Source: an uncultured Eubacteriales bacterium (lineage in GTDB: Bacteria > Bacillota > Clostridia > Oscillospirales > Oscillospiraceae). Taken from it: a stretch of DNA of 64,000 bases. The position numbers were made by a program, and so were the translations under genes. A model generated the notes under the pieces. That model was not told the DNA's origin, did not search any database, and was given only the letters and a program-made list of their open reading frames with translations. Shown here one piece after another: positions 1 to 64,000 of the stretch. The first letter of the stretch is position 1, and every line of letters starts with the position of its first letter. Location of the stretch: NCBI GenBank assembly GCA_900317905.1, contig ONIN01000011.1, positions 62,001 through 126,000 of the forward strand, in the 5' to 3' direction.

Positions 1-1
1 A

Positions 2-898
2 TCAGTCGGTCTGTGCTTCAAGATGGATCACGCAGATCTCCGGGAGATTGAAGATCCGCGGCACCAGATCGTGACCGGAGAGACCGGAGGTGATGATCAT
101 GCGCATCTGGTCGTTGAGCATCATGTCGCCGTAGTCGTAGGGCGGCCACCAGCCCTGCATGGGGGCATAGAGGCCGCCGATGCCGGGAATGCGGATCAGA
201 CCGCCGTGGGTGTGGCCGCTGAGCACCAGATCGATGTGCCAGCGCTCTTTTCCATCGCTGAGGGCCACGGTGTCCGGCATGTGGCTGAGCAGGATGGCGG
301 GGTAGGGGCTGTGCTCCAATCCGTAGAGCACATGATATTCCGGCGCGGCCTTGAACTCCTGAAGGGTCCTTCCGTAGAGAAACCCGTGGCCCATGGTGCC
401 GCCCAAGCGGATGGTGTTGCCGCCGATCTCGACGTTCTGCCAGTCCTCATCCAGCACCATGGCGCCGGTGGCGGCGATCTCAGAGATCCAGCCGTCGCCG
501 TATTTCAGCGTGTAGCTTTTCTCATGATTCCCCATGGCGAAGTAGACCTGCGCCATCTCCTGCAAATCCTCGGTCAGGTCAAGAACGTAGTCCAGATCCG
601 ACTGCTCCATTTTCGCCGGAGAAGGGAAGAAATCCCCCAGCAGCACGATGGCGTCAGGCTCCTGACTGCGGACTTTTTCGTATAAGACATCGTTCTGATC
701 GCCGTAAATCTTTCCGTGGAGATCCGCCAGCACCACGATCTTTGCCGGGTGCTCGATCCCCTCCAGTTCCGCATCATAGCTGGTGATCTTGATGGTTCCG
801 AAGCAGACGATGGCGGAGATCCCCGCCGCGATGATGCACAACAGCAGCGCGATGCCCAGTACCAAACCGACGATTTTCAGTTTTCTGCGCGTGGTCAT
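2..898 (-). CDS. Metallophosphoesterase, membrane-anchored, YkuE/YaeI-like
   Basis: A 298-residue calcineurin-like phosphoesterase. After a short basic start comes one hydrophobic segment (about residues 10-33) that should anchor it in the membrane with the enzyme outside. The metal-binding blocks appear in order: ADLHG, LLGDFF, MGNHE, LSHMPD and SGHTHGG. These carry the Asp, His and Asn ligands for a two-metal centre. The SGHTHGG end and overall length fit the YkuE/YaeI group, whose members hydrolyse phosphodiester or lipid-linked phosphates; the substrate here is unknown. The ATG has a GGGAGG site a few bases upstream. The gene ends 2 bases from the window edge. It lies downstream of the PdaB-like gene on the same strand, with an 81-base gap. 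Confidence 0.9.
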   Translation of the reverse strand: MTTRRKLKIVGLVLGIALLLCIIAAGISAIVCFGTIKITSYDAELEGIEHPAKIVVLADLHGKIYGDQNDVLYEKVRSQEPDAIVLLGDFFPSPAKMEQSDLDYVLDLTEDLQEMAQVYFAMGNHEKSYTLKYGDGWISEIAATGAMVLDEDWQNVEIGGNTIRLGGTMGHGFLYGRTLQEFKAAPEYHVLYGLEHSPYPAILLSHMPDTVALSDGKERWHIDLVLSGHTHGGLIRIPGIGGLYAPMQGWWPPYDYGDMMLNDQMRMIITSGLSGHDLVPRIFNLPEICVIHLEAQTD

Positions 899-979
899 GG
901 GCCTCCCGCCTTTTTCAGTGTATAAAATTCATTATACCAAATTTGGCCAAAAAGTACAATCGGAAAATGCGGCCATTGG

Positions 980-1741
980 TCACGCCGGGCACTGTCTTCC
1001 GGTGGTGTCGATGGTGTAGTCCCCGGTGAGCAGCAGCTCGGAGATGGGCACCAGCGTGTAGCCGTCGGCCTGCAGCGATTCGATGATCCCCGCCAGCGCC
1101 TCCGGGGTGTGCTCGGCGGCGTTGTGCATCAAAACGATGCTTCCAGGCTGTACGCCCTCCAGCACCCGCCGGGTGATCTCCTCGGCGGAGATCCCTTTCC
1201 AGTCCAGGGAGTCCACATCCCACTGGATGGCCTTGATGCCGAGGCTCTGCACCGCCTCGATCACATGGTCGTCGTACTCTCCATAGGGGCAGCGGAAGAG
1301 GGTGGGGCGCGTGCCGGTGATGGCCTCCACCTTGTCAGAGCAGCCGTTGACCTCGGCCTGGATCTCCTCGGTGGAGAGCTGGCTCAGGTGAGGATGGGTG
1401 CCGGAGTGGTTCATGATCTCCTGCCCGGCATCGCTGAGAGCCTTCACCGATTCGGGATACTTTTCCACCCAGTCGCCCACCAGAAAAAAAGTGGCCCGGA
1501 CGTCGTGGGCGGTGAGGATGTCGATGAGCTGCTGGGTGTCCTCGTTGCCCCAGCCGGCGTCGAAGCTGAGGGCGGCTACTTTTTCTTCCTTCTGGACACA
1601 GTAGATGGGCAGCTGCCGCTGGCTGACGGCGGCGCCCACGATGGCGGGCTCGTGAATGACCCAGATGATGACGGCAATGGCCGCTGCCAGCGCCAACGCG
1701 GACAGGAGCGTGCGAGCCCATGGGGGAAGTGATTTCGTCAT
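980..1741 (-). CDS. Polysaccharide deacetylase, PdaB-like (sporulation type)
   Basis: A 253-residue NodB-fold carbohydrate esterase 4. One N-terminal transmembrane segment (about residues 10-30) is followed by the deacetylase domain. Motif 1 is SFDAGWGNEDT, motif 2 is HSGTHPHL with the two metal histidines, and motif 3 is RCPYGEYD. The form SFDxxWGNE rather than TFDDG is characteristic of the PdaB/YbaN sporulation group, which act on spore peptidoglycan or polysaccharide; that function is inferred from the family. I chose the ATG at 1741 because an ACGGAGGT site sits 6-8 bases ahead; an in-frame TTG two codons earlier is less well placed. It is divergent from the MATE gene. Confidence 0.87.
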   Translation of the reverse strand: MTKSLPPWARTLLSALALAAAIAVIIWVIHEPAIVGAAVSQRQLPIYCVQKEEKVAALSFDAGWGNEDTQQLIDILTAHDVRATFFLVGDWVEKYPESVKALSDAGQEIMNHSGTHPHLSQLSTEEIQAEVNGCSDKVEAITGTRPTLFRCPYGEYDDHVIEAVQSLGIKAIQWDVDSLDWKGISAEEITRRVLEGVQPGSIVLMHNAAEHTPEALAGIIESLQADGYTLVPISELLLTGDYTIDTTGRQCPA

Positions 1742-1801
1742 AAGCAAACCTCCGTTTCTGCATCAGCTTATGCGGGGTTTTCCGAAAACAGACGGCTCAA
1801 C

Positions 1802-1831
1802 TTGCGAAATGCCGACATCCTGTGATACAAT
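1802..1831 (+). promoter_or_regulatory. Probable sigma-A promoter of the MATE gene
   Basis: TTGCGA, an 18-base spacer and TACAAT lie 34 bases before the MATE start codon. A moderate match to the vegetative consensus. Confidence 0.5.
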
Positions 1832-1864
1832 TATGATAGAACTGCACGAAAGGGGGGACACCTC

Positions 1865-3220
1865 ATGGCAGCCAAGCCCACAACCGAAGAGATCTTCCGA
1901 ACCATGACGGTGCCCCAGGCGGTAAAAACCATGGCCGTCCCGGCGGTGGTGAGCCAGCTGATCGTGCTGGTCTACAATCTGGCGGACACCTACTTCATCG
2001 GCCAGACCAACGACCCCAACATGGTGGCGGGGGTCTCGCTGATTCTCCCGGTGTTCAACCTGACCCTGGCGTTGGGCGGCCTCTTCGGCATTGGCGGCGG
2101 CGCGCTGCTTCCGAAGCTTCTGGCGAGAGAGGAAAGGGGAGAGGCCTCCAGAGCGGCGGCCTACTGCATCCGCTGGGGCGCGCTGGTGGCGCTGCTGTTT
2201 TCCGTTGGACTGCTGATTTTCACCAGACCGATCCTGAGCCTTCTGGGAGCGGGGGAGAAAACCTACCCCTACGCGAGGATCTACCTCTTGACGGTCTTGG
2301 TGATCGGCGGCATTCCCACCATCACCTCCAACGTGCTGTCGAATCTGCTGCGAAGCCTGGGCCTCTCCAGAGAGGCGGGGATCGGCGTGGCCCTGGGCGG
2401 AATCTTGAATTTGGCCCTGGACCCGCTGTTCATGTTCGTCCTGCTGCCGAGAGGCAACGAGGTGCTGGGCGTGGGCATCGCGACGCTGCTGTCGAACCTG
2501 ATCTCCTGCGCTTACTGCGGCGTCGTGTTTTTCAAAAGACAAAAGGAAATCCATCCGACCCTGATCGGCAATCCCGACAAAGAGAGCCGCAGCGCCATCT
2601 ACGTGGTGGGCATCCCGGGCACCGTGGGCACGCTGCTGTTCGATGTGGACTACATGGTGCTGGATCGGCTCATGTCCGCCTACGGAGAGACGGCCCTTGC
2701 CGCCATCGGCATCGTGCTGAAGGCGGAGCGGCTGCCGCAGCAGATCGGCATCGGCCTCTGTCAGGGCATGGTGCCGCTGGTGGCCTACAGCTATGCCTTG
2801 AAGGACTATAAACGCATCCGGGAGATCATGAAATGCACCCTGAAAGCCGGCCTCACGGTAGCGGTACTCAGTGTGGCGGCCTACGAGCTGTTCACAAGGC
2901 AGATCGTCCTGTTCTTCATCCGGGACGAAGCTACTCTGACTGCCGGCGTGGGCCTGCTCAGAATCCGTTCGGTGGCGGCGGTGCTGATGTTCTTCTGCTT
3001 CTTCTGCGTGTTCCTATTTCAGGGGCTGGGGGACGGGCGGCGGTCGCTGCTGCTGGCGGTGCTCCGCTGGGCAGTTTTGAACATCCCCATGCTGTTTTTG
3101 TTAAATCGATTGCTTGGCATGTACGGCCTCGCCTGGGCCCAGGTCACCGCCGACCTGCTGACCATCCTGATCTCCTACGCGATCCTTCTGAAGGATATGC
3201 GAACATGGGAAACAACATAA
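1865..3220 (+). CDS. MATE family multidrug/cation efflux transporter
   Basis: A 451-residue integral membrane protein with the pattern of two six-helix MatE halves. The N-terminal half contains AVPAVVSQLIVLVYNLADTY, typical of the first helix and loop, and the second half repeats the pattern from about residue 230 (PGTVGTLLFDVDYMVLDRLM). Family members export cationic drugs or metabolites in exchange for H+ or Na+; the substrate cannot be read from sequence. The ATG follows a GGGGGGAC purine run. It stands alone between a divergent deacetylase and a convergent NYN gene, and ends at a strong shared hairpin. Confidence 0.92.
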   Translation: MAAKPTTEEIFRTMTVPQAVKTMAVPAVVSQLIVLVYNLADTYFIGQTNDPNMVAGVSLILPVFNLTLALGGLFGIGGGALLPKLLAREERGEASRAAAYCIRWGALVALLFSVGLLIFTRPILSLLGAGEKTYPYARIYLLTVLVIGGIPTITSNVLSNLLRSLGLSREAGIGVALGGILNLALDPLFMFVLLPRGNEVLGVGIATLLSNLISCAYCGVVFFKRQKEIHPTLIGNPDKESRSAIYVVGIPGTVGTLLFDVDYMVLDRLMSAYGETALAAIGIVLKAERLPQQIGIGLCQGMVPLVAYSYALKDYKRIREIMKCTLKAGLTVAVLSVAAYELFTRQIVLFFIRDEATLTAGVGLLRIRSVAAVLMFFCFFCVFLFQGLGDGRRSLLLAVLRWAVLNIPMLFLLNRLLGMYGLAWAQVTADLLTILISYAILLKDMRTWETT

Positions 3221-3250
3221 AAAAGAGCCGCGTGAGCGGCTCTTTTCGTT
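3221..3250. terminator. Bidirectional rho-independent terminator
   Basis: An 11-base-pair perfect stem (AAAAGAGCCGC / GCGGCTCTTTT) with a GTGA loop and T-runs on both strands, placed between the convergent MATE and NYN genes. Confidence 0.88.
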
Positions 3251-3261
3251 TTGTGTGGTAT

Positions 3262-4059
3262 TCAGTTCGTGTCATTGTCCAGACACCGATACAACACCGC
3301 GTCCTTGTTGGGCTGGTGGCGCATCTGGTACTTCTCCGGGAAGGCCTTCAGCAGCTTGGTGAGCTTCACATACCCGTAGGTGCGGGTGTCGAAATCCGGC
3401 AGGGCACGCTTGAGGAAGTTGCCGGCGGTGGAGATGTTCACGAAGCCGTCGGCGTCCTGATACTTGTCCGAAGCCAGATGCAGCAGGTTGTGGATCTCGT
3501 CGATGTCGGCGGTGTCGGTAGAGTCCTCCGGCTCCTCGACCTCGGGCACTTCTGCCTCCGGCTCGGCGGCTTTGGCGGCCTTGGAAGAAGACTTCTTCTG
3601 GCTCTTTTTCTTCTTTTTCTTGGGCTCGTCCAGGTTTTCAAGAAACACGAAGGCGTCGCAGCTGTTGCGGAAGGGCTCCGGGGTTTTCTTTTCACCGACG
3701 CCCATGACGTAGACGCCGGACTCGTGCAGGTGAATGGCCAGCGGGGTAAAATCACTGTCGCTGGAGACGATGACGAAGGCGTCGTAAATGCCGCGATGCA
3801 GCAGATTCATGGTGTCGATGACCAGGGCCATGTCGGTGGCGTTCTTGCCGCTGACGTAGTCGAACTGCTGCTCTGCCTTGATGGCGAGGCGCTTTAATTC
3901 GCCCTCCCAGTTTTTCAGGGAGTCCTTTCTCCAGTTTCCGTAAGCGCGCTTGACCACGATGCGGCCGTGGGTAGAAATCTCACGGATCACCGCCTCAATC
4001 TTGGAGGGCTGGGTGTTGTCCGCATCGATCAAAAGCGCGATGCTTTGTAAATCGTCCAT
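3262..4059 (-). CDS. NYN-domain nuclease-like protein with C-terminal OST-HTH/LOTUS domain
   Basis: A 265-residue protein. Residues about 5-145 form a NYN (PIN-like, LabA/DUF88) domain, with the acidic residues expected for metal binding in LIDADN, KNATDMALVID and SSDSDF. A lysine- and acid-rich linker (about 150-190, including KKKKKKSQKK) leads to an OST-HTH/LOTUS domain (about 195-255: IHNLLHLASDKYQDADGF and onward). Such proteins are thought to cleave or bind structured RNA; the target here is unknown. The start has a clear AAGGAG site. It precedes the glutaredoxin-like gene by 15 bases on the same strand and may share a transcript. Confidence 0.88.
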   Translation of the reverse strand: MDDLQSIALLIDADNTQPSKIEAVIREISTHGRIVVKRAYGNWRKDSLKNWEGELKRLAIKAEQQFDYVSGKNATDMALVIDTMNLLHRGIYDAFVIVSSDSDFTPLAIHLHESGVYVMGVGEKKTPEPFRNSCDAFVFLENLDEPKKKKKKSQKKSSSKAAKAAEPEAEVPEVEEPEDSTDTADIDEIHNLLHLASDKYQDADGFVNISTAGNFLKRALPDFDTRTYGYVKLTKLLKAFPEKYQMRHQPNKDAVLYRCLDNDTN

Positions 4060-4074
4060 AGGGTTCTCCTTATA

Positions 4075-4365
4075 TTAAATAGTATCCTGTGCTGCCCGCG
4101 CCAGCCCCAGCCGCACCTGTTCCAAAATGGCCTCATAGGAATCTCCGGGGTGGGCCTCATAGAGCTTTTCACCGTCGATGTACAGGCTGGGCACATACCA
4201 GTAATCCTGATAGGGGAGGGCGGCTTCCCGCTCCCGGTTCTCGTCGATCCATTGAACCGGAACCTGCGCAAGGCCTGCGTCCTCAGACTGCAGCTCCTCC
4301 ACTGCCTTTTTCGCCATGCGGCAATAGGGGCAGCCGCGCATAACCAAAATCGTCAGTGTTTTCAT
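4075..4365 (-). CDS. Glutaredoxin/thioredoxin-fold protein with CPYC motif
   Basis: A 96-residue thioredoxin-fold protein with the redox motif GCPYC at residues 10-14. The pattern VPSLYIDGEKLYE supplies the cis-proline loop. The length and CPYC site match glutaredoxin-like proteins, which exchange thiols or act as small disulfide reductases in the cytoplasm; the partner is unknown. An upstream in-frame ATG would add 13 residues, but the internal ATG at 4365 has a suitably spaced AAAGGG site and starts the beta strand (MKTLTILVMRGCPYC), so I chose it. Confidence 0.82.
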   Translation of the reverse strand: MKTLTILVMRGCPYCRMAKKAVEELQSEDAGLAQVPVQWIDENREREAALPYQDYWYVPSLYIDGEKLYEAHPGDSYEAILEQVRLGLARAAQDTI

Positions 4366-4388
4366 ATCGAAATACCCTTTGTAAATGC

Positions 4389-4425
4389 AACACGGCACAG
4401 CCAAAGAGCCATGCCGTGTTTTTTC
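4389..4425. terminator. Possible terminator downstream of the S1-domain gene
   Basis: AACACGGCA / TGCCGTGTT form a 9-base-pair stem with a 14-base loop. The T-run is strong on the plus strand but only partial on the minus strand, where it would serve the S1 gene. Confidence 0.45.
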
Positions 4426-4893
4426 TCAGCCTTTGCCTCTGCGTCTGCCGCGGCTGCGGTCACTGTAGAGGCGGTTTCCGGCCATGCGCTTGTCAGACTC
4501 CTGCATGAAGTGCTTGAGCTGATCCTCGAAGTCGGCGTCCCCGGTGCTGCCGTAGACCACACCCTGAGGGGTGCTGATGTCCCGGCGGGGCTGGGCCTGC
4601 TGCTGGGGCCGCTGTGGTCTGGAAGAACGCTGCTCCCGCTGGGGAGCTGACTGCGTCGGCTGCGCCTGCTTGATGGAGAGATTGATCTTTCCCTCCGGGG
4701 TGATGGCGAGGACCTTCACCTTCACCGGATCACCGACCTTCAAAAAGTCGTTGACGTCGGCCACATACTGAGAGGCGATCTCAGAGATGTGCACCAGACC
4801 GCTGCGGCGTTCCGGCAGATTGACAAAGGCACCGAATTTCGCGATGCTGCTGACGGTTCCTTCCAGAATGGCTCCAACTTCGATAACTGGCAT
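4426..4893 (-). CDS. S1 RNA-binding domain protein (YabR-like)
   Basis: A 155-residue protein. An S1 OB-fold fills residues 1-75: VGAILEGTVSSIAKFGAFV, the glycine-rich turn, then GLVHISEIA and KVKVLAITPEGKINLS. The tail (about 78-155) is rich in Gln, Arg and Pro (RSSRPQRPQQQAQPRR) and ends in RSRGRRRGKG, so it is basic and probably disordered RNA-binding sequence. Its position directly after divIC matches the conserved yabP-yabQ-divIC-yabR order of endospore formers. A general RNA- or ribosome-associated role is likely; the precise function is unknown. Confidence 0.88.
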   Translation of the reverse strand: MPVIEVGAILEGTVSSIAKFGAFVNLPERRSGLVHISEIASQYVADVNDFLKVGDPVKVKVLAITPEGKINLSIKQAQPTQSAPQREQRSSRPQRPQQQAQPRRDISTPQGVVYGSTGDADFEDQLKHFMQESDKRMAGNRLYSDRSRGRRRGKG

Positions 4894-4929
4894 GTTGCGC
4901 TGCTCCTCGTTCTCTATCTGTAATTGCGC

Positions 4930-5223
4930 TTAGTGGTTGGTGTCGTAGAATACTTTATCGCCGGGCTTGACCAGTCCCAGCTCCTCGCGGGCGGCCTGTT
5001 CCATCATCTCGGGATCGTCGCTGTGCTCGATCTTGTAGGTGAGGGCGGCGTTTTCCTCGACGGTTTTGGTGACCTCCTGCTGGAGCGTCTCGGTCTGCGT
5101 CTGCAGATCGCGCAGCTCGTTTTTTGCGTGGATCAGCGTGACCGTGCCGAGAATCATCAGAACCAGGATCAGGATCACGATACCGATGGCTGGCTTGGTG
5201 AAGCGCACCTTGTGGTTCTGCAT
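4930..5223 (-). CDS. divIC: Septum formation initiator, FtsB/DivIC family
   Basis: A 97-residue bitopic membrane protein. A basic N-terminus is followed by one transmembrane helix (AIGIVILILVLMILGTVTLI, about 13-32) and then a coiled coil (about 35-70) with heptad leucines and many Glu/Gln. The C-terminus has EELGLVKPGDKVFYDTN, typical of DivIC/FtsB proteins that bridge FtsL and FtsQ/DivIB at the division site. The start has a perfect GGAGGGAG site. Gene order yabP-yabQ-divIC-yabR supports the name. The upstream yabQ reading frame overlaps it out of phase. Confidence 0.88.
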   Translation of the reverse strand: MQNHKVRFTKPAIGIVILILVLMILGTVTLIHAKNELRDLQTQTETLQQEVTKTVEENAALTYKIEHSDDPEMMEQAAREELGLVKPGDKVFYDTNH

Positions 5224-5665
5224 GGCTCGACTCCCTCCTTTTTCTCACGGCTGTTGTGGGTAGATTCCTGATTATTGTAAACCACTTTTCAGGATTTGGA
5301 AAGAGTTTTTTGAAAAAAAGTTGAATTTTTTTTATAAAAAAATGTATCGGACGGCAAATTCCCACCCAAAACCCGGAAAAAACCGGAAACAGCCACGGCC
5401 GCAGCCAGAATCCATAGGCCAGCGCCCCCAGAAACACCACCGCCAGCGGCGCCGGCTGGAGCCTGCCGATGGGGGAGACCATCCCCAGAAGAAACAGCGC
5501 CCAGAGGGTCAGCGCCGCGAACAGCAGATCCAGCAGCACCGGCAGCAGCCTCCCGGGAAGCTGCCTTCGAAGGCCGCGGAGAAAGTCAAAGACTCCTGCC
5601 AGCGTGATGCCCAGCGCGAGGCAGATCCCCAGGAGCCTTGCCTGGGCGTCGATGGGAACGATCAC
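4955..5665 (-). CDS. yabQ: Spore cortex biosynthesis protein YabQ
   Basis: The open frame is 236 codons. The first 80 or so residues hold three hydrophobic segments (LLGICLALGITLAGVFDFLR; LLPVLLDLLFAALTLWALFL; LAVVFLGALAYGFWL), followed by a basic-aromatic stretch (FFIKKIQLFFKKLF) typical of YabQ, needed for spore cortex formation. The start is GTG, overlapping the yabP stop as GTGA. About the last 90 codons run through divIC in another frame and read as low-complexity Arg/Pro/Asp sequence with no family resemblance. The real protein may therefore end near 5230; a lost stop is possible. Confidence is high for the family, lower for the 3' end. Confidence 0.75.
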   Translation of the reverse strand: MIVPIDAQARLLGICLALGITLAGVFDFLRGLRRQLPGRLLPVLLDLLFAALTLWALFLLGMVSPIGRLQPAPLAVVFLGALAYGFWLRPWLFPVFSGFWVGICRPIHFFIKKIQLFFKKLFPNPEKWFTIIRNLPTTAVRKRRESSHAEPQGALHQASHRYRDPDPGSDDSRHGHADPRKKRAARSADADRDAPAGGHQNRRGKRRPHLQDRAQRRSRDDGTGRPRGAGTGQARR

Positions 5666-5949
5666 CCGAAGAGCCTGCGGAAGAAGCCGCCGGGCTCCGG
5701 CTCATCGGCGTAGACCAGCTCCGCCACCGTGCCGTCCACCCCCAGCTCGCCGCTCTCGATGGCGAGCCTCCCCACGTGCAGATCCTCACCCCTGACCAGA
5801 AGCCGCCCCCGGCTGGTACGAAGCTCCACCTCGTTCTCGTCGAACCGCAGCACCTCCTCCACGCCGGTTACGGTGAGCTTCTCCCGCTCCGAGACCGTCA
5901 CCTGATGCGGCTTAACCGGCGCCGCCGCCCGTTTTTCCTCATATGCCAT
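5662..5949 (-). CDS. yabP: Sporulation protein YabP
   Basis: A 95-residue YabP/YqfC-family protein. The beta-rich core contains HQVTVSEREKLTVTGVEEVL, FDENEVELRTSRGRLLVRG and EDLHVGRLAIESGEL, the classic family pattern, and it ends with FFRRLFG. YabP is made in the mother cell and is needed with YabQ for normal cortex. The ATG at 5949 is preceded by a perfect AGGAGGT site; upstream in-frame starts lack one. It is first in the yabP-yabQ-divIC-S1 cluster. I could not identify a convincing sigma-E promoter upstream. Confidence 0.88.
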   Translation of the reverse strand: MAYEEKRAAAPVKPHQVTVSEREKLTVTGVEEVLRFDENEVELRTSRGRLLVRGEDLHVGRLAIESGELGVDGTVAELVYADEPEPGGFFRRLFG

Positions 5950-6088
5950 AAACAGACCTCCTTTTCCCAAACAGCCTATGTCGATCCGAACTCCGGAAGA
6001 ACCATGATGCTCCATTGGCATTGTGAGGGGGCAAAGGGTGGCGGAGAGCAAAATAATAAACTTTTTCTTCCGCTAAGGGATTGCGTTT

Positions 6089-6116
6089 TTGACAACTATC
6101 TGGTATTTTGTATAAT
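6089..6116 (+). promoter_or_regulatory. Strong sigma-A promoter of the secreted lipase-like gene
   Basis: Perfect TTGACA and TATAAT hexamers with a 16-base spacer, 53 bases before the start codon. Confidence 0.72.
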
Positions 6117-6169
6117 AGGTTTTTATATATCAAGAGTTTACATAATACGGACAAAAAGGAGAACCCATT

Positions 6170-9100
6170 ATGCGCAACACAACCAGGAAATGTCTCGCGC
6201 TGTTCCTCGCAGTGCTCCAGCTGGCGGTATTGTTCCCGCTGACTGCCTTTGCGGAGAATGCTGACCAGAGCAACAGCGAGACGCCGGTGCTGAATGAGAT
6301 GAAGGTCGGCACGGTGCAGTTCCAGTCCTTCAACTTCCTGGGGGACAACGCCACCGGCTCTGACGGCGTGGATTATACCTCCACGTTCTATTACACCGAT
6401 GATTTTTTCTCTCCCTCCGCGATTCACGAGACAAACAGTACGTCTCTGAAATGGTCGGATTTGACCGCAAGTGAAATGTCGCTTGCGTCCATGTCGTTCG
6501 ACTTTGCCACAGCTGCCTATGCCACCAATGTCGGCAACGTAAAAAACGCTACAAGCCGTACCTGGGACAACACGGACTACTCCGACAAGGCGGTAAACGC
6601 CCGCAATCTGCTTACCACGTGCGGGTTTGAGGGTTTTGAGGCATATGACTATAACCATGCCCCGACGAACGACTCCATCGCCTACGTGATCGCGCACAAG
6701 AAAATCACGGTCTGGGATGAGACTGCGAACGACAATAAAGAGTTTACACTTGTCGCCGTGGGCGTCCGCGGTGCGGGCTACGGTGCGGAGTGGGCCTCAA
6801 ACGTGACCATCGGCAACAAGAGCAACAATCAGCTCCCCGCCAACGGCCGTCACTGGGGCTTTGACGACGCAGCCGTGACGATCTGCGCCGGAATTCGGAG
6901 CTATCTGACTGCGCACAACATCACCAGCGATGCAAAATACTGGATCACCGGCTTCTCCCGCGCAGGCGCGACAGCCAACCTTGTTGCCGGCTATGTTACC
7001 GACGGGGCGGAGAGCACCTACCACACCCATCAGCGCGACGTCTATGGCTTCACCTGGGAGTGCCCGAAGGGAGCGGCCAAGAGTGAAAGCGCCCTGAACT
7101 ACAAGAACATCCACAACATCATCAACGCCATGGACGCCGTGCCGAAGGTCTCTCCGGACGCGTTCCAGCATCAGCGCCTGGGCGTGGACTATGTAATGCC
7201 TTACTATGGCAATACGAGCACTTCTGAGAATACCGCATACTACACCCGGATGCGTGAGGTGCTGAAAACCATCGCCGTCGGCGCGTATAACTACGGCGGG
7301 GAGTCCTATCAGGCAGATCCGCTGATTGAATATACGGATCCCGCCAATTATCCGTATAACCGCACCATGACGGTTTACACCATCACTGCCACACGGCTGA
7401 TTGGAGACGCAATTGACGGTGTGCTCATGGACAATTTCGGCACAGTTGAAGCGACCGGCTCCAACAAGAAGCTGACCGCCAAATATATTGACAAATTTAT
7501 CGATGATCTGATCAATGTGTTTCTCGTGTCGGGCGCGTGGAGCGGAAAGATCGGAGCCAGTAATACCACCAGTGCGCTGAACAATCGAACCAAGTTTATT
7601 GCAGAGTATCAGGCCCATTTCAGAAACGTTCTCGGCTACCTTCTGGATTATTCCGGCCCTGCCTTCCTCGGCATGGTAGACGCGTTGATTGATGCGGTGG
7701 GGGACCAAATGAGTATGAGCAACACAGTGACCAACGCAGGTCTGGGACTGGCGTTCCTTAATTTCTATGAGTACCCGACTTCTACCTACAAATGGGGTGT
7801 GCCTCCGTTCATCGATCCCTGGGTCGGAAGCCCGTCCTGGGCAGGTCAGACGCGAAGAGCAGTCCTGGTCAGTGAGGCGCAGCCCGTTGTGAAAAACGTG
7901 ATTCGCAACATGGTCGGCGACTTCATTGACCCCCAGGGCATTACGCGAACCACCTTTGAAAACAGCATGGATAAGCTCGTGGAGCTGGTTGTGAATCTCT
8001 ATGCCGACGAGCTGTCGAGATACAACTCCAACTACTTCGGCACCACGCTGCACTACATGTGGCAGATCCTCTGTGTCCATGAGCAGGAAGTGGTTATGTC
8101 CTGGATCAAGTCTCTGGACTCCAACCACATGAACCGCAGTGCGCGCACCATCACAATCCCTGCCGGCTGCGACGCAACGCTGTATGAATTCCGTCCTGAG
8201 TTTGAAGGCAATCTGAATGACGAGTTGGATACCAGTGCCCCCGTTGTTGCGGAGGTGAAGAATGGCGCTTTGGTGACGGAAACCCTGAAAGATCAGCGTA
8301 TCTACAGCACCACCTCCAACGGCAATATTGACATCCGCTATCCCGCGTCCCTGCAGATTCGCGCCGATATCAAGTCTGCCAGTGGTTTTAACACCGGTAC
8401 TGTAAAAGTTGCGGACTACCGTACCACAAACGCCTATATCAACGTCTCCAACGGCAAGAGTCAGTATGAGACCACGACACTGAATTCCTCTACCGGCTAC
8501 AGTTCTGTCACCAGCACGACCGCCACCAATGTGACCGCCGCCAATACTGCGCTGAGCAATTATGGCGTGGCGCTTGCCGCGGGCGACACCCTGCACATTC
8601 TGGCCGACGAGATTGGAGAGTTTAACGAGAATAAACCTCAGACCTACAGCCTCTCCATCGACAAGGTGCCTGAAGTTACCGTTCTGGATTATGGTACGCC
8701 CAGCGATGCCGCCGGCACGGATCAGTCCTCTGCGATTCTGCTCGGCGTCAATAAGACGAGTGAATCCACGGTAGATAATTCCCACGGCATCAAGACCCGC
8801 CAGACGCAGCTCACGATTCCTGCAAGCAGCGTTTATTATGATGACGACTTCAACAGAACGGATCTCACCGGCGATCCGGGCGACACCATCTTCAGCTCTG
8901 CTGCCGAGATCCTCGATGTTGAAAACACCACCCAGTATTGGTACAAGTTCCAGGGCTCCCGTGTGGACGTCTACTGCACGACCTACAACCAGGAGGGCAC
9001 CGGCGAAAACGCCGTGACGCCCGGCTATGTGCAGGCGAAGGTTCTCGCTGCGGACAAGCAGACCGTCGTTCAGACGGCGACGATCCGGAACCAGTCCGAT

Positions 9101-10147
9101 GTTGTTCGCTACAACGTGCCCACCCTTTCCTTCGACGGCCTGACGCCCGGCGAGACCTATTACCTGGTGCTGAATGTGCTGAAGAGCTCCAACTACAAGC
9201 TGGACGGCATCCGCGTCTACAACGCCATCGCCGATCAGAGCGCCTATGAGGGCTCTAGTGAGCAGTATGGCGCCTACATCAACCTGCGTGACGCGCTGGT
9301 GAACAACGGCAGCAGCTTCGAGTCCTTCAACGGAGCTGTGTCCGGTGCACTGTTCATCGATGATCCTGACAAGCTGGAGCTTGAGCAGCAGCAGATCGAC
9401 GGTACGACCGGTGAGCCTGTGTTTGATGATGAGGGCGAACCTGTCAAGGTGAAGGTGTATAAGGATTCATTTGAGGCTTACCAGAAGAACAGCCCGAAGA
9501 ACGAAATCTACCTCGATGAGGGCGAGACCATCACCTTTACGCTCACCAGCACCGCACAGCAGCCTGGCACCAAGCTCTGGGTCGGCCTGAGCGCACCGGA
9601 TGATGGTAAGAATACCGGCAGGGTCAAGATCAATGGTACAGAAGTCCCGGTCAACTCTGCTGTGGACACCTATTATGAGATCACTGCCGAAATGCTGGAA
9701 GGCAGAAACGGCTCCGTCACCATTACAAACACCACCGACAGCCTGATTTCGGTCACCAACCTGAAGATCACCGGCAACCAGGACATTTACAATGCGGTAA
9801 CTGCGCCGAAGGCAAAGGCGAGCTCCCTCAGCGTGGAGGATGCCATGGCCACGACCCTGTCTGTGGAAGACGCGATGCCGCTGGTGTTCGCGCCGCTGAC
9901 CATGCGCACGGTGATGCTGGCAGCCAACGACGGTGTGGATCCCGAGGTGATCACCGCCGAGCCGGAAACGTCCGACGAACCGGAAACGCCTGACGATCCG
10001 GAAGTGATCGACGAACCGGAGGAGACCCCGGAACCCACGCCCACCCCGGTACCCACTCCGGCGCCGACACCCACCCCGACGCCGCACAGCATCGCAAGCT
10101 TTATCAACGCGGTGTTCAGATCCATCAGCCGGCTCTTCCGATTCTGA
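6170..10147 (+). CDS. Very large secreted lipase-like alpha/beta hydrolase
   Basis: A 1325-residue exported protein. Residues 1-28 are a Sec signal peptide ending TAFAEN. The alpha/beta-hydrolase region spans about residues 40-650; the nucleophile elbow is ITGFSRAGATAN with Ser263, and VAVGVRGAG lies on a preceding strand. This resembles class 3 lipase/Mbeg1-like hydrolases. Beta-rich modules follow (about 660-1215), including an insert rich in acidic residues and Gln near 1065-1100. Then come a duplicated LSVEDAM segment (about 1222-1238), a Pro/Thr linker (PTPTPVPTPAPTPTPTP) and a short cationic, aromatic tail ending SRLFRF. There is no SLH, LPXTG or dockerin. Lipid or ester cleavage outside the cell is inferred. 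Monocistronic, between a strong promoter and a terminator. Confidence 0.8.
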   Translation: MRNTTRKCLALFLAVLQLAVLFPLTAFAENADQSNSETPVLNEMKVGTVQFQSFNFLGDNATGSDGVDYTSTFYYTDDFFSPSAIHETNSTSLKWSDLTASEMSLASMSFDFATAAYATNVGNVKNATSRTWDNTDYSDKAVNARNLLTTCGFEGFEAYDYNHAPTNDSIAYVIAHKKITVWDETANDNKEFTLVAVGVRGAGYGAEWASNVTIGNKSNNQLPANGRHWGFDDAAVTICAGIRSYLTAHNITSDAKYWITGFSRAGATANLVAGYVTDGAESTYHTHQRDVYGFTWECPKGAAKSESALNYKNIHNIINAMDAVPKVSPDAFQHQRLGVDYVMPYYGNTSTSENTAYYTRMREVLKTIAVGAYNYGGESYQADPLIEYTDPANYPYNRTMTVYTITATRLIGDAIDGVLMDNFGTVEATGSNKKLTAKYIDKFIDDLINVFLVSGAWSGKIGASNTTSALNNRTKFIAEYQAHFRNVLGYLLDYSGPAFLGMVDALIDAVGDQMSMSNTVTNAGLGLAFLNFYEYPTSTYKWGVPPFIDPWVGSPSWAGQTRRAVLVSEAQPVVKNVIRNMVGDFIDPQGITRTTFENSMDKLVELVVNLYADELSRYNSNYFGTTLHYMWQILCVHEQEVVMSWIKSLDSNHMNRSARTITIPAGCDATLYEFRPEFEGNLNDELDTSAPVVAEVKNGALVTETLKDQRIYSTTSNGNIDIRYPASLQIRADIKSASGFNTGTVKVADYRTTNAYINVSNGKSQYETTTLNSSTGYSSVTSTTATNVTAANTALSNYGVALAAGDTLHILADEIGEFNENKPQTYSLSIDKVPEVTVLDYGTPSDAAGTDQSSAILLGVNKTSESTVDNSHGIKTRQTQLTIPASSVYYDDDFNRTDLTGDPGDTIFSSAAEILDVENTTQYWYKFQGSRVDVYCTTYNQEGTGENAVTPGYVQAKVLAADKQTVVQTATIRNQSDVVRYNVPTLSFDGLTPGETYYLVLNVLKSSNYKLDGIRVYNAIADQSAYEGSSEQYGAYINLRDALVNNGSSFESFNGAVSGALFIDDPDKLELEQQQIDGTTGEPVFDDEGEPVKVKVYKDSFEAYQKNSPKNEIYLDEGETITFTLTSTAQQPGTKLWVGLSAPDDGKNTGRVKINGTEVPVNSAVDTYYEITAEMLEGRNGSVTITNTTDSLISVTNLKITGNQDIYNAVTAPKAKASSLSVEDAMATTLSVEDAMPLVFAPLTMRTVMLAANDGVDPEVITAEPETSDEPETPDDPEVIDEPEETPEPTPTPVPTPAPTPTPTPHSIASFINAVFRSISRLFRF

Positions 10148-10165
10148 GCAAAACCCAATAATCTG

Positions 10166-10199
10166 ACCATGCGCGCCGCTTTCGGTGCGCATGGTTTTT
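10166..10199 (+). terminator. Rho-independent terminator after the lipase-like gene
   Basis: A stem of ACCATGCGC with GCGCATGGT, extended inward, followed by TTTTTA. Confidence 0.85.
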
Positions 10200-10277
10200 A
10201 CGTTTCGTACATTGACATTCAGACACAATCATGCTAATTTGGACACAGGAAATTTTTGCTTATGGGAGGGCAAGAAT

Positions 10278-11144
10278 ATGGCAAAGAAGAAAACGATTCT
10301 CGATCTCTATAAGATGAAAGAAACCGGCGAACAGGCCGTCTGGATGGTGCTCTATGACGCGTGCTTCGCCTCCTACGCCGAGGAAGCCGGCATGGACATG
10401 ATCCTCTGCGGCGACTCCGTGGGCATGATCGTCTACGGCTATCCTGGCACCGTTCCGGTGACCATGGACGTCTCCATCGCCCACGCCCAGGCCGTCCGCC
10501 GCGGCGCGCCAAACACCTACCTGATCGGCGACATGCCCTTCGGCTCCTACCACATCAGCGCCGAGGACGCGGTGAAAAACGCCCTGCGGTTCTACAAGGA
10601 AGCGGACGTGGACGCCATCAAGCTGGAGGGCGGCGTGGCGGTTGCGGACAAGATCCGCGCCATCGTCAACGCCGGCATGGTGGTCTTCGGCCACATTGGT
10701 CTGACGCCCCAGTCCTCTGCCGCCATGGGCGGTTTCAAGGCCCAGGGCCGCACTGCCGAGGCTGCCAGAGCCATCATCGAGGACGCCATCGCCGTCTATG
10801 AGGCGGGTGCCCGCTGCCTGCTGCTGGAGGGCGTGCCCGAGGAGGTCTGCGCCTACGTGCACAAGATGCTCCCGATCCCGGTCTACGGCATCGGCGCCGG
10901 CGCCGACACCGACGGTCAGGTGCTGCTGGCCGCCGACGCGCTGGGCATGTACAAGAACTTCACCCCGAAGTTTGCAAAGAAATACTGCGACATCGCCGGC
11001 GTGGCCACTCAGGGCATGATGGACTACATCAAAGAGGTCAAAGAGGGCCAGTTCCCCATGCCGGAACACAAGTACAAATTCACCGGCGACCTGGACGCGC
11101 TGGACGCCCTGTTCGAAGAGATGAAGGACAAGTTTCATAAATAA
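10278..11144 (+). CDS. panB: 3-methyl-2-oxobutanoate hydroxymethyltransferase
   Basis: A 288-residue ketopantoate hydroxymethyltransferase. It transfers a hydroxymethyl group from 5,10-methylene-tetrahydrofolate to 2-oxoisovalerate, the first step of pantothenate synthesis. Visible signatures are ILCGDSVGMIVYGYPGT with the metal-binding Asp-Ser, the VTMD segment, DMPFGSYH, AIKLEGG with the active-site Lys, and LLLEGVP. The ATG at 10278 has GGGAGGG upstream; a longer reading would run into the preceding terminator. The next gene is fhs, 18 bases on, then folD, so the cofactor-making enzymes and a cofactor user sit together. panC and panD are not in the window. Confidence 0.93.
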   Translation: MAKKKTILDLYKMKETGEQAVWMVLYDACFASYAEEAGMDMILCGDSVGMIVYGYPGTVPVTMDVSIAHAQAVRRGAPNTYLIGDMPFGSYHISAEDAVKNALRFYKEADVDAIKLEGGVAVADKIRAIVNAGMVVFGHIGLTPQSSAAMGGFKAQGRTAEAARAIIEDAIAVYEAGARCLLLEGVPEEVCAYVHKMLPIPVYGIGAGADTDGQVLLAADALGMYKNFTPKFAKKYCDIAGVATQGMMDYIKEVKEGQFPMPEHKYKFTGDLDALDALFEEMKDKFHK

Positions 11145-11162
11145 TAAAAGGGAGACAGATTC

Positions 11163-12839
11163 ATGGCTTTTTTAACGGACATTGAGATCGCGCAGGCCTG
11201 CAAGATGCGCCCCATCGGGGAAGTTGCCGAGATCGCCGGCGTGCCGGAGGAATACCTGGAGCAGTACGGCCGCTACAAGGCCAAGGTGGACAACCGGCTT
11301 CTGAAGGATCTGGAGCAAAAGCCCAACGGCAAGCTGATCCTGGTCACTGCCATCACCCCCACCCCGGCGGGCGAGGGAAAGACCACCACCAGCGTGGGCC
11401 TCACCGACGGCCTGAGAAAGCTGGGGAAGAACGCCGTGGTGGCGCTGCGTGAGCCCAGCCTCGGCCCGGTCTTCGGCATCAAGGGCGGCGCTGCCGGCGG
11501 CGGCTATGCCCAGGTGGTGCCCATGGAGGACATCAACCTCCACTTCACCGGCGACTTCCACGCCATCGGCGCGGCCAACAACCTGCTGGCCGCCATGCTG
11601 GACAACCACATCCAGCAGGGCAACAGCCTCGGCATCGACCCCAAGTCCATCACCTGGAAGCGCGCGGTGGACATGAATGACCGCCAGCTGCGTCAGATCG
11701 TGGACGGCCTCGGCGGCAGACTCCAGGGCGTCCCCAGAGAGGACGGCTTCGAAATCACCGTTGCCAGCGAGATCATGGCCGTGTTCTGCCTGGCTGCCGA
11801 CATCATGGATCTGAAGGCGCGGCTGGCGCGGATCATTGTGGGCTATACCTACGACGGCAAGCCCGTTACCGCCCATGACCTGAAGGCCGAGGGTGCCATG
11901 GCGGCTCTGCTGAAGGATGCCATCAAGCCGAATCTGGTGCAGACCCTGGAGGGCACTCCTGCTTTCATCCACGGCGGTCCCTTCGCCAACATCGCCCACG
12001 GCTGCAACTCCATCATCGCCACCCGCATGGCCCTGAAGCTCTCGGACTACACCGTCACCGAGGCGGGCTTCGCTGCGGATCTGGGCGCGGAGAAGTTCCT
12101 GGACATCAAGTGCCGCATGGCGGGCCTCACGCCGTCGGCGGTCGTCATCGTCGCCACCGTCCGTGCTTTAAAATATCACGGCGGCGTTGCGAAGGCGGAT
12201 CTGAACAACGAGAATCTGGAAGCCCTGGAGAAGGGCCTCCCGAACCTGCTGCAGCACGTCTCCAACATCCGGGACGTCTACGGCCTGCCCTGTGTGGTGG
12301 CCATCAACGCTTTCCCGACGGACACCAAGGCCGAGCTGGATCTGGTGGAGAAAAAGTGCAACGAGCTGGGCGTGAACGTGGCCCTCAGCGAAGTCTGGGC
12401 CAAGGGCGGCGAGGGCGGCAAGGCCCTGGCGGCCGAAGTGGTGCGCCTGTGCGAGGAGCCGGGCAACTTCCAGTTCTCCTACCCGCTGGATCTCTCCATC
12501 GAAGAGAAGCTGGAGCTGATCTGCAAGCGGATCTACCACGCCGACGCTGTGGAGCTCACCGCCAACGCGAAAAAGCAGGCGAAGCAGCTCACCGACCTGG
12601 GCTTCGCGGGAATGCCGATCTGCATGGCCAAGACCCAGTATTCCTTCTCCGACGACCCGGCCCTGCTGGGCGCCCCGAAAGGATTCAAGGTCACCGTTCG
12701 GAATCTGAAGGTCAGCGCGGGCGCGGGCTTCATCGTGGCCCTCACCGGTGACATCATGACCATGCCGGGTCTGCCGAAGGTGCCCGCCGCCGAGCGGATC
12801 GACGTGGACGAAAACGGCGTCATCTCCGGCCTGTTCTGA
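11163..12839 (+). CDS. fhs: Formate--tetrahydrofolate ligase
   Basis: A 558-residue 10-formyl-tetrahydrofolate synthetase, the usual length. It joins formate to tetrahydrofolate using ATP. The P-loop is [17 protein letters not shown] at about residue 65. Other family segments are [20 protein letters not shown] and [11 protein letters not shown], plus [13 protein letters not shown] and the C-terminal MTMPGLP. In anaerobes it serves C1 assimilation, purine synthesis or the Wood-Ljungdahl methyl branch; no other Wood-Ljungdahl genes are visible here. folD starts one base after its stop, implying a single transcript. The FocA-like channel further downstream could supply formate. Confidence 0.97.
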
Positions 12840-12840
12840 G

Positions 12841-13692
12841 ATGGCTGAGATCCTGAAGGGCGCGCCTGCCGCCAAAGCGCTGAACGCGGAGACCCTGCAG
12901 CGGGTGCAGAACCTGCGCGCCTCCGGCGTCCAGCCAAAGCTTGCGATCCTCAGAGTGGGGGAACGGCCGGACGATGTGGCCTATGAGACTGCCGCCATGA
13001 AGCGCTGTGCGGCGCTGGAGATCGAGGTTGAGCGTGTGCTGCTGCCGGCAGACTGTGATCAGTCGGAGCTGCTCTCCGCCATCGACGGATTGAATCAGGA
13101 TACCAGCGTCCACGGGGTTTTGATGTTCCGGCCGCTGCCGAAGCACCTGGACGAGGCGGCAGCCTGCGAGCGGCTGAGCCCGATGAAGGACGTGGACGGC
13201 ATCACCTCCGGCTCCATGGCGAAGGTCTATTCCGGCGTGGGCGCGGGGTTCGCCCCCTGCACTGCCCAGGCGGTGCTGGAGCTGCTGCGGCATTATGAGA
13301 TCCCGCTGAAAGGCAAACGGGTGACGGTCATCGGCAGAAGCCTCGTGATCGGGAGACCCGCCGCCATGCTGCTGATGGGTGAAAACGCCACCGTGACCCT
13401 CTGCCACAGCAAAACCGAAAACCTACCTCAGATCACCCGATCCGCAGACGTGGTGGTTGCCGCTTTGGGAAAGGCGGAGACCATCGGCGCTGCCTATCTG
13501 CGTGAAGGCCAGACCGTGGTGGACGTGGGCATCAGCTTCAGCGAAGAAAAGCAGTGCCTGGTGGGGGATGTGGATTTTGATGCGGCGTCCGAGATCGTCG
13601 CTGCCATCACCCCGGTGCCCGGCGGCGTCGGGAGTCTCACCACTGCCATCCTCGCGAGCCACGTTGCCCAGTCCGCGGAACAATCAGAATAA
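12841..13692 (+). CDS. folD: Methylene-THF dehydrogenase / methenyl-THF cyclohydrolase
   Basis: A 283-residue bifunctional FolD that interconverts 10-formyl-, 5,10-methenyl- and 5,10-methylene-tetrahydrofolate with NAD(P)H. The catalytic Tyr-x3-Lys is seen as YETAAMK. Other signatures are PLPKHLDE, DVDGI, PCTAQAVLELL, the nucleotide-binding GRSLVIGRPAAMLL and the terminal PVPGGVGSLTTA. It starts one base after fhs, so translation is probably coupled, and it lies two genes after panB, which consumes its product. A hairpin follows. Confidence 0.96.
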   Translation: MAEILKGAPAAKALNAETLQRVQNLRASGVQPKLAILRVGERPDDVAYETAAMKRCAALEIEVERVLLPADCDQSELLSAIDGLNQDTSVHGVLMFRPLPKHLDEAAACERLSPMKDVDGITSGSMAKVYSGVGAGFAPCTAQAVLELLRHYEIPLKGKRVTVIGRSLVIGRPAAMLLMGENATVTLCHSKTENLPQITRSADVVVAALGKAETIGAAYLREGQTVVDVGISFSEEKQCLVGDVDFDAASEIVAAITPVPGGVGSLTTAILASHVAQSAEQSE

Positions 13693-13697
13693 CCAAA

Positions 13698-13724
13698 TCG
13701 CACCGGAAAAACCTTCCGGTGCGA
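13698..13724 (+). terminator. Hairpin terminator after folD
   Basis: An 11-base-pair stem TCGCACCGGAA / TTCCGGTGCGA with a 5-base loop; the following T-run is weak (GTCATTT). Confidence 0.6.
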
Positions 13725-13782
13725 GTCATTTATCCAAAAACGATGAAAATTTAAAATTTCTTCTCCAAATGGGTGAAATCTG

Positions 13783-13791
13783 TGCTATTAT
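13783..13791 (+). promoter_or_regulatory. Extended -10 promoter element before the flippase gene
   Basis: TGC directly before TATTAT, 38 bases upstream of the start codon, with no clear -35 element. Confidence 0.4.
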
Positions 13792-13828
13792 ATATAAGTT
13801 AGTCACCTGATGAATGGATGGAACCATT

Positions 13829-15250
13829 ATGAGTCAGAACAAATACAAGACCCTCGTGAACAACACCATGCTCATCAGCCTCGGCACCTTCGGGTCGAAG
13901 CTGCTGGTGTTTTTCATGGTGCGGTTTTATACCGGATACCTCACCACGGCGGACTACGGCACCGCCGACCTGATCACCCAGAGCGCGAACCTGCTTCTGA
14001 GCATCGTCTCCATGGGCATCACCGACGGCGTGTTCCGCTTTGCCATCAGCCATGTGAAGGAGCGCAGGCGGATCTTCTCCATCGGCCTGTACACCATCAC
14101 CCTGGGCGGTCTGCTGCTGTTCGGCATCCTGCCGCTGCTGGGCCTGGTGAAGCAGCTGCACCCCTACCTCTGGCTGATCGGCCTGTATATCATGGCCTCC
14201 TGCTACCACACCCTCTGCGCCCAGTTCATCCGGGCGGAAGGGAAGACCGCCCTCTTCGCGGTCCAGGGCATGATCAACACGCTGCTGGTCATCGTTTTGA
14301 ATATCATCTTCCTCGCGGTGCTCCACATGGGCATCACGGGCTATGTGCTCTCCATCGTGCTGGCGGACGTGTTCTGCGCGCTGCTGCTGTTCTTGCGGGA
14401 AAAGCTCTGGCGGCAGCTGACCCTGCATCCCGGCTGGCCCCACTGGAGAGAGATGCTGGCCTACTCCATCCCCATGATCCCGGCCACCATCTTCTGGTGG
14501 ATCACCAGTGTGTCCGACCGCTACATGGTCACCGGCTTCATCAGCGAGGCGGCCAACGGCGTCTACGCGGTGTCCTACAAGCTGCCGACCCTGCTGAGCA
14601 TCGTCTCCACCATCTTCATGGAGGCGTGGCAGTTCTCCGCGGTGGCGGAGTCGGAGGGGGACAGGCTGGAGCATGTCCGGTTCTTCTCCAGAGTCTGGGC
14701 GGCCTTCCAGGCGGTGATGTTCCTGGCTGCGGGCGCCATCACGGCGTTGGCAAAGCCGCTGGTGAACGTCCTCACCGCGACGCCGGAGTTCTATGAGGCG
14801 TGGCTCTACGTGCCGGTACTGTCGGCAGCCATGGTCTACTCCTCTCTGGTGAGCTTTCTCGGAAGCGTCTACATGGTGGAGAAAAACTCCATGCGCACCT
14901 TCCTCACCGCCATGATCGGCGCGGTGCTGAACATCATCCTGAACCTGCTTCTGATCCCCTCGAAGCTGGGGGTGCAGGGCGCGGCCATCGCCACCTGCAT
15001 CAGCTACTTCGTGGTGTTCCTGATCCGCGCGGCGGACGTGCGGCGGTTCATCCCCTTCAAGCTCTATCCCATCGGCCTCACGGAAAACTCCATCCTGCTG
15101 CTGGTGCAGATCGTCTTTATGGTTCTGGAGCTTCCGGGCTGGATCTGGGTGCAGTGTGTGTGCATGCTGCTGATGCTCTATCTGAACCGCACCCCGGTGA
15201 AAAACACCCTCGGCCGCGTGCTGGGCATGGTGCACAGAAAACGCGCTTAA
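13829..15250 (+). CDS. Polysaccharide flippase (Wzx/RfbX-like, MOP superfamily)
   Basis: A 473-residue membrane protein with about 14 hydrophobic segments. The N-terminus (NTMLISLGTFGSKLLVFFMV followed by YTGYLTTADYGTADL) is typical of O-antigen/teichoic polysaccharide flippases. Such proteins move lipid-linked oligosaccharides across the membrane; the glycan is unknown and no glycosyltransferases are adjacent. A start 15 bases earlier (ATG at 13814) is also possible; neither has a strong ribosome-binding site, so the start is uncertain. The small membrane protein gene follows after 25 bases. Confidence 0.88.
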   Translation: MSQNKYKTLVNNTMLISLGTFGSKLLVFFMVRFYTGYLTTADYGTADLITQSANLLLSIVSMGITDGVFRFAISHVKERRRIFSIGLYTITLGGLLLFGILPLLGLVKQLHPYLWLIGLYIMASCYHTLCAQFIRAEGKTALFAVQGMINTLLVIVLNIIFLAVLHMGITGYVLSIVLADVFCALLLFLREKLWRQLTLHPGWPHWREMLAYSIPMIPATIFWWITSVSDRYMVTGFISEAANGVYAVSYKLPTLLSIVSTIFMEAWQFSAVAESEGDRLEHVRFFSRVWAAFQAVMFLAAGAITALAKPLVNVLTATPEFYEAWLYVPVLSAAMVYSSLVSFLGSVYMVEKNSMRTFLTAMIGAVLNIILNLLLIPSKLGVQGAAIATCISYFVVFLIRAADVRRFIPFKLYPIGLTENSILLLVQIVFMVLELPGWIWVQCVCMLLMLYLNRTPVKNTLGRVLGMVHRKRA

Positions 15251-15275
15251 CTGATTCAATCGGAGGATTGTTACG

Positions 15276-15755
15276 TTGAAGATATGGAACAGCTTCCTGG
15301 GGAAGCTATTGATGACTTTTCTGATCTCCATGGTGCCGGTGGTGGAGCTGCGGGGCGCGATCCCGATCGGCGTGGCCCACGGTCTGCCCTTCTGGTGGGC
15401 GATCCCGGTGGCCATCGTGGGCAATCTGGTGCCGGTGCCCTTCATTATTATCTTTATCAAGAAGATCTTCGCCTGGCTCCGCACCAAGAGCAAGTGGCTG
15501 AACGATCTGGTGACCAGACTGGAAAACCGGGCCATCAGCAAGATCGACACCGTGAAAAAGTACCAGTTCTGGGGCCTGTTCATGTTTGTGGCGATCCCGC
15601 TTCCGGGCACCGGCGCCTGGACCGGCGCGCTGATCGCCGCCATGATGGACATGGACTTAAAGGACGCCTGGCCCTCCATCACTTTGGGCGTCATCACCGC
15701 CGGCGCCATCGTGGCATTCGTGACTTACGGCGCAGGAGCATTGTTATTCGGTTAA
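15276..15755 (+). CDS. Small multidrug export-like membrane protein (COG2426)
   Basis: A 159-residue protein with four hydrophobic segments. The family signature is PVVELRGAIPIGVAHGLPFW near the N-terminus and AIPLPGTGAWTGALIAA in the second half. The Pfam name is small multidrug export protein, but the biochemical role is not established. It starts with TTG at 15276, with CGGAGGA eight bases upstream. It probably shares a transcript with the flippase. Confidence 0.87.
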   Translation: MKIWNSFLGKLLMTFLISMVPVVELRGAIPIGVAHGLPFWWAIPVAIVGNLVPVPFIIIFIKKIFAWLRTKSKWLNDLVTRLENRAISKIDTVKKYQFWGLFMFVAIPLPGTGAWTGALIAAMMDMDLKDAWPSITLGVITAGAIVAFVTYGAGALLFG

Positions 15756-15797
15756 AGCTTCAGCCGAAAACGTTGTTTTCGCCTGAGTTCTGCGCTG

Positions 15798-15896
15798 CGA
15801 AAAACATTTTTTGGCGCAAGTACGACTTGCGATAGAAAAAATGTTTTCTCCGCGAGCGGAATTTTGCGCGCCCAAACCAAGTGTGGGCGGTAAAAT
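15798..15896. repeat. Structured dispersed repeat, copy 1
   Basis: A roughly 99-base element matched by a second copy at 28528-28625. It holds three nested or serial inverted repeats: an outer AT stem (GAAAAACATTTTTT with AAAAAATGTTTTC) around an inner CGCAAGT / ACTTGCG hairpin, a CCG-CGAG-CGG hairpin, and CGCCC / GGGCG. The differences from copy 2 mostly preserve pairing. It lies between the COG2426 gene and the lipoprotein gene. Confidence 0.75.
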
Positions 15897-15936
15897 GATA
15901 TTTGATTTTGTTTGTTGATAAGCTTTGGTGATATCT

Positions 15937-16776
15937 ATGAATCATTCAACAACCAAACGTCTGGCGTCGTTGCTGATCGCCTGCGTGCTGCTTTTGAGCC
16001 TCACCGGCTGCGGGGAGGATGTTGGGGAGTACCGCATCCTGAAAACCGTAGGCGAGGAGCGGTTCTCCATCGGCTACCGGGTGGGGGACCCCGTGGCGCT
16101 TTACGTGGACGCGGCCCTTCGGACTCTGGCGGCCGAGGGCACGGTGCATAAGCTGGCCATGCAGTGGCTGGGCACCGACAACACCGCCATGGAGGCGGAC
16201 GAAAAGGCCTTGGACGAGCTGGGCAAGATCCCCAAGCGCACCCTGATCGTGGGCGTCAACGAGAGCTGCTTCCCCCTGAGCTATTCCGACGGGGACACCT
16301 TCTCCGGCTTTGACATCGCTTTGGCCAAGGCGGTCTGCAAGCGGCTGGGGTGGAAGGTGAAGTTCCAGGCCATCGCCAGAAGCGACATCTATATCCAGCT
16401 CACCTCCGGCAACGTGGACTGCATCTGGGGCGGCATGCCCATGGACGACATCAACCTGGACGACAAAGGCAACGAAAAGCCCATGAGCGAGCAGCTGGCG
16501 GTCTCGGAGCCCTATCTGAGAAACGAGATCATCCTGATCACGAGGGTGGACTCCGAATACGGCTCCATGGCCAAGATCAAGGGCAAGACCCTGATGATGG
16601 ACTCCGGGCAGCAGTATATGGATGCCCTCACCGAGAGCGGCCTCCAGGATCGCTTCGGCCAGATCGAGCGCGTCAACGGCGGCGCCCAGCAGTGCTTCGA
16701 GGCGCTCAAAACCGGCCAGTGCGCCGCCATCCTCACGGACAGCGTGGCCCTGAGCTACTACACCAACGTGAACTGA
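15937..16776 (+). CDS. Solute-binding lipoprotein, family 3 type, apparently circularly permuted
   Basis: A 279-residue lipoprotein. The signal peptide ends in LLLSLTGC, so Cys25 should be lipidated. Residues about 101-279 match the first part of an SBP_bac_3 fold in order: TLIVGVNESCFPLSY, FSGFDIALAKAVCKRLGWKV, SGNVDCIWGGM, VSEPYLRNEIIL, then QCFEALKTGQCAAILTDSVA, stopping where the last hinge strand should begin. That missing C-terminal part is at the N-terminus instead: FSIGYRVGDPVALYVDAALR and TLAAEGTVHKLAMQWLG (about 43-79). No ABC permease or ATPase is adjacent. The ligand is probably an amino acid by family; the role is unknown. The start is weak: ATG at 15937, with in-frame TTG and GTG just upstream. 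Confidence 0.83.
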   Translation: MNHSTTKRLASLLIACVLLLSLTGCGEDVGEYRILKTVGEERFSIGYRVGDPVALYVDAALRTLAAEGTVHKLAMQWLGTDNTAMEADEKALDELGKIPKRTLIVGVNESCFPLSYSDGDTFSGFDIALAKAVCKRLGWKVKFQAIARSDIYIQLTSGNVDCIWGGMPMDDINLDDKGNEKPMSEQLAVSEPYLRNEIILITRVDSEYGSMAKIKGKTLMMDSGQQYMDALTESGLQDRFGQIERVNGGAQQCFEALKTGQCAAILTDSVALSYYTNVN

Positions 16777-16846
16777 AGCAATAACAATAAAATTATTGTG
16801 ATTCCAATAAAAACCGGATTCAATCCGGGGGAAAGAGGAGTTAGAA

Positions 16847-17656
16847 ATGTTTACGCCGAAAGAAGTTGCGCAGAACTATCTCAACGCCTGTGAGACGAAA
16901 GCCAAACTGCCCTTTGGGCGGATGTTCGTGCTGGCCATTCTGGCGGGCCTGTTCATCGCCTTCGCGGGCGCTGCCTCGGGGGCTGCCTCGGCCACGCTGC
17001 CGGGCTCTGCCGCGCGGATCGCCAGCGGCGTCATGTTCCCGGCCGGCCTCGCCATGGTGCTGGTGGCGGGCAGTGAGCTGTTTACGGGAAATAACCTGAT
17101 GATTATGGGAGTGCTGGAGCGCCGGATCACCCTGGCCGCCATGGTGCGGAATCTCATCATCGTCTGGATCGGCAACCTGGTGGGCGGTCTGATCGTGGCC
17201 TTCATCATGGTCTACGGCCACGGGGTCTCCGCCTTCGACGGCGCCTTCGCCGCTGCCGTGGTGAACACCGCCTCGGCAAAAGTGCACATGAGCTTCGGCG
17301 ACGCGCTGCTGCGGGGCGTGGGCTGCAACTTCCTGGTCTGCATCGCGGTGTGGATGTCCAACGCCGCCAAGACCGTAGGAGGGAAGATCGCCGGCCTGTT
17401 TTTCCCCATCGCCGCCTTCGTGGCCTCGGGCTTCGAGCACTGCGTGGCGAACATGTACTACATCCCGGCGGGCATCTTCGCCTCGAAGCTCTATGACATC
17501 CCCGCCGAGGGACTGAACTGGGGCAGCTGCTTTGTGAACAACCTGCTGCCGGTGACCCTCGGAAACATGATCGGCGGGGTGCTGATGGTGGGGGTCGCGG
17601 GCTGGTATCTCTACCTCCTGCCGGATCACAAACTATCCCACATCGGCAAGGCATAA
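16847..17656 (+). CDS. Formate/nitrite transporter family protein (FocA-like)
   Basis: A 269-residue protein of the FNT channel family, with six hydrophobic segments. Family signatures include AGLFIAFAGAASGAAS in helix 1, GSELFTGNN after helix 2, GNLVGGLIVAFI, and the late segment FVASGFEHCVANMY. These pentameric channels pass formate, nitrite or hydrosulfide. With fhs and folD 4-6 kb upstream, formate is the most economical guess. The start has an AAGAGGAG site. A hairpin follows the stop. Confidence 0.9.
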   Translation: MFTPKEVAQNYLNACETKAKLPFGRMFVLAILAGLFIAFAGAASGAASATLPGSAARIASGVMFPAGLAMVLVAGSELFTGNNLMIMGVLERRITLAAMVRNLIIVWIGNLVGGLIVAFIMVYGHGVSAFDGAFAAAVVNTASAKVHMSFGDALLRGVGCNFLVCIAVWMSNAAKTVGGKIAGLFFPIAAFVASGFEHCVANMYYIPAGIFASKLYDIPAEGLNWGSCFVNNLLPVTLGNMIGGVLMVGVAGWYLYLLPDHKLSHIGKA

Positions 17657-17667
17657 TTGCAGAATAA

Positions 17668-17704
17668 ACCACAGACTGTAAGATTCTCAACGGTCTGTGG
17701 TATT
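17668..17704 (+). terminator. Terminator after the formate/nitrite channel
   Basis: ACCACAGACT pairs with GGTCTGTGGT around a 14-base loop, followed by ATTTGC. The T-run is weak. Confidence 0.6.
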
Positions 17705-17867
17705 TGCATGCCTGAAATGGTAGTTTTATGATATAATGCAAAAGTTATGAAATCATAATATTTTTACATATTCGTCAGTTATTTGCGATTACAGGTTTCT
17801 AAAATATACAAAATGCACAAAAAATGAGGGCGTTTTTCGGCTTCTCTCCGATTTTGCATTTGGGCTG

Positions 17868-17895
17868 TTGACTGTGCTAATGGTTTTGTGATAAT
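17868..17895 (+). promoter_or_regulatory. Probable promoter of the ATPase-kor cluster
   Basis: TTGACT, a 16-base spacer and GATAAT, 36 bases before the TTG start of the ATPase. The upstream 150 bases are AT-rich with no other feature seen. Confidence 0.5.
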
Positions 17896-17930
17896 GTCAG
17901 GTTTGGTAGAGAAGGGGAGGAGGATCCCGC

Positions 17931-18641
17931 TTGAAAAAAATGTATGTTTTGATCGGCAACTACGGCAGCGGCAAAAGCGAACTGGCGCTGAACTTCGCCT
18001 TCGAGGCCGCCAAGCATGGCCGCACGGAGCTGCTGGATCTGGATATGGTCAACACCTACTTCCGCCTGACCGAGCGCGGCAAGCTGGTCAGCCAGAAGGA
18101 GATCCGTCTGGTGAGCCCGAACTTCGCCTGCTCCGGCATTGAGACCCTGTCCCTGCCGGCGGAGGTGGCCTCGGCCTTCGCCATGAACTGGGATACGGTC
18201 ATCTTCGACGTGGGCGGCGACGCCGTCGGCTCCACGGCCCTGGGCCGGTACCACAGCGACTTTGCGGAGCTGGAGCCGGGTGAGCTGGAGGTTCTGAACG
18301 TGGTGAACATCCGCCGTCCGCTGGCCGGCACGGTGGAGAAGATCATCAAGCTGCAGGAGGAGATGCAGATCCACTCCAGACTGAAGATCACCGGCATGAT
18401 CAACAACACGAACCTGGGCACCATGACCCGCCCCGACGAGCTGCGCGACGGCTATGAGATCCTGAAGGAAGTCAGCCAGCAGACGGGCATCCCGGTGGCC
18501 TACACCAGCGGCAAGAAGGAGTTTTTGGATCAGTTCCTCAGCGAGGGCCACGACCCGAAGTACATCGGCAAGCCCATCGAGATCGACATCTACATGCGCC
18601 GCGACTGGGACAGCTTCATCGGCGGTCTCAGCGACAAATAA
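17931..18641 (+). CDS. P-loop ATPase linked to the 2-oxoacid oxidoreductase genes
   Basis: A 236-residue cytoplasmic protein with a Walker A motif at the start (GNYGSGKSE), [12 protein letters not shown] after it, and [13 protein letters not shown] as a Walker B-like strand. The fold looks like the SIMIBI/MinD-CobQ group. I know no assigned function. It immediately precedes korD on the same strand (77-base gap), which suggests a role in assembling, activating or regulating the oxidoreductase; that is inference. The start is TTG at 17931, chosen because a GGGGAGGAGG site lies just ahead. Confidence 0.82.
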
Positions 18642-18718
18642 GATCCCCTTGTGTAAATCCGCTTCGGCGGTTTGCAGATAGAGTACAACCAAAAAATTTT
18701 TGGAAAAGAGGTAGCGAA

Positions 18719-18955
18719 ATGGCAAAATTCATTGGTGTAGTGACAATCGATGAAATGATTTGCAAAGGCTGCGGACTCTGCGCGCGCGCCTGCCCGAAGA
18801 AGATCATCGAATTGTCCAAGGAAAAGATCAACGCGAAGGGCTACCACCCCGCGACGGTCGTTCGTCCGGAAGAGTGCATTGCGTGCGCTTCCTGCGCACT
18901 GACATGTCCTGATGTGGCGATCCGTGTTGAGAAAGTCATGAAGGAGGAAGCGTAA
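18719..18955 (+). CDS. korD: 2-oxoacid:ferredoxin oxidoreductase, delta (ferredoxin) subunit
   Basis: A 78-residue two-cluster ferredoxin. It has two CxxCxxCxxxCP motifs: [12 protein letters not shown] and [12 protein letters not shown], each binding one 4Fe-4S cluster. It passes electrons from the thiamine-diphosphate subunit toward ferredoxin. It is separated from korA by two bases, and the four subunits delta, alpha, beta, gamma follow in order. Substrate specificity (2-oxoglutarate or branched-chain oxoacids) cannot be fixed from sequence. Confidence 0.92.
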
Positions 18956-18957
18956 TT

Positions 18958-20032
18958 ATGGCATTGCAGCTTATGAAAGGCAGCGAAGCGATCGCTGAGG
19001 CCGCCATCCGTGCCGGCGCACGTTATTTCTTTGGCTATCCGATCACCCCGCAGACTGAGATTCCCGAGTACATGTCCGCCCGTATGCCCGAGGTCGGAGG
19101 TTGCTTCCTCCAGGCCGAGAGCGAGGTCGCGGCCATCAACATGATCTATGGCGCTGCCGGTACCGGCGCCCGCGCCATCACCTCTTCCTCCAGCCCCGGC
19201 GTCAGCCTGAAGCAGGAGGGCATCAGCTACTGCGCCGGCGCGCAGCTGCCCTGCGTCATTCTGAACGTCATGCGCGGCGGCCCCGGCCTCGGCAACATCC
19301 AGGCCTCTCAGGGCGACTACTTCCAGGGCGTCAAGGGCGGCGGCAACGGTGACTATCACCTGCTGACCTACGCTCCCGCCTCCGTGCAGGAAGCCATCGA
19401 CATCATGATGTTCGCACAAGGCTGAGAAGTACCGCGTTCCCGTTCTGTTCCTGGCCGACGGCCTCATCGCTCAGATGATGGAGCCCGTCGAGATGCCCGA
19501 AATGGTCGACTTCAAGATCGATCCCGAGAAGAAGCCCTGGGCCTGCACCGGCTGGCAGCCCGGCGACGATCCTGCAAAGCGCGGCGTCATCAATTCCATC
19601 TACATCGACACCGAGTCTCTGAGCGTCCACAACGACAGACTCCAGAAGGTCTATCGCGAGATCGAGGCCAACGAGAAGAAGTGGGAGTGCTACAAGACCG
19701 AGGACGCCGATATCGTGATCACCGCCTTCGGCACCGTCGCCCGCGTCTGCAAGACCGCGGTTGACGAGCTGCGCGCTGAGGGCGTCAAGGTCGGCCTGTT
19801 CCGTCCTATCTCCGTCTGGCCGTTCCCGTCTGAGGCGCTGGCTGAGACTGCGCTGCAGGATCATGTCAAGGCGGTTCTGGACGTCGAGCTGAACGAAGGC
19901 CAGATGCTGCAGGACGTCAAGCTCGCCCTGAACGGCGGCAAGCCTGTCGATTTCTTCGGCCACCTCGGCAGTGAGTTCCCCACCGTCGACGAGGTTAAGG
20001 CCAAGATCAAGGAAATGAAGGAGGGTATCTGA
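18958..20032 (+). pseudogene. korA: 2-oxoacid:ferredoxin oxidoreductase alpha subunit, frameshifted
   Basis: The two halves are in different frames. The first (18958-19425) encodes 155 residues from [20 protein letters not shown] through the pyrimidine-binding segment [16 protein letters not shown] to IDIMMFA, then stops. The second frame resumes with [20 protein letters not shown] and runs to 20032. Joined, they give about 357 residues, the family length, so one indel near 19411-19420 (TTCGCACAAG) broke the gene. The reading would be restored by removing one base or adding two or five. All neighbours (korD, korB, korC) are intact, which makes a sequencing or assembly error as likely as a real mutation. 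Confidence 0.88.
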
Positions 20033-20033
20033 A

Positions 20034-20789
20034 ATGGCTGACTCTCAGGTTGTCTTTGAAAGAACCAAACTGCTGACTGACAAGCAGTTCCACTATTGCC
20101 CCGGCTGCAACCACGGCATCATCCACCGTCTGGTTGCCGAGTCCATCGAGGAGATGGGCCTGGGCCGCAACGTCATCGGCGTCGCCCCTGTCGGCTGCTC
20201 CGTCTTTGCTTACGATTACTTCAACTGCGATATGTATGAGGCTGCCCACGGCCGCGCTCCTGCTGTCGCCACCGGCGCCAAGCGTGTTGTCGGCGACGAT
20301 CGTCTGGTCTTCACCTACCAGGGCGACGGCGACCTGGCCTCCATCGGTACCGCTGAGATCGTCCACGCTGCCCACCGCGGCGAGAAGATCTGCACCATCT
20401 TCGTTAACAACGCCATTTACGGCATGACCGGCGGCCAGATGGCCCCGACCACCCTGGTCGGCCAGAAGACCACCACCAGCCCCAGAGGCCGTGACGAAGC
20501 CTGGTGCGGCGCTCCCATCAAGGTTGCCGAGATGCTCTCCGCCATCCCCGGCTCCTACTACATCGAGCGCTGCGCGGTCGACACCACCGCCAACATCCGC
20601 AAGACCAAGAACGCCATCAAGAAGGCTTTCAAGTATCAGATGGAAGGCAAGGGCTTCTGCATGGTCGAGGTCCTGTCCACCTGCCCGACCAACTGGGGCC
20701 TGAGCCCGGTCGAGGCCATGAAGTGGCTGGAAGAGAACATGATCCCGTACTACCCGCTGGGTGTCTACAAAGATAAGGGGGCTGAATAA
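20034..20789 (+). CDS. korB: 2-oxoacid:ferredoxin oxidoreductase, beta (ThDP) subunit
   Basis: A 251-residue thiamine-diphosphate subunit. CPGCNHG near residue 22 and GVAPVGCSVF belong to the cofactor and iron-sulfur region. TYQGDGDLASIGTAEIVHAA plus FVNNAIYGMTGGQMAPTT is the GDG...N ThDP/Mg signature. It decarboxylates the 2-oxoacid and transfers the acyl group to CoA. It starts one base after the korA stop; korC follows after two bases. Confidence 0.94.
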   Translation: MADSQVVFERTKLLTDKQFHYCPGCNHGIIHRLVAESIEEMGLGRNVIGVAPVGCSVFAYDYFNCDMYEAAHGRAPAVATGAKRVVGDDRLVFTYQGDGDLASIGTAEIVHAAHRGEKICTIFVNNAIYGMTGGQMAPTTLVGQKTTTSPRGRDEAWCGAPIKVAEMLSAIPGSYYIERCAVDTTANIRKTKNAIKKAFKYQMEGKGFCMVEVLSTCPTNWGLSPVEAMKWLEENMIPYYPLGVYKDKGAE

Positions 20790-20791
20790 TC

Positions 20792-21334
20792 ATGACGCAA
20801 CAGTTCATTTTTGCCGGTTTCGGCGGTCAGGGTATGCTCCTGATCGGTAAGTTCCTGGCTATGGCCTGCATGATGGACGGCAAGCACGTTTCCTGGCTGC
20901 CCTCCTATGGCCCTGAGATGCGCGGCGGCACCGCCAACTGCTCCGTCTCCGTCAGCGACGAGCCCATCGGCTCTCCGCTGGTGGACATGGCCGACTGCAT
21001 CGTCGCCATGAACCGTCCTTCCCTCGACAAGTTCGAGAGCAAGGTCAAGCCCGGCGGCGTGCTGGTCATCAACAGCTCCATCATCGACCGCAAGGCCGAG
21101 CGTGACGACATCCAGGTCGTCTACTGCGACGCCAACCGCATCGCTGAGGAAGTCGGCAACCCCAAGGGCGCCAACGTGGCGATCCTGGGCGCGCTGATGG
21201 CCAAGGCTCCCGTGGTCTCTGCCGAGATCATGAGCGAGGCCATCCGCGTGGAGCTGGGCGAGCGCAAGGCGAAGTTCCTGCCCGGCAACATGAAGGCTTA
21301 CCAGGCCGGTATCGACGACGCTCTGAAGCAGTAA
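20792..21334 (+). CDS. korC: 2-oxoacid:ferredoxin oxidoreductase, gamma subunit
   Basis: A 180-residue catalytic-gamma domain protein. The N-terminus [17 protein letters not shown] is the standard CoA-binding signature, followed by [17 protein letters not shown]. It completes the four-subunit enzyme. The operon ends at a strong hairpin 16 bases downstream. Confidence 0.94.
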
Positions 21335-21349
21335 TCCAACCAAACCTAG

Positions 21350-21381
21350 AAACAGGATGTGCTTTGGCACATCCTGTTTTT
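21350..21381 (+). terminator. Terminator of the kor operon
   Basis: A 13-base-pair perfect stem AAACAGGATGTGC / GCACATCCTGTTT with a TTTG loop and T-run. Confidence 0.92.
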
Positions 21382-21664
21382 GTCGTATTTTCAATGGATC
21401 ATCGCAGGGGAGGGGCTTGCCCCTCCCGTTTTGATTTACAGGTTTTTCTATATATTTACAGTGTTTCCCTCATACTTCCAGAACATAATGAACACTCGGG
21501 TTGGATAAATGCCGTTTTCTCTGTGTAAATGCTCTATTATAGTCCCTTTATAAAAAAAATCAAGCTTTTTTTGAAAAAAGTACTTACAAATTCGAAAAAA
21601 GTATGATAAAATATAATCATAAAGGATTGTGTTATGTGTTTTGTGTTCTGGAGGTGTGAACAGC
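21382..21664. other. AT-rich intergenic region before carD
   Basis: After a short GGGGAGGGGC / GCCCCTCCC inverted repeat (about 21409-21427) the region is strongly AT-rich. A TATAAT at 21612-21617 is a likely -10 element for carD, but I see no matching -35. Nothing else recognised. Confidence 0.4.
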
Positions 21665-22177
21665 TTGTACGAAATCGGAGCCCTCATCGTCTATGGGGGA
21701 GAGGGAGTCTGCCGGGTGGAGGAGATCGGCGTGCCGAAGCTTACCGGCGTGAACAAGAATCGGCAGTACTATACGCTCAAGCCGCTGTACCGGGAGGGGA
21801 CGATTTACGCCCCTGTGGACGCCAAGGTGTTCATGCGCCCGGTGATCACCAGGGACGAGGCGCTGGATTTGATCGACCGGATCCCCAGCATCGAGCCGGA
21901 GATCTATGAAAACAGCAACCTGCGCTTTCTCAACGAGCATTATCAGACCCAACTGCAGAATTACAGCTGTGAGGGTCTGCTGAAGCTGATCCGCAGCACC
22001 CAGGCCAAGCGGGAGCTGATGATCAGCCGCGGAAAGAAGCTGGGCCTGGTGGACGAGCGGTACATGAAGCGGGCAGAGGACATGCTCCACGGGGAGTTTG
22101 CCGTTGCCCTGGACATTGAGCGCGGCGCCGTGCCGGAGTATATCAAAAATACCCTGGAAAGCGGCCAGCCCGCCTGA
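21665..22177 (+). CDS. CarD family transcriptional regulator
   Basis: A 170-residue protein with the CarD/CdnL/TRCF RNA-polymerase-interacting domain at its N-terminus (YEIGALIVYGGEGVCRVEEI, then YYTLKPLYREGTIYAPVD) and an alpha-helical C-terminal domain that contacts promoter DNA. Such proteins stabilise open complexes, often at rRNA and stress promoters. I chose the TTG at 21665: it has CTGGAGG about ten bases ahead and gives the usual CarD N-terminus, whereas an earlier GTG is too close to the site. It ends at a convergent terminator with the DtxR-like gene. Confidence 0.87.
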   Translation: MYEIGALIVYGGEGVCRVEEIGVPKLTGVNKNRQYYTLKPLYREGTIYAPVDAKVFMRPVITRDEALDLIDRIPSIEPEIYENSNLRFLNEHYQTQLQNYSCEGLLKLIRSTQAKRELMISRGKKLGLVDERYMKRAEDMLHGEFAVALDIERGAVPEYIKNTLESGQPA

Positions 22178-22190
22178 AAAGAATCAAAAA

Positions 22191-22225
22191 AAGACACCCC
22201 GGAAGCTTCCGGGGTGCCTTTTTAT
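22191..22225. terminator. Bidirectional terminator between carD and the DtxR-like gene
   Basis: A near-perfect 15-base-pair palindrome around CACCCCGGAAG / CTTCCGGGGTG with one mismatch, and T-runs on both strands. Confidence 0.9.
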
Positions 22226-22231
22226 CTTTCA

Positions 22232-22606
22232 TCAATCCTTTTTGTGGTCGCGGACGTAGCGCTTGAGGGCCAGGAAGGTCTCGTCGCTGATGTCGTGCTC
22301 CACCTTGCAGGCGTCGTCCTCGGCCACCTCTTCGCTGACACCGATGGAGATCAGCAGCTGGGTGAGCACCTGATGCCGCTCATAGATCTTCTCGGCGATC
22401 TCGCGGCCGGCCTCGGTGAGGATCAGGAACCCGTCAGCGTTCACGGTCAGATATTCGCCCTGCTTCAGAAGGCTGACCGCCCGGCTGACGCTGGGTTTGG
22501 AAAAATGCATGTAATCCGCCACATCCACAGAGCGCACATAGCGCTGCCGCTGGGACAGGATCAGGATGGTTTCGAGATACATTTCACCGGATTCTTGCAG
22601 GTGCAT
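22232..22606 (-). CDS. DtxR/MntR family metal-dependent repressor, probably iron-responsive
   Basis: A 124-residue regulator with the size of MntR (no SH3 domain). A winged helix-turn-helix covers about residues 1-65 (VDVADYMHFSKPSVSRAV), then a dimerisation domain. The metal site reads like DtxR rather than MntR: EMYLE has Met where MntR has Asp8, and DDACKVEHD supplies Cys, Glu and His in the DtxR pattern (ACxxEH), with YERHQ giving the further His. Iron sensing is inferred from this. The ATG at 22606 has a perfect GAGGAGG site; a longer start lacks one. It is divergent from an ABC transporter whose promoter carries a palindrome that it may bind. Confidence 0.87.
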   Translation of the reverse strand: MHLQESGEMYLETILILSQRQRYVRSVDVADYMHFSKPSVSRAVSLLKQGEYLTVNADGFLILTEAGREIAEKIYERHQVLTQLLISIGVSEEVAEDDACKVEHDISDETFLALKRYVRDHKKD

Positions 22607-22737
22607 GGCGCTTCCTCCTCTATCGGCAAAAGCCACAGTTTTCTTATTCATAATCTATCACATTTCAGCCAAAGATGCAAGAGCGATGTTTGGAATTATA
22701 CAAAACGGCCAAATGCCGGAGCCGGGGAAGAACCCCC

Positions 22738-22766
22738 TTGACAGACCCAGTCGAAATCCATATAAT
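22738..22766 (+). promoter_or_regulatory. Consensus sigma-A promoter of the ABC-AraC operon
   Basis: A perfect TTGACA, 17-base spacer and TATAAT, 57 bases before the ABC ATPase start. A palindrome follows at the expected transcription start. Confidence 0.85.
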
Positions 22767-22772
22767 ATAGTA

Positions 22773-22786
22773 TTAGCATATGCTAA
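22773..22786. promoter_or_regulatory. Palindromic operator candidate for the DtxR-like repressor
   Basis: TTAGCATATGCTAA is a perfect 14-base palindrome six bases after the -10 element. Its TTAG...CTAA ends resemble the outer parts of DtxR/IdeR boxes. Binding by the divergent repressor would block transcription; this is inference. Confidence 0.6.
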
Positions 22787-22823
22787 CAGAAAGAAGCAAG
22801 AGACAATGAAAGAGGGAAGAAGC

Positions 22824-23522
22824 ATGCAGCTGCAGCTGGTTGACATTTACAAATATTTCGGTGAGGCGGACAGCCGCACCGCCGCCCTGCGGGGGGTGTC
22901 CTGCACCATCCAGGCAGGGAGCATCACGGTGCTTTTGGGGCCCTCCGGCTCCGGCAAGAGCACCCTTTTGAACATCATCGGCGGAATTGAGACCGCGGAT
23001 TCCGGCCAGATCCTCATCGGCGGCGAGCCTCTGGGCGCCATGACGGAGCAGGAGCTGACCCAATACCGCCGGAAGCATCTGGGCTATGTGTTCCAGAGCT
23101 ACCATCTGATCCCGAATCTGACGGTGAAGGAGAACATCGAGGTAGGCGCCTATCTCTCGGAGCACCCGCTGGACGTGAACGAGCTGCTGCGGGTCCTGGG
23201 GCTCTGGGAGCATCGGGACAAGCTGCCGAACCAGCTTTCCGGCGGCCAGCAGCAGCGCACCTCTATCGGCCGCGCCATCGTGAAGGCGTCGGACATCCTG
23301 CTCTGCGACGAGCCCACCGGCGCGCTGGATTACAGTACCGGCAAGGAGATCCTGCAGTTGATCGAGGAGGTCAACCTCCGGTATCACTGCACAGTGTTGC
23401 TGGTGACCCACAACGCCGCCATCGGGGACATGTCCGACCGGGTGATCCACCTGCGGGACGGCGCCATCGTGAGAGACGAGCAGCACGCCTACCGGGTCCA
23501 CGCTGCGGATCTCAACTGGTGA
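22824..23522 (+). CDS. ABC transporter ATP-binding protein (MacB/LolD type)
   Basis: A 232-residue ATPase. Walker A is GPSGSGKST, the signature is LSGGQQQRTSIGRA, Walker B is ILLCDEPTGALD, and the switch His is in LLVTHN. The sequence FQSYHLIPNLTVKENIE and PTGALD are typical of the MacB/LolD group that pairs with FtsX-like permeases. I chose ATG 22824 because AGAGGGA lies ahead; ATG 22806 would add six residues. The permease follows after 13 bases. It is probably repressed through the palindrome in its promoter. Confidence 0.93.
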   Translation: MQLQLVDIYKYFGEADSRTAALRGVSCTIQAGSITVLLGPSGSGKSTLLNIIGGIETADSGQILIGGEPLGAMTEQELTQYRRKHLGYVFQSYHLIPNLTVKENIEVGAYLSEHPLDVNELLRVLGLWEHRDKLPNQLSGGQQQRTSIGRAIVKASDILLCDEPTGALDYSTGKEILQLIEEVNLRYHCTVLLVTHNAAIGDMSDRVIHLRDGAIVRDEQHAYRVHAADLNW

Positions 23523-23535
23523 GGAGGGGAACACC

Positions 23536-25773
23536 ATGAAAAATCCCCTGCGCAAGCGCTGGCTGCGCGATTTGAAAAACGAGCTGGGCAAATACATCGC
23601 CCTGTTTCTGTTCCTGTTTTTGACCATCGCCTTCGTCGCGGGCTTCCTGGTGGCGGACAACAGCATGAAGGTGATCTACGCCAACAGCTTTTCCGACTAC
23701 GACATCGAAAACGGCCACTTCACCACCGACCGGGCGCTGACGGACGAGGAACTGGCTTCTCTGGAGAAAAACCTCGACCTCTCCATTTATCCGCTGACCT
23801 ACATCGACCGGGTCATGGAAAACGAGCATACCGTCCGGTTCTTCCAACCCCGTGACCCGGTGAACCGGGTGGATCTGCTTTCCGGCAGCCTGCCCGCCGC
23901 GGCGGATGAGATCGTCATCGACCGGCTCTACGCCGAGAACAACGACCTCTCCATCGGCGACACCCTGACGGTCTCCGATTTGACCTTCCGGATCACCGGC
24001 TTCGTGGCCCTGTCGGATTACAGCACTCTCTACAAGAGCAACAACGACATGCTCTTCGACGCCAACAAGTTCACCGTCTCCATCGTGACGCGGTCGGCCT
24101 TCGACAGCCTCGGCACCGTGGGCCTGCACCACTGCTACGCCTGGCTGAACGACGATGACACGCTCTCGGATTCCGGGCAGCTGCGCTTATCGGAGCGGCT
24201 GATGTACCGGATCTACCAGCTGGACGCCCTGGAGGAGTTCATCCCCAGGCAGCAGAACCAAGCCATCAACTTCGCCGGGCATGACATGGGCAGCGACTAT
24301 GTGATGATGCAGACGCTGCTGTACATCATCATGGTGATCCTGGCCTTTATCTTCGCCATCACCGCCAGAAGCACCATCGAGCAGGAGTCCGGCACTGTGG
24401 GAACCCTGAGAGCTTCCGGCTATACCCGAAAAGAGCTTCTGATCCATTACCTCACGCTTCCCATGCTGGTGACGCTGCTGGCGGCGATCTGCGGCAACAT
24501 CGTGGGCTACGGGCTGTTCAAATCCGTGCCGGTGATGATGTACCGCCACAGCTATTCGCTGACCCACTATGAGACCCTCTGGAACGGCAAGGCCTTCTGG
24601 CAGACCACGGTGATCCCGCTGGTTTTGATCTTCGTGGTGAACGTGGTGGTACTCTGGACGACCTTGAAGCTGCCGCCGCTGCAGTTTCTCCGTCATGAGC
24701 TCCGGTTCCACAAGAAAACGAAGGTCATCAAGCTGAAAAGCGGCAGCTTCCTCAGTCGCTTCCGCACCCGCGTGATTTTGCAGAACACCTCCGCCTATCT
24801 GACGCTGTCTCTGGGCATTCTCTTTGCCAGCGTGCTGCTGATGTTCGGCATGATGTTCTCGCCGCTGCTGACCCATTTTAAAGAGGACGTGGTCAGCACC
24901 CAGATCGCGGACTATCAGTACGTCCTGAAGTCGCGGCAGGAGACCGCCGTCTCCGGCGCGGAGAAATACAGCCTCATGTCACTGCAGAACCCGAAGCACG
25001 AGGATGTGATGGTCTACGGCATTCAGGAAAACTCCGCCTATCTCCCGAACCTCTCCGGGGACGAGGCCGTCATCTCCGACGGCTATCTGGACAAATATGG
25101 TCTGCAGGTGGGGGACACCATCACCCTCCATCAGAAGTTCCACGCCAGCGAGACCTACGACTTCAAGATCGTCGGCAGCTATCACTATCCCGCCTCCATG
25201 TGCGTGTTCCTGTCTCAGGCGCGGTTCAGCGAGATCTTCGATCTGGACGAGGGCTTCTTCAACGGATATTTCTCCAACGAGAAGCTCACGGACATCGACG
25301 CCGAGCAGGTGGCGACCGTCATCACCCAGGCGGATCAGACCGTCATGGCCGACCAGCTGGAGGACTCCATGGGCAGGATGTTCCCGCTGTTCTCGGGCTT
25401 CAGCATGGCGATCTACCTGCTGATGATGTACCTTCTGACCAAAATGATTATCGACCGGAACGCAGAGACCATCTCCATGCTGAAGATCCTGGGCTACACC
25501 AACGAGGAGGCGGCGCGAATCTTCACCCGGGCCACCCTGGCGGTGGTGGTCATCGCGCTGCTGGTGTCGCTGCCCATCAGCTATTATCTGATCAAGCTCA
25601 TCTATTACGCCATGATGCAGGAGTATCCCGGCTGGCTGACCTTCTGGCTGGCGCCGTGGATCATGCCGGCCATGTTTGCCATGGGTCTCGGCTGCTATCT
25701 GATCGTCAGCGCCCTGCAGCTGAAAAACGTGCGGCGCATCCCCATGGCGTCGGCCCTGAGAGGGCAGGAGTGA
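23536..25773 (+). CDS. ABC transporter permease, FtsX-like
   Basis: A 745-residue permease with the MacB/FtsX layout. An N-terminal transmembrane helix (IALFLFLFLTIAFVAGFLVA) leads to an extracytoplasmic domain (about 40-250). Three helices at about 258-385 form the first FtsX unit, a second extracytoplasmic domain follows (about 445-610), and three final helices end at about 735. One such polypeptide carries both FtsX units. Members export lipids, peptides or toxic compounds, or transmit a signal. It starts after an AGGAGGGG site and is followed after five bases by the AraC gene, so the three genes form one operon. Confidence 0.9.
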   Translation: MKNPLRKRWLRDLKNELGKYIALFLFLFLTIAFVAGFLVADNSMKVIYANSFSDYDIENGHFTTDRALTDEELASLEKNLDLSIYPLTYIDRVMENEHTVRFFQPRDPVNRVDLLSGSLPAAADEIVIDRLYAENNDLSIGDTLTVSDLTFRITGFVALSDYSTLYKSNNDMLFDANKFTVSIVTRSAFDSLGTVGLHHCYAWLNDDDTLSDSGQLRLSERLMYRIYQLDALEEFIPRQQNQAINFAGHDMGSDYVMMQTLLYIIMVILAFIFAITARSTIEQESGTVGTLRASGYTRKELLIHYLTLPMLVTLLAAICGNIVGYGLFKSVPVMMYRHSYSLTHYETLWNGKAFWQTTVIPLVLIFVVNVVVLWTTLKLPPLQFLRHELRFHKKTKVIKLKSGSFLSRFRTRVILQNTSAYLTLSLGILFASVLLMFGMMFSPLLTHFKEDVVSTQIADYQYVLKSRQETAVSGAEKYSLMSLQNPKHEDVMVYGIQENSAYLPNLSGDEAVISDGYLDKYGLQVGDTITLHQKFHASETYDFKIVGSYHYPASMCVFLSQARFSEIFDLDEGFFNGYFSNEKLTDIDAEQVATVITQADQTVMADQLEDSMGRMFPLFSGFSMAIYLLMMYLLTKMIIDRNAETISMLKILGYTNEEAARIFTRATLAVVVIALLVSLPISYYLIKLIYYAMMQEYPGWLTFWLAPWIMPAMFAMGLGCYLIVSALQLKNVRRIPMASALRGQE

Positions 25774-25778
25774 TCAAC

Positions 25779-26657
25779 ATGAACGAAAGCTATCCCAAAG
25801 GCCTCACGGTCACGGGCTATGACGTGTTCCCGGGCATCCGGCTGCTGTACATCGAGGCACAGGGCTGCCCGGAGGCCATCCGGCGACCGGAGATCGGCGA
25901 CGTGCTGGAGATCGAGCACTGCCGGCAGGGGAGAGCGGAAGGCCAGCTGCAGGATGCCTTCTACTATCTCTCCGACGGGGATCTGGCTATCGCCCGGCGC
26001 AGCGGCTTTTCGGAGACTGTCCGTTTCCCCGAGGGGCGCTATCAGGGGGTCACCGTCCGCATCGATCTGGAGAAGGCCCCCGGCTGCCTCAGCTGCATTC
26101 TGGAGGACGTCTGCGTCCAGCCGAAGCAGCTCTGCGAGAAATTCTGCGGCGACGGCAGGGCCTTCATCGCCCGGTCCAACGCCTCCATGGAGCACATTTT
26201 CTCGGAGCTGTACAGCGTCCCCGAGGCCATCCGCCTGGGCTACTGCAAGGTGAAGGTGCTGGAGCTGCTGCTGTTTTTAAGCGGCATGGACTACACCGCC
26301 GATGCTCTGCCTCAGAGAAGGCTGAGTCCCGGTCAGGCGGCCCTGGCGAAAGAGGTCTGCGCCTACTTAAACGCCCACATGGAGTCCAGAGTGACCCTCG
26401 CCATGCTCTCGGAGCAATTTCACTGTTCCGGCACCCTGATCAAAAGCAGCTTCAAGAACGTCTACGGCCGGTCCCTCTATGCCTACACCCGAGCCCAGAA
26501 AATGCGCACCGCCGCCGAGCTCCTGCGCACCACCGACCAGACCATTCTGGAGATCGCCGGCCGCTTCGGCTATGACAACGCCAGCAAATTCGCCGGCGCC
26601 TTCCGGGACGTCATCGGCATCACCCCCAATGAGTACCGGCAAAATCTCACCGCCTGA
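25779..26657 (+). CDS. AraC family transcriptional regulator
   Basis: A 292-residue regulator. The C-terminal 100 residues hold two helix-turn-helix motifs: VTLAMLSEQFHCSGTLIKSS and ILEIAGRFGYDNASKFAGAF, ending in GITPNEYRQ, the HTH_18 signature. The N-terminal 180 residues are a variable sensor domain with CRQGRAEGQLQDAFYYLSDG and SCILEDVCVQP; I recognise no ligand site. It is the last gene of the DtxR-box operon, so it may itself be induced by metal limitation and pass the signal to other genes. Confidence 0.9.
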   Translation: MNESYPKGLTVTGYDVFPGIRLLYIEAQGCPEAIRRPEIGDVLEIEHCRQGRAEGQLQDAFYYLSDGDLAIARRSGFSETVRFPEGRYQGVTVRIDLEKAPGCLSCILEDVCVQPKQLCEKFCGDGRAFIARSNASMEHIFSELYSVPEAIRLGYCKVKVLELLLFLSGMDYTADALPQRRLSPGQAALAKEVCAYLNAHMESRVTLAMLSEQFHCSGTLIKSSFKNVYGRSLYAYTRAQKMRTAAELLRTTDQTILEIAGRFGYDNASKFAGAFRDVIGITPNEYRQNLTA

Positions 26658-26685
26658 AGCCAATTAATCCATAAAAACAATTAAC

Positions 26686-26720
26686 AGCTGACCCGTTATC
26701 CGGCGGGTCAGCTTTCTTTT
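26686..26720 (+). terminator. Terminator of the ABC-AraC operon
   Basis: A stem AGCTGACCCG with CGGGTCAGCT (one bulged G) followed by TTCTTTTT. Confidence 0.85.
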
Positions 26721-26836
26721 TCGTTTTTTATCTGACAAAAATCCCCAAAATTTTGTGTAAAGTGCAATAAAAATAATAATGTTCATTATTTCCTTTGAAC
26801 GAATTGTGAGAAAATGAATAAATTGTGAATGAAGTC

Positions 26837-26865
26837 TTGAAAAATACTAAATGAAGTAATAAAAT
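26837..26865 (+). promoter_or_regulatory. Probable sigma-A promoter of NSS symporter 1
   Basis: TTGAAA, a 17-base spacer and TAAAAT in a very AT-rich region. The leader between it and the gene contains CAGACG ... CGTCTG (26879-26908), a weak hairpin of unknown role. Confidence 0.6.
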
Positions 26866-26938
26866 AAATTCATTAAATCAGACGCCTGAATGCGGTAATC
26901 GACGTCTGAAATGTCTCAGGAAAAATGGAGGAATTGCA

Positions 26939-28564
26939 ATGGATCAACAAGTTCATACCAACGATCGTGGTTCATTCGGCTCGAACATCGGCTTCCTGCT
27001 GTCTGCCATCGGCAGCGCGGTCGGCCTCGGCAACATCTGGGGCTTCCCGTATAAGATGGGCAAATGCGGCGGCTTTACGTTCCTGCTGATCTATCTGGCT
27101 CTGGCAGTCTTTGTCGGCTTCGCCATCATGATGGGCGAGCTGGCGCTGGGCCGCAAGACCGGCTTCGGCCCGGTCAACGCCTACAAGGCCATCTCCAAGA
27201 AGTTCAAGTGGGTCGGCTGGCTTGCAGTCGCGGGCGGCTTCTTCGTCCTGACCTTCTACATGGTCCTCGGCGGCTACTGCATCTACTACGTCGTCATCAA
27301 CCTGATCGGTATCTTCAGCGGCATGCCCGACAGCTCCAGCTTCGGCGCCATGATCACGAATCCCGGTCTGAGCATCGGCGTCACGGCGGTGTTCTTCCTG
27401 ATTTGCTGGGCCATCAACCGCGGCGGCGTCGCCGGCGGCATTGAGAAGTTCAACAACATCGGCATGCCCGCCCTGTTCGTGATGCTGATCATCGTCATCA
27501 TCCGCGCTCTGACCATGCCTCACGCGGTCGAGGGTCTGAAGTTCATGTTCGTCCCCGGCTATGCCACCAAGATGACCGAGTTCGGCCAGTTCGTCGAGTC
27601 TACTCCCGGCATCCTGGCCATCCTCGCCACCGCCGGCGGCCAGATGTTCTTCTCCCTGTCCCTCGGCATGAGCGCCATGATCACCTATGGCTCTTACCTG
27701 GATAAGAAGGCGAACCTGCCCAAGAACTCCGCCATCATCGTCTTCGCCGATACCTTCATCGCCATGCTGGCCGGCGTCGCCGTCATCCCGGCGGCCGTTG
27801 CCAACGGCATCGCCCAGGGTCTCACCGTGGACCAGATCAAGCTCAACGGCCCCGGCCTGCTGTTCTCGACTCTGCAGGACGTGTTCCACAACATGGGCGC
27901 CATCGGCGGTATCTTCGGTGTCATCTTCTATGTCCTGGTTCTGATCGCGGCCATCAGCTCCGCCATCTCCGTCATCGAGGGCGTTGCGGTCACCTTCATC
28001 GACCGCGCTTCCGCCAAGGGCAAGGAGCCCAGCCGTACCCGCGCCATCACGCTCACCTGCGTGATCCTGGCTGCGTTCTCCATCCTCGTTGCTGCCGACG
28101 GTCTCGGCTCCAACGGCATCGCCCCCTGGCAGTTCTTCAAGATGGGTGAGGAATCCATCCGCAACTGGAACGACTGCTGGCTCGACTTCTTCGACCTGGT
28201 TGCTGAGGGTATCCTCATGCCGCTGGGCGCCATGCTCATGGCCTGCATGATGGGCTGGGAGCTCAAGCCGAAGTTCATGGAGGACGAGATCAAGCAGGGC
28301 TCCGGCGGCGGCGCAATGGGCTTCTGGGGCTTCTGCATCAAGTTCATCTGCCCGTCGGTCTCGGCTGGTTCTAAGCCATCGAGTTTCCGCGTACTTCGGT
28401 GCGCACCTGAATATGTGCAAATGGGCGATCCATCCCCCATTTCCATATCCCAATGCAAACACGGCTGTAACCGCCAGCCGTGTTTGTTTTTTGATTTGAA
28501 AGCTTGCTTTCAAATAAAAAAACACTTCGAAAAGCTTTTTTGGCGCAAGCACGACTTGCGATAG
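26939..28564 (+). CDS. Neurotransmitter:sodium symporter family transporter, C-terminus frameshifted
   Basis: About 475 residues of a sodium-coupled amino-acid carrier. The N-terminal signature is GSNIGFLLSAIGSAVGLGNI with WGFPYKMGKCGG, the unwound helix-1 sodium and substrate site. Helix 6 contains FFSLSLGMSAMITYGSY. After CIKFICP the open frame continues for about 70 codons that look non-genic (cysteine- and arginine-rich) and cross a rho-independent terminator and a repeat. Adding one base near 28351-28355 would give a GLGWF ending and a TAA at 28372-28374, before the terminator. I think that is the original end. Substrate unknown; tryptophan, alanine or tyrosine are common in bacteria. 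Confidence 0.85.
   Translation: MDQQVHTNDRGSFGSNIGFLLSAIGSAVGLGNIWGFPYKMGKCGGFTFLLIYLALAVFVGFAIMMGELALGRKTGFGPVNAYKAISKKFKWVGWLAVAGGFFVLTFYMVLGGYCIYYVVINLIGIFSGMPDSSSFGAMITNPGLSIGVTAVFFLICWAINRGGVAGGIEKFNNIGMPALFVMLIIVIIRALTMPHAVEGLKFMFVPGYATKMTEFGQFVESTPGILAILATAGGQMFFSLSLGMSAMITYGSYLDKKANLPKNSAIIVFADTFIAMLAGVAVIPAAVANGIAQGLTVDQIKLNGPGLLFSTLQDVFHNMGAIGGIFGVIFYVLVLIAAISSAISVIEGVAVTFIDRASAKGKEPSRTRAITLTCVILAAFSILVAADGLGSNGIAPWQFFKMGEESIRNWNDCWLDFFDLVAEGILMPLGAMLMACMMGWELKPKFMEDEIKQGSGGGAMGFWGFCIKFICPSVSAGSKPSSFRVLRCAPEYVQMGDPSPISISQCKHGCNRQPCLFFDLKACFQIKKHFEKLFWRKHDLR
28456..28491 (+). terminator. Terminator of NSS symporter 1
   Basis: An 11-base-pair stem CAAACACGGCT / AGCCGTGTTTG followed by TTTTTT. 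It lies inside the extended open frame of the symporter, arguing that the extension is not natural. Confidence 0.9.
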
Positions 28565-28625
28565 AAAAAATCTTTTCTCCGTGTGCGGTATTTTGCACGC
28601 CGAAGCAAGCTCCGGCGGCAAAATG
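28528..28625. repeat. Structured dispersed repeat, copy 2
   Basis: Matches 15798-15896 along its length. The core TGGCGCAAG(C)ACGACTTGCG is almost identical, and the flanking stems differ by paired changes: CGCCC/GGGCG in copy 1 is CGCCG/CGGCG here. It sits immediately after the symporter terminator. Confidence 0.75.
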
Positions 28626-28627
28626 TA

Positions 28628-28655
28628 AACACCCGACGGCTTGCCGTCGGGTGTT
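28628..28655 (-). terminator. Terminator of the potassium channel gene
   Basis: A 12-base-pair perfect stem AACACCCGACGG / CCGTCGGGTGTT with a CTTG loop, just beyond the channel stop codon; the T-run on the minus strand is interrupted (TTTACATTTT). Confidence 0.7.
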
Positions 28656-28663
28656 GTTTCTAT

Positions 28664-29875
28664 TCAGAGCTCAATCGTCTCGGCTCCGTTGATATGGCTC
28701 TTGGAATAGAGCAGCACGCGGTCGCCTTCTCTTAAGATCAGGTTGCCTTTGGGAACCAGCATGGTGCCGCCTCTGCGGACCATGACGATGATGGTCTGTC
28801 GGGAGATGTCCAGATCCCGGATGCGCTGACCGTTCCAGGGGCTGTGCCGGCGGAGCGCCACTTCCTTGAGCTCGATGTGCCAGTCGTCCTCGAAGAACTC
28901 CGCTCCCATGACCACGGTGTCGTTGTCCAGCAGCATCACGTCGCCTCTGGGGATGACCACCTCGTGGCCCCTCTGGATCACCGCGATGATCATGCCGTGG
29001 GGGAGCTCCAGATCCCGGATGTACTTCCCGGTCCAGGGATCGTTTTTGTGCAGATGTACCTTGATGAAGTGCATGTTGTATTCCCCGGCCTGCTCGCTGA
29101 GCCGCTTCATCCTGGTGTCCTGCTCCACGAAGCCGGCGGACATGATACCGGTGGGGATGGCGACCATGCCCACGCCGAGGAAGGTGATCACGATGCCGAG
29201 GAACTTGCCCAGCGGCGTGACGGGGTAAATGTCGCCGTAGCCCACGGTCAGCAGGGTGGAGGCGGACCACCAGATGCCCGAGAAGGCGTTTTTGAACACC
29301 TCCGGCTGGGCCTCATGCTCCAGAGAGTACATGCACAGGCTGGAGGCCAGCATCAGCACCAGAATGATGCACACCGAGGAGACCAGCTGGTTCTTCTTGC
29401 TGGTGATGACGTTGGTGATGACGCTGAGGGAGTCGTAATAGGCGTTGATGCGGAAAAGCCGGAAGATCCGGATCACGCGCACCAGACGGAAGGCCGCCGC
29501 GCCAGCGGGGAAGAAGAATGGCAGATATACCGGCAGGAAGCTCAGCAGGTCGATGACGCCGCCGAAGCTGATGATGTACTTCCAGGTCGCCTTGCCCCGG
29601 CTGAGCCCCCGATAGCGGAAGTCCGCCGTCACGAGACGGAGGATATAGTCCACCGCGAAGGCAGCCACCGTGACCATCTCAATCCAGCTGAACAGCGTGC
29701 CGTATTTCGCCTCGGCCCCGTCGAAGGTAGACAGCACCGTGGCCGCCAGGTTCAGCAGGATCGTCAGCGTATAAAACAGATCGTATGCCCGGCTCAGACG
29801 GTCATCGGCGGCGCCGATCTCCACGATCTCAAACAGCCGCAGCCGCCTTTCATGGGCAGGATTCAAGGTTGCCAT
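28664..29875 (-). CDS. Voltage-gated-type potassium channel with two RCK_C domains
   Basis: A 403-residue six-helix channel. The S4-like segment FRLVRVIRIFRLFRI has regularly spaced arginines, and the selectivity filter is TVGYGD in WWSASTLLTVGYGDIYP. After the pore, two tandem TrkA-C/RCK_C domains occupy about residues 270-330 and 335-395 (starting HKNDPWTGKYIRDLEL and RRHSPWNGQRIRDLDI). There is no NAD-binding RCK_N domain. It should conduct K+ across the membrane, gated by voltage and probably by a ligand such as a cyclic dinucleotide or nucleotide bound to RCK_C; the ligand is unknown. ATG 29875 has a GAGGAA site. Confidence 0.92.
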   Translation of the reverse strand: MATLNPAHERRLRLFEIVEIGAADDRLSRAYDLFYTLTILLNLAATVLSTFDGAEAKYGTLFSWIEMVTVAAFAVDYILRLVTADFRYRGLSRGKATWKYIISFGGVIDLLSFLPVYLPFFFPAGAAAFRLVRVIRIFRLFRINAYYDSLSVITNVITSKKNQLVSSVCIILVLMLASSLCMYSLEHEAQPEVFKNAFSGIWWSASTLLTVGYGDIYPVTPLGKFLGIVITFLGVGMVAIPTGIMSAGFVEQDTRMKRLSEQAGEYNMHFIKVHLHKNDPWTGKYIRDLELPHGMIIAVIQRGHEVVIPRGDVMLLDNDTVVMGAEFFEDDWHIELKEVALRRHSPWNGQRIRDLDISRQTIIVMVRRGGTMLVPKGNLILREGDRVLLYSKSHINGAETIEL

Positions 29876-29958
29876 GTTCGTTCCTCGTTTGGTCAAAAAT
29901 AATGACTGCAGATTCTGCGGTCATTATAGTATAAAAAATAAGAAAAAGAAAGGTTTTT

Positions 29959-30396
29959 TTACGAAATCACGCACAGGATGATCCCGTAAATGACGCTGGC
30001 CGCCGAGCCGAACACCAGCACCGGCCCCGCGATGGTGAAGATCTTTACCGCGAGGCCCGTCACCCAGCCCTCGGTCTTGAACTCGATGGCAGGAGAGGCC
30101 ACGGCGTTGGCAAACCCGGTGATGGGTACCAGCGATCCCGCTCCCGCGAAGTTCGCCAGATCGTCATACCAGCCGAGACCCGTCAGCAGTGCGCTGAGGA
30201 AAATCAGCGAGATGCTGCACCAGGTCGCCGCGTCCTGCTCTGAGGCGCCCATGCGCTGATATAGGATCAATAAAAATTGCCCCAGCAGGCAGATGATCCC
30301 GCCAACCAGAAAGGCTCTGAGCACATCGGCGCCCAGCCTGGATTTCGGGCTCAGCCGCTGCACCAGCTCGTCGTATTCCCGTTTGCTCATATCCAT
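29959..30396 (-). CDS. spoVAC: Stage V sporulation protein AC
   Basis: A 145-residue membrane protein with four or five hydrophobic segments. The N-terminus SKREYDELVQRLSPKSRLGA followed by RAFLVGGIICLLGQ is the SpoVAC signature, with AGAGSLVPITGFANAV in the centre. It is part of the channel that moves dipicolinic acid into the forming spore and out during germination. Its usual partners spoVAD and spoVAE are not adjacent. I chose the ATG at 30396 because GGGAG lies nine bases ahead; that site is inside a hairpin. The preceding gene ends 42 bases upstream on the same strand. Confidence 0.87.
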   Translation of the reverse strand: MDMSKREYDELVQRLSPKSRLGADVLRAFLVGGIICLLGQFLLILYQRMGASEQDAATWCSISLIFLSALLTGLGWYDDLANFAGAGSLVPITGFANAVASPAIEFKTEGWVTGLAVKIFTIAGPVLVFGSAASVIYGIILCVIS

Positions 30397-30404
30397 AAAC
30401 ATCA

Positions 30405-30431
30405 GCTCCCGGACTTAGTCTGCCCGGGAGC
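30405..30431 (-). promoter_or_regulatory. Hairpin covering the spoVAC ribosome-binding site
   Basis: GCTCCCGG pairs with CCGGGAGC; the GGGAG of the spoVAC ribosome-binding site lies in the downstream arm. No T-run follows, so it is more likely a translational element than a terminator. Confidence 0.45.
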
Positions 30432-30438
30432 CGCTTGT

Positions 30439-30846
30439 TTATTCTTCGATGATCAGATGATCGATGCCGTTTTGCTCAAATTCGGAGTAGTATTCCTCGA
30501 TCCGCGCCATCAGCTCCGGATCCGTCTCCGGCAGCGTCTCGCCGTCCTCCAGATCCCGCCGCGCCAGCTCCTCGGCCAGAATGTCGAAGAACACCGCGTC
30601 CTCATAATCGGCGATGGCCTCGTGGATGCCGCCGTTTTCGTATGCGGGGGAGGGGAAGACGTGCCCGTACCAGCGGGTGATCAGCGCGCGCATCCCGTGC
30701 TCCGGGCAGAGGGCAAAGAGCTTCTCCTGCATGTTGTCATAGTCCTCAAACCGGTCGTCGCCTCTGGCGGAGTTCAAAACCCAGTTTCCCACATACACCA
30801 GATCCAGCAGCCGGCGAAATTCCTTTTCGGTCAGTTCAATGTTCAT
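30439..30846 (-). CDS. Hypothetical protein, 135 residues
   Basis: Not recognised. An acidic, soluble, alpha-helical protein beginning MNIELTEKEFRRLLDLVYVG and rich in Glu and Asp, with EYYSEFEQNGIDHLI at the end. It has no signal peptide, membrane segment or cysteine cluster. Similar acidic proteins of about this size are common as hypotheticals in Clostridia. The ATG follows a GGGAGG site. An extended -10 promoter (TGCTATAAT on the minus strand, 30880-30888) lies 34 bases before it. Upstream of spoVAC; they may be co-transcribed. Confidence 0.8.
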   Translation of the reverse strand: MNIELTEKEFRRLLDLVYVGNWVLNSARGDDRFEDYDNMQEKLFALCPEHGMRALITRWYGHVFPSPAYENGGIHEAIADYEDAVFFDILAEELARRDLEDGETLPETDPELMARIEEYYSEFEQNGIDHLIIEE

Positions 30847-30958
30847 GGGCAAAGCCTCCCAAAACGCCAATGATTGGTTATTATAGCACGCTGGAACCGA
30901 AAAAGCCATAGGAAACTGCGGACTGTTAAACGGTTTTGCACATAATACCACCAGACCC

Positions 30959-31180
30959 ACTTGGCTCTCCCTTTGGGAGAGCTGGCGCGAGCTTGCGAGC
31001 GACTGAGAGGGTATGCCGCCCCTCTGTAGGGCGGGTCGCTTGCGCCCGCCGTATTGTAGGGGACGGCGTCCTCGACGTCCCGGCAGGAAAGCCTGCCGCG
31101 CCTGACAACGTCGGGCGAATCCGCACGATCTCCCCACATGTCATTGCGAACCAGTCCGCAGACTGGTGTGGCAATCCGTT
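30959..31180. repeat. Cluster of small palindromic repeats
   Basis: The 421-base gap before the CHAP gene holds several repeat units. One is CTCTCCCTTTGGGAGAG followed by CTGGCGCGAG and GCGACTGAGAGGG (about 30965-31011), sharing its core with elements at 53930 and 58940. Others are GC-rich inverted repeats (GGCGGGTCGCTTGCGCCCGCC; GGGACGGCG ... CGACGTCCC; GGCAGGAAAGCCTGCC). The last is ATTGCGAACCAGTC / GACTGGTGTGGCAAT (31143-31175). A TATAAT at 31205-31210 may serve the CHAP gene, without a clear -35. Confidence 0.65.
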
Positions 31181-31267
31181 TTTCTATAATTATTTGCTTG
31201 CATATATAATATAGAAATGCTAATATTAAAACAACGTTATACCAAAGAATGAGAAGGGAGAATGAAA

Positions 31268-33466
31268 ATGAAAAAAAGAGTGTGGAGCATCCTGCTTGTC
31301 CTGTGCATGATGCTGACGCTGATGCCGGTTGGAGCGTTTGCCTTCTCTACAGGTTATCCAAACACATATGTTAATTCTGGCACTCAGGCTGCGGACATTG
31401 CTGGTGTAGCAAGAACTCAAATAGGATATGTAGAAACAAGCGGTAACCATACAAAATACAATTACTGGTACTACAATGGAAACGATACCAGTGCAGCATG
31501 GTGTGCTATATTTATCAGCTGGTGTGCTGACCAAGCTGGAATTCCTACATCTATCATTGCAAAAAACGCGAGAGCAAGCGGATATACCACTTCAAATATG
31601 AACAGCAATCCGTTTAGAGTGCCTGCTGTTTCTTTCAGCAACCGAATTCCCGCCGTTGGAGATATTGCTTTTATTGATAATTCGGGTGATAATAACTCTG
31701 ATCATGTCGGCATCGTCATTGGAGTAGACGGAAACTATATTTATACAGCTGAAGGGAATTATTCAAACAAAGTTGCTAACAACAAATATGCTAGGTCCAA
31801 CGGGAAACTGAATGGAACTAGTTCGACTCATATTGTATTTTTTGCAGTTCCAAATTATCAAAATACTACGCCCACCCCGACTCCGACGCCGAACCGCTTT
31901 CCTGACCCGGAGTTCTATCCGGATGACTTTTATGCTTACATCGTGGTGGAAAAGCCCTGGAAGAGCCTTGGCGTCAACGGCTACAATGTTGAGATCACTG
32001 ACACCGGCAGATCTGATCCCAGAGAGATCTGGCATTTTGTCCGCCTGTCCTCCGGACGTTACCATATCATCAATGAATACAACGGCCTGTATTTGAACTG
32101 CGACAACGCAGGTACATGGAATGGCACAAACGTCAATGTGTGGAATTACACCGGGGATCTGGCTCAGGAGTGGTGGCATTACTATAACTATGATGGCTGG
32201 TATTCCTATCTGACGCCCGGCACCTGCGAAAAGGTCATTGATGCGGACAATGAAAACCTCGGAAAAGGCAGCAATGCCCAGCTTTGGGATTTCAACGGCA
32301 CGCCCGCGCAGCAGCTCAATATTTATAAACTAACCCAGGATGGCGTCAACTACCAGAAGCCTGGTCGCCCGGATGCCAGCAATCTGATCGGAGATTCAGG
32401 CTTCCAGCAAGGGAAGGAGAGCACCCTCACATGGAACGCTTCTCCCGATAAAGGCAGCTATGACGAGCGCGATTACGAGGTTCGGATTTATGACAGCAAT
32501 CAGAACCTGATTCAAACCATCGGCAGCCTCGGAAGCGCAACCTCCTGTAAGTACACCTTCAATGCCGCCGGGACTTATTACGTCGAGGTCACTGCGATCA
32601 ACACCATGTTCGAGAATTACTCCACAGCTGGAAATCGTACAGCAGTACAGGTGAAGCTTCCAGGCGTTACCATCGCTTCTCAGCCGCAGAATTATGTGGG
32701 GAAGGCGAATTCGACTGCCTCCTTTACGGTTGCAGCCGAGGGTGACGGACTCACCTATCAGTGGCAGATCAGCGATGACGGTGGAAAGACCTGGAGCAAC
32801 AGCTCTGTGAAGAATCCGAAATACTCCACCAAGCTCACTGAAGCCAAGGATGGCCGTATGGTGCGCTGCATCGTCACTGATCAGTACGGCAGCTCCGTTA
32901 CCAGCGATGCCGCTACCATGAAGTTCCAGAAGGAGCTGAGCATCACCACCCAGCCGAAGAATACTACCGGCAAGGAAGGCACCACCGCGAAGTTCACGGT
33001 CAAAGCCGTTGGTGACGGCCTTACCTACCAGTGGCAGTACAGCGACAACGGCGGCCAGAGCTGGAAAAACAGCTCCGTGAAGAACCCCAGCTACTCCACC
33101 AAGCTGACCTCCGACAAGGACGGTCGGATGGTACGCTGCATGGTCACGGATCAGTATGGCAGCTTCGCGATCAGCGACGCCGCCACCATGAAGATATCCG
33201 ACCTCGCCATCACCACCCAGCCGAAAAACTACGTTGGCAAGGTGAATTCCACCGCGAAGTTCACCGTCGCAGCTGAGGGCAACGGTCTTACCTACCAGTG
33301 GCAGATCAGCGATGACGGCTTCAACTGGGCCAACAGTTCCGTGAAAGCCGCCAGCTACTCCACCAAACTCACCACGGCGAAAAACGGCCGCATGGTCCGA
33401 TGCATCGTCACGGACGCAAACGGCAACTCCGTCACCAGCAGCGCGGCCACCATGAAAATCGGATGA
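31268..33466 (+). CDS. Secreted CHAP amidase with ricin-type and Ig-like domains
   Basis: A 732-residue exported protein. The signal peptide ends near GAFAFS. A CHAP cysteine amidase/peptidase domain (about 35-195) has its catalytic Cys in WCAIFISWCAD and His in SDHVGIV. A TPTPTPTP linker leads to a ricin-type beta-trefoil (about 215-355; WNYTGDLAQEWWHYYN, AQLWDFNGTPAQQ). A fibronectin-like segment follows (about 375-465), then three Ig-like repeats of about 85 residues, each with GLTYQWQ and GRMVRC. The CHAP domain probably cuts peptidoglycan cross-links; the rest binds glycans. The CHAP-coding part is visibly more AT-rich than the rest. An earlier in-frame ATG at 31262 sits too close to the GGGAG site. 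Confidence 0.88.
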   Translation: MKKRVWSILLVLCMMLTLMPVGAFAFSTGYPNTYVNSGTQAADIAGVARTQIGYVETSGNHTKYNYWYYNGNDTSAAWCAIFISWCADQAGIPTSIIAKNARASGYTTSNMNSNPFRVPAVSFSNRIPAVGDIAFIDNSGDNNSDHVGIVIGVDGNYIYTAEGNYSNKVANNKYARSNGKLNGTSSTHIVFFAVPNYQNTTPTPTPTPNRFPDPEFYPDDFYAYIVVEKPWKSLGVNGYNVEITDTGRSDPREIWHFVRLSSGRYHIINEYNGLYLNCDNAGTWNGTNVNVWNYTGDLAQEWWHYYNYDGWYSYLTPGTCEKVIDADNENLGKGSNAQLWDFNGTPAQQLNIYKLTQDGVNYQKPGRPDASNLIGDSGFQQGKESTLTWNASPDKGSYDERDYEVRIYDSNQNLIQTIGSLGSATSCKYTFNAAGTYYVEVTAINTMFENYSTAGNRTAVQVKLPGVTIASQPQNYVGKANSTASFTVAAEGDGLTYQWQISDDGGKTWSNSSVKNPKYSTKLTEAKDGRMVRCIVTDQYGSSVTSDAATMKFQKELSITTQPKNTTGKEGTTAKFTVKAVGDGLTYQWQYSDNGGQSWKNSSVKNPSYSTKLTSDKDGRMVRCMVTDQYGSFAISDAATMKISDLAITTQPKNYVGKVNSTAKFTVAAEGNGLTYQWQISDDGFNWANSSVKAASYSTKLTTAKNGRMVRCIVTDANGNSVTSSAATMKIG

Positions 33467-33485
33467 TCTCGAATCCTAACATGTT

Positions 33486-33520
33486 CCTCCCTCTGTATCA
33501 ACCGCAGAGGGAGGATTTTA
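33486..33520 (+). terminator. Terminator after the CHAP gene
   Basis: A 10-base-pair stem CCTCCCTCTG / CAGAGGGAGG followed by ATTTTA. Confidence 0.82.
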
Positions 33521-33561
33521 TGTTAACCAATCCGAAATCACAGCCGGCTCAAAATTTCCTG

Positions 33562-33590
33562 TTGTAAAACTGGGAAAAATCAGATATAAT
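33562..33590 (+). promoter_or_regulatory. Probable promoter of the DUF1934-argS pair
   Basis: TTGTAA, a 17-base spacer and TATAAT, 36 bases before the DUF1934 start. Confidence 0.65.
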
Positions 33591-33626
33591 ATATGACCGA
33601 TATTCTATTTGTTGAGTTGGGAATTT

Positions 33627-34076
33627 ATGAAAGACGTAATGATTCAAATCACCGCGGCCCAGTCCGACGCGGAACAGAACCGGGACGAGCTGGCGGAATT
33701 CTCCACCGAGGGGCGGTACGAATTCGAGGACGGCTCCGGCGTCATCATCTATCTGGAGAGCGAGCTCACCGGCATGGAGGGGACGGAGACCACCATCCGC
33801 TTCCGGCCGGACGGCGCGGTGCTTTCGAGAGTCGGCACCCTGACCGGGCAGATGGACTTCACCCCGGGGGAGCGGAACACGTTTTTATATGAGACCCCTT
33901 ACGGCAGCTCCACCGTGGGGCTCCAGACCCAGCGGTACAACGCGGCCCTGAACGAGCAGGGCGGCACCCTGGAAATCGAATACGTGGTGGATTTTGACCA
34001 CGCCTTCGTCGGCACGAACACACTGCACATCACCATACAGGAACAGAGAGGGAACGAACATGGCAAACAGGATTGA
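33627..34076 (+). CDS. DUF1934 family beta-barrel protein (YwiB-like)
   Basis: A 149-residue protein with alternating beta strands, for example GSGVIIYLESELTGMEGTET, TTIRFRPDGAVLSRVG and LEIEYVVDFDHAF. Length, pattern and its position directly before argS match YwiB of Bacillus, a calycin-like barrel of unknown function. Its stop overlaps the argS start by 17 bases, so translation is probably coupled. The start at 33627 is weakly supported (TGGGAA ahead); 33639 is an alternative. Confidence 0.82.
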   Translation: MKDVMIQITAAQSDAEQNRDELAEFSTEGRYEFEDGSGVIIYLESELTGMEGTETTIRFRPDGAVLSRVGTLTGQMDFTPGERNTFLYETPYGSSTVGLQTQRYNAALNEQGGTLEIEYVVDFDHAFVGTNTLHITIQEQRGNEHGKQD

Positions 34077-35757
34077 ACAGGCAAAGCAGGCGCTGGATCA
34101 GCTGATCCGCAATGCATATACGAAGGCTGCCGAGGCGGGCGAGCTGCCCGAGGGCGCTGTCTTGAACGGCTCCGTGGAGCAGCCGAAGGATTCCGCCAAT
34201 GGCGACTTCGCGGCGAACCACGCCATGGCATCGGCCAAGGTGCTGCACGCTGCTCCGAGAAAGATCGCCGAGAGCATCGCCGCCCACATGGATCTCAGCG
34301 ACAGCTGGTTTTCCTCTGTGGAGATCGCCGGCCCCGGCTTTCTGAACTTCCGTCTCAGCGAGAAGTGGTACGCCGACGTGCTGGCCTCTGTGGAGGCGGA
34401 GGGCGCCGACTTCGGCCGCAGCGACGAGAGAAAGAAGGAGCGGGTCATGGTGGAGTTCGTCTCCGCCAATCCCACCGGCCCCATGACCATCGGCAACGCC
34501 CGCGGCGGCGTACTGGGCGACGCGCTGAGCTCTGTTCTGGACTACGCCGGCTACGACGTGTGGAGAGAGTTCTACGTCAACGACGCCGGCAACCAGGTGG
34601 ACCTGTTCGGCAAGAGCATCGAGGCTCGCTACCTGCAGCTGCTGCAGGGGGAGGACAGCGTGGAGTTCCCGGACAACGGCTACCACGGCGACGACATCAA
34701 GGCCCTGGCGAAGATGATCGCCGACAAGGACGGGGACAAGTACCTCGCAATGGACTCTGAGGAGCGCCGCAAGGCCTTCACGGAATTTGGTCTGCCCTAT
34801 AACATCGAGAGAATGCAGAAGGATCTGGAGCGCTACCGCATCCACTTCGACCAGTGGTTCCTGGAGAGCAGCCTCCACAAATCCGGTTACGTGGCCGAGA
34901 CCGTGCAGCTGCTCACCGACGCGGGCCTGACCTACGAGCAGGACGGCGCCCTCTGGCTGAAGAACACCGACCTCGGCGCCGACAAGGACGAGGTGCTGCG
35001 CCGCTCCAACGGCTTCTACACCTACTACGCCGTGGATGTGGCCTATCACAGAAACAAATTCATCGAGCGCGGCTTCGACCGGGTCATCGACGTCTGGGGC
35101 GCCGACCACCACGGCCACGCGGTGCGCTTCGCCGCCACCATGAAGGCGGAGGCGCTGGGTCTGGAGGATCGGAAGCTGGACTTCCTGATCATGCAGATGG
35201 TGCGCCTGGTCCGCGGCGACGAGGTGGTGAAGGTCTCCAAGCGTACCGGCAAGGCCCTGACCCTGGCGGATCTCATGGACGAGATCGGCGTGGACGCCTG
35301 CCGCTTCTTCTTCAACGCCAAGCCCGACACACATCTGGAGTTCGATCTGGATCTTGCGGTCAGAGAGGACAGTGAGAACCCGGTCTATTACGTCCAGTAT
35401 GCCCATGCCAGAATCTGCACGCTGATCGCCGCTCTGGCGGAGGCGGGCCACGCAGTTCCTGAGACCGCGAAGATCGACGTCACCGCTCTGGAGACCGAGC
35501 AGGAGAAGGCGCTCATGAAGCAGATCGCCGCCCTGCCGGAGGAGATCGAGACCGCCGCCAGAGATTACGATCCCAGCCGGATCAACCGCTACGCCATCGA
35601 GCTGGCGGCACGGTTCCACCGGTTCTACAACGCCTGCCGCATCAAGGACGCCGAGGAGCCCATCCTCTCCGCCCGTCTGAAGCTGGCCGACACCACCAGA
35701 CAGGTGCTGGAAAACGCCCTGACCATCATCGGCGTCACCGCACCCGAAAAAATGTAA
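34060..35757 (+). CDS. argS: Arginyl-tRNA synthetase
   Basis: A 565-residue class I synthetase that charges tRNA-Arg. The N-terminal Arg-tRNA recognition domain (about 1-110) is followed by the catalytic core with VEFVSANPTGPMTIGNARGG. Here the HIGH motif reads TIGN, with Thr for the first His, a variant also known from other Clostridia. The KMSKS loop reads KVSKRTG. WREFYVNDAGNQVDLFGKSI is a strong family segment, and the C-terminal anticodon-binding helical domain starts near residue 440. ATG 34060 has an AGAGGGAAC site and overlaps DUF1934. Confidence 0.96.
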   Translation: MANRIEQAKQALDQLIRNAYTKAAEAGELPEGAVLNGSVEQPKDSANGDFAANHAMASAKVLHAAPRKIAESIAAHMDLSDSWFSSVEIAGPGFLNFRLSEKWYADVLASVEAEGADFGRSDERKKERVMVEFVSANPTGPMTIGNARGGVLGDALSSVLDYAGYDVWREFYVNDAGNQVDLFGKSIEARYLQLLQGEDSVEFPDNGYHGDDIKALAKMIADKDGDKYLAMDSEERRKAFTEFGLPYNIERMQKDLERYRIHFDQWFLESSLHKSGYVAETVQLLTDAGLTYEQDGALWLKNTDLGADKDEVLRRSNGFYTYYAVDVAYHRNKFIERGFDRVIDVWGADHHGHAVRFAATMKAEALGLEDRKLDFLIMQMVRLVRGDEVVKVSKRTGKALTLADLMDEIGVDACRFFFNAKPDTHLEFDLDLAVREDSENPVYYVQYAHARICTLIAALAEAGHAVPETAKIDVTALETEQEKALMKQIAALPEEIETAARDYDPSRINRYAIELAARFHRFYNACRIKDAEEPILSARLKLADTTRQVLENALTIIGVTAPEKM

Positions 35758-35766
35758 TAAAATCAC

Positions 35767-35796
35767 GAATGGCGCAGCTTTCGCTGCGCCATTCGC
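35767..35796 (+). terminator. Hairpin after argS
   Basis: A 12-base-pair perfect stem GAATGGCGCAGC / GCTGCGCCATTC with a TTTC loop; only a short T-rich tail. Confidence 0.65.
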
Positions 35797-35993
35797 TTGC
35801 TGGGGATGGAGAAAAAGAAGAAAGAAAAAGATGGGGAAGCAATGAAAAAAAGCGGCTGCTTGTTGAGCACGGTTTGATTCTAAGGTTTCAACCTAAAGAA
35901 AACCTTAAAATTCCTTAACATGGTAGAGCATACACTATTTTTTCCCATTTGTCCAGCCCCTATTCCCATTTTTTACAATTTATTAATGAATGT

Positions 35994-36016
35994 ATTATAC
36001 GGGAAAACCGTATAAT
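35994..36016. promoter_or_regulatory. Inverted repeat upstream of the riboswitch promoter
   Basis: ATTATACGG and CCGTATAAT form perfect 9-base arms around a 5-base spacer, ending 13 bases before the -35 element. A protein-binding site is possible. The rest of 35800-35990 is AT-rich with no other feature seen. Confidence 0.45.
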
Positions 36017-36029
36017 TGGAATTTTTTAC

Positions 36030-36058
36030 TTGACAAAACCCGGATATCGTGCAATAAT
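36030..36058 (+). promoter_or_regulatory. Sigma-A promoter of the glycine riboswitch-symporter unit
   Basis: A perfect TTGACA, 17-base spacer and AATAAT, placing transcription start about 60 bases before the aptamer. Confidence 0.72.
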
Positions 36059-36086
36059 ATCCAGCGAATTGAAAAACGTTTCCGTA

Positions 36087-36203
36087 GAAGCCTCCTGAAT
36101 GCGTATGCAGACCGGAGGGGGAGGAAGCTCTGGAGAATCCCGTTTTGGGCGGGTGCCGAAGGTGCAAGGCGAAGGCCGAATCTCTCAGGCAAAAGGACAG
36201 AGC
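36087..36203 (+). ncRNA. Glycine riboswitch aptamer
   Basis: The conserved glycine aptamer core is clear: GGGTGCCGAAGGTGCAAGGC followed by CTCTCAGGCAAAAGGACAG. P1 is GCTCTG (36127-36132) with CAGAGC (36198-36203). An upstream CCTCC ... GGAGG stem (36091-36117) could be the ghost aptamer that accompanies single-aptamer glycine riboswitches. A second full aptamer is absent. It precedes an alanine/glycine:cation symporter, a standard target. Confidence 0.92.
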
Positions 36204-36234
36204 AGGCGTACAGTCGTACCGCGCTTGTTTTTTG
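36201..36234 (+). terminator. Riboswitch expression platform terminator
   Basis: GGCGTAC pairs with GTACCGC (one bulge), extended by AGC / GCT, and is followed by TTGTTTTTTG. Its left arm starts with the last three bases of aptamer P1, so glycine-stabilised P1 and the terminator compete. Confidence 0.6.
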
Positions 36235-36319
36235 TTACTCTTCAGAGTCGTTATCCATTGGGATAGCGGCTTTTTTCGTTGGAAAAGGCAAATCGGAAAA
36301 AAGTAAAGGAGCGAACACA

Positions 36320-37732
36320 ATGACATTTGCGGAGATTGTCACAGCAGTAGATAATTTTGCGTGGGGTCCGGTCATGCTGATCCTGCTGGTTGGTACGGGT
36401 CTGTATCTCAGCATCCGTTCCGGCTTCCTGCAGTTCACCAGATTCGGCTACGCCATGCGCAACACCATCGGCAAGATCTTCAAAAAGCAGACCGCCGGCA
36501 AGGGTGAGGTCACCCCGTTCCAGGCCATGACCACGGCCCTGGCGGGCACTGTCGGCACCGGCAACATCGCCGGCGTCACCGGCGCCATCTTCATCGGCGG
36601 CCCCGGCGCGGTGTTCTGGCTGTGGATCTCCGCCCTGGTGGGCATGGTCACCAAGTACTCCGAGGTCGTTCTCGCCGTCCGCTATCGTGAGCGGAACGAG
36701 GCGGGCGACTGGGTCGGCGGCCCCATGTACTACATCAAGAACGGTCTGGGCAAGAGCTGGACCTGGCTCTCCTACATCTTCGCCTTCTTCGGCATCACCG
36801 CCTCCTTCGGCATCGGCAACACCACCCAGGTGGACTCCATTGCCACCGCCATCGGCACGGCGGTCAGCGCTTTCGGCGGCGACGCCTCCAACACCGTCTT
36901 CCGCATCGCCATCGGCGTTGTGGTGGCCGTCATCGTGGCCTTCGTCATCATCGGCGGCATCAAGCGCATCGGTGCGGTCACCGAGCGTCTGGTTCCGGCC
37001 ATGGCGGTCATCTACATCATCGCGGCGCTGGTGGTGGTCTTCGGCAACATCGGCCAGATCGGCAACGTCCTGGGCGACATCTTCAAGGGCGCCTTCCAGC
37101 CCGCTGCGGTCTGCGGCGGCGCAGCCGGCGTGGCCATCATGACCACCATCCAGAAGGGCATCGCCCGCGGCGTGTTCTCCAACGAGGCGGGCCTCGGCTC
37201 CGCCCCCATCGCCCACGCCGCCACCTCCGAGACCGATCCCGTGAAGCAGGGCGTCTACGGCATCTTCGAGGTGTTCATGGACTCCATCGTCATCTGCACG
37301 CTGACCTCTCTGGCACTGCTCATGGGCCTCTACGGTCAGGGCGCGGAGCTCACCTGGGGCCAGGGCGCCGGCTCCGAGATGGTCGTGCAGGCCTTCTCCG
37401 GCGTCTTCAGCGGCAAGGTCGCCGCCATCATCATCGCTGTGGGTCTGAGCCTCTTCGCCCTCTCCACGGTGCTCAGCTGGGCGCTGTACGGCTCCCGCTG
37501 CTGCGAGTTCCTCTTCGGCAAGATCGCTAAGCCCGCCACCATGGTCTACAAGGTCATCTTCTGCATCGTGCTGATCATCGGCTCCACTCTGGGCCTCGAC
37601 ATCGTCTGGGACATCGGAGACGCCCTCAACGGCCTCATGGCCATCCCGAACCTGATCGCGCTGCTGCTGCTCTCGGGCACCACCATCAAGATCACCAAAG
37701 AGCACTTCTCCAACAAGGAGAACCTGAAATAA
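36320..37732 (+). CDS. Alanine/glycine:sodium symporter (AGCS family)
   Basis: A 470-residue membrane carrier with about eleven hydrophobic helices. The signature is TTALAGTVGTGNIAGVTGAI, followed by GGPGAVFWLWISALVGM and later FSNEAGLGSAPIAHAAT. It imports small neutral amino acids with Na+ (or H+). The upstream glycine riboswitch makes glycine, perhaps with alanine, the likely substrate and shows that expression responds to cellular glycine. ATG 36320 follows AAAGGAG. Monocistronic. Confidence 0.94.
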   Translation: MTFAEIVTAVDNFAWGPVMLILLVGTGLYLSIRSGFLQFTRFGYAMRNTIGKIFKKQTAGKGEVTPFQAMTTALAGTVGTGNIAGVTGAIFIGGPGAVFWLWISALVGMVTKYSEVVLAVRYRERNEAGDWVGGPMYYIKNGLGKSWTWLSYIFAFFGITASFGIGNTTQVDSIATAIGTAVSAFGGDASNTVFRIAIGVVVAVIVAFVIIGGIKRIGAVTERLVPAMAVIYIIAALVVVFGNIGQIGNVLGDIFKGAFQPAAVCGGAAGVAIMTTIQKGIARGVFSNEAGLGSAPIAHAATSETDPVKQGVYGIFEVFMDSIVICTLTSLALLMGLYGQGAELTWGQGAGSEMVVQAFSGVFSGKVAAIIIAVGLSLFALSTVLSWALYGSRCCEFLFGKIAKPATMVYKVIFCIVLIIGSTLGLDIVWDIGDALNGLMAIPNLIALLLLSGTTIKITKEHFSNKENLK

Positions 37733-37746
37733 TCCAAATCAACAGC

Positions 37747-37782
37747 AAACGGCTCGCCGCAAATCCGCGGCGGGCCGTTTTT
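37747..37782 (+). terminator. Terminator after the AGCS symporter
   Basis: A 14-base-pair stem AAACGGCTCGCCGC / GCGGCGGGCCGTTT with one G-T pair, followed by TTTC. Confidence 0.9.
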
Positions 37783-37844
37783 CATTGACAGGGGGAGGGG
37801 AAACGGGTAAAATCAAATTGAGAAATTAGGAAAGGAGAAATAAG

Positions 37845-39527
37845 ATGAAAAGATTGCTTACGATGTTTCTGGCAGTGCTGATGCTCTTCACGCTGGCGGT
37901 TCCGGCCGCGGCGGCGGAGCTGAAGGCCTTCAGCGATGTGAACAACAACAGCTGGTACGCCCCCTCGGTCTACGCTCTGGTGCAGAAGGGGATCATCAGC
38001 GGCAAGTCCGCGACCACTTTTGATCCGCAGGGGAACCTGACCCGCGCCGAGCTGATGAAAATGCTGGCCTGCTCCGTGAAAACCGGTGCGGAGCTTGCGG
38101 AATACGCGGCGGTCAAGAGCTTCTCGGACGTGTCTGCGGGAAGCTGGTATGCGTCCTATGTGAACTGGGCGGCTGCCAACGGGATCACCAACGGCTACAG
38201 CGACGGCACCTTCGGACCCAACCGGGCGGTGACCCGGGCCGAGGCCGCCTCTCTGCTGGTGCGCTTCGCCCAGAAGACCGGCGTCTCCGATCTGGAGCCT
38301 GTGAAGGTAAAGACCACCTTCACCGACGACGCCAGGATCGCCGGCTGGGCCAAAGAGAACATCTACATCTGCCAGCAGGCGGGCATCTTCAGCGGCTATC
38401 AGGACGGCAGCTTCCGGGGCGGGAACAACATCGTCCGCTCCGAGGCCGCGGCGGTGCTCTGCCGCCTCCATGGCATCGAGCCGCTGCCGAAGGAGCAGCT
38501 GCCCACGCCGCCGAAGCCTGAGACGGTCGCCGGCACCTTCCAGAAGACCGTGGCGGGCTACAGTGTCACCGGCATGGAGCTCAAGGGCTATCGCGCCGGC
38601 GTGATCCTGGCCAATGACCGGTTCTATCAGGTGGAGTCCGCTTCCTCCATGGTGCAGCGCTCCGGCGCGCCCATCGTCTGCAACGGCCCGTTCTTCAACA
38701 ACAACGGCGACCTGACCACCTACATCGCTGCGGTGGTGGACGGCAAGGCCCTGCGCATCGACAACGCCCACTATCCGAAAAAGTGCTACCTGGTCATTGA
38801 CGAGAACGGCAACGCCTCCATGCAGTTTTTGAAGATCTGCCAGACCGCCAAGCTGGTGCAGAACGGGGAAGTGGTCTCCCGGTATGAAGAGGTGGGCTGC
38901 AACTTCGCCTTCGGGGACGCCGACGGCTCCCGCATGGTATTCACCAGCCTCTTTGGCGACAAGATCCCCGGCACCGTGAAGTGCGCCGCCGTCTGCGACA
39001 AGAACGGCGTGGTCACCAGCGTCTTTGACTCCGACACCGCAAAGAGCGTCTCCATCCCCAAGGACGGCTTTGTCCTCTGCCAGCGCCATCGCCGGGACGA
39101 GGGACAGGAATATAAATGGGACAAATTCTTCTCCGACTGCAAGGTGGGGGACACCATCCAGCTGGAGATCACCTATGAGGGCTCCACCGTGCAGAACATC
39201 CGCACCGCCATCAGCGGCGGCCCCACGGTGGTGAAAAACGGTCAGCCCTACGGCGACGTCTCCACCTACAACGAAGAGGGCGTCACCGAGGTCGCGCTCT
39301 ACAGCTCCAACGCGCCCCGCACGGGCATCGGCGTGAAGGCCGACGGCACCATCGTCATCGCCATCGCCACCTGCACCTTCCAGGGGCTCAGCCAGGTCAT
39401 GGCCGGTCTCGGCTGCCGGACTGCTATGGTGCTGGACGGCGGCGCCTCCACGGCCTTGTATGTGAACGGCGCCACGGTCTACGGCGCCGGACGCCTGCTG
39501 TCCCACATGCTGACCTTCTCCAAATAA
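37845..39527 (+). CDS. SLH-domain surface protein with phosphodiester glycosidase (NAGPA) domain
   Basis: A 560-residue exported protein. The signal peptide ends at AAAAEL. Three SLH domains follow (about 28-88, 92-150, 155-212; e.g. FSDVSAGSWYASYVNWAAAN, TRAEAASLLVRF), which attach it to secondary cell-wall polymer. The C-terminal half (about 228-556) is a NAGPA-type domain: GAPIVCNGPFFNNNGDLTTY, GGPTVVKNGQ, RTGIGVKADG and AMVLDGGASTALYVNG. Such domains cleave phosphodiester-linked sugars; the cell-surface substrate is inferred. Good AAAGGAG site. Ends at a strong terminator. Confidence 0.92.
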   Translation: MKRLLTMFLAVLMLFTLAVPAAAAELKAFSDVNNNSWYAPSVYALVQKGIISGKSATTFDPQGNLTRAELMKMLACSVKTGAELAEYAAVKSFSDVSAGSWYASYVNWAAANGITNGYSDGTFGPNRAVTRAEAASLLVRFAQKTGVSDLEPVKVKTTFTDDARIAGWAKENIYICQQAGIFSGYQDGSFRGGNNIVRSEAAAVLCRLHGIEPLPKEQLPTPPKPETVAGTFQKTVAGYSVTGMELKGYRAGVILANDRFYQVESASSMVQRSGAPIVCNGPFFNNNGDLTTYIAAVVDGKALRIDNAHYPKKCYLVIDENGNASMQFLKICQTAKLVQNGEVVSRYEEVGCNFAFGDADGSRMVFTSLFGDKIPGTVKCAAVCDKNGVVTSVFDSDTAKSVSIPKDGFVLCQRHRRDEGQEYKWDKFFSDCKVGDTIQLEITYEGSTVQNIRTAISGGPTVVKNGQPYGDVSTYNEEGVTEVALYSSNAPRTGIGVKADGTIVIAIATCTFQGLSQVMAGLGCRTAMVLDGGASTALYVNGATVYGAGRLLSHMLTFSK

Positions 39528-39530
39528 GCA

Positions 39531-39565
39531 ACAAGCTCGCACATTTCTGTGCGAGCTTGTTTTTA
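39531..39565 (+). terminator. Terminator after the SLH-NAGPA gene
   Basis: A 13-base-pair perfect stem ACAAGCTCGCACA / TGTGCGAGCTTGT with a TTTC loop and T-run. Confidence 0.93.
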
Positions 39566-39940
39566 TAAGGGGTAATGAGAGAAGCACTTCTGCTCTCTGA
39601 ACGTTCTTCCTTACCAGGGCATCATAGCCTTGATGGGAAGAATCATCGGCCACAGAACACCATACTTAAATCCATTCCATGCGAGATCAAGCAGCAACTT
39701 TTTTCCTCCTTCCGGATGAGGCGGAATGTGTCCTCGATCCAATTACAGTTTACCATAATACATATGCCCGCACAAGATAGGAATCCATGGCGAGCCGGAG
39801 AAAAATAGCAGCAATAATTGTGCAACTTGTATATATTTAACATAGACTTAAGATATAATCTTGGTAATTCTTAATAATAAGTTAAGATTTAGGACCCATC
39901 AACAGGGAAGTATAGCTGCAGACCCGCGGATCGCAAAAGA
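39566..39940. other. Intergenic region without a recognised gene
   Basis: About 375 bases. The first part is moderately GC-rich and carries only short open frames (77 and 66 codons) with no family resemblance and no ribosome-binding sites; it could be eroded coding DNA. The last 100 bases are AT-rich. No promoter or repeat recognised. Confidence 0.5.
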
Positions 39941-39970
39941 ATCCCTCCGCTTTCCGGGAAGCGGAGGGAT
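39941..39970 (-). terminator. Terminator of the E2-like acyltransferase gene
   Basis: A 12-base-pair perfect stem ATCCCTCCGCTT / AAGCGGAGGGAT, followed on the minus strand by TCTTTTG. Confidence 0.85.
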
Positions 39971-39985
39971 GGAATGAATTTGAGA

Positions 39986-40858
39986 TCAGAAGATGTCTTC
40001 AACGACCTTTTCGGGGGGAACCAGCAGCTCGTCCGGATGGCTGAGATACATCTTGAACATCTTGAAGCCCTGGGCGTAGTCCAGACCGTCGCAGATGCGC
40101 TCATCGGTGTTGATCTTGAAATCGATGTACTTGCGCAGCTCTACGGTGCCGTCGCGGGTGACCTCATAGGCTTTTCGTTTCGATCCGAAGGCGATGAAGG
40201 CGGGCAGGGTGCCGAAGTTGTACAGATGGTGGTACACCGGGCCAATGCCGATGGAGCCCAGATCGGTGATGATCATGCTGCCGTGGAAGGGGCTGGCGTC
40301 CAGCAGACTCTGGGGGATGAGGCCAAAATAGTCCATCACCTTCAAAATCCAGATGGCGAACCGGAGGAAGAACCGGGGCAGCTTGCCGAGAGCGGCGGCC
40401 ACCTGCTCGGTGTTGTTGTCCTCCTCGCCGTATTTGATCTCGTCGATCTTTTCGTTCATCTTGTGATAGACGTCGTAGATCGTGTCGTAGGGATCGAACA
40501 CCACCTTGATGGTGGTCTCGCCGGCTTCGGCGGTCATGCCGCGGCGGACGGTGAGGACGATCTCGATGTTGTTTCGGGCATAGATCCTGCGGCCCGCGAT
40601 GAAGCGGTTCACCGCCGGACGCTGAGACACCAGACGGACATAGGCCGCGATGAACAGATGCAGGTAGCCCAGGCCCTTGTAGCCCTCTTTGCGCTTTTCC
40701 CGCAGCCAACGGTCGATCTCCGTGACCTCTACCGAGTCGGAGAACTGGTTGCAGGCGTCGTTCTTCTGCACCATGATGTAGGGGATAAACGTATAAAAAG
40801 GATCCAGGGAGCGGATCAGGCGACCCTCTTTGCGGTCACCGAATCTTCTTCTTGCCAA
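39986..40858 (-). CDS. E2-type 2-oxoacid dehydrogenase acyltransferase-like protein, catalytic His absent
   Basis: A 290-residue protein matching only the catalytic domain of dihydrolipoyl acyltransferases (CAT-like fold); there is no lipoyl or E3-binding domain. Family segments are GYLHLFIAAYVRLVSQRPAV, IEIVLTVRRGM, SMIITDLGSIGI and TLPAFIAFGSKRKA. The site normally reading DHRxxDG reads DERICDG, so the catalytic His is Glu. An ordinary E2 reaction is therefore unlikely; a binding, scaffold or altered-transfer role is possible. The start is TTG at 40858, with GGAGGT eight bases ahead; no other good start exists. No E1 or E3 gene is nearby. Confidence 0.85.
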   Translation of the reverse strand: MARRRFGDRKEGRLIRSLDPFYTFIPYIMVQKNDACNQFSDSVEVTEIDRWLREKRKEGYKGLGYLHLFIAAYVRLVSQRPAVNRFIAGRRIYARNNIEIVLTVRRGMTAEAGETTIKVVFDPYDTIYDVYHKMNEKIDEIKYGEEDNNTEQVAAALGKLPRFFLRFAIWILKVMDYFGLIPQSLLDASPFHGSMIITDLGSIGIGPVYHHLYNFGTLPAFIAFGSKRKAYEVTRDGTVELRKYIDFKINTDERICDGLDYAQGFKMFKMYLSHPDELLVPPEKVVEDIF

Positions 40859-40901
40859 GGTCTCCACCTCCGAAAATGTACAAAAAATTTTAAGCTTTTC
40901 A

Positions 40902-40930
40902 ATTATAGCGCATTCTGGTCGGAAAGGCAA
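40902..40930 (-). promoter_or_regulatory. Promoter of the E2-like gene
   Basis: On the minus strand TTGCCT, a 17-base spacer and TATAAT, 44 bases before the TTG start. Confidence 0.65.
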
Positions 40931-41142
40931 GTCCGAAGGGGAAGAAATGGCGTTTTCGGACGCCATGTCGCGTATTAAACCGGACTTTGCTTTGTAAAAA
41001 CAGAGAAAAAGCCTTGATTTTTAAGCGTTATTTTGTTAACAATGCAGAATGCGTTAAAAAAACCTTGTAATATCAACACGTTTTTGACAGGCATGACAGA
41101 AAAATAATTAGTAAAACTGACGGAAAATGAGCGCCTGAATGC
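40931..41142. other. AT-rich spacer before the V/A-ATPase operon
   Basis: Nothing recognised except a small hairpin ATGGCG / CGCCAT (40947-40966). The region is AT-rich and probably upstream control sequence. Confidence 0.4.
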
Positions 41143-41171
41143 TTGCGGAACGGGCAAAAATGGTATATTAT
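41143..41171 (+). promoter_or_regulatory. Probable promoter of the V/A-ATPase operon
   Basis: TTGCGG, a 17-base spacer and TATTAT, 94 bases before the first gene. Confidence 0.5.
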
Positions 41172-41265
41172 ATAGTTGAATGTCGTGCAGATTCTGTCGG
41201 GATATTGGAGTAACCGACAATTTGTGCAAAAACATTATGATAGTTCATTGTAGGGAGGTGTGTGA

Positions 41266-41580
41266 ATGTCATTTGAAGCGATCACAACGGTCCGGGAGGC
41301 GGAGGCGCGCGCAAAGCAGATCAAGCTGGAAGCGACGCAGTCCGCGGCCGAGGCGATCGAAGCGGCTGAGGCGGCCGGCGCTGCCGCGGTGCAGGCTTCG
41401 CTGCAGAAGGCGGCGGATGAGCTGAAGGCACTGCGGAGCAAATCGGACGAGAAGGCCACGACGGATGCGGAGGCGCTGGCTGCTCAGACCCGTGAGCAGG
41501 AAGCTGCCATGCGTACGAAAGCCGAGGCGCGACTGGACCAAGCGGCGTCACTCATCGTGGAAAGGATCGTGAATAGCTGA
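41266..41580 (+). CDS. V/A-type ATPase peripheral stalk subunit (G/H-like)
   Basis: A 104-residue, almost entirely alpha-helical protein, rich in Ala, Glu and Lys (REAEARAKQIKLEATQSAAE). This coiled coil is typical of the small stalk subunit (AhaH/NtpF type) that pairs with subunit E to hold the catalytic head. It is first in the nine-gene operon; its TGA overlaps the start of the subunit I gene as ATGA. Subunit naming varies between systems. Confidence 0.85.
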   Translation: MSFEAITTVREAEARAKQIKLEATQSAAEAIEAAEAAGAAAVQASLQKAADELKALRSKSDEKATTDAEALAAQTREQEAAMRTKAEARLDQAASLIVERIVNS

Positions 41581-43550
41581 TGGCCATTGTAAAAATGAAA
41601 AAGCTGCAGCTCATGGTCGTGCGCTCCCAAAAGGAGGCGCTGCTCCGCGATTTGATGCTGCTCGGCTGCGTGTCCGTCACGGAGCCGAACGTCCCCGAGG
41701 AGGGGGACGAAGCGCTCCTGCAGCGCGAGACCGGCGGTCTGGTGGAAGCCAGAGCCGAACAGGCGAGACTCAACGGCGCACTCCAGCTTCTGGACAAGTA
41801 CGCCCCGGTCAAATCCAAGTTCCTGTCCCCGCGCCCGGAGGTGTCGGAGGCGGAGTTCCTGGACGAGGCGGCACTGGCTGCTGAGCTGAAGGCCGCCAAT
41901 GAGGTGGAGGATCTGGAAGCGCAGATCCGCCGGCTGACTTCTGAGGAGGCGCGCCTGCGCAGCTCCATCGAGTCCTTAAAGCCGTGGACGGCGCTGGATC
42001 TGCCGCTGGACGTCTCCGGTACCGCCAGCACCGACGTCACCTACGGTACCATCCCCGCGGTGGTGAATCTCGCTGAGGTGAACCAGACCCTGGCAGCTGC
42101 CGCCGAGGAGGCGGAGCTCTTCCCCGTGAGCACGGACGGGGACGCGCACTACACCGTGCTGGTATGTCACAAATCCCAGCAGGCGGAGGCGATCGCGGCC
42201 CTGCGAAACTTCGGCTTCGCGGTGGCGTCTGTCTCCGGAACCAAGGGCACGGCCCGGGAGAACATCGAGTCTCAGACCGCCCAGATCGAGACGCTATCCA
42301 AAGAGCGCACCAATCTGGAGGCCAAGATCGTCAGCTACGCTCCCCATCGGGAGGCCTTCAAGCTCAGCATCGACCGGATGACCGCCAACATCGGCAAGGC
42401 CGAGGCGGCGGAGCGGATGGTCGGCACCGACAGCGTCGTGTGTCTGAATGGCTGGATGGAAGCCCCCGAGGAGGAAAAGGTTCTGGCAGTCCTCTCCAAA
42501 TATGACTGCTCCTGGGAGCTGGAAGAGCCGGCGGAGGAGGAGTACCCCGACGTTCCGGTCAAGCTCAAGAACAACGCATTCACCGAACCGCTGAACATGG
42601 TCACCAACATGTATAGCCTGCCGGCCTACGGCACGGTGGACCCCAACCCGCTGATGGCGCCGTTTTTCATTCTGTTCTACGGCATCATGATGGCGGATAT
42701 GGGCTACGGCCTGCTGATGATCATCGCGGCCCTGGTGGTGAAGTTCACGGTCAAGCCGAAAGGCGGCATGAAGACCTTCGTGAACCTGCTTCTGGAGGGC
42801 GGCATCGCTACCTTCGTCATGGGCGTGGTCACAGGCGGCTTCTTCGGAGACCTGATCCCGACCCTGTCGAGAATGTTTGGCAAGGAGATGGGCGACAACC
42901 TGCTGACCAACCCGCCGCTGAACCCCATGACGGACGTGAACTTCGTCCTCTACGGGGCCATGGCACTGGGCGTTGTGCATCTGTTCACCGGCATGATCGT
43001 GAACATGGTGCAGAAGTTCAAGCACGGCGACGGCATGGGCGCCATCCTGGAGGAGGGCTGCTGGTTCGTGATCTTCGGCGGACTGGCGCTGTACCTTCTG
43101 AAGATCGGCGGCAAGCTGGGCATCATCATCCTGGCCATCGGCTGCGTCATGCTGGTCTGGGGCGCCATGCGTCCGGCCAAGGGCTTCGGCAAGGTCACGG
43201 CGGTGTTCGCCGCGATCTACAACGGCGCCACCGGCTGGCTGGGCGACGTGCTGTCCTACTCCCGTCTGATGGCTCTGATGCTGGCGGGCAGCGTCGTGGC
43301 GCAGGTGTTCAACTCTCTGGGCGCCATGCCTTCCGAGAAGGGCACCACCGTTGTCACGTTCTTCATCTTCGTGCTGGTGTTCCTGGTGGGCCACGCGCTG
43401 AACTTCGCGCTGAACCTGCTGGGCTGCTTCGTGCACGACCTCAGACTCCAGTGTCTGGAGTTCTTCGGCAAGTTCTACCAGGACGGCGGCAAGCCCTTTG
43501 AGCCCCTGGAGATCAACACAAAATACGTAGATGTGGAAAACCACGTCTGA
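41580..43550 (+). CDS. ntpI: V/A-type ATPase subunit I (membrane stator, a-subunit)
   Basis: A 656-residue subunit. The soluble N-terminal half (about 1-330) is helical and includes the start MAIVKMKKLQLMVVRSQKEA. The C-terminal half has seven or eight membrane helices with GIMMADMGYGLLMII and VLSYSRLMALMLAGSVVAQV, the latter containing the essential Arg of the ion half-channel. It forms the ion path together with the K ring. Overlaps the previous stop by one base. Confidence 0.95.
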   Translation: MAIVKMKKLQLMVVRSQKEALLRDLMLLGCVSVTEPNVPEEGDEALLQRETGGLVEARAEQARLNGALQLLDKYAPVKSKFLSPRPEVSEAEFLDEAALAAELKAANEVEDLEAQIRRLTSEEARLRSSIESLKPWTALDLPLDVSGTASTDVTYGTIPAVVNLAEVNQTLAAAAEEAELFPVSTDGDAHYTVLVCHKSQQAEAIAALRNFGFAVASVSGTKGTARENIESQTAQIETLSKERTNLEAKIVSYAPHREAFKLSIDRMTANIGKAEAAERMVGTDSVVCLNGWMEAPEEEKVLAVLSKYDCSWELEEPAEEEYPDVPVKLKNNAFTEPLNMVTNMYSLPAYGTVDPNPLMAPFFILFYGIMMADMGYGLLMIIAALVVKFTVKPKGGMKTFVNLLLEGGIATFVMGVVTGGFFGDLIPTLSRMFGKEMGDNLLTNPPLNPMTDVNFVLYGAMALGVVHLFTGMIVNMVQKFKHGDGMGAILEEGCWFVIFGGLALYLLKIGGKLGIIILAIGCVMLVWGAMRPAKGFGKVTAVFAAIYNGATGWLGDVLSYSRLMALMLAGSVVAQVFNSLGAMPSEKGTTVVTFFIFVLVFLVGHALNFALNLLGCFVHDLRLQCLEFFGKFYQDGGKPFEPLEINTKYVDVENHV

Positions 43551-43559
43551 TTCTCGTAA

Positions 43560-44069
<510 letters not shown>

Positions 44070-44103
44070 TGCGCTTCCGCCGCTTCGGAAAGGTGGAAAA
44101 TCT

Positions 44104-44700
44104 ATGACAGGAATTGAAAAAATCACCGGCCGCATCGAAGCCGACGCCCGCGCCGAGGCTGCGCAGATCACAGCCGAAGCCAAGGCCAAGTGCGACGCGA
44201 TCAAGGCCGACTTTGAAAAGAAAGCGCAGGACGCCTATTGGGAGAAGCTCCAGGCCGGCGTGAAGGACTGCGAGGACCGGGTGGAGCGGCTGGGCCGCCT
44301 GGCCGGTATGGAGGCGAAAAAGAGCACCCTGGGCTTGAAACAGTCCATGGTGAGCGCCGCCTTCGACCGGGCCGTAGAGAAGCTCTGCAGCCTGCCCGTC
44401 GAGGAGTACATCTCCGCCATGGCGAAGCTCTGCGCCAAGGCTGCCTCCGGCAAGGAGACAGTGGTGATGAACGCCGCCGACAAGGCCCGCTGCGGCGAGG
44501 CCGTGGTGGCAGCTGCCAACGCCCTCTGCGCCGAGCAGGGCAAGCCCTCGGAGCTGAAGCTGAGCGATGACACCCGCGACCTGAAGGGCGGCTTCGTGCT
44601 GCAGCAGGGCGATGTGGAGATCAACTGCTCGGTGGAGACGCTCGCCGAACTCAGCCGGGGCGAACTGGCTTCTCAGGTCGCTGCCGTTCTGTTCGACTGA
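44104..44700 (+). CDS. ntpE: V/A-type ATPase subunit E (peripheral stalk)
   Basis: A 198-residue subunit. The N-terminal half is a long amphipathic helix (ADARAEAAQITAEAKAKCDA), and the C-terminal half is a small globular domain ending GGFVLQQGDVEINCSVETL. It forms the stator stalk with the first gene product. ATG 44104 has GGAAAGGTGG upstream. Confidence 0.9.
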   Translation: MTGIEKITGRIEADARAEAAQITAEAKAKCDAIKADFEKKAQDAYWEKLQAGVKDCEDRVERLGRLAGMEAKKSTLGLKQSMVSAAFDRAVEKLCSLPVEEYISAMAKLCAKAASGKETVVMNAADKARCGEAVVAAANALCAEQGKPSELKLSDDTRDLKGGFVLQQGDVEINCSVETLAELSRGELASQVAAVLFD

Positions 44701-44742
44701 TCCTGTTGTGACGGGAACACCGTCTCATAAGGAGGAATGAAT

Positions 44743-45741
44743 TTGGCTAATATCAATGAAACCAACTATCTGGCGATCACCGCCATGCTGGCCGCCCGCA
44801 CCTCGGGCATGCTGAGTGCCGAGCGGCTGGAGCGCATGATCGCGGCGTCCTCGGATGATGAGGCTGTCAAGGTGCTGGAGGAGTGCGGCTACGGCGATCT
44901 GACGGGCATGACCATGTCGGAGCGCAGCGAGGCGCTGGAAAAGCGCCTGGCGGAGGTCTTTGACGAGCTGGAGCACATGGTTCCGGAACCGGAGCTGGTG
45001 CAGATGTTCCGTCTGAAGTACGACTTCCACAACATCAAGACGGTCATCAAGTCCCACGGCGCGGGCGTCTCCGGCGGCGAGATTCTCTCGAACCGCGGCA
45101 GCATCCCCGCCGAGGTGGTGGAGGAGGCCTTCGTCTCCGACGACTACACCGAGATCCCCTCCAATCTGGCCGAGCCCATGCAGGAGGCCGCCGGCATTCT
45201 GGCGAGAACCTCCAACCCGCAGCTGGCGGACTTCACGCTGGATAAGGCCTACTTTGCCGAGCTGACCAGGCTGGTAAAGGATCTGAGCGACGAGGGCTTT
45301 GCCAAAAGCTATGTGAAGCTCATGATCGACAGCGCCAACCTCCGCAGCACCGTGCGTACCCGCCGGATGGGGAAGGACACCGATTTCCTCTCTCTGGCTT
45401 TGGTGGAGGGCGGCGAGATCAACGCCCAGAGCGTTCTGGGTGCTGACTCCGGTGAGGCTCTGGCGGAGCTCTATAAGCCCACCAGACTTGCCGACGCCGG
45501 TGAGGCCGGCGCCGCTGCCATGAACGGCGGCTCTCTGACGGCTTTCGAGCGCGCCTGCGACAACGCGCTGCTGGAGTACGTCAAGGAGGCAAAGCGGATG
45601 CGCTTCGGCGCGGCCCACGTGGTGTCCTATCTGGCCGCCATGGAGAACGAGGCCACCGCGGCGCGGATGATCCTCTCGGGACGGATGGCAGGCTTGAAGC
45701 CGGACACCATTCGGGAAAGGATGCGTGAGGCTTATGCTTAA
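44743..45741 (+). CDS. ntpC: V/A-type ATPase subunit C (d-like)
   Basis: A 332-residue helical subunit that caps the rotor ring and carries the central shaft. Family segments are ARTSGMLSAERLERMI, FRLKYDFHNIKTVIKS and RFGAAHVVSYLAAMENE. I place the start at TTG 44743, six bases after GGAGGA; the ATG at 44737 directly abuts that site. Its end overlaps the subunit F gene. Confidence 0.9.
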   Translation: MANINETNYLAITAMLAARTSGMLSAERLERMIAASSDDEAVKVLEECGYGDLTGMTMSERSEALEKRLAEVFDELEHMVPEPELVQMFRLKYDFHNIKTVIKSHGAGVSGGEILSNRGSIPAEVVEEAFVSDDYTEIPSNLAEPMQEAAGILARTSNPQLADFTLDKAYFAELTRLVKDLSDEGFAKSYVKLMIDSANLRSTVRTRRMGKDTDFLSLALVEGGEINAQSVLGADSGEALAELYKPTRLADAGEAGAAAMNGGSLTAFERACDNALLEYVKEAKRMRFGAAHVVSYLAAMENEATAARMILSGRMAGLKPDTIRERMREAYA

Positions 45742-46048
45742 AATTGCAGTCATCGGCGCTCCCGAGACCGTCATGGGTTTTAAAGCGTTGGGTCTGGAGG
45801 CGTGCCCTGTGGCAGACGCGGAAGAGGCCCGCAAGACCCTGCGGCATCTGGCCCGCGACAGCGAGGACTACGCCATCATCTACGTGGAGGAACAGCTGGC
45901 AGCGCAGATCCAGCCGGAGATCGACCGGTACAAGGATTCTCCCACCCCGGCTATCATCCTGATCCCCGGCAGGGAAGGGCCCCTCGGCCTCGGCCAGAAG
46001 GCCCTCAAGGACGCGGTCGAGCGCGCCGTCGGCACCGACATTCTTTAA
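45734..46048 (+). CDS. ntpG: V/A-type ATPase subunit F (central shaft)
   Basis: A 104-residue subunit with the start MLKIAVIGAPETVMGFKALG and the segment YAIIYVEEQLAAQI, then PAIILIPGREGPLG. Subunit F sits in the central stalk with D. GTG at 45725 is an alternative start three codons earlier. It overlaps the end of subunit C. Confidence 0.9.
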   Translation: MLKIAVIGAPETVMGFKALGLEACPVADAEEARKTLRHLARDSEDYAIIYVEEQLAAQIQPEIDRYKDSPTPAIILIPGREGPLGLGQKALKDAVERAVGTDIL

Positions 46049-46106
46049 TGACTTTATCCGCTGTAAGCGGAATGCTAAAATCCTTCAATGAAAGGAAGTA
46101 TGTAAT

Positions 46107-47879
46107 TTGAGTGGAACGATTACCAAAGTTTCCGGCCCGCTGGTCGTAGCGAACGGGCTTGCGGACGCCAACGTCTCCGACGTTGTGCGCGTGGGCTCTC
46201 AGCGTCTGATCGGCGAGATCCTGAACATGTCCGGCGACAGCGCCTCGATCCAGGTCTACGAGGAGACCTCCGGTCTGGGCCCCGGCGCCGAAGTCGAGAC
46301 CACCGGAATGCCCCTGAGCGTGGAACTGGGCCCCGGCATGCTGGAGAACATCTATGACGGCATCCAGCGTCCTCTGCCGGAGATCCGCGGCATCGCGGGC
46401 TCTACCATCACCCGCGGCATCGAGGTGCCCGCCCTGAACCGTGAGCGCGTCTGGCACTTTGACGCGGTCGTTAAGGCCGGCGACAAGGTGGTGGGCGGCG
46501 ACGTCATCGGCACCGTTCAGGAGACCACCGCGATTCTGCATAAGATCATGGTGCCTCCCACCATGAAGGGCACCATCAAGAGCGTCCAGTCCGGCGACTT
46601 CAAGGTCGCGGACACCGTCGCCGTCCTGACCGACGAGGCGGGGGAGGACCACGAGCTGAGCATGATCCAGCGCTGGCCCGTCCGTGTGGCGCGTCCCTAT
46701 GCGCAGAAGTTTGCCCCGAACAAACCCATGAACTCCGGTCAGCGTATCATCGACACGCTGTTCCCGATCGCCAAGGGCGGCACGGCGGCCATCCCCGGCC
46801 CCTTCGGCAGCGGCAAGACCGTCGTTCAGCACCAGCTGGCCAAGTGGTCCGACGTGGACATCGTGGTCTACATCGGCTGCGGCGAGCGCGGCAACGAGAT
46901 GACCGACGTTCTGATGGAGTTCCCGGAGCTGACCGACCCCCGCAACGGCGAGCCGCTGATGAAGCGTACCGTCCTGATTGCGAACACCTCCGATATGCCC
47001 GTGGCTGCCCGTGAGGCCAGCATCTACACCGGCATCACCATCGCCGAGTACTTCCGCGACATGGGATACGACGTGGCCGTTCTGGCTGACTCCACCTCCC
47101 GCTGGGCCGAGGCTCTGCGTGAGATGTCCGGCCGTCTGGAAGAGATGCCCGGCGAGGAAGGCTACCCCGCCTACCTGGCTTCCCGTATCGCCCAGTTCTA
47201 TGAGAGAGCCGGCTGCGTCCGCTGTGTTGGCTCCGACGAGAGCCGCCGCGGCTCTGTCACGGCCATTGGCGCTGTCTCGCCTCCCGGCGGCGACATTTCC
47301 GAGCCCGTCTCCCAGGCCACCATGCGTATCGTCAAGGTCTTCTGGGCGCTGGACTCCAGCCTGGCCTATGCCCGTCACTTCCCGGCCATCAACTGGCTGA
47401 CCTCGTATTCGCTGTATGTGGACTCCCTGAGCCCCTGGTACGAGGCCACCTTCGGCCCCGAGTACATGGCCAACCGCCGTCAGGCCATGAGCATCCTCCA
47501 GCAGGAGAGCGAGCTGCAGGAGATCGTCCGCCTGGTGGGCCAGGACGCCCTGAGCCCCGCCGACCGTCTCACCATGGAGACCGCGAAGATGATCCGCGAG
47601 GACTTCCTCCAGCAGAACGCCTTCGTCGACATCGACAGCTACTCCGAGTATCGCCGTCAGTTCCTGCTGCTGCAGATGGTTCTGGACTATGACAAGCTCT
47701 GCCGCGAGGCGCTGGAGAAGAACGTCGTCATGACCAAGCTCTTCCAGATCCCCGCCCGCGTGGAGATCGGCCGCGCCAAGAGCGTGCCGAATGACGAGTA
47801 TGAAGCCGTCTACGCCAGGATCCGCGAGGATATGGCCGCCCAGATCAAAGAAATCATCGCCGGAGGTGAGGAGCAGTGA
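46107..47879 (+). CDS. ntpA: V/A-type ATPase catalytic subunit A
   Basis: A 590-residue catalytic subunit. The P-loop is GPFGSGKTV at about residue 230, after the long non-homologous region found only in A subunits (about 110-190). [32 protein letters not shown] and [13 protein letters not shown] are standard. It hydrolyses or makes ATP at the A-B interface. The start is TTG at 46107 with AAAGGAAG ahead. Its stop overlaps the start of subunit B as GTGA. Confidence 0.97.
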
Positions 47880-49252
47880 TTAAGGAATATAAGACAATTC
47901 GCGAGATCGCGAGCCCTCTGATGATCGTCAGCAATGTCGAAGGCGTCACCTACGACGAGCTGGCCGAGATCGAGCTCCCCGACGGTGAGAAGCGCCGCTG
48001 CAAGGTGCTCGAGGTCGAGGGCGACAAGGCGGTCGTACAGCTGTTTGAGAGCGCCCAGGGCATCAACCTGGCGGAGTCCAAGGTCCGTTTCCTGGGCCAC
48101 CCGCTGGAGCTGGGCGTCAGCGAGGATATGCTGGGCCGTGTTTTCAACGGCATGGGCGAGCCCATTGACGGCGGCCCCGCCATTCTGGCGGAGGAGCACC
48201 GCGACATCAACGGTCTGCCCATGAACCCGGCAGCCCGCGCCTACCCCGCAGAGTTCATCCAGACCGGTGTCAGCACCATCGACGGCCTGAACACCCTGGT
48301 CCGCGGCCAGAAGCTGCCGATCTTCTCCGCCTCCGGTCTGCCCCATGCGGCGCTGGCGGCACAGATTGCCCGTCAGGCCCGTGTTCTGGGCGACGGTGAG
48401 AACTTCGCCGTCGTGTTCGCCGCCATCGGCATCACCTTCGAGGAGTCTGAGTACTTCATCCAGGAGTTCCGCCGCACCGGCGCCATCGACCGTACCGTGG
48501 TATTCTCCAACCTGGCCAACGACGCCGCCGTCGAGCGTATCGCCACCCCGCGTATGGCGCTGACCGCCGCCGAGTATCTGGCCTTCGAGAAGGATATGCA
48601 GGTTCTGGTCATCCTGACCGACATCACCAACTACGCCGAGGCCCTGCGTGAGGTCTCTGCCGCCAAGAAAGAGGTTCCCGGCCGCCGCGGCTATCCCGGC
48701 TATCTGTACACCGACCTTGCGACGCTGTACGAACGCGCCGGCCGCCGCATCGGCAAGCGGGGCTCCATCACCATGATCCCCATCCTGACCATGCCTGAGG
48801 ACGACAAGACCCACCCGATCCCCGACCTGACGGGCTACATCACCGAGGGTCAGATCATCCTCTCCCGTGACCTGCACCGCAAGGGCATCGTGCCTCCGGT
48901 GGACGTTCTGCCCAGCCTGAGCCGTCTGAAGGACAAGGGCATCGGCGTCGGCAAGACCCGCGAGGATCACGCCGGCACCATGAACCAGCTCTTCGCCGCT
49001 TACGCCAGAGGCAAGGACGCCAAGGAGCTCATGACCATTCTGGGCGAGGCTGCTTTGTCTGATGACGACAAGCAGTTCGCGAAGTTCGCCGACGCCTTCG
49101 AGCAGGAGTACGTCAGCCAGGGCAACGAGACCAACCGCTCCATCGAGGAGACGCTGGATCTCGGCTGGAAGCTGCTTTCTCTGCTGCCGGTGGCCGAGCT
49201 GAAGCGTGTCAAGCCCGAGATGATCGAGAAGTACATGCCCAAGGGCGAATAA
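47876..49252 (+). CDS. ntpB: V/A-type ATPase regulatory subunit B
   Basis: A 458-residue non-catalytic subunit. It lacks a full P-loop: the corresponding region is [19 protein letters not shown]. It has [35 protein letters not shown] and [18 protein letters not shown]. It alternates with subunit A in the hexamer. The start is GTG, overlapping the A stop by four bases. Confidence 0.97.
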
Positions 49253-49289
49253 GCCCTGACAGGACACACCAAATAAGGCAGGTGATTTG

Positions 49290-49943
49290 ATGGCAAGTAC
49301 CGCGATTACTCCGACCAGAATGGTGCTCAATCAGCTCAAAGGCCGGTTGAAAACCGCCCGCCGCGGCCACAAGCTGCTGAAGGATAAGCGCGATGAGCTG
49401 ATGCGTCAGTTCCTCGACATTGTCCGTCTCAACAAGCAGCTGCGCGCCAAGGTGGAGGCGGGTCTCACGGAGGCATTCGGTTCTCTGTCCGTGGCCTCGG
49501 CGATCATGTCGCCGGAGATGCTGGAGCAGTCGCTCCTGTATCCGCGCCAGAGCGTGGAGCTGGGCATGACGTTCAAGAACATCATGAGCGTCAACGTCCC
49601 TGTCTACGACTTCAAGACGAAGAACGACGACCCGGCTGAGATCTTCCCCTACGGCTTTGCCCAGACCTCCGGTGAGCTGGACGACGCCTTGGAACAGCTG
49701 GCACAGGTGTTCCAGGATATGCTCCAGCTGGCCCAGATCGAGAAGAGCATGCAGCTGCTGGCCCAGGAGATCGAGAAAACCCGCCGGCGTGTCAACGCGC
49801 TGGAATACGTCATGATCCCGGAGCTGGAGGAAAACATCCGCTACATCACCATGAAGCTGGACGAGAACGAGAGCTCCACCAAGGTCCGTCTGATGAAGGT
49901 CAAGGAAATGGTCCTTCAGGACGCCCACGATTTCAAGTACTAA
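49290..49943 (+). CDS. ntpD: V/A-type ATPase subunit D (central shaft)
   Basis: A 217-residue coiled-coil subunit with the start MASTAITPTRMVLNQLKGRL and the segment GHKLLKDKRDELMRQFL; the C-terminal helix includes RRRVNALEYVMIPELEENI, which inserts into the A3B3 head. It completes the operon in the order H, I, K, E, C, F, A, B, D. A terminator follows. Confidence 0.95.
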   Translation: MASTAITPTRMVLNQLKGRLKTARRGHKLLKDKRDELMRQFLDIVRLNKQLRAKVEAGLTEAFGSLSVASAIMSPEMLEQSLLYPRQSVELGMTFKNIMSVNVPVYDFKTKNDDPAEIFPYGFAQTSGELDDALEQLAQVFQDMLQLAQIEKSMQLLAQEIEKTRRRVNALEYVMIPELEENIRYITMKLDENESSTKVRLMKVKEMVLQDAHDFKY

Positions 49944-49948
49944 TCAAA

Positions 49949-49978
49949 AATGACACGGCTCCGGCCGTGTCATTTTTT
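49949..49978 (+). terminator. Terminator of the V/A-ATPase operon
   Basis: An 11-base-pair stem AATGACACGGC / GCCGTGTCATT followed by TTTTA. Confidence 0.92.
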
Positions 49979-50211
49979 ATGTAGGGGAGAGAAAGAAAGG
50001 ATCGTTTATCTGTCTGCGAGCGTGGAACGTGAAGAGTGGAGAGTGGAGATAAGGAAGATTGAAAAAGAAGTGTTATCAATCATCACGAAGTGATTCCATA
50101 ATTACACTCTTCACTCTCAACTCTTCACTCTCATAACGCTAAACTCCAATTTACCGCTGAAATGTGAAAACCCACTTAAACTCCACACTCCACACTCCAC
50201 ACTTTAACAAT
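49979..50211. repeat. Low-complexity purine/pyrimidine inverted tract
   Basis: GAAGAGTGGAGAGTGGAG (50031-50048) is answered by CTCTTCACTCTCAACTCTTCACTCTC (50106-50131) on the same strand, giving a long imperfect hairpin. A second tract repeats CTCCACA (50180-50201), a motif that recurs at 54186-54200. No gene seen. Confidence 0.55.
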
Positions 50212-50218
50212 TTGTCTC

Positions 50219-50247
50219 TGGACAAATCCGCCGTTGGCCGTTATACT
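50219..50247 (+). promoter_or_regulatory. Probable promoter of the PAP2 gene
   Basis: TGGACA, a 17-base spacer and TATACT. The -35 lies in a palindrome, TTGTC-TCTG-GACAA (50212-50225), which could be an operator. Confidence 0.5.
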
Positions 50248-50283
50248 CTTAACCATGGCAACGGCCAATGGAAAGGAGAACCT

Positions 50284-50937
50284 ATGAAAAAGAATAGTTT
50301 CACAGCCGCCGGGGTGTTCGGCGTGCTGTTTCTGCTGCTGATCGTTCTGGTGAAAACCGTGGACGTGGCCCAGATCGGCCCGGCGGGCACCAGCATCGGA
50401 CTGTCGAGCCTCAACGGCGGCTTCCACGACGCGGTGGGTGTCCACATGTTCTGGTATAAGCTCACCGAGGGGCTGGGCGTCCTGGCCATCCTGGTGGCGG
50501 CGCTCTTCGCTTTTGTGGGACTCATGCAGCTGATCAAGCGGAAAAGCCTCCTGAAGGTGGACAAAAACATCATGGTGCTTGGCTGCCTTTACATCTGCGT
50601 GGTGGCCTTCTACGTGATCTTTGAAGTCATCATCGTGAACTACCGGCCCATCATCATGCCGGGGGAGACCGTTCCCGAAGCGTCCTTCCCCTCCAGCCAC
50701 ACCATGCTGATCTGCACGATCATGGGCAGCGCCATGATGCAGATCAAGGAGTATGGACACACCGTAAAGACCGGCCAGATCCTGAAGCTGGTCTGCTGGG
50801 TGATCCTGATCGTCACCGTGGTCGGCCGTCTGATCTGCGGCGTCCACTGGTTCACCGACATCCTCGGCGGCCTGCTTTTGAGCGCGGCGCTGCTGCTGCT
50901 GTACAAAGGCGCCATGGAAAAGATCAACAACGCCTGA
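50284..50937 (+). CDS. PAP2-family membrane phosphatase
   Basis: A 217-residue protein with five or six membrane helices. The three phosphatase motifs are visible in reduced form: NYRPIIMPG (C1, Arg-Pro), SFPSSHTM (C2, Ser-His) and GRLICGVHWFTDILGG (C3, Arg...His...Asp). Substrates of the family are phosphatidic acid, undecaprenyl diphosphate or similar lipid phosphates. ATG 50284 follows AAAGGAG. Not obviously linked to its neighbours. Confidence 0.9.
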   Translation: MKKNSFTAAGVFGVLFLLLIVLVKTVDVAQIGPAGTSIGLSSLNGGFHDAVGVHMFWYKLTEGLGVLAILVAALFAFVGLMQLIKRKSLLKVDKNIMVLGCLYICVVAFYVIFEVIIVNYRPIIMPGETVPEASFPSSHTMLICTIMGSAMMQIKEYGHTVKTGQILKLVCWVILIVTVVGRLICGVHWFTDILGGLLLSAALLLLYKGAMEKINNA

Positions 50938-50943
50938 AAAAAT

Positions 50944-50972
50944 CCCGGGATTCCGAAGGATCCCGGGTTTTT
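50944..50972. terminator. Terminator between PAP2 and NSS symporter 2
   Basis: CCCGGGA pairs with TCCCGGG, with flanking A-run and T-run, between convergent genes. Confidence 0.75.
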
Positions 50973-50988
50973 GTATGTGTTGATTTGA

Positions 50989-52323
50989 TTACTTCCAGCC
51001 GAAGGTGACCAGGCCGTAGATATACAGGGCCAGGATGCAGATGGGGACGAAGTACTGGAAGATGGGCTTCATCCAGCTCTTGACCTTCAGACCGCTGCCG
51101 GCGTTGGCCTCGGCAACGAAGTTGTCCCAGCCCCAGCCAAGCTTGTAGCAGCAGAACAGGGAGAACATCAGAGCGCCCAGCGGCAGCAGGTTGGTGCTGA
51201 CGATGAAATCCCAGAAGTCCAGCCAGGCGGTACCCTCCGCGAAGGGCTGGAAGTGGAGCACGCTGTAGCCCAGAGCGGTGGTGAGGGCGATGAGGAAGAT
51301 GCCAACGCCGCAGACGACGCAGCCCTTCGGGCGGCTCCAGCCGGTCATCTCACGGACGCAGGCGAGGATGTTCTCAAACACGGCAAGCTCCGTGGAGAAG
51401 GCCGCGAACACCATGAACAGGAAGAACAGGGTGCCCCAGATGCGGCCGCCGGCCATGTTGTTGAAGACGGTGGCCATGGTGTTGAACAGCAGGGCGGGGC
51501 CGGCGTTCACCTCGACGCCGTAGGTGAAGCAGGCGGGGAAGATGATCAGGCCCGCCATGATGGCGACGAAGGTATCCAGCAGGATGACGTTCAGGCTCTC
51601 ACCCAGCAGGGTGCGCTCCTTGCCGATGTAGCTGCCGAAGATCGCCATGGAGCCGATGCCGAGGCTCAAGGTAAAGAACGCCTGGTTCATGGCGCCTACG
51701 ATGACGTTGCCGTTGATTTTGCTGAAGTCCGGCACCAGATAGAAGGCGAGACCCTCCTTGGCGCCGCTCATGGTGAAGCTGTGGATCGCGAGGACGATCA
51801 TCAGCACGAACAGGCCGATCATCAGATACTTGGTCACGCGCTCCAGGCCGCCCTGCAGGTTGAAGCTCAGAACGGCGAAGCCCAGAACCACCGCGACCAG
51901 CAGGTAGATCACGTTGACGCCGGGGTTCGTGATCATCTCCACGAAGCCCAGGTTTGCGGACTGGCCCAGCAGGAACTTCACGAAGTAGTACATCATCCAG
52001 CCGGTGACGACGGTGTAGAACGCCATCAGGGCGATGTTGCCCAGCAGCGCCAGATAGCCGTGGAGGTGCCACTTCTGGCCGGGTTTCTCCAGCTTCTGAT
52101 ACATGCGGACGGGGCTGGCCTGAGAGGCACGGCCCATGGCAAACTCCATGGTCATGGCGGGAAGGCCCAGCAGCAGCAGACACAGGATGTACACCAGCAC
52201 AAAGCCGCCGCCGCCGTACTGACCCGTCATCCACGGGAATTTCCAGACGTTGCCGCATCCAATGGCACAGCCGGCGCTTACCAGCAGGAAGCCGAGGCGG
52301 GATTGAAAGTTTTCACGTTTCAT
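50989..52323 (-). CDS. Neurotransmitter:sodium symporter family transporter 2
   Basis: A 444-residue NSS carrier with the family start RLGFLLVSAGCAIGCGNVWKF and the helix-6 segment FFTLSLGIGSMAIFGSYIGK. Its C-terminus, YFVPICILALYIYGLVTFGW, is intact, unlike the other NSS gene in this window, and it is clearly a different subfamily member. Sodium-coupled uptake of an amino acid is expected; which one is unknown. The start has GAGAGAGAC upstream and its own promoter. Confidence 0.93.
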   Translation of the reverse strand: MKRENFQSRLGFLLVSAGCAIGCGNVWKFPWMTGQYGGGGFVLVYILCLLLLGLPAMTMEFAMGRASQASPVRMYQKLEKPGQKWHLHGYLALLGNIALMAFYTVVTGWMMYYFVKFLLGQSANLGFVEMITNPGVNVIYLLVAVVLGFAVLSFNLQGGLERVTKYLMIGLFVLMIVLAIHSFTMSGAKEGLAFYLVPDFSKINGNVIVGAMNQAFFTLSLGIGSMAIFGSYIGKERTLLGESLNVILLDTFVAIMAGLIIFPACFTYGVEVNAGPALLFNTMATVFNNMAGGRIWGTLFFLFMVFAAFSTELAVFENILACVREMTGWSRPKGCVVCGVGIFLIALTTALGYSVLHFQPFAEGTAWLDFWDFIVSTNLLPLGALMFSLFCCYKLGWGWDNFVAEANAGSGLKVKSWMKPIFQYFVPICILALYIYGLVTFGWK

Positions 52324-52353
52324 GGTCTCTCTCCATTCATAAAATGTTCATAT

Positions 52354-52382
52354 ATCATATCATGAAATTTATTAATATGCAA
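52354..52382 (-). promoter_or_regulatory. Promoter of NSS symporter 2
   Basis: On the minus strand TTGCAT, a 17-base spacer and TATGAT, 31 bases before the start codon. Confidence 0.6.
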
Positions 52383-52431
52383 CCTTTTTTAAACAGAATG
52401 TGCCGTAAAATAGAAAATAATTCATCAGGGA

Positions 52432-52460
52432 TTGCATTTAGTCCCGGAAATTTGTATAAT
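52432..52460 (+). promoter_or_regulatory. Promoter of the CoA-transferase gene
   Basis: TTGCAT, a 17-base spacer and TATAAT, 51 bases before the start codon. Confidence 0.65.
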
Positions 52461-52510
52461 CAATACAGCTAACCAGGTTCGATTTGATCGAAAACAAAGG
52501 AGATAACATT

Positions 52511-53818
52511 ATGGCAGACTACAAAGCAATTTATCAGCAGAAGCTGAAGACCGCCGCTCAGGTGGCCGAGATGGTGGAGTCCGGCTGGGTCTTCGGCATG
52601 GACGCCGCCCCCACCCAGGCCGACGGCATCATGAACGCCATCGCCGAGCACGTCCGCAACAGCGACGTCAAGGGTCTGAAGGTGCACCTCATGTTGGACG
52701 GCTATCCCTTCCCGTTCCTGGCGGATGACTCCCTGGACGGCAAGATGAACGGCGTGTCCTGGTTCTCCGGCGGCGGCCTGCGCAAGGCGGTCAACGGCGG
52801 CTACGCGGATCTGATCCCCGGCTACTATCGGGATTTCCCCGGCGTGATCCGGAGAATGTACGAGTATGACGCCTACGTGGTCAGCGTCTCTCCTATGGAC
52901 AGCCACGGCTACTTCAGCCTGGCCACCTCCACCAGCTACTCCCAGGCCATGATCGACAAGGCCAAGCGGATCTTCGTCGAGGTCAACGAGAAGCAGCCCC
53001 GCTGCCTCTGCGGCACCCAGCTGCACGTGTCCGAAGTCACGGCCATCGTGGAGAACACCCACGACATGCCGGTGCTGCCGCCCACGAAGATCGACGAGAC
53101 CAGCAAGATCATCGGCGGCTACATCGCCGAGCAGATCCCCAACGGCGCCTGCATCCAGTTGGGCATCGGCGCCATCCCGGACGCGGTGGGCGCGGCTCTG
53201 ATGACCAAGAAGGATCTGGGCATCCACACTGAGATGTTCACCACCTCCATGGTGGATCTTCTGGAGAGCGGCGCAGCCAACAACTCCAAAAAGCAGATCC
53301 ACAGGGGCAAGACCGTCACCACCTTCGCCTTCGGCAGCCAGCGGATCTATGACTTCATCAACGACAACCCCTGCTTCGAGATCCTGCCGGTGGACTACGT
53401 GAACGATCCCGACGTTATCTGCCAGAACGACAACTTCATCAGCATCAACGCTGCTCTGGAGGTGGACCTCTTCGGCCAGGTCTGCGCCGAGAGCGTGGGC
53501 ACCAAGCACATGTCCGGCTCCGGCGGCCAGGTGGACTACGTCCGCGGCGCCTGCCAGTCCAAGGGCGGCAAGAGCTTCATCGCCTTTACCTCCACCGCCA
53601 AGGGCGGCACCATCAGCAAGATCAAGAACATCCTCACCCCCGGTGCCATCGTCACCACCAGCAAGAACGATGTGGACTACATCGTCACCGAGTACGGCAT
53701 CGCCCATCTGAGAGGCGAGACCCTCTCCAGCCGGGCCAAGCAGCTGATCGCCATTGCCCACCCGGACTTCCGCGACGAGCTGACCTTCGACGCCAAGAAG
53801 CGCGGCATCATCATCTGA
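52511..53818 (+). CDS. Acetyl-CoA hydrolase/transferase family CoA-transferase
   Basis: A 435-residue class I CoA-transferase of the butyryl-CoA:acetate / 4-hydroxybutyrate CoA-transferase type. The active-site Glu lies in SINAALEVDLFGQVCAE; other signatures are IQLGIGAIPDAV, HTEMFTTSMVDLL, GSGGQVDYVRGA and EYGIAHLRGETL. It swaps CoA between an acyl-CoA and an acid such as acetate, giving the acid end-product and conserving the thioester bond. Which acid (butyrate, 4-hydroxybutyrate, propionate) is not decidable here, and no butyrate-pathway genes are adjacent. The start follows AAAGGAG. Monocistronic. Confidence 0.88.
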   Translation: MADYKAIYQQKLKTAAQVAEMVESGWVFGMDAAPTQADGIMNAIAEHVRNSDVKGLKVHLMLDGYPFPFLADDSLDGKMNGVSWFSGGGLRKAVNGGYADLIPGYYRDFPGVIRRMYEYDAYVVSVSPMDSHGYFSLATSTSYSQAMIDKAKRIFVEVNEKQPRCLCGTQLHVSEVTAIVENTHDMPVLPPTKIDETSKIIGGYIAEQIPNGACIQLGIGAIPDAVGAALMTKKDLGIHTEMFTTSMVDLLESGAANNSKKQIHRGKTVTTFAFGSQRIYDFINDNPCFEILPVDYVNDPDVICQNDNFISINAALEVDLFGQVCAESVGTKHMSGSGGQVDYVRGACQSKGGKSFIAFTSTAKGGTISKIKNILTPGAIVTTSKNDVDYIVTEYGIAHLRGETLSSRAKQLIAIAHPDFRDELTFDAKKRGIII

Positions 53819-53831
53819 TCCAATCGCATCC

Positions 53832-53861
53832 AACCGGCGCGCCCCAGCGCGCCGGTTTTTC
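53832..53861 (+). terminator. Terminator after the CoA-transferase gene
   Basis: An 11-base-pair stem AACCGGCGCGC / GCGCGCCGGTT followed by TTTC. Confidence 0.92.
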
Positions 53862-53879
53862 GTCAGAAGCGCTTTCAGC

Positions 53880-54181
53880 AAATTGGAGTTTGTAGGGCAG
53901 TTAGATTTTGCAACAGACCGAAATAGAATCGGCTCCCTTGTGTAAAGGGAGCTGGCGCGGAGCGACTGAGGGATTGCTTCTGTGCAGTGGGAGAATCGCC
54001 AATGTATGTGGCTCCACCGGAGTATTTCCAACACTGGAGCAGCCGATGACGCTACGTAAGAAAATCTGTACAGCCAAACGATCCCTCAGCCTTCGGCAGC
54101 TCCCTTTGCGCAAGGGAGCCATGTCCTATCCATCGTCTCACCAAATTTGACATCCCGATAAACTAGAATTTGAAGACACTT
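53880..54181. repeat. Composite palindromic repeat, copy B
   Basis: About 300 bases. It begins AAATTGGAGTTT and ends CATCCCGATAAACTAGAATTT. Inside is a MITE-like unit with terminal inverted repeats: GGCTCCCTTGTGTAAAGGGA (from 53931) is answered by TCCCTTTGCGCAAGGGAGCC at 54101-54120, and GCGACTGAGGGAT by ATCCCTCAGCC. A second composite of the same layout is at 58908-59198. No transposase is encoded. Confidence 0.72.
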
Positions 54182-54217
54182 TAAACTCCACACTCCACGC
54201 TCATCAGGAGGAAACCC

Positions 54218-55477
54218 ATGTACCGACCTTTGGCAGACGAGCTGCGCCCCACGTCTTTGGAGGACGTGGTGGGGCAGAAGCACATCCTGGGCGCTGACGG
54301 CATGCTGCGGCGAATCGTCCAGTCCGGTCAGATCCCGAATATGGTGTTCTACGGCCCCTCCGGCACCGGCAAGACCACCGTGGCCAGCATCATCGCCGCG
54401 CGCACCAACCGCACCCTGCGGCGCTTAAACGCCACCACCGCGGGCATTTCGGACATCCGCGCCATCATCGCGGAGCTGGATACCATGCTGACCCCCGGCG
54501 GCGTGCTGCTGTATCTGGACGAGATCCAGTACTTCAACAAAAAGCAGCAGCAGTCCCTGCTGGAGTTCATGGAGGACGGCCGGATCACGCTGATCGCCTC
54601 CACCACGGAGAACCCGTTTTTCTACATCTACAACGCCGTGCTCAGCCGTTCCACGGTCTTTGAGTTCAAGCCCGTGCCTGCCGCCGAGGCGGCGAGAGCC
54701 GTGAAGCGGGCCGTCCGGCTCCTGGCCGAGCGGGAGGGGGTCACCGCGGACACCGAACCGGGCACCGAGGAGTACATCGCCTCCGTCTGCGGCGGGGACG
54801 TGCGGAAAGCCCTGAACGCCGTGGAGCTGCTGTTCTCGGCGGCAAAGCGGGATGGAGAGACCGTCTTTCTCACCCGTGACGACGCGAAAGCCATCACCCA
54901 GAGAAGCGCCATGCGCTATGACCGGGAGGGGGATGACCACTTTGATGTGGTTTCGGCGCTGATGAAATCCCTGCGCGGCTCCGACCCGGACGCGGCGCTG
55001 CACTATCTGGCCAGACTTCTGGAGGCGGGAGACCTCACGGGCGCCTGCCGCCGGATCCTCTGTTCCGCCAGCGAGGACATCGGCCTTGCCTATCCTCAGG
55101 CGGTGGGCATGGTGAAATCCTGTGTGGACAGCGCCCTGCAGCTGGGACTTCCGGAGGCGCGGCTGCCGCTGGCCCAGGCCTGCATCCTTCTGGCCACGGC
55201 GCCGAAGTCCAACAGCGTGGTCATGGCCATCGACGCCGCCATCTCCGACGTGCGGAAGGGGAAGGCCGGCCCCATCCCCAGAGAGCTCCAGAATGTCCAC
55301 GCAGACGGCACCGGCTTCGAGCGGGAGCAGGGCTACCTGTACCCCCACAACTACGACCATCACTGGGTCAAGCAGCAGTACCTGCCGGACGAGCTGGCGG
55401 GCGTCCATTACTACGAGTACGGCGACAACAAGAACGAACAGGCCGCCAAGGCCTATTGGGACAAGATCAAGGAGTGA
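54218..55477 (+). CDS. rarA: Replication-associated recombination protein A
   Basis: A 419-residue AAA+ ATPase of the RarA/MgsA/WRNIP1 family, close to clamp-loader proteins. The N-terminus is MYRPLADELRPTSLEDVVGQ, Walker A GPSGTGKTT, Walker B LLYLDEIQ, and the sensor region STTENPFF. The C-terminal tetramerisation domain includes EDIGLAYPQA and ends YPHNYDHHWVKQQYLPDELA. It acts at stalled replication forks and on single-strand ends. Good CAGGAGG site. DUF951 follows four bases after the stop. Confidence 0.95.
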   Translation: MYRPLADELRPTSLEDVVGQKHILGADGMLRRIVQSGQIPNMVFYGPSGTGKTTVASIIAARTNRTLRRLNATTAGISDIRAIIAELDTMLTPGGVLLYLDEIQYFNKKQQQSLLEFMEDGRITLIASTTENPFFYIYNAVLSRSTVFEFKPVPAAEAARAVKRAVRLLAEREGVTADTEPGTEEYIASVCGGDVRKALNAVELLFSAAKRDGETVFLTRDDAKAITQRSAMRYDREGDDHFDVVSALMKSLRGSDPDAALHYLARLLEAGDLTGACRRILCSASEDIGLAYPQAVGMVKSCVDSALQLGLPEARLPLAQACILLATAPKSNSVVMAIDAAISDVRKGKAGPIPRELQNVHADGTGFEREQGYLYPHNYDHHWVKQQYLPDELAGVHYYEYGDNKNEQAAKAYWDKIKE

Positions 55478-55481
55478 GAAC

Positions 55482-55673
55482 ATGGACATTCAGGTCGGCG
55501 ACATTCTCACCATGAAAAAGGCCCACCCCTGCGGTGAAAAACGCTGGCAGGTTCTGCGCACCGGAGCGGACTTCCGGCTCAAGTGTCTGGGCTGCGGCCA
55601 CGAGGTCATGGGAGCCAGATCCAAGTTCGAAAAGAACGTCCGCGCCATCGACCAAGCTGGCAGAATGCTGTAA
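55482..55673 (+). CDS. DUF951 family small protein
   Basis: A 63-residue protein with the DUF951 signature: IQVGDILTMKKAHPCGEKRW, then RLKCLGCGHEVM. The cysteines (HPCG, CLGCG) could bind a metal. The family is widespread in Firmicutes, function unknown. Immediately downstream of rarA, overlapping promoter-free sequence, so likely co-transcribed with it. Confidence 0.9.
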   Translation: MDIQVGDILTMKKAHPCGEKRWQVLRTGADFRLKCLGCGHEVMGARSKFEKNVRAIDQAGRML

Positions 55674-55731
55674 TAATTTCGTAACATTTTGGTTGGAATG
55701 TTGAACAATTTGAAAATTTTTAGCTTTTTAC

Positions 55732-55760
55732 TTGACAAATGTTCCAAAAAGCGTTAATCT
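55732..55760 (+). promoter_or_regulatory. Promoter of the 72-residue protein gene
   Basis: A perfect TTGACA, 17-base spacer and TAATCT, in an AT-rich region, 61 bases before the start codon. Confidence 0.65.
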
Positions 55761-55821
55761 GTATACAACAGGTGCGACGCACCAAACCCCGCAAGGGAAA
55801 ACTTGAAAAGGAGATTATATC

Positions 55822-56040
55822 ATGGATTTCAGAAGCACTTCGGTTAGAGATTTTATTGAAGATCTGGGCGGCAAGGACCTGATGCAGCAGTACACTCCCA
55901 ACCTGCTGAAGTTCCCCCTGAAGCTGTTCTATAAGAAGACCTGCGGCGACATTTTCGATCTGTGCCTGAAAAAAGGCCACGTCACCCAGGAGGCCGCCGA
56001 GGCTCTGCAGTCTGCTTTCGAGGCCAAGTATCCTGACTAA
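55822..56040 (+). CDS. Unrecognised 72-residue protein
   Basis: Not recognised. A short, soluble, probably helical protein beginning MDFRSTSVRDFIEDLGGKDL and containing FPLKLFYKKTCGDIFDLCLK with two cysteines eight residues apart, then KKGHVTQEAAEAL. It has a strong AAAGGAG site, its own promoter and a strong terminator, and codon use like the neighbours, so it is a real, probably well-expressed gene. No signal peptide or membrane helix. Confidence 0.82.
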   Translation: MDFRSTSVRDFIEDLGGKDLMQQYTPNLLKFPLKLFYKKTCGDIFDLCLKKGHVTQEAAEALQSAFEAKYPD

Positions 56041-56086
56041 TCTTTGATCGAATTTTGATTCGAGGTTAGACCAAAGTACATACCAT

Positions 56087-56120
56087 CCACGCTCCGGAAT
56101 CTCCGGAGCGTGGTTATTTT
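56087..56120 (+). terminator. Terminator after the 72-residue protein gene
   Basis: A 12-base-pair perfect stem CCACGCTCCGGA / TCCGGAGCGTGG followed by TTATTTT. Confidence 0.9.
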
Positions 56121-56125
56121 TATGC

Positions 56126-56154
56126 TTGCTAATGGGGCGTTCCCATATTATAAT
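56126..56154 (+). promoter_or_regulatory. Promoter of fumC-EamA-desulfoferrodoxin
   Basis: TTGCTA, a 17-base spacer and TATAAT, 38 bases before the fumC start. Confidence 0.65.
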
Positions 56155-56192
56155 GATGGCAGCAACAGGAAAAAGCAGAAAGGATGTTTTTT

Positions 56193-57566
<1,374 letters not shown>

Positions 57567-57569
57567 ATT

Positions 57570-58457
57570 ATGAAGCAGAAAAAGCTGGGCCTCTTCTACG
57601 GGGCATACATCCTGTCCATGCTGATCTTTGGCACCAACGGCTATCCGGTCTCGAAGATGTCGCTGGACAGCGGACAGATCGTCCTCATGCGCACGCTGAT
57701 CGGCGGCCTGCTGCTGACCTTCGTGGTGCTTTTTCTGGGCGGCTTCGACCGAAAGGCCATCCGTTCTGAATGGGTGCCGCTGCTGGTGGGCGGTGCGGCC
57801 CTGGGCCTCAACTGGGTGGCGCTGTTCACGGCCTACCGGATGCTGAACGTGAGCCTTGCGACCCTGATCTACTATGCCGGCCCCATGATCGTGCTGCTGC
57901 TGTCACCGATCCTGTTCAAGGAAAAGCTGACCGGCAGCAAGCTCATCGCCGTCGCGGTGGTGGCAGTGGGCCTGGTGTGCATCTCCGGTAGCATCGCGGC
58001 CGGCGGTCTCAGCGTTCCGGGGCTCCTGTGGGCGGTGCTGGCGGCGCTGCTGTACGCCACCCTGATCACCTTCAACAAGAAGATCGTGCGCACCAGCGGC
58101 CTTCAGACGGCAGCCATCGAGCTGGACGTGGCGCTGGTCGTGGTGCTGATCTATGTGCTGTGCACCACTGGCCTGCCGCACATCCAGAAGTCGGACGTGC
58201 CTTACGTCTTGTGGATCGGCGCCATCAACACGGGCCTTGCTTATCTCTTGTATTTCTCCGGCCTGCAGAAGCTGCCGGGGCAGTCCGTTGCCCTGATCAG
58301 CTATGTGGACCCGGTGTCGGCGCTGATCTTCTCGGCGCTGCTGCTGGGGGAGAAGATGACCGCCATCCAGCTCATCGGCGCGGTGCTGATCATCGGCGGC
58401 GCCATGCTGGGCGAGCTCTTGAAAGGAAAACGGCAGGAAGATCCTGCATCATCATGA
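57570..58457 (+). CDS. EamA/DMT family transporter
   Basis: A 295-residue, ten-helix carrier made of two EamA repeats (about 10-140 and 150-285). ALGLNWVALFTAYRMLNVSL and the late PVSALIFSALLLGEKMTAIQ are typical. Members export amino acids or other metabolites; substrate unknown. Three bases after fumC and 22 bases before desulfoferrodoxin, so probably one transcript. Confidence 0.9.
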   Translation: MKQKKLGLFYGAYILSMLIFGTNGYPVSKMSLDSGQIVLMRTLIGGLLLTFVVLFLGGFDRKAIRSEWVPLLVGGAALGLNWVALFTAYRMLNVSLATLIYYAGPMIVLLLSPILFKEKLTGSKLIAVAVVAVGLVCISGSIAAGGLSVPGLLWAVLAALLYATLITFNKKIVRTSGLQTAAIELDVALVVVLIYVLCTTGLPHIQKSDVPYVLWIGAINTGLAYLLYFSGLQKLPGQSVALISYVDPVSALIFSALLLGEKMTAIQLIGAVLIIGGAMLGELLKGKRQEDPASS

Positions 58458-58479
58458 TACTATGAAAGGAGACAGCAAA

Positions 58480-58848
58480 ATGAAGTTTTACAAATGCGAA
58501 AAATGCGGCAAGATGGTCGGCATCGTGAAGGGCTCTGCATGTCCCACCATGTGCTGCGGTGAAGAGATGGCGGAGCTGGTGCCCGGCACCACCGACGCCG
58601 CACAGGAGAAGCACGTCCCCGTCTATACGGTGGAGGGCAACATGGTCTGCGTCCAGGTGGGCGAGGTCGCGCACCCGATGCTGCCGGAGCACTACATCGA
58701 GTGGATCGCCCTCCAGACCAAAGAGGGCAACCAGCGCAAGGCCCTCAAGCCCGGCGACGAGCCCAAGGCCTGCTTCGCCATCACCGAGGGCGATGAGGTG
58801 GAGGCAGTCTACGCCTACTGCAATCTCCACTCCCTCTGGAGCAAATAA
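58480..58848 (+). CDS. dfx: Desulfoferrodoxin (superoxide reductase)
   Basis: A 122-residue two-domain superoxide reductase. The N-terminal desulforedoxin-type site has CEKCGK and MCCGEEM. The C-terminal site, which reduces superoxide to peroxide, has HVPVY, VAHPMLPEHYIEWI and YCNLHSLW, giving the four His and one Cys ligands of the Fe centre. Protects anaerobes against oxygen. ATG 58480 follows AAAGGAGA; ATG 58462 would add six residues. Confidence 0.95.
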   Translation: MKFYKCEKCGKMVGIVKGSACPTMCCGEEMAELVPGTTDAAQEKHVPVYTVEGNMVCVQVGEVAHPMLPEHYIEWIALQTKEGNQRKALKPGDEPKACFAITEGDEVEAVYAYCNLHSLWSK

Positions 58849-58866
58849 GGTCAGATCCCAACCAAA

Positions 58867-58896
58867 ACAGCCACCGGTTTCCCGGTGGCTGTTTTT
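58867..58896 (+). terminator. Terminator after desulfoferrodoxin
   Basis: An 11-base-pair stem ACAGCCACCGG / CCGGTGGCTGT followed by TTTTA. Confidence 0.92.
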
Positions 58897-58907
58897 ATGT
58901 TGAAAGG

Positions 58908-59198
58908 AAATTGGGAGTTTAACGTTGCGCTGGAAATCCCACACGGCTCCCTCGGCGAGGGAGCTGGCACGGCGGGAAATAGCCGTGACTGAGGGAGCGA
59001 GCCTTGCCGCGCAGACTGCACTGGATTCGTTTCAGCCTTTGTCCGACGTTCCCTCCCTCAGTCTCGCTGCGCTCGACAGCTCAGCGAACGCATGGCTCGA
59101 CCATCCAAAACAAGTTTTGGGGTCTCCCACACCTCTCCGAGGGCGCCAAGGGGTGCACAGCAGATTTAACATCCCGATAATCTGGAATTTGAACACTT
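58908..59198. repeat. Composite palindromic repeat, copy C
   Basis: About 290 bases, same plan as 53880-54181. It begins AAATTGGGAGTTT and ends ACATCCCGATAATCTGGAATT. The core GGCTCCCTCGGCGAGGGAGC followed by TGGCACGGCGGG and GACTGAGGGAGC is answered by TCCCTCCCTCAGTC and CTCCGAGGGCGCC. No coding content. Confidence 0.72.
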
Positions 59199-59205
59199 GA
59201 TCAAC

Positions 59206-59231
59206 AAAGGAGCCGCTTTCGCAGCTCCTTT
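59206..59231 (-). terminator. Terminator of the SGNH-SLH gene
   Basis: AAAGGAGC pairs with GCTCCTTT around a 10-base loop, just past the stop codon on the minus strand. Confidence 0.7.
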
Positions 59232-59246
59232 TGGAATGGATCTGGT

Positions 59247-61553
59247 TTATTTCTTCGCCATGTAACGGCTCAGGACGGCCGCCAGCTGGGCGCGGGTGGA
59301 GTCGCCTCTGGGTGCGAGGAGACCGTCACCCACACCATTGATGATATTGTTTTCCACCGCCCAGATCACGGCGGGGATGGCGTAATCGCTGATGGTCAGG
59401 TAATCGCTGAACTGCATGAGCACCATGGGATTCACGGCGGTGTCCTTGGAGTAGCGGTAGAGCATGGCCACCATCTGCTCGCGGGTGATGTTGATGTCGG
59501 GGGTGAAGGTGGTGTCAGAGGTGCCGTTGACCACGCCGTTGGCATAGCACCAGACCACGGCGTCCCGGTACCAGTCTGCCTTCAGATCCTTAAAGGGGCA
59601 GGCGGCCCGCTGGGCGTCGGTGACCGGGGGCTTGCCGGCCATGCGGTAGATGACCGTGGCGAACTGGGCGCGGCTGGTGGTCATATCCGGGGCGAAGGTG
59701 TCAGGGGCGATGCCCTCCATGATATCGTTCTCCCAGACATAGTAGACGTTGGGATAGTACCATGCGCCCTGGGCCACGTCCTTGAAGGGGAAGACCCTGG
59801 TGGGAGCGGGAGAGGCGGTGGGCGTCGGAGTCGGCTCCACGGTGGGCGTCGGGGTCGGCGCGACTGTCGGGGTAGGCGTGGGCTCAGCCGTGGGCGTGGG
59901 GGTAGGTGCAGCCGTCGGCGTGGGCTCGGCCGTCGGACTCGGGCTCACGGAGGGAGACGGCTTCGGATTGAGCGCGGGGATCACTTCGGTCTGCACATGG
60001 GAACTGTCGTTTCTGCAGACGCGGGTCCGCTCGCCGTCCTCGTTGGCGGTGGCGATCTTGGTGATCCTCCAGAGACCCCATCTGTGCTCGACGACGGTGA
60101 GCTTGTAGTAGGTGACCTCGTCGGAGACGCTGCTCTGAATGCCGATCACATAGGTGCCAGCCTTGGAGGCGGACAGCTCGTAGTCATAAGCAAAGCCGGA
60201 GGTCTCGCCGCCCACGACGCTGGACTTGGAGACCAGCTTGAAGCTAAGGGCGTCACTGTCGCCGCTGACGATGGAGTAGGTGGCGTCCTTGTCGCTGCGG
60301 AAGCTCAGGGTGACCGGGGAATCCACACAGTTCTTATACTGATTCTCGGCGGGGACGCTGGGAGCGGCCGTCGGGGTCGGGGTGGGATCCGGCGTCGCGG
60401 TGGGCGTCGGGGTCGGCGCTGCCTCGGCGGGCAGGGCGGCAATGATTTTATCTGTGATAAAGGCGTGGCCCACTTCGTCCGGGTGCGTGCCGTGCTTCAG
60501 ACCGCCGATGAAGTCGGAGATGCCGTTTTCACTGAGGATGGCGGGGAAGTCGTGGACCTGAGGATCCCGCACGTCCACATAGATATACTCGCTGCGCTGG
60601 CTGCTCTGATACTGCATGAACAGATTCAGCGGAGCGATGAGCATGGCGCCCAGACGGCCAACGGGCAGGGTGCTGTCCTTGGTCAGGGTCACTTCATTAA
60701 AGGGGTTGTACATGCCCACCACCACGATGGTGGCGTCGGGGTTCAGTTCACGGATTCTTGCGATGTCCTTGTCGAAGTACTCCTTGAACTGGGCCATGCC
60801 CTGCAGGGCGTACTTCATGGAGCCCAGCAGGAAATCCAGAGTGCCGGAGGCGAGGGTGGAGGTCTTCTTCAGGTCGTCGAACTGCTTGAGGATGTCCTCA
60901 CCATTCTCCAGACCCATGATGTATTCTCGGAGCTTGGCGCGAACTTTCTCGGCGTTGACTTCCATCTGGCTGGGCTCCTGGCCGGCCTCGGCTGCGGCCT
61001 TCATGGCGGCCTCGATGCTGTACATGAGCAAGCCGTAGGTGAGGGTGTCGTTGTTGCCGATCTCCAGCGTGATGAGGTCGGCCTCCTGCACGGCGGCGAT
61101 GGTGTCTGTGCGCATCTTCTCGAACTTGGGCCATTCAGCCTGCAGCTTCTCCATGCTGACGCCGCCGGCACCGTCAGAGATGTCGATGGCGTAAGAGGAG
61201 GCGAGGAAGGGGATAGTCAGATCGTCGCCCTTGGCATCTTCATTCAGCAGCCAGTCCAGATCCACGGCGCGGTTGCCGCAGTGGGTCATGGGGTAGAAGG
61301 TCTTTGCCTTCACAGCCTTGGCCAGCAGATCGGGATAGCTGCCCTCCACGCGGCTGCCGTCCAGAATGTTCGGCTCCGGCACCGGGTAGTCGGGCAGCCC
61401 GTAGCCCGCGGGGATGCTGTCGCCTAGGACGGTGTAGGTGTCATAGTGCTTGACGTTTTCCTTCGTGGCGGCGGCGCCGGGCATCACCAGCAGACCCACC
61501 ACCAGAACAAGCGCCAGACAAAGACTTATCAGACGTTTTGCAGAAGTCTTCAT
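59247..61553 (-). CDS. SLH-anchored SGNH/GDSL hydrolase
   Basis: A 768-residue exported protein. The signal peptide ends near GAAATKE. An SGNH hydrolase domain (about 40-370) has block [12 protein letters not shown], an Asn block LEIGNNDTL and the terminal Asp-His block [12 protein letters not shown]-rich linker ([15 protein letters not shown]), a beta domain (about 395-510), a second PT linker and three SLH domains (about 590-765; [33 protein letters not shown]) follow. It probably removes ester groups from a surface glycan or lipid; the substrate is unknown. ATG 61553 has an AAGGAGA site; earlier in-frame ATGs lie before the signal peptide. Confidence 0.92.
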
Positions 61554-61614
61554 AGCGGTTCTCCTTTTCATTTCATCCGGTTTTGCTCTGCAACACTGCA
61601 AAGCTTTAAATAAT

Positions 61615-61643
61615 ATTGTAGCATGTTGGAATTCAGTTTTCAA
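61615..61643 (-). promoter_or_regulatory. Promoter of the SGNH-SLH gene
   Basis: On the minus strand TTGAAA, a 17-base spacer and TGC-TACAAT (extended -10), 61 bases before the start codon. Confidence 0.68.
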
Positions 61644-61796
61644 TATCCAAAAGGCTTTCATGTCAAAAAATAAGTATCCTTAATTGCGAATGACAATCAA
61701 AACAGCAAAACGCAGAGAAAAAAGCGGCAGAAAATGTTAAAATCCGTCAAATTCAATGAATTTATAAAATGCATTATTTTTTTCGATTTGAGAGAC

Positions 61797-61825
61797 TTGA
61801 CAAGTTGGAAAAATGGTAGTAAAGT
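61797..61825 (+). promoter_or_regulatory. Promoter of glutamine synthetase
   Basis: A perfect TTGACA, 17-base spacer and TAAAGT; transcription should start near 61832, at the beginning of a structured leader. Confidence 0.72.
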
Positions 61826-61829
61826 GACA

Positions 61830-61892
61830 CCATTGAAACGGCAATGGCGTCGCGGAGATGGGAAACTCTCTGGGACTCATAGCCGCTTTTTT
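61830..61892 (+). promoter_or_regulatory. Structured leader with terminator before glutamine synthetase
   Basis: First hairpin: CCATTG / CAATGG with a six-base loop (61830-61847). Then a terminator-like hairpin, GCGGAGATG / CATAGCCGC (61852-61860 and 61878-61886), with six T's. Inside it GAGA / TCTC (61855-61870) could form an alternative hairpin that breaks the terminator. This looks like an attenuator, perhaps bound by an ANTAR-type protein; that is inference. Confidence 0.6.
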
Positions 61893-61934
61893 CGTTTCAA
61901 GCCCATATGCTAATCAAGAAAAGGGGTGCCTGAC

Positions 61935-64000
61935 ATGGCGAAAATTTCAGAGATCTTTGGCGTGAACGTGTTCAACGACGACGTGATGAAGGAGCGGCTG
62001 CCCAAGGAGACCTACAAGCAGGTGCAGCTGACGATCCAGACCGGCAAGCGTTTGAATGACGAGGCTGCGCGCATCGTGGCCAACGCCATGAAGGATTGGG
62101 CCATTGAGAAGGGCGCCACCCATTTCACCCACTGGTTCCAGCCCATGACCGGCGTCACCGCCGAGAAGCACGACAGCTTCATCTCCCCGGTGGACAGCGG
62201 CAACGTGATCATGGAGTTCTCCGGCAAGGAGCTGGTTCGCGGCGAGCCCGATGCCTCCAGCTTCCCCTCCGGCGGCCTGCGCGCCACCTTCGAGGCCAGA
62301 GGCTACACCGCCTGGGACCCCACCAGCTACGCCTTCATCAAGGACAACGTCCTCTGCATCCCCACGGCCTTCTGCTCCTACGGCGGTGAGGCGCTGGATA
62401 AGAAAACCCCGCTGCTCAGAAGCATGGACGCCCTGAACCGGGAGGGCCTGCGCATCACGAAGCTCTTCGGTCTTGACGACGTGAAGCGGATCGTCACCTC
62501 CGTGGGCCCGGAGCAGGAATATTTCCTCATCGACAAGTCTGTTTATAACCAGCGGCAGGATCTGGTCTACACCGGCCGCACGGTCTTCGGCGCCAAGCCC
62601 GTGAAGGGACAGGAGCTGGACGACCACTACTTCGGCACCATCAAGCCGAGAGTCAAGGCATTCATGAGCGATCTGGACGAGGAGCTCTGGAAGATGGGCG
62701 TCCTGGCCAAGACCGAGCACAACGAGGTGGCCCCCGCTCAGCACGAGCTGGCGCCCATCTACACCACCGGCAACCTGGCCGCTGACCATAACCAGCTGAT
62801 GATGGAGACCATGCAGAAGGTGGCCTCACGTCACGGCATGGTCTGCCTGCTCCACGAAAAGCCCTTCGCCGGCGTCAACGGCTCCGGCAAGCACAACAAC
62901 TGGTCCATCGGCACCGACACCGGCCTGAACTTCCTGGATCCAGGCGAGACCCCGGCGGAAAACGCCATCTTCCTGCTGACCCTCTGCGCGGTTATCCAGG
63001 CCGTGGACGACTATCAGGACATGCTGCGTATCAGCGTGGCCTCTCCCGGCAACGATCACCGTCTGGGCGCCAACGAGGCCCCGCCGGCCATCGTGTCCAT
63101 CTTCCTGGGCACCGAGCTGGAGGAGATCCTGGACGCCATCGAGTCCGGCACCGCCTATGTGGGCCAGGAGCGGGAGCTGCTGAAGATCGGCGTCCACGCG
63201 CTGCCCCGCTTCGCCAGAGACACCACTGACCGGAACCGCACCTCGCCCTTCGCCTTCACCGGCAACAAGTTCGAGTTCCGCATGCCCGGCTCCAGCGCCT
63301 CCATCTCCGGCGTCAACGTGGTGCTGAACACCGCCGTGGCCGAGAGTCTGCGTCAGTACGCCGACGAGCTGGAGGGAAGCGAGGACTTCGAGTCTGACCT
63401 CCAGGCCCTGATCCGCCGCGTCATCCACGACCACAAGCGCATCATCTTCAACGGCAACGGCTACACCGACGAGTGGGTGGAGGAAGCCGGGCGCCGCGGC
63501 CTTCTGAACCTGCGCACCACCCCCGAGGCGCTGCCGTACTACGTCTCCGACAAGAACGTGGCGCTCTTCACGCGGCATAAGGTCTACACCCGCGCCGAGA
63601 TGGAGGCCCGCTACGAGATCCATCTGGAGCACTACTGCAAGGTGCTGAACATCGAGGCCCTGACCATGATCGACATGTCCCGCCGGCACATCCTGCCCGC
63701 GGTGAGCAAGTACATCCACGAGCTCAGCGACACCGCCCTCGCGGTGCAGAGCCTCACCACCTCCGCCGTCTGCGCCTTTGAGCAGGAGCAGATCGCCGAG
63801 ATGTCCGGTCTGCTGTCCGACGCCTTCCGCAAGACCAAGAACCTGGACGCCGCCCTCTTCGGCGCCAAGTCCGTCTCCGGCAGCCAGGAGCTGGCGGATT
63901 ACTACCGTGACCGGGTCTTCACCGCCATGCAGGAGCTGCGCATCAGCGTCGACACCCTGGAGACCATGACGCCCTCGGACGTCTGGCCCTTCCCCAGCTA
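61935..64000 (+). CDS. glnN: Glutamine synthetase type III, cut by the window edge
   Basis: 688 codons are present and the stop is not reached; the frame ends in DVWPFPS, within a few residues of the usual GSIII end. It makes glutamine from glutamate, ammonia and ATP. GSIII features are the N-terminal [38 protein letters not shown], the metal and ATP regions VGPEQEYFL and [15 protein letters not shown], and [15 protein letters not shown]. It is much longer than GSI, as expected for a type III enzyme. It starts at ATG 61935 with AAAAGGGG ahead and lies behind an attenuator-like leader. Confidence 0.95.

Follow-up and report, generated by a model that had tools for sequence, protein, structure and literature searches.

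A gene in the window, i.e., the stretch of 64,000 nucleotides analysed here, very probably encodes a lipid-anchored family-3 Venus-flytrap binding protein whose chain is circularly permuted, and we put the probability of this reading, including its proposed origin and fold, at about 0.85. The segment that ends canonical chains (B) stands ahead of the segments that begin them (N and then L), which gives the order B-N-L in place of N-L-B (Table 1). Such a chain would have arisen when a canonical gene was duplicated in tandem and in frame and then lost the first N+L as well as the last B. The end of lobe 1 would now stand behind the lipid anchor, the old ends would be bridged by about 15-20 linker residues, and the chain would stop inside lobe 2. 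The permuted chain would fold into the same two-lobed trap, with the lipid anchor on lobe 2 instead of lobe 1. The permutation of the window protein is real; the protein belongs to a clade that is conserved, and it is one of the visible outcomes of a process that recurs.

Table 1. Features of the permuted gene and its neighbours in the window.
Feature	Position	Strand	Evidence
Circularly permuted family-3 solute-binding lipoprotein, 279 aa + stop, order B-N-L	15937..16776	+	Translation, Pfam, phmmer, profiles, segment HMMs, AlphaFold2
Signal peptide with lipobox LTGC; predicted lipidated Cys25 at 16009-16011	15937..16011	+	Sequence, alignment A1
Segment B, residues 30-84: canonical C-terminal strand and helices of lobe 1	16024..16188	+	phmmer, profile, chance test, model
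Linker, residues 85-98, between old C- and N-termini	16189..16230	+	Loosest part in dN
Segment N, residues 99-195: canonical N-terminal part of lobe 1	16231..16521	+	Pfam, profile, segment HMMs
Segment L, residues 196-277: lobe 2, C-terminus of the window protein	16522..16767	+	Profile, segment HMMs
PF06695 small multidrug export family, upstream neighbour	15276..15755	+	Pfam
Formate/nitrite transporter (FNT) PF01226, downstream neighbour	16847..17656	+	Pfam

Segment order of the window protein

The landmarks listed by the original prediction are all present in the translation: FSIGYRVGDP at residues 43-52, EGTVHKLAMQWLG at 67-79, TLIVGVN from 102, and an end at ...AAILTDSVALSYYTNVN. Its claim that the SBP_bac_3 segments occur in rotated order is borne out by phmmer against PDB sequences, by a profile of 43 sequences, and by the match of the doubled protein. 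The lipobox occupies residues 22-25, as expected of a bacterial lipoprotein; Cys25 is invariant in the 43 rows of alignment A1, and Gly, Pro, Gly and Asp positions are invariant within the permuted alignment.

SBP_bac_3 (PF00497) is the sole Pfam match above its cut-off (65.9 bits versus 26.4) and covers residues 103-235 only; the three weaker matches are Phosphonate-bd, NMT1 and DUF5027. Given that B-N-L is found in place of the canonical N-L-B order of SBP_bac_3, the protein is, as judged from its sequence, a permuted offshoot of this family and no canonical member.

In four of the best five PDB chains found with phmmer the two matched parts are rotated, residues 100-276 corresponding to the first three quarters of canonical chains and residues 30-88, approximately, to their C-terminus. 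In 3hv1, for example, residues 101-276 of the window protein match 21-190, and residues 32-83 match 199-252. The fifth chain, 6h30, is a tandem two-domain chain. Given the divergence of the window's B segment, which has at most 36% identity to any canonical row, its single-sequence matches in the four rotated chains are weak (i-Evalues of 0.44, 12, 76 and 440). With the 43-sequence profile the B match is clear, at 39.2 bits (4ohn) and 37.7 bits (4zv1).

The chance test used an HMM built from 57 canonical-order proteins only. Segment B alone scored 21.4 bits, against a maximum of 5.6 among its shuffles (770 of 1000 scored at all). N+L alone scored 112.8 bits, and 143.3 when followed by the real B, while the mature protein with a shuffled B reached a mean of 112.3 and a maximum of 119.2 bits over 200 shuffles. 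The doubled window protein gave a single match of 136.2 bits across the junction, covering model positions 2-225. These values show B to be a true C-terminal segment that stands in a rotated position.

The relatives L001, L002 and L003 are 97, 92 and 82% identical to the window protein. In the same order, dN and dS (separated by a slash) are 0.0/0.326, 0.0/0.575 and 0.078/0.83 for B, and 0.062/0.289, 0.094/0.137 and 0.289/0.464 for the linker, which is looser. B is under strong purifying selection. A simple truncation of the gene was rejected: the C-terminal part that seems to be missing stands ahead of N, and no other part of the gene is as constrained.

Distribution of segment orders

Orders were assigned by three segment HMMs (N, L and B) on open frames, and four were found in the loci analysed: the canonical N-L-B, the permuted B-N-L, a second rotation L-B-N, and the tandem N-L-B-N-L-B. 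After deduplication, 56 B-N-L and 8 L-B-N frames exist besides the window gene, a count made without loci L001, L002, L004, L006-L036, L077, L078, L108 and L158 onward. In the 56 B-N-L frames the distance from the end of B to the start of N is 15-30 aa (median 19), and 53 have a lipobox-like start. Homologues with the order of the window protein, which the original prediction proposed to look for across genera, are found in many of them: all 31 rows of the window clade are B-N-L, and the canonical-order rows fall outside this clade.

At least 60 of 150 genomes of the window's family, counted by eye, hold a match spanning the B-N junction (profile A2) in a frame the size of a single SBP, a match of this kind being no proof of a permuted gene. 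In G113 the junction-spanning match lies solely in a tandem fusion, and L144 and L153 contain canonical frames only despite such matches. The 20 loci classified from matches at class and phylum level comprise nine B-N-L, seven L-B-N, one double L-B-N, one tandem N-L-B-N-L-B, and two with canonical frames only. A frame of 1142 aa (G025:C108) contains two junction-spanning SBP matches and is perhaps a multi-domain sensor rather than a lipoprotein.

When plasmids were searched with the B-N junction of L149, 1500 records matched, 11 of them at 80% query cover or more. The best row, an Enterococcus faecalis record annotated as substrate-binding protein/permease, matches at 32.7%.

Genomic context and putative function

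The order PF06695, permuted SBP, FNT is kept in L001, L002 and L003, and so is the wider run around the window gene: flippase-like, PF06695, permuted SBP, FNT, ParA-like (by eye) and ferredoxin. No functional lead was obtained from the ParA-like (by eye), methyltransferase and DUF2148 neighbours. A palindromic repeat lies directly 5' of the gene (window 15756-15936; RNA fold of -63 kcal/mol, z of -4.48) and recurs in its genome, with 15 matches when this copy is counted and 76-83% identity in the 14 others. Given that the corresponding gap is only 14-15 bp in L001-L003, a small repeat element seems to have been inserted here recently. At L004:3427-4275 the same permuted order carries one in-frame stop inside B, which may reflect decay or a sequence error.

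The original prediction proposed that the protein may be a sensor or scavenger rather than a transporter part, and its two grounds fared differently. The absence of a nearby permease stands: with one permease query, which may miss distant permeases, no match was found in the 6 kb around the window gene on its own strand, and the permease and ATPase of a PAAT importer are not encoded alongside it. The permuted order itself, however, is no sign of such a role, as outside the window clade 24 of the 32 permuted or tandem frames lie less than 300 bp upstream of a permease, where the binding protein of a transporter is usually encoded (among the 32 are L065, a fragment, and some loci truncated at contig ends).

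Within the window clade, no gene of the 31 lies directly before a permease. Seventeen lie downstream of a same-strand permease, 16 of them with an intact ATPase frame in between (that of L052 is split) and 16 with another SBP on that strand (from the table, by eye). The remaining 14 have no same-strand permease within 6 kb of fetched DNA, some contigs being short.

Ligand residues were counted by alignment column, with the Arg that binds the carboxylate, the Ser of the GSS loop and an Asp presumed to form the ligand site as in HisJ and LAO. Arg is found in 46 of 57 canonical rows, in 26 of 34 other permuted or tandem rows, and in none of the 31 window-clade rows, of which 22 have a gap, so that its loss rests on the alignment of a shortened loop; the window protein has Met. 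The Ser is found in 54/57, 22/34 and 2/31 rows, and the Asp in 56/57, 32/34 and 22/31, respectively. A TxxR regular expression was discarded in favour of these columns for being too loose (6/31 in the clade, 14/32 in other permuted or tandem frames, and 21/59 in canonical ones). The loss of the Arg/Ser signature fits a changed ligand.

Given both the position relative to the permease and the loss of ligand residues, the window clade looks like an accessory trap, which may sense, scavenge or feed an importer. The odds are about even that this accessory protein binds a different ligand and has ceased to supply an ABC importer with alpha-amino acids. Since the Asp is kept in 22 of 31 rows and the Arg loss rests on a gapped loop, the clade may still bind amino acids. 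A tentative alternative, with roughly a third of our credence, is that the window protein still serves an amino-acid importer, as a second donor for one encoded elsewhere in the genome. The 17 clade genes behind a permease, nearly all with an ATPase and another SBP, agree with it, as do three such operons (L046, L047 and L060) with a histidine-racemase-like gene; the clade's absence from the place directly before a permease, its lack of Arg, and the 6 kb around the window gene speak against it.

The histidine-racemase-like genes (by eye) lie between ATPase and permuted SBP at L046:983-1756, L047:7293-8051 and L060:8646-9428. Pfam gave no match for any of the three; in NCBIfam, searched for L047 only, NF052224 and NF033599 were below cut-off. 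They hint at D-amino-acid or His-related chemistry. In seven loci (L038, L039, L041, L045, L047, L051 and L063) two ATPases, ECF-like by eye, follow the clade gene within about 1-3 kb, as does a SAM-methyltransferase gene where inspected (L039 by Pfam, L045 and L047 by eye). In a same-genus relative, a DUF2148 ferredoxin-domain gene (L037:7646-8221) lies between ATPase and permuted SBP.

Proposed origin by duplication

Among the 40 genomes around G334, seven match the permuted SBP at E 1e-30 or better, six of them in one genus. The six same-genus loci are evenly divided, L162, L163 and L164 being B-N-L and L165, L166 and L167 canonical, and each is followed by permease and ATPase genes; identity and operon place suggest that the six genes are orthologous. 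The canonical L165 and the permuted L163 are 88% identical over N+L (169 aa) and 76% over B (50 aa), and their DNA aligns as two swapped blocks, with 78.3% identity over 515 columns and 74.6% over 185. On these alignments, the pair is a circular permutation between very close relatives. No remnants of a lost B copy were seen by eye in three-frame translations between permuted gene and permease at the three permuted loci of this genus.

Permutation by duplication predicts a fused tandem copy. Two fused tandems N-L-B-N-L-B were found, L071 (558 aa) and L151 (516 aa); in the 85-row tree described below, L151 is sister to two B-N-L genes (99/87), and L071 is sister to canonical genes, near another B-N-L group. 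These fusions support a duplication path, without proving it. The original prediction's proposal of permutation by duplication thus gains support from the 31 rotated clade rows, the fused tandems, the close canonical/permuted pairs, and the confident model of the B region.

Phylogeny and recurrence

The first tree was built without L001, L002, L004, L006-L036, L061, L065, L077, L078 and L081 (near-copies, duplicates, fragments and stops). A second tree, with about the same omissions and with L154 skipped (a double L-B-N fused to a permease), had 125 rows, reduced to 122 by dropping those with identical first 60 letters. Removing a further 37 rows, namely 23 of the 31 in the window clade and 14 others that were long or redundant (L156 and L157 among them), gave the 85-row tree. 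The incomplete L065, which stops at a contig end, and L004, with its in-frame stop in B, were left out of the trees. Automatic frame picking left L007 without a frame and shortened L004 (in-frame stop) and L032. The window clade has a support of 100/99 in the first tree and an SH-aLRT of 99 in the 122-row tree.

On the 85-row tree of rotated sequences, the B-N-L label requires 12 changes (bootstrap range 11-12), at least 9 of which are forced by well-supported branches, and L-B-N requires 4, at least 3 on well-supported branches. With N+L only, the values are 11 (at least 8) and 3, respectively. A single ancient permutation for all B-N-L rows was rejected by AU tests, with a delta lnL of 449 and 741, and of 627 for N+L only; a common clade of B-N-L and L-B-N was likewise rejected by the AU test. 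Given that the trees are midpoint-rooted with some long branches, and that a label change may be a gain or a loss, the trees do not fix how many gains were independent, and reversals are possible. It seems that related bacteria, close relatives among them, acquired rearrangements of this kind several times.

A chimera would explain the order differently, with B coming from a different SBP gene fused before a truncated one and no permutation within a gene. We regard this as unlikely. The window's nearest canonical row for N+L (L095) is not its nearest for B (copy 1 of L071), and B is short, so for the window clade itself the histories of the two parts are indistinguishable. Younger permuted genes, in contrast, are near the same canonical relative in both parts, with identities over N+L and B of 78%/66% for L083-L076, 64%/63% for L051:10536-L093, 69%/64% for L058:4707-L063, and the values given above for L163-L165. 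The N+L-only and full trees also agree on many of the label changes.

Structural model and second rotation

The original prediction called for a structure, and the AlphaFold2 model of the whole window chain is confident (pLDDT 92.7, pTM 0.85), the B region included: residue blocks over 31-80 have a pLDDT of 94-98, with helices at 53-67 and 69-78. By this model, the N+L part has the same fold as canonical family-3 SBPs, and we infer from its confidence that B packs onto lobe 1 of the same chain. Foldseek TM-scores are moderate (0.35-0.49 by query length among the 50 matches listed). In VIA the aligned range begins at model residues 49-52 in 16 of the 50 matches listed, and therefore part of the B region was aligned in order with the chain start. 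Both tools preserve chain order, so these values are blind to rotated packing.

A domain-swapped dimer, in which B packs on a second chain and each trap is shared by two proteins, is improbable. Passages of PMC10601554 describe swapped elements in permuted constructs of ribose-binding protein. Here, however, the confident model is that of a single chain, and linkers of 15-30 residues look long enough for packing within it.

The B-N-L break lies between residues 176 and 183 of the ancestral arginine-binding protein 4zv1, and the L-B-N break between 103 and 108 (in L149, query residues 174-265 match 11-103 and 32-157 match 108-233). By the lobe boundaries that we assume from LAO and GlnBP, both breaks fall in lobe 2, and therefore the N-terminal lipid anchor would leave lobe 1 for lobe 2 in both rotations. 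The original prediction that the anchor moves to the other lobe thus seems right, on the basis of chain mapping and these assumed boundaries. The L-B-N model of L149, built from 8 sequences, has a pLDDT of 86.8 and a pTM of 0.75.

An L-B-N domain is fused to its own permease in L152:7663-9243 (the permease also by NCBIfam), and two L-B-N domains are fused ahead of a permease in L154:6029-8290; the latter chain can alternatively be read as one canonical domain between split halves. In the gene run at L058:4707-8187, an L-B-N SBP is followed by a permease, an ATPase, and a B-N-L clade gene, both SBPs being permuted, differently.

An assembly artefact or decaying gene is next to impossible: although most genomes are listed in many contigs and stops occur in relatives (two TGA in G042, one TAA in G084, one TAG in G386, and that of L004), the order is the same in 31 clade rows from many genera, which makes misassembly unlikely, and L001-L003 are intact, with conserved neighbours, a dN/dS well under 1, and lipobox-like starts in nearly all B-N-L frames.

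Comparison with known systems and implications

In comparison with canonical family-3 SBPs (PF00497, PAAT; e.g., 4ohn, 3hv1, 4zv1 and HisJ/LAO/GlnH), the window protein has homologous segments and a lipobox, yet it is B-N-L rather than N-L-B and has no adjacent permease in the window; its clade has no Arg in the relevant column, and the GSS-loop Ser is nearly gone. The tandem SBD1-SBD2 of GlnPQ (6h30) has the same kind of junction, from B of the first domain to N of the second, but consists of two complete canonical domains, whereas the window protein is a single-domain chain.

Passages of PMC4990184 describe TpMglB-2 (Tp0684) and its relatives ("Type Ic / Cluster Bc"), also present in Gram-positive gut bacteria, as naturally circularly permuted, membrane-tethered binding lipoproteins. 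These passages present one family found by search, not repeated events, and allow that the permuted part came from another gene. The window protein is likewise a naturally permuted binding lipoprotein, but TpMglB-2 is a Cluster B / Type I sugar binder, a family to which Pfam does not assign the window protein, and differs in fold class and permutation point. A permutation between the glycine-betaine-binding proteins OpuAC and ProX was detected among 2B4L, 1R9L and 1SW1 by CPSARST, as stated in part of PMC2395249. Their identity is below 24%, an old divergence, in contrast to the pair within one genus presented here. For FRET sensors, amino-acid-binding proteins have been permuted in the laboratory, as indicated by a title in the reference list of PMC7683729 and by PMC5087393; those related proteins are circularly permuted too, but engineered, not natural.

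We found no report of naturally permuted family-3 SBPs in the open-access literature, a scope outside which most subscription papers fall, so absence is unproven. Permuted SBPs are known in two other families, and the recurrence in family 3 appears to be new.

Natural circular permutations are usually seen between distant relatives, which makes their origin and selection hard to test. With slightly less than even confidence, we suggest that the segment order of family-3 lipoproteins is not fixed in Clostridia and their kin: many permutations would have occurred at two sites, both placing the ends and the anchor in lobe 2, via tandem fusions, and recently enough for both orders to stand in equivalent operons of one genus. 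The convergence may then reflect selection on the site of the membrane tether. Since the closely matched pair occupies the same operon position and tandem fusions exist elsewhere in the family, mechanism, cost and benefit are testable with natural proteins. Profile searches that assume one order may call permuted SBP genes truncated, and the permuted proteins are relevant to how delivery to the permease depends on where a binding lipoprotein is tethered.
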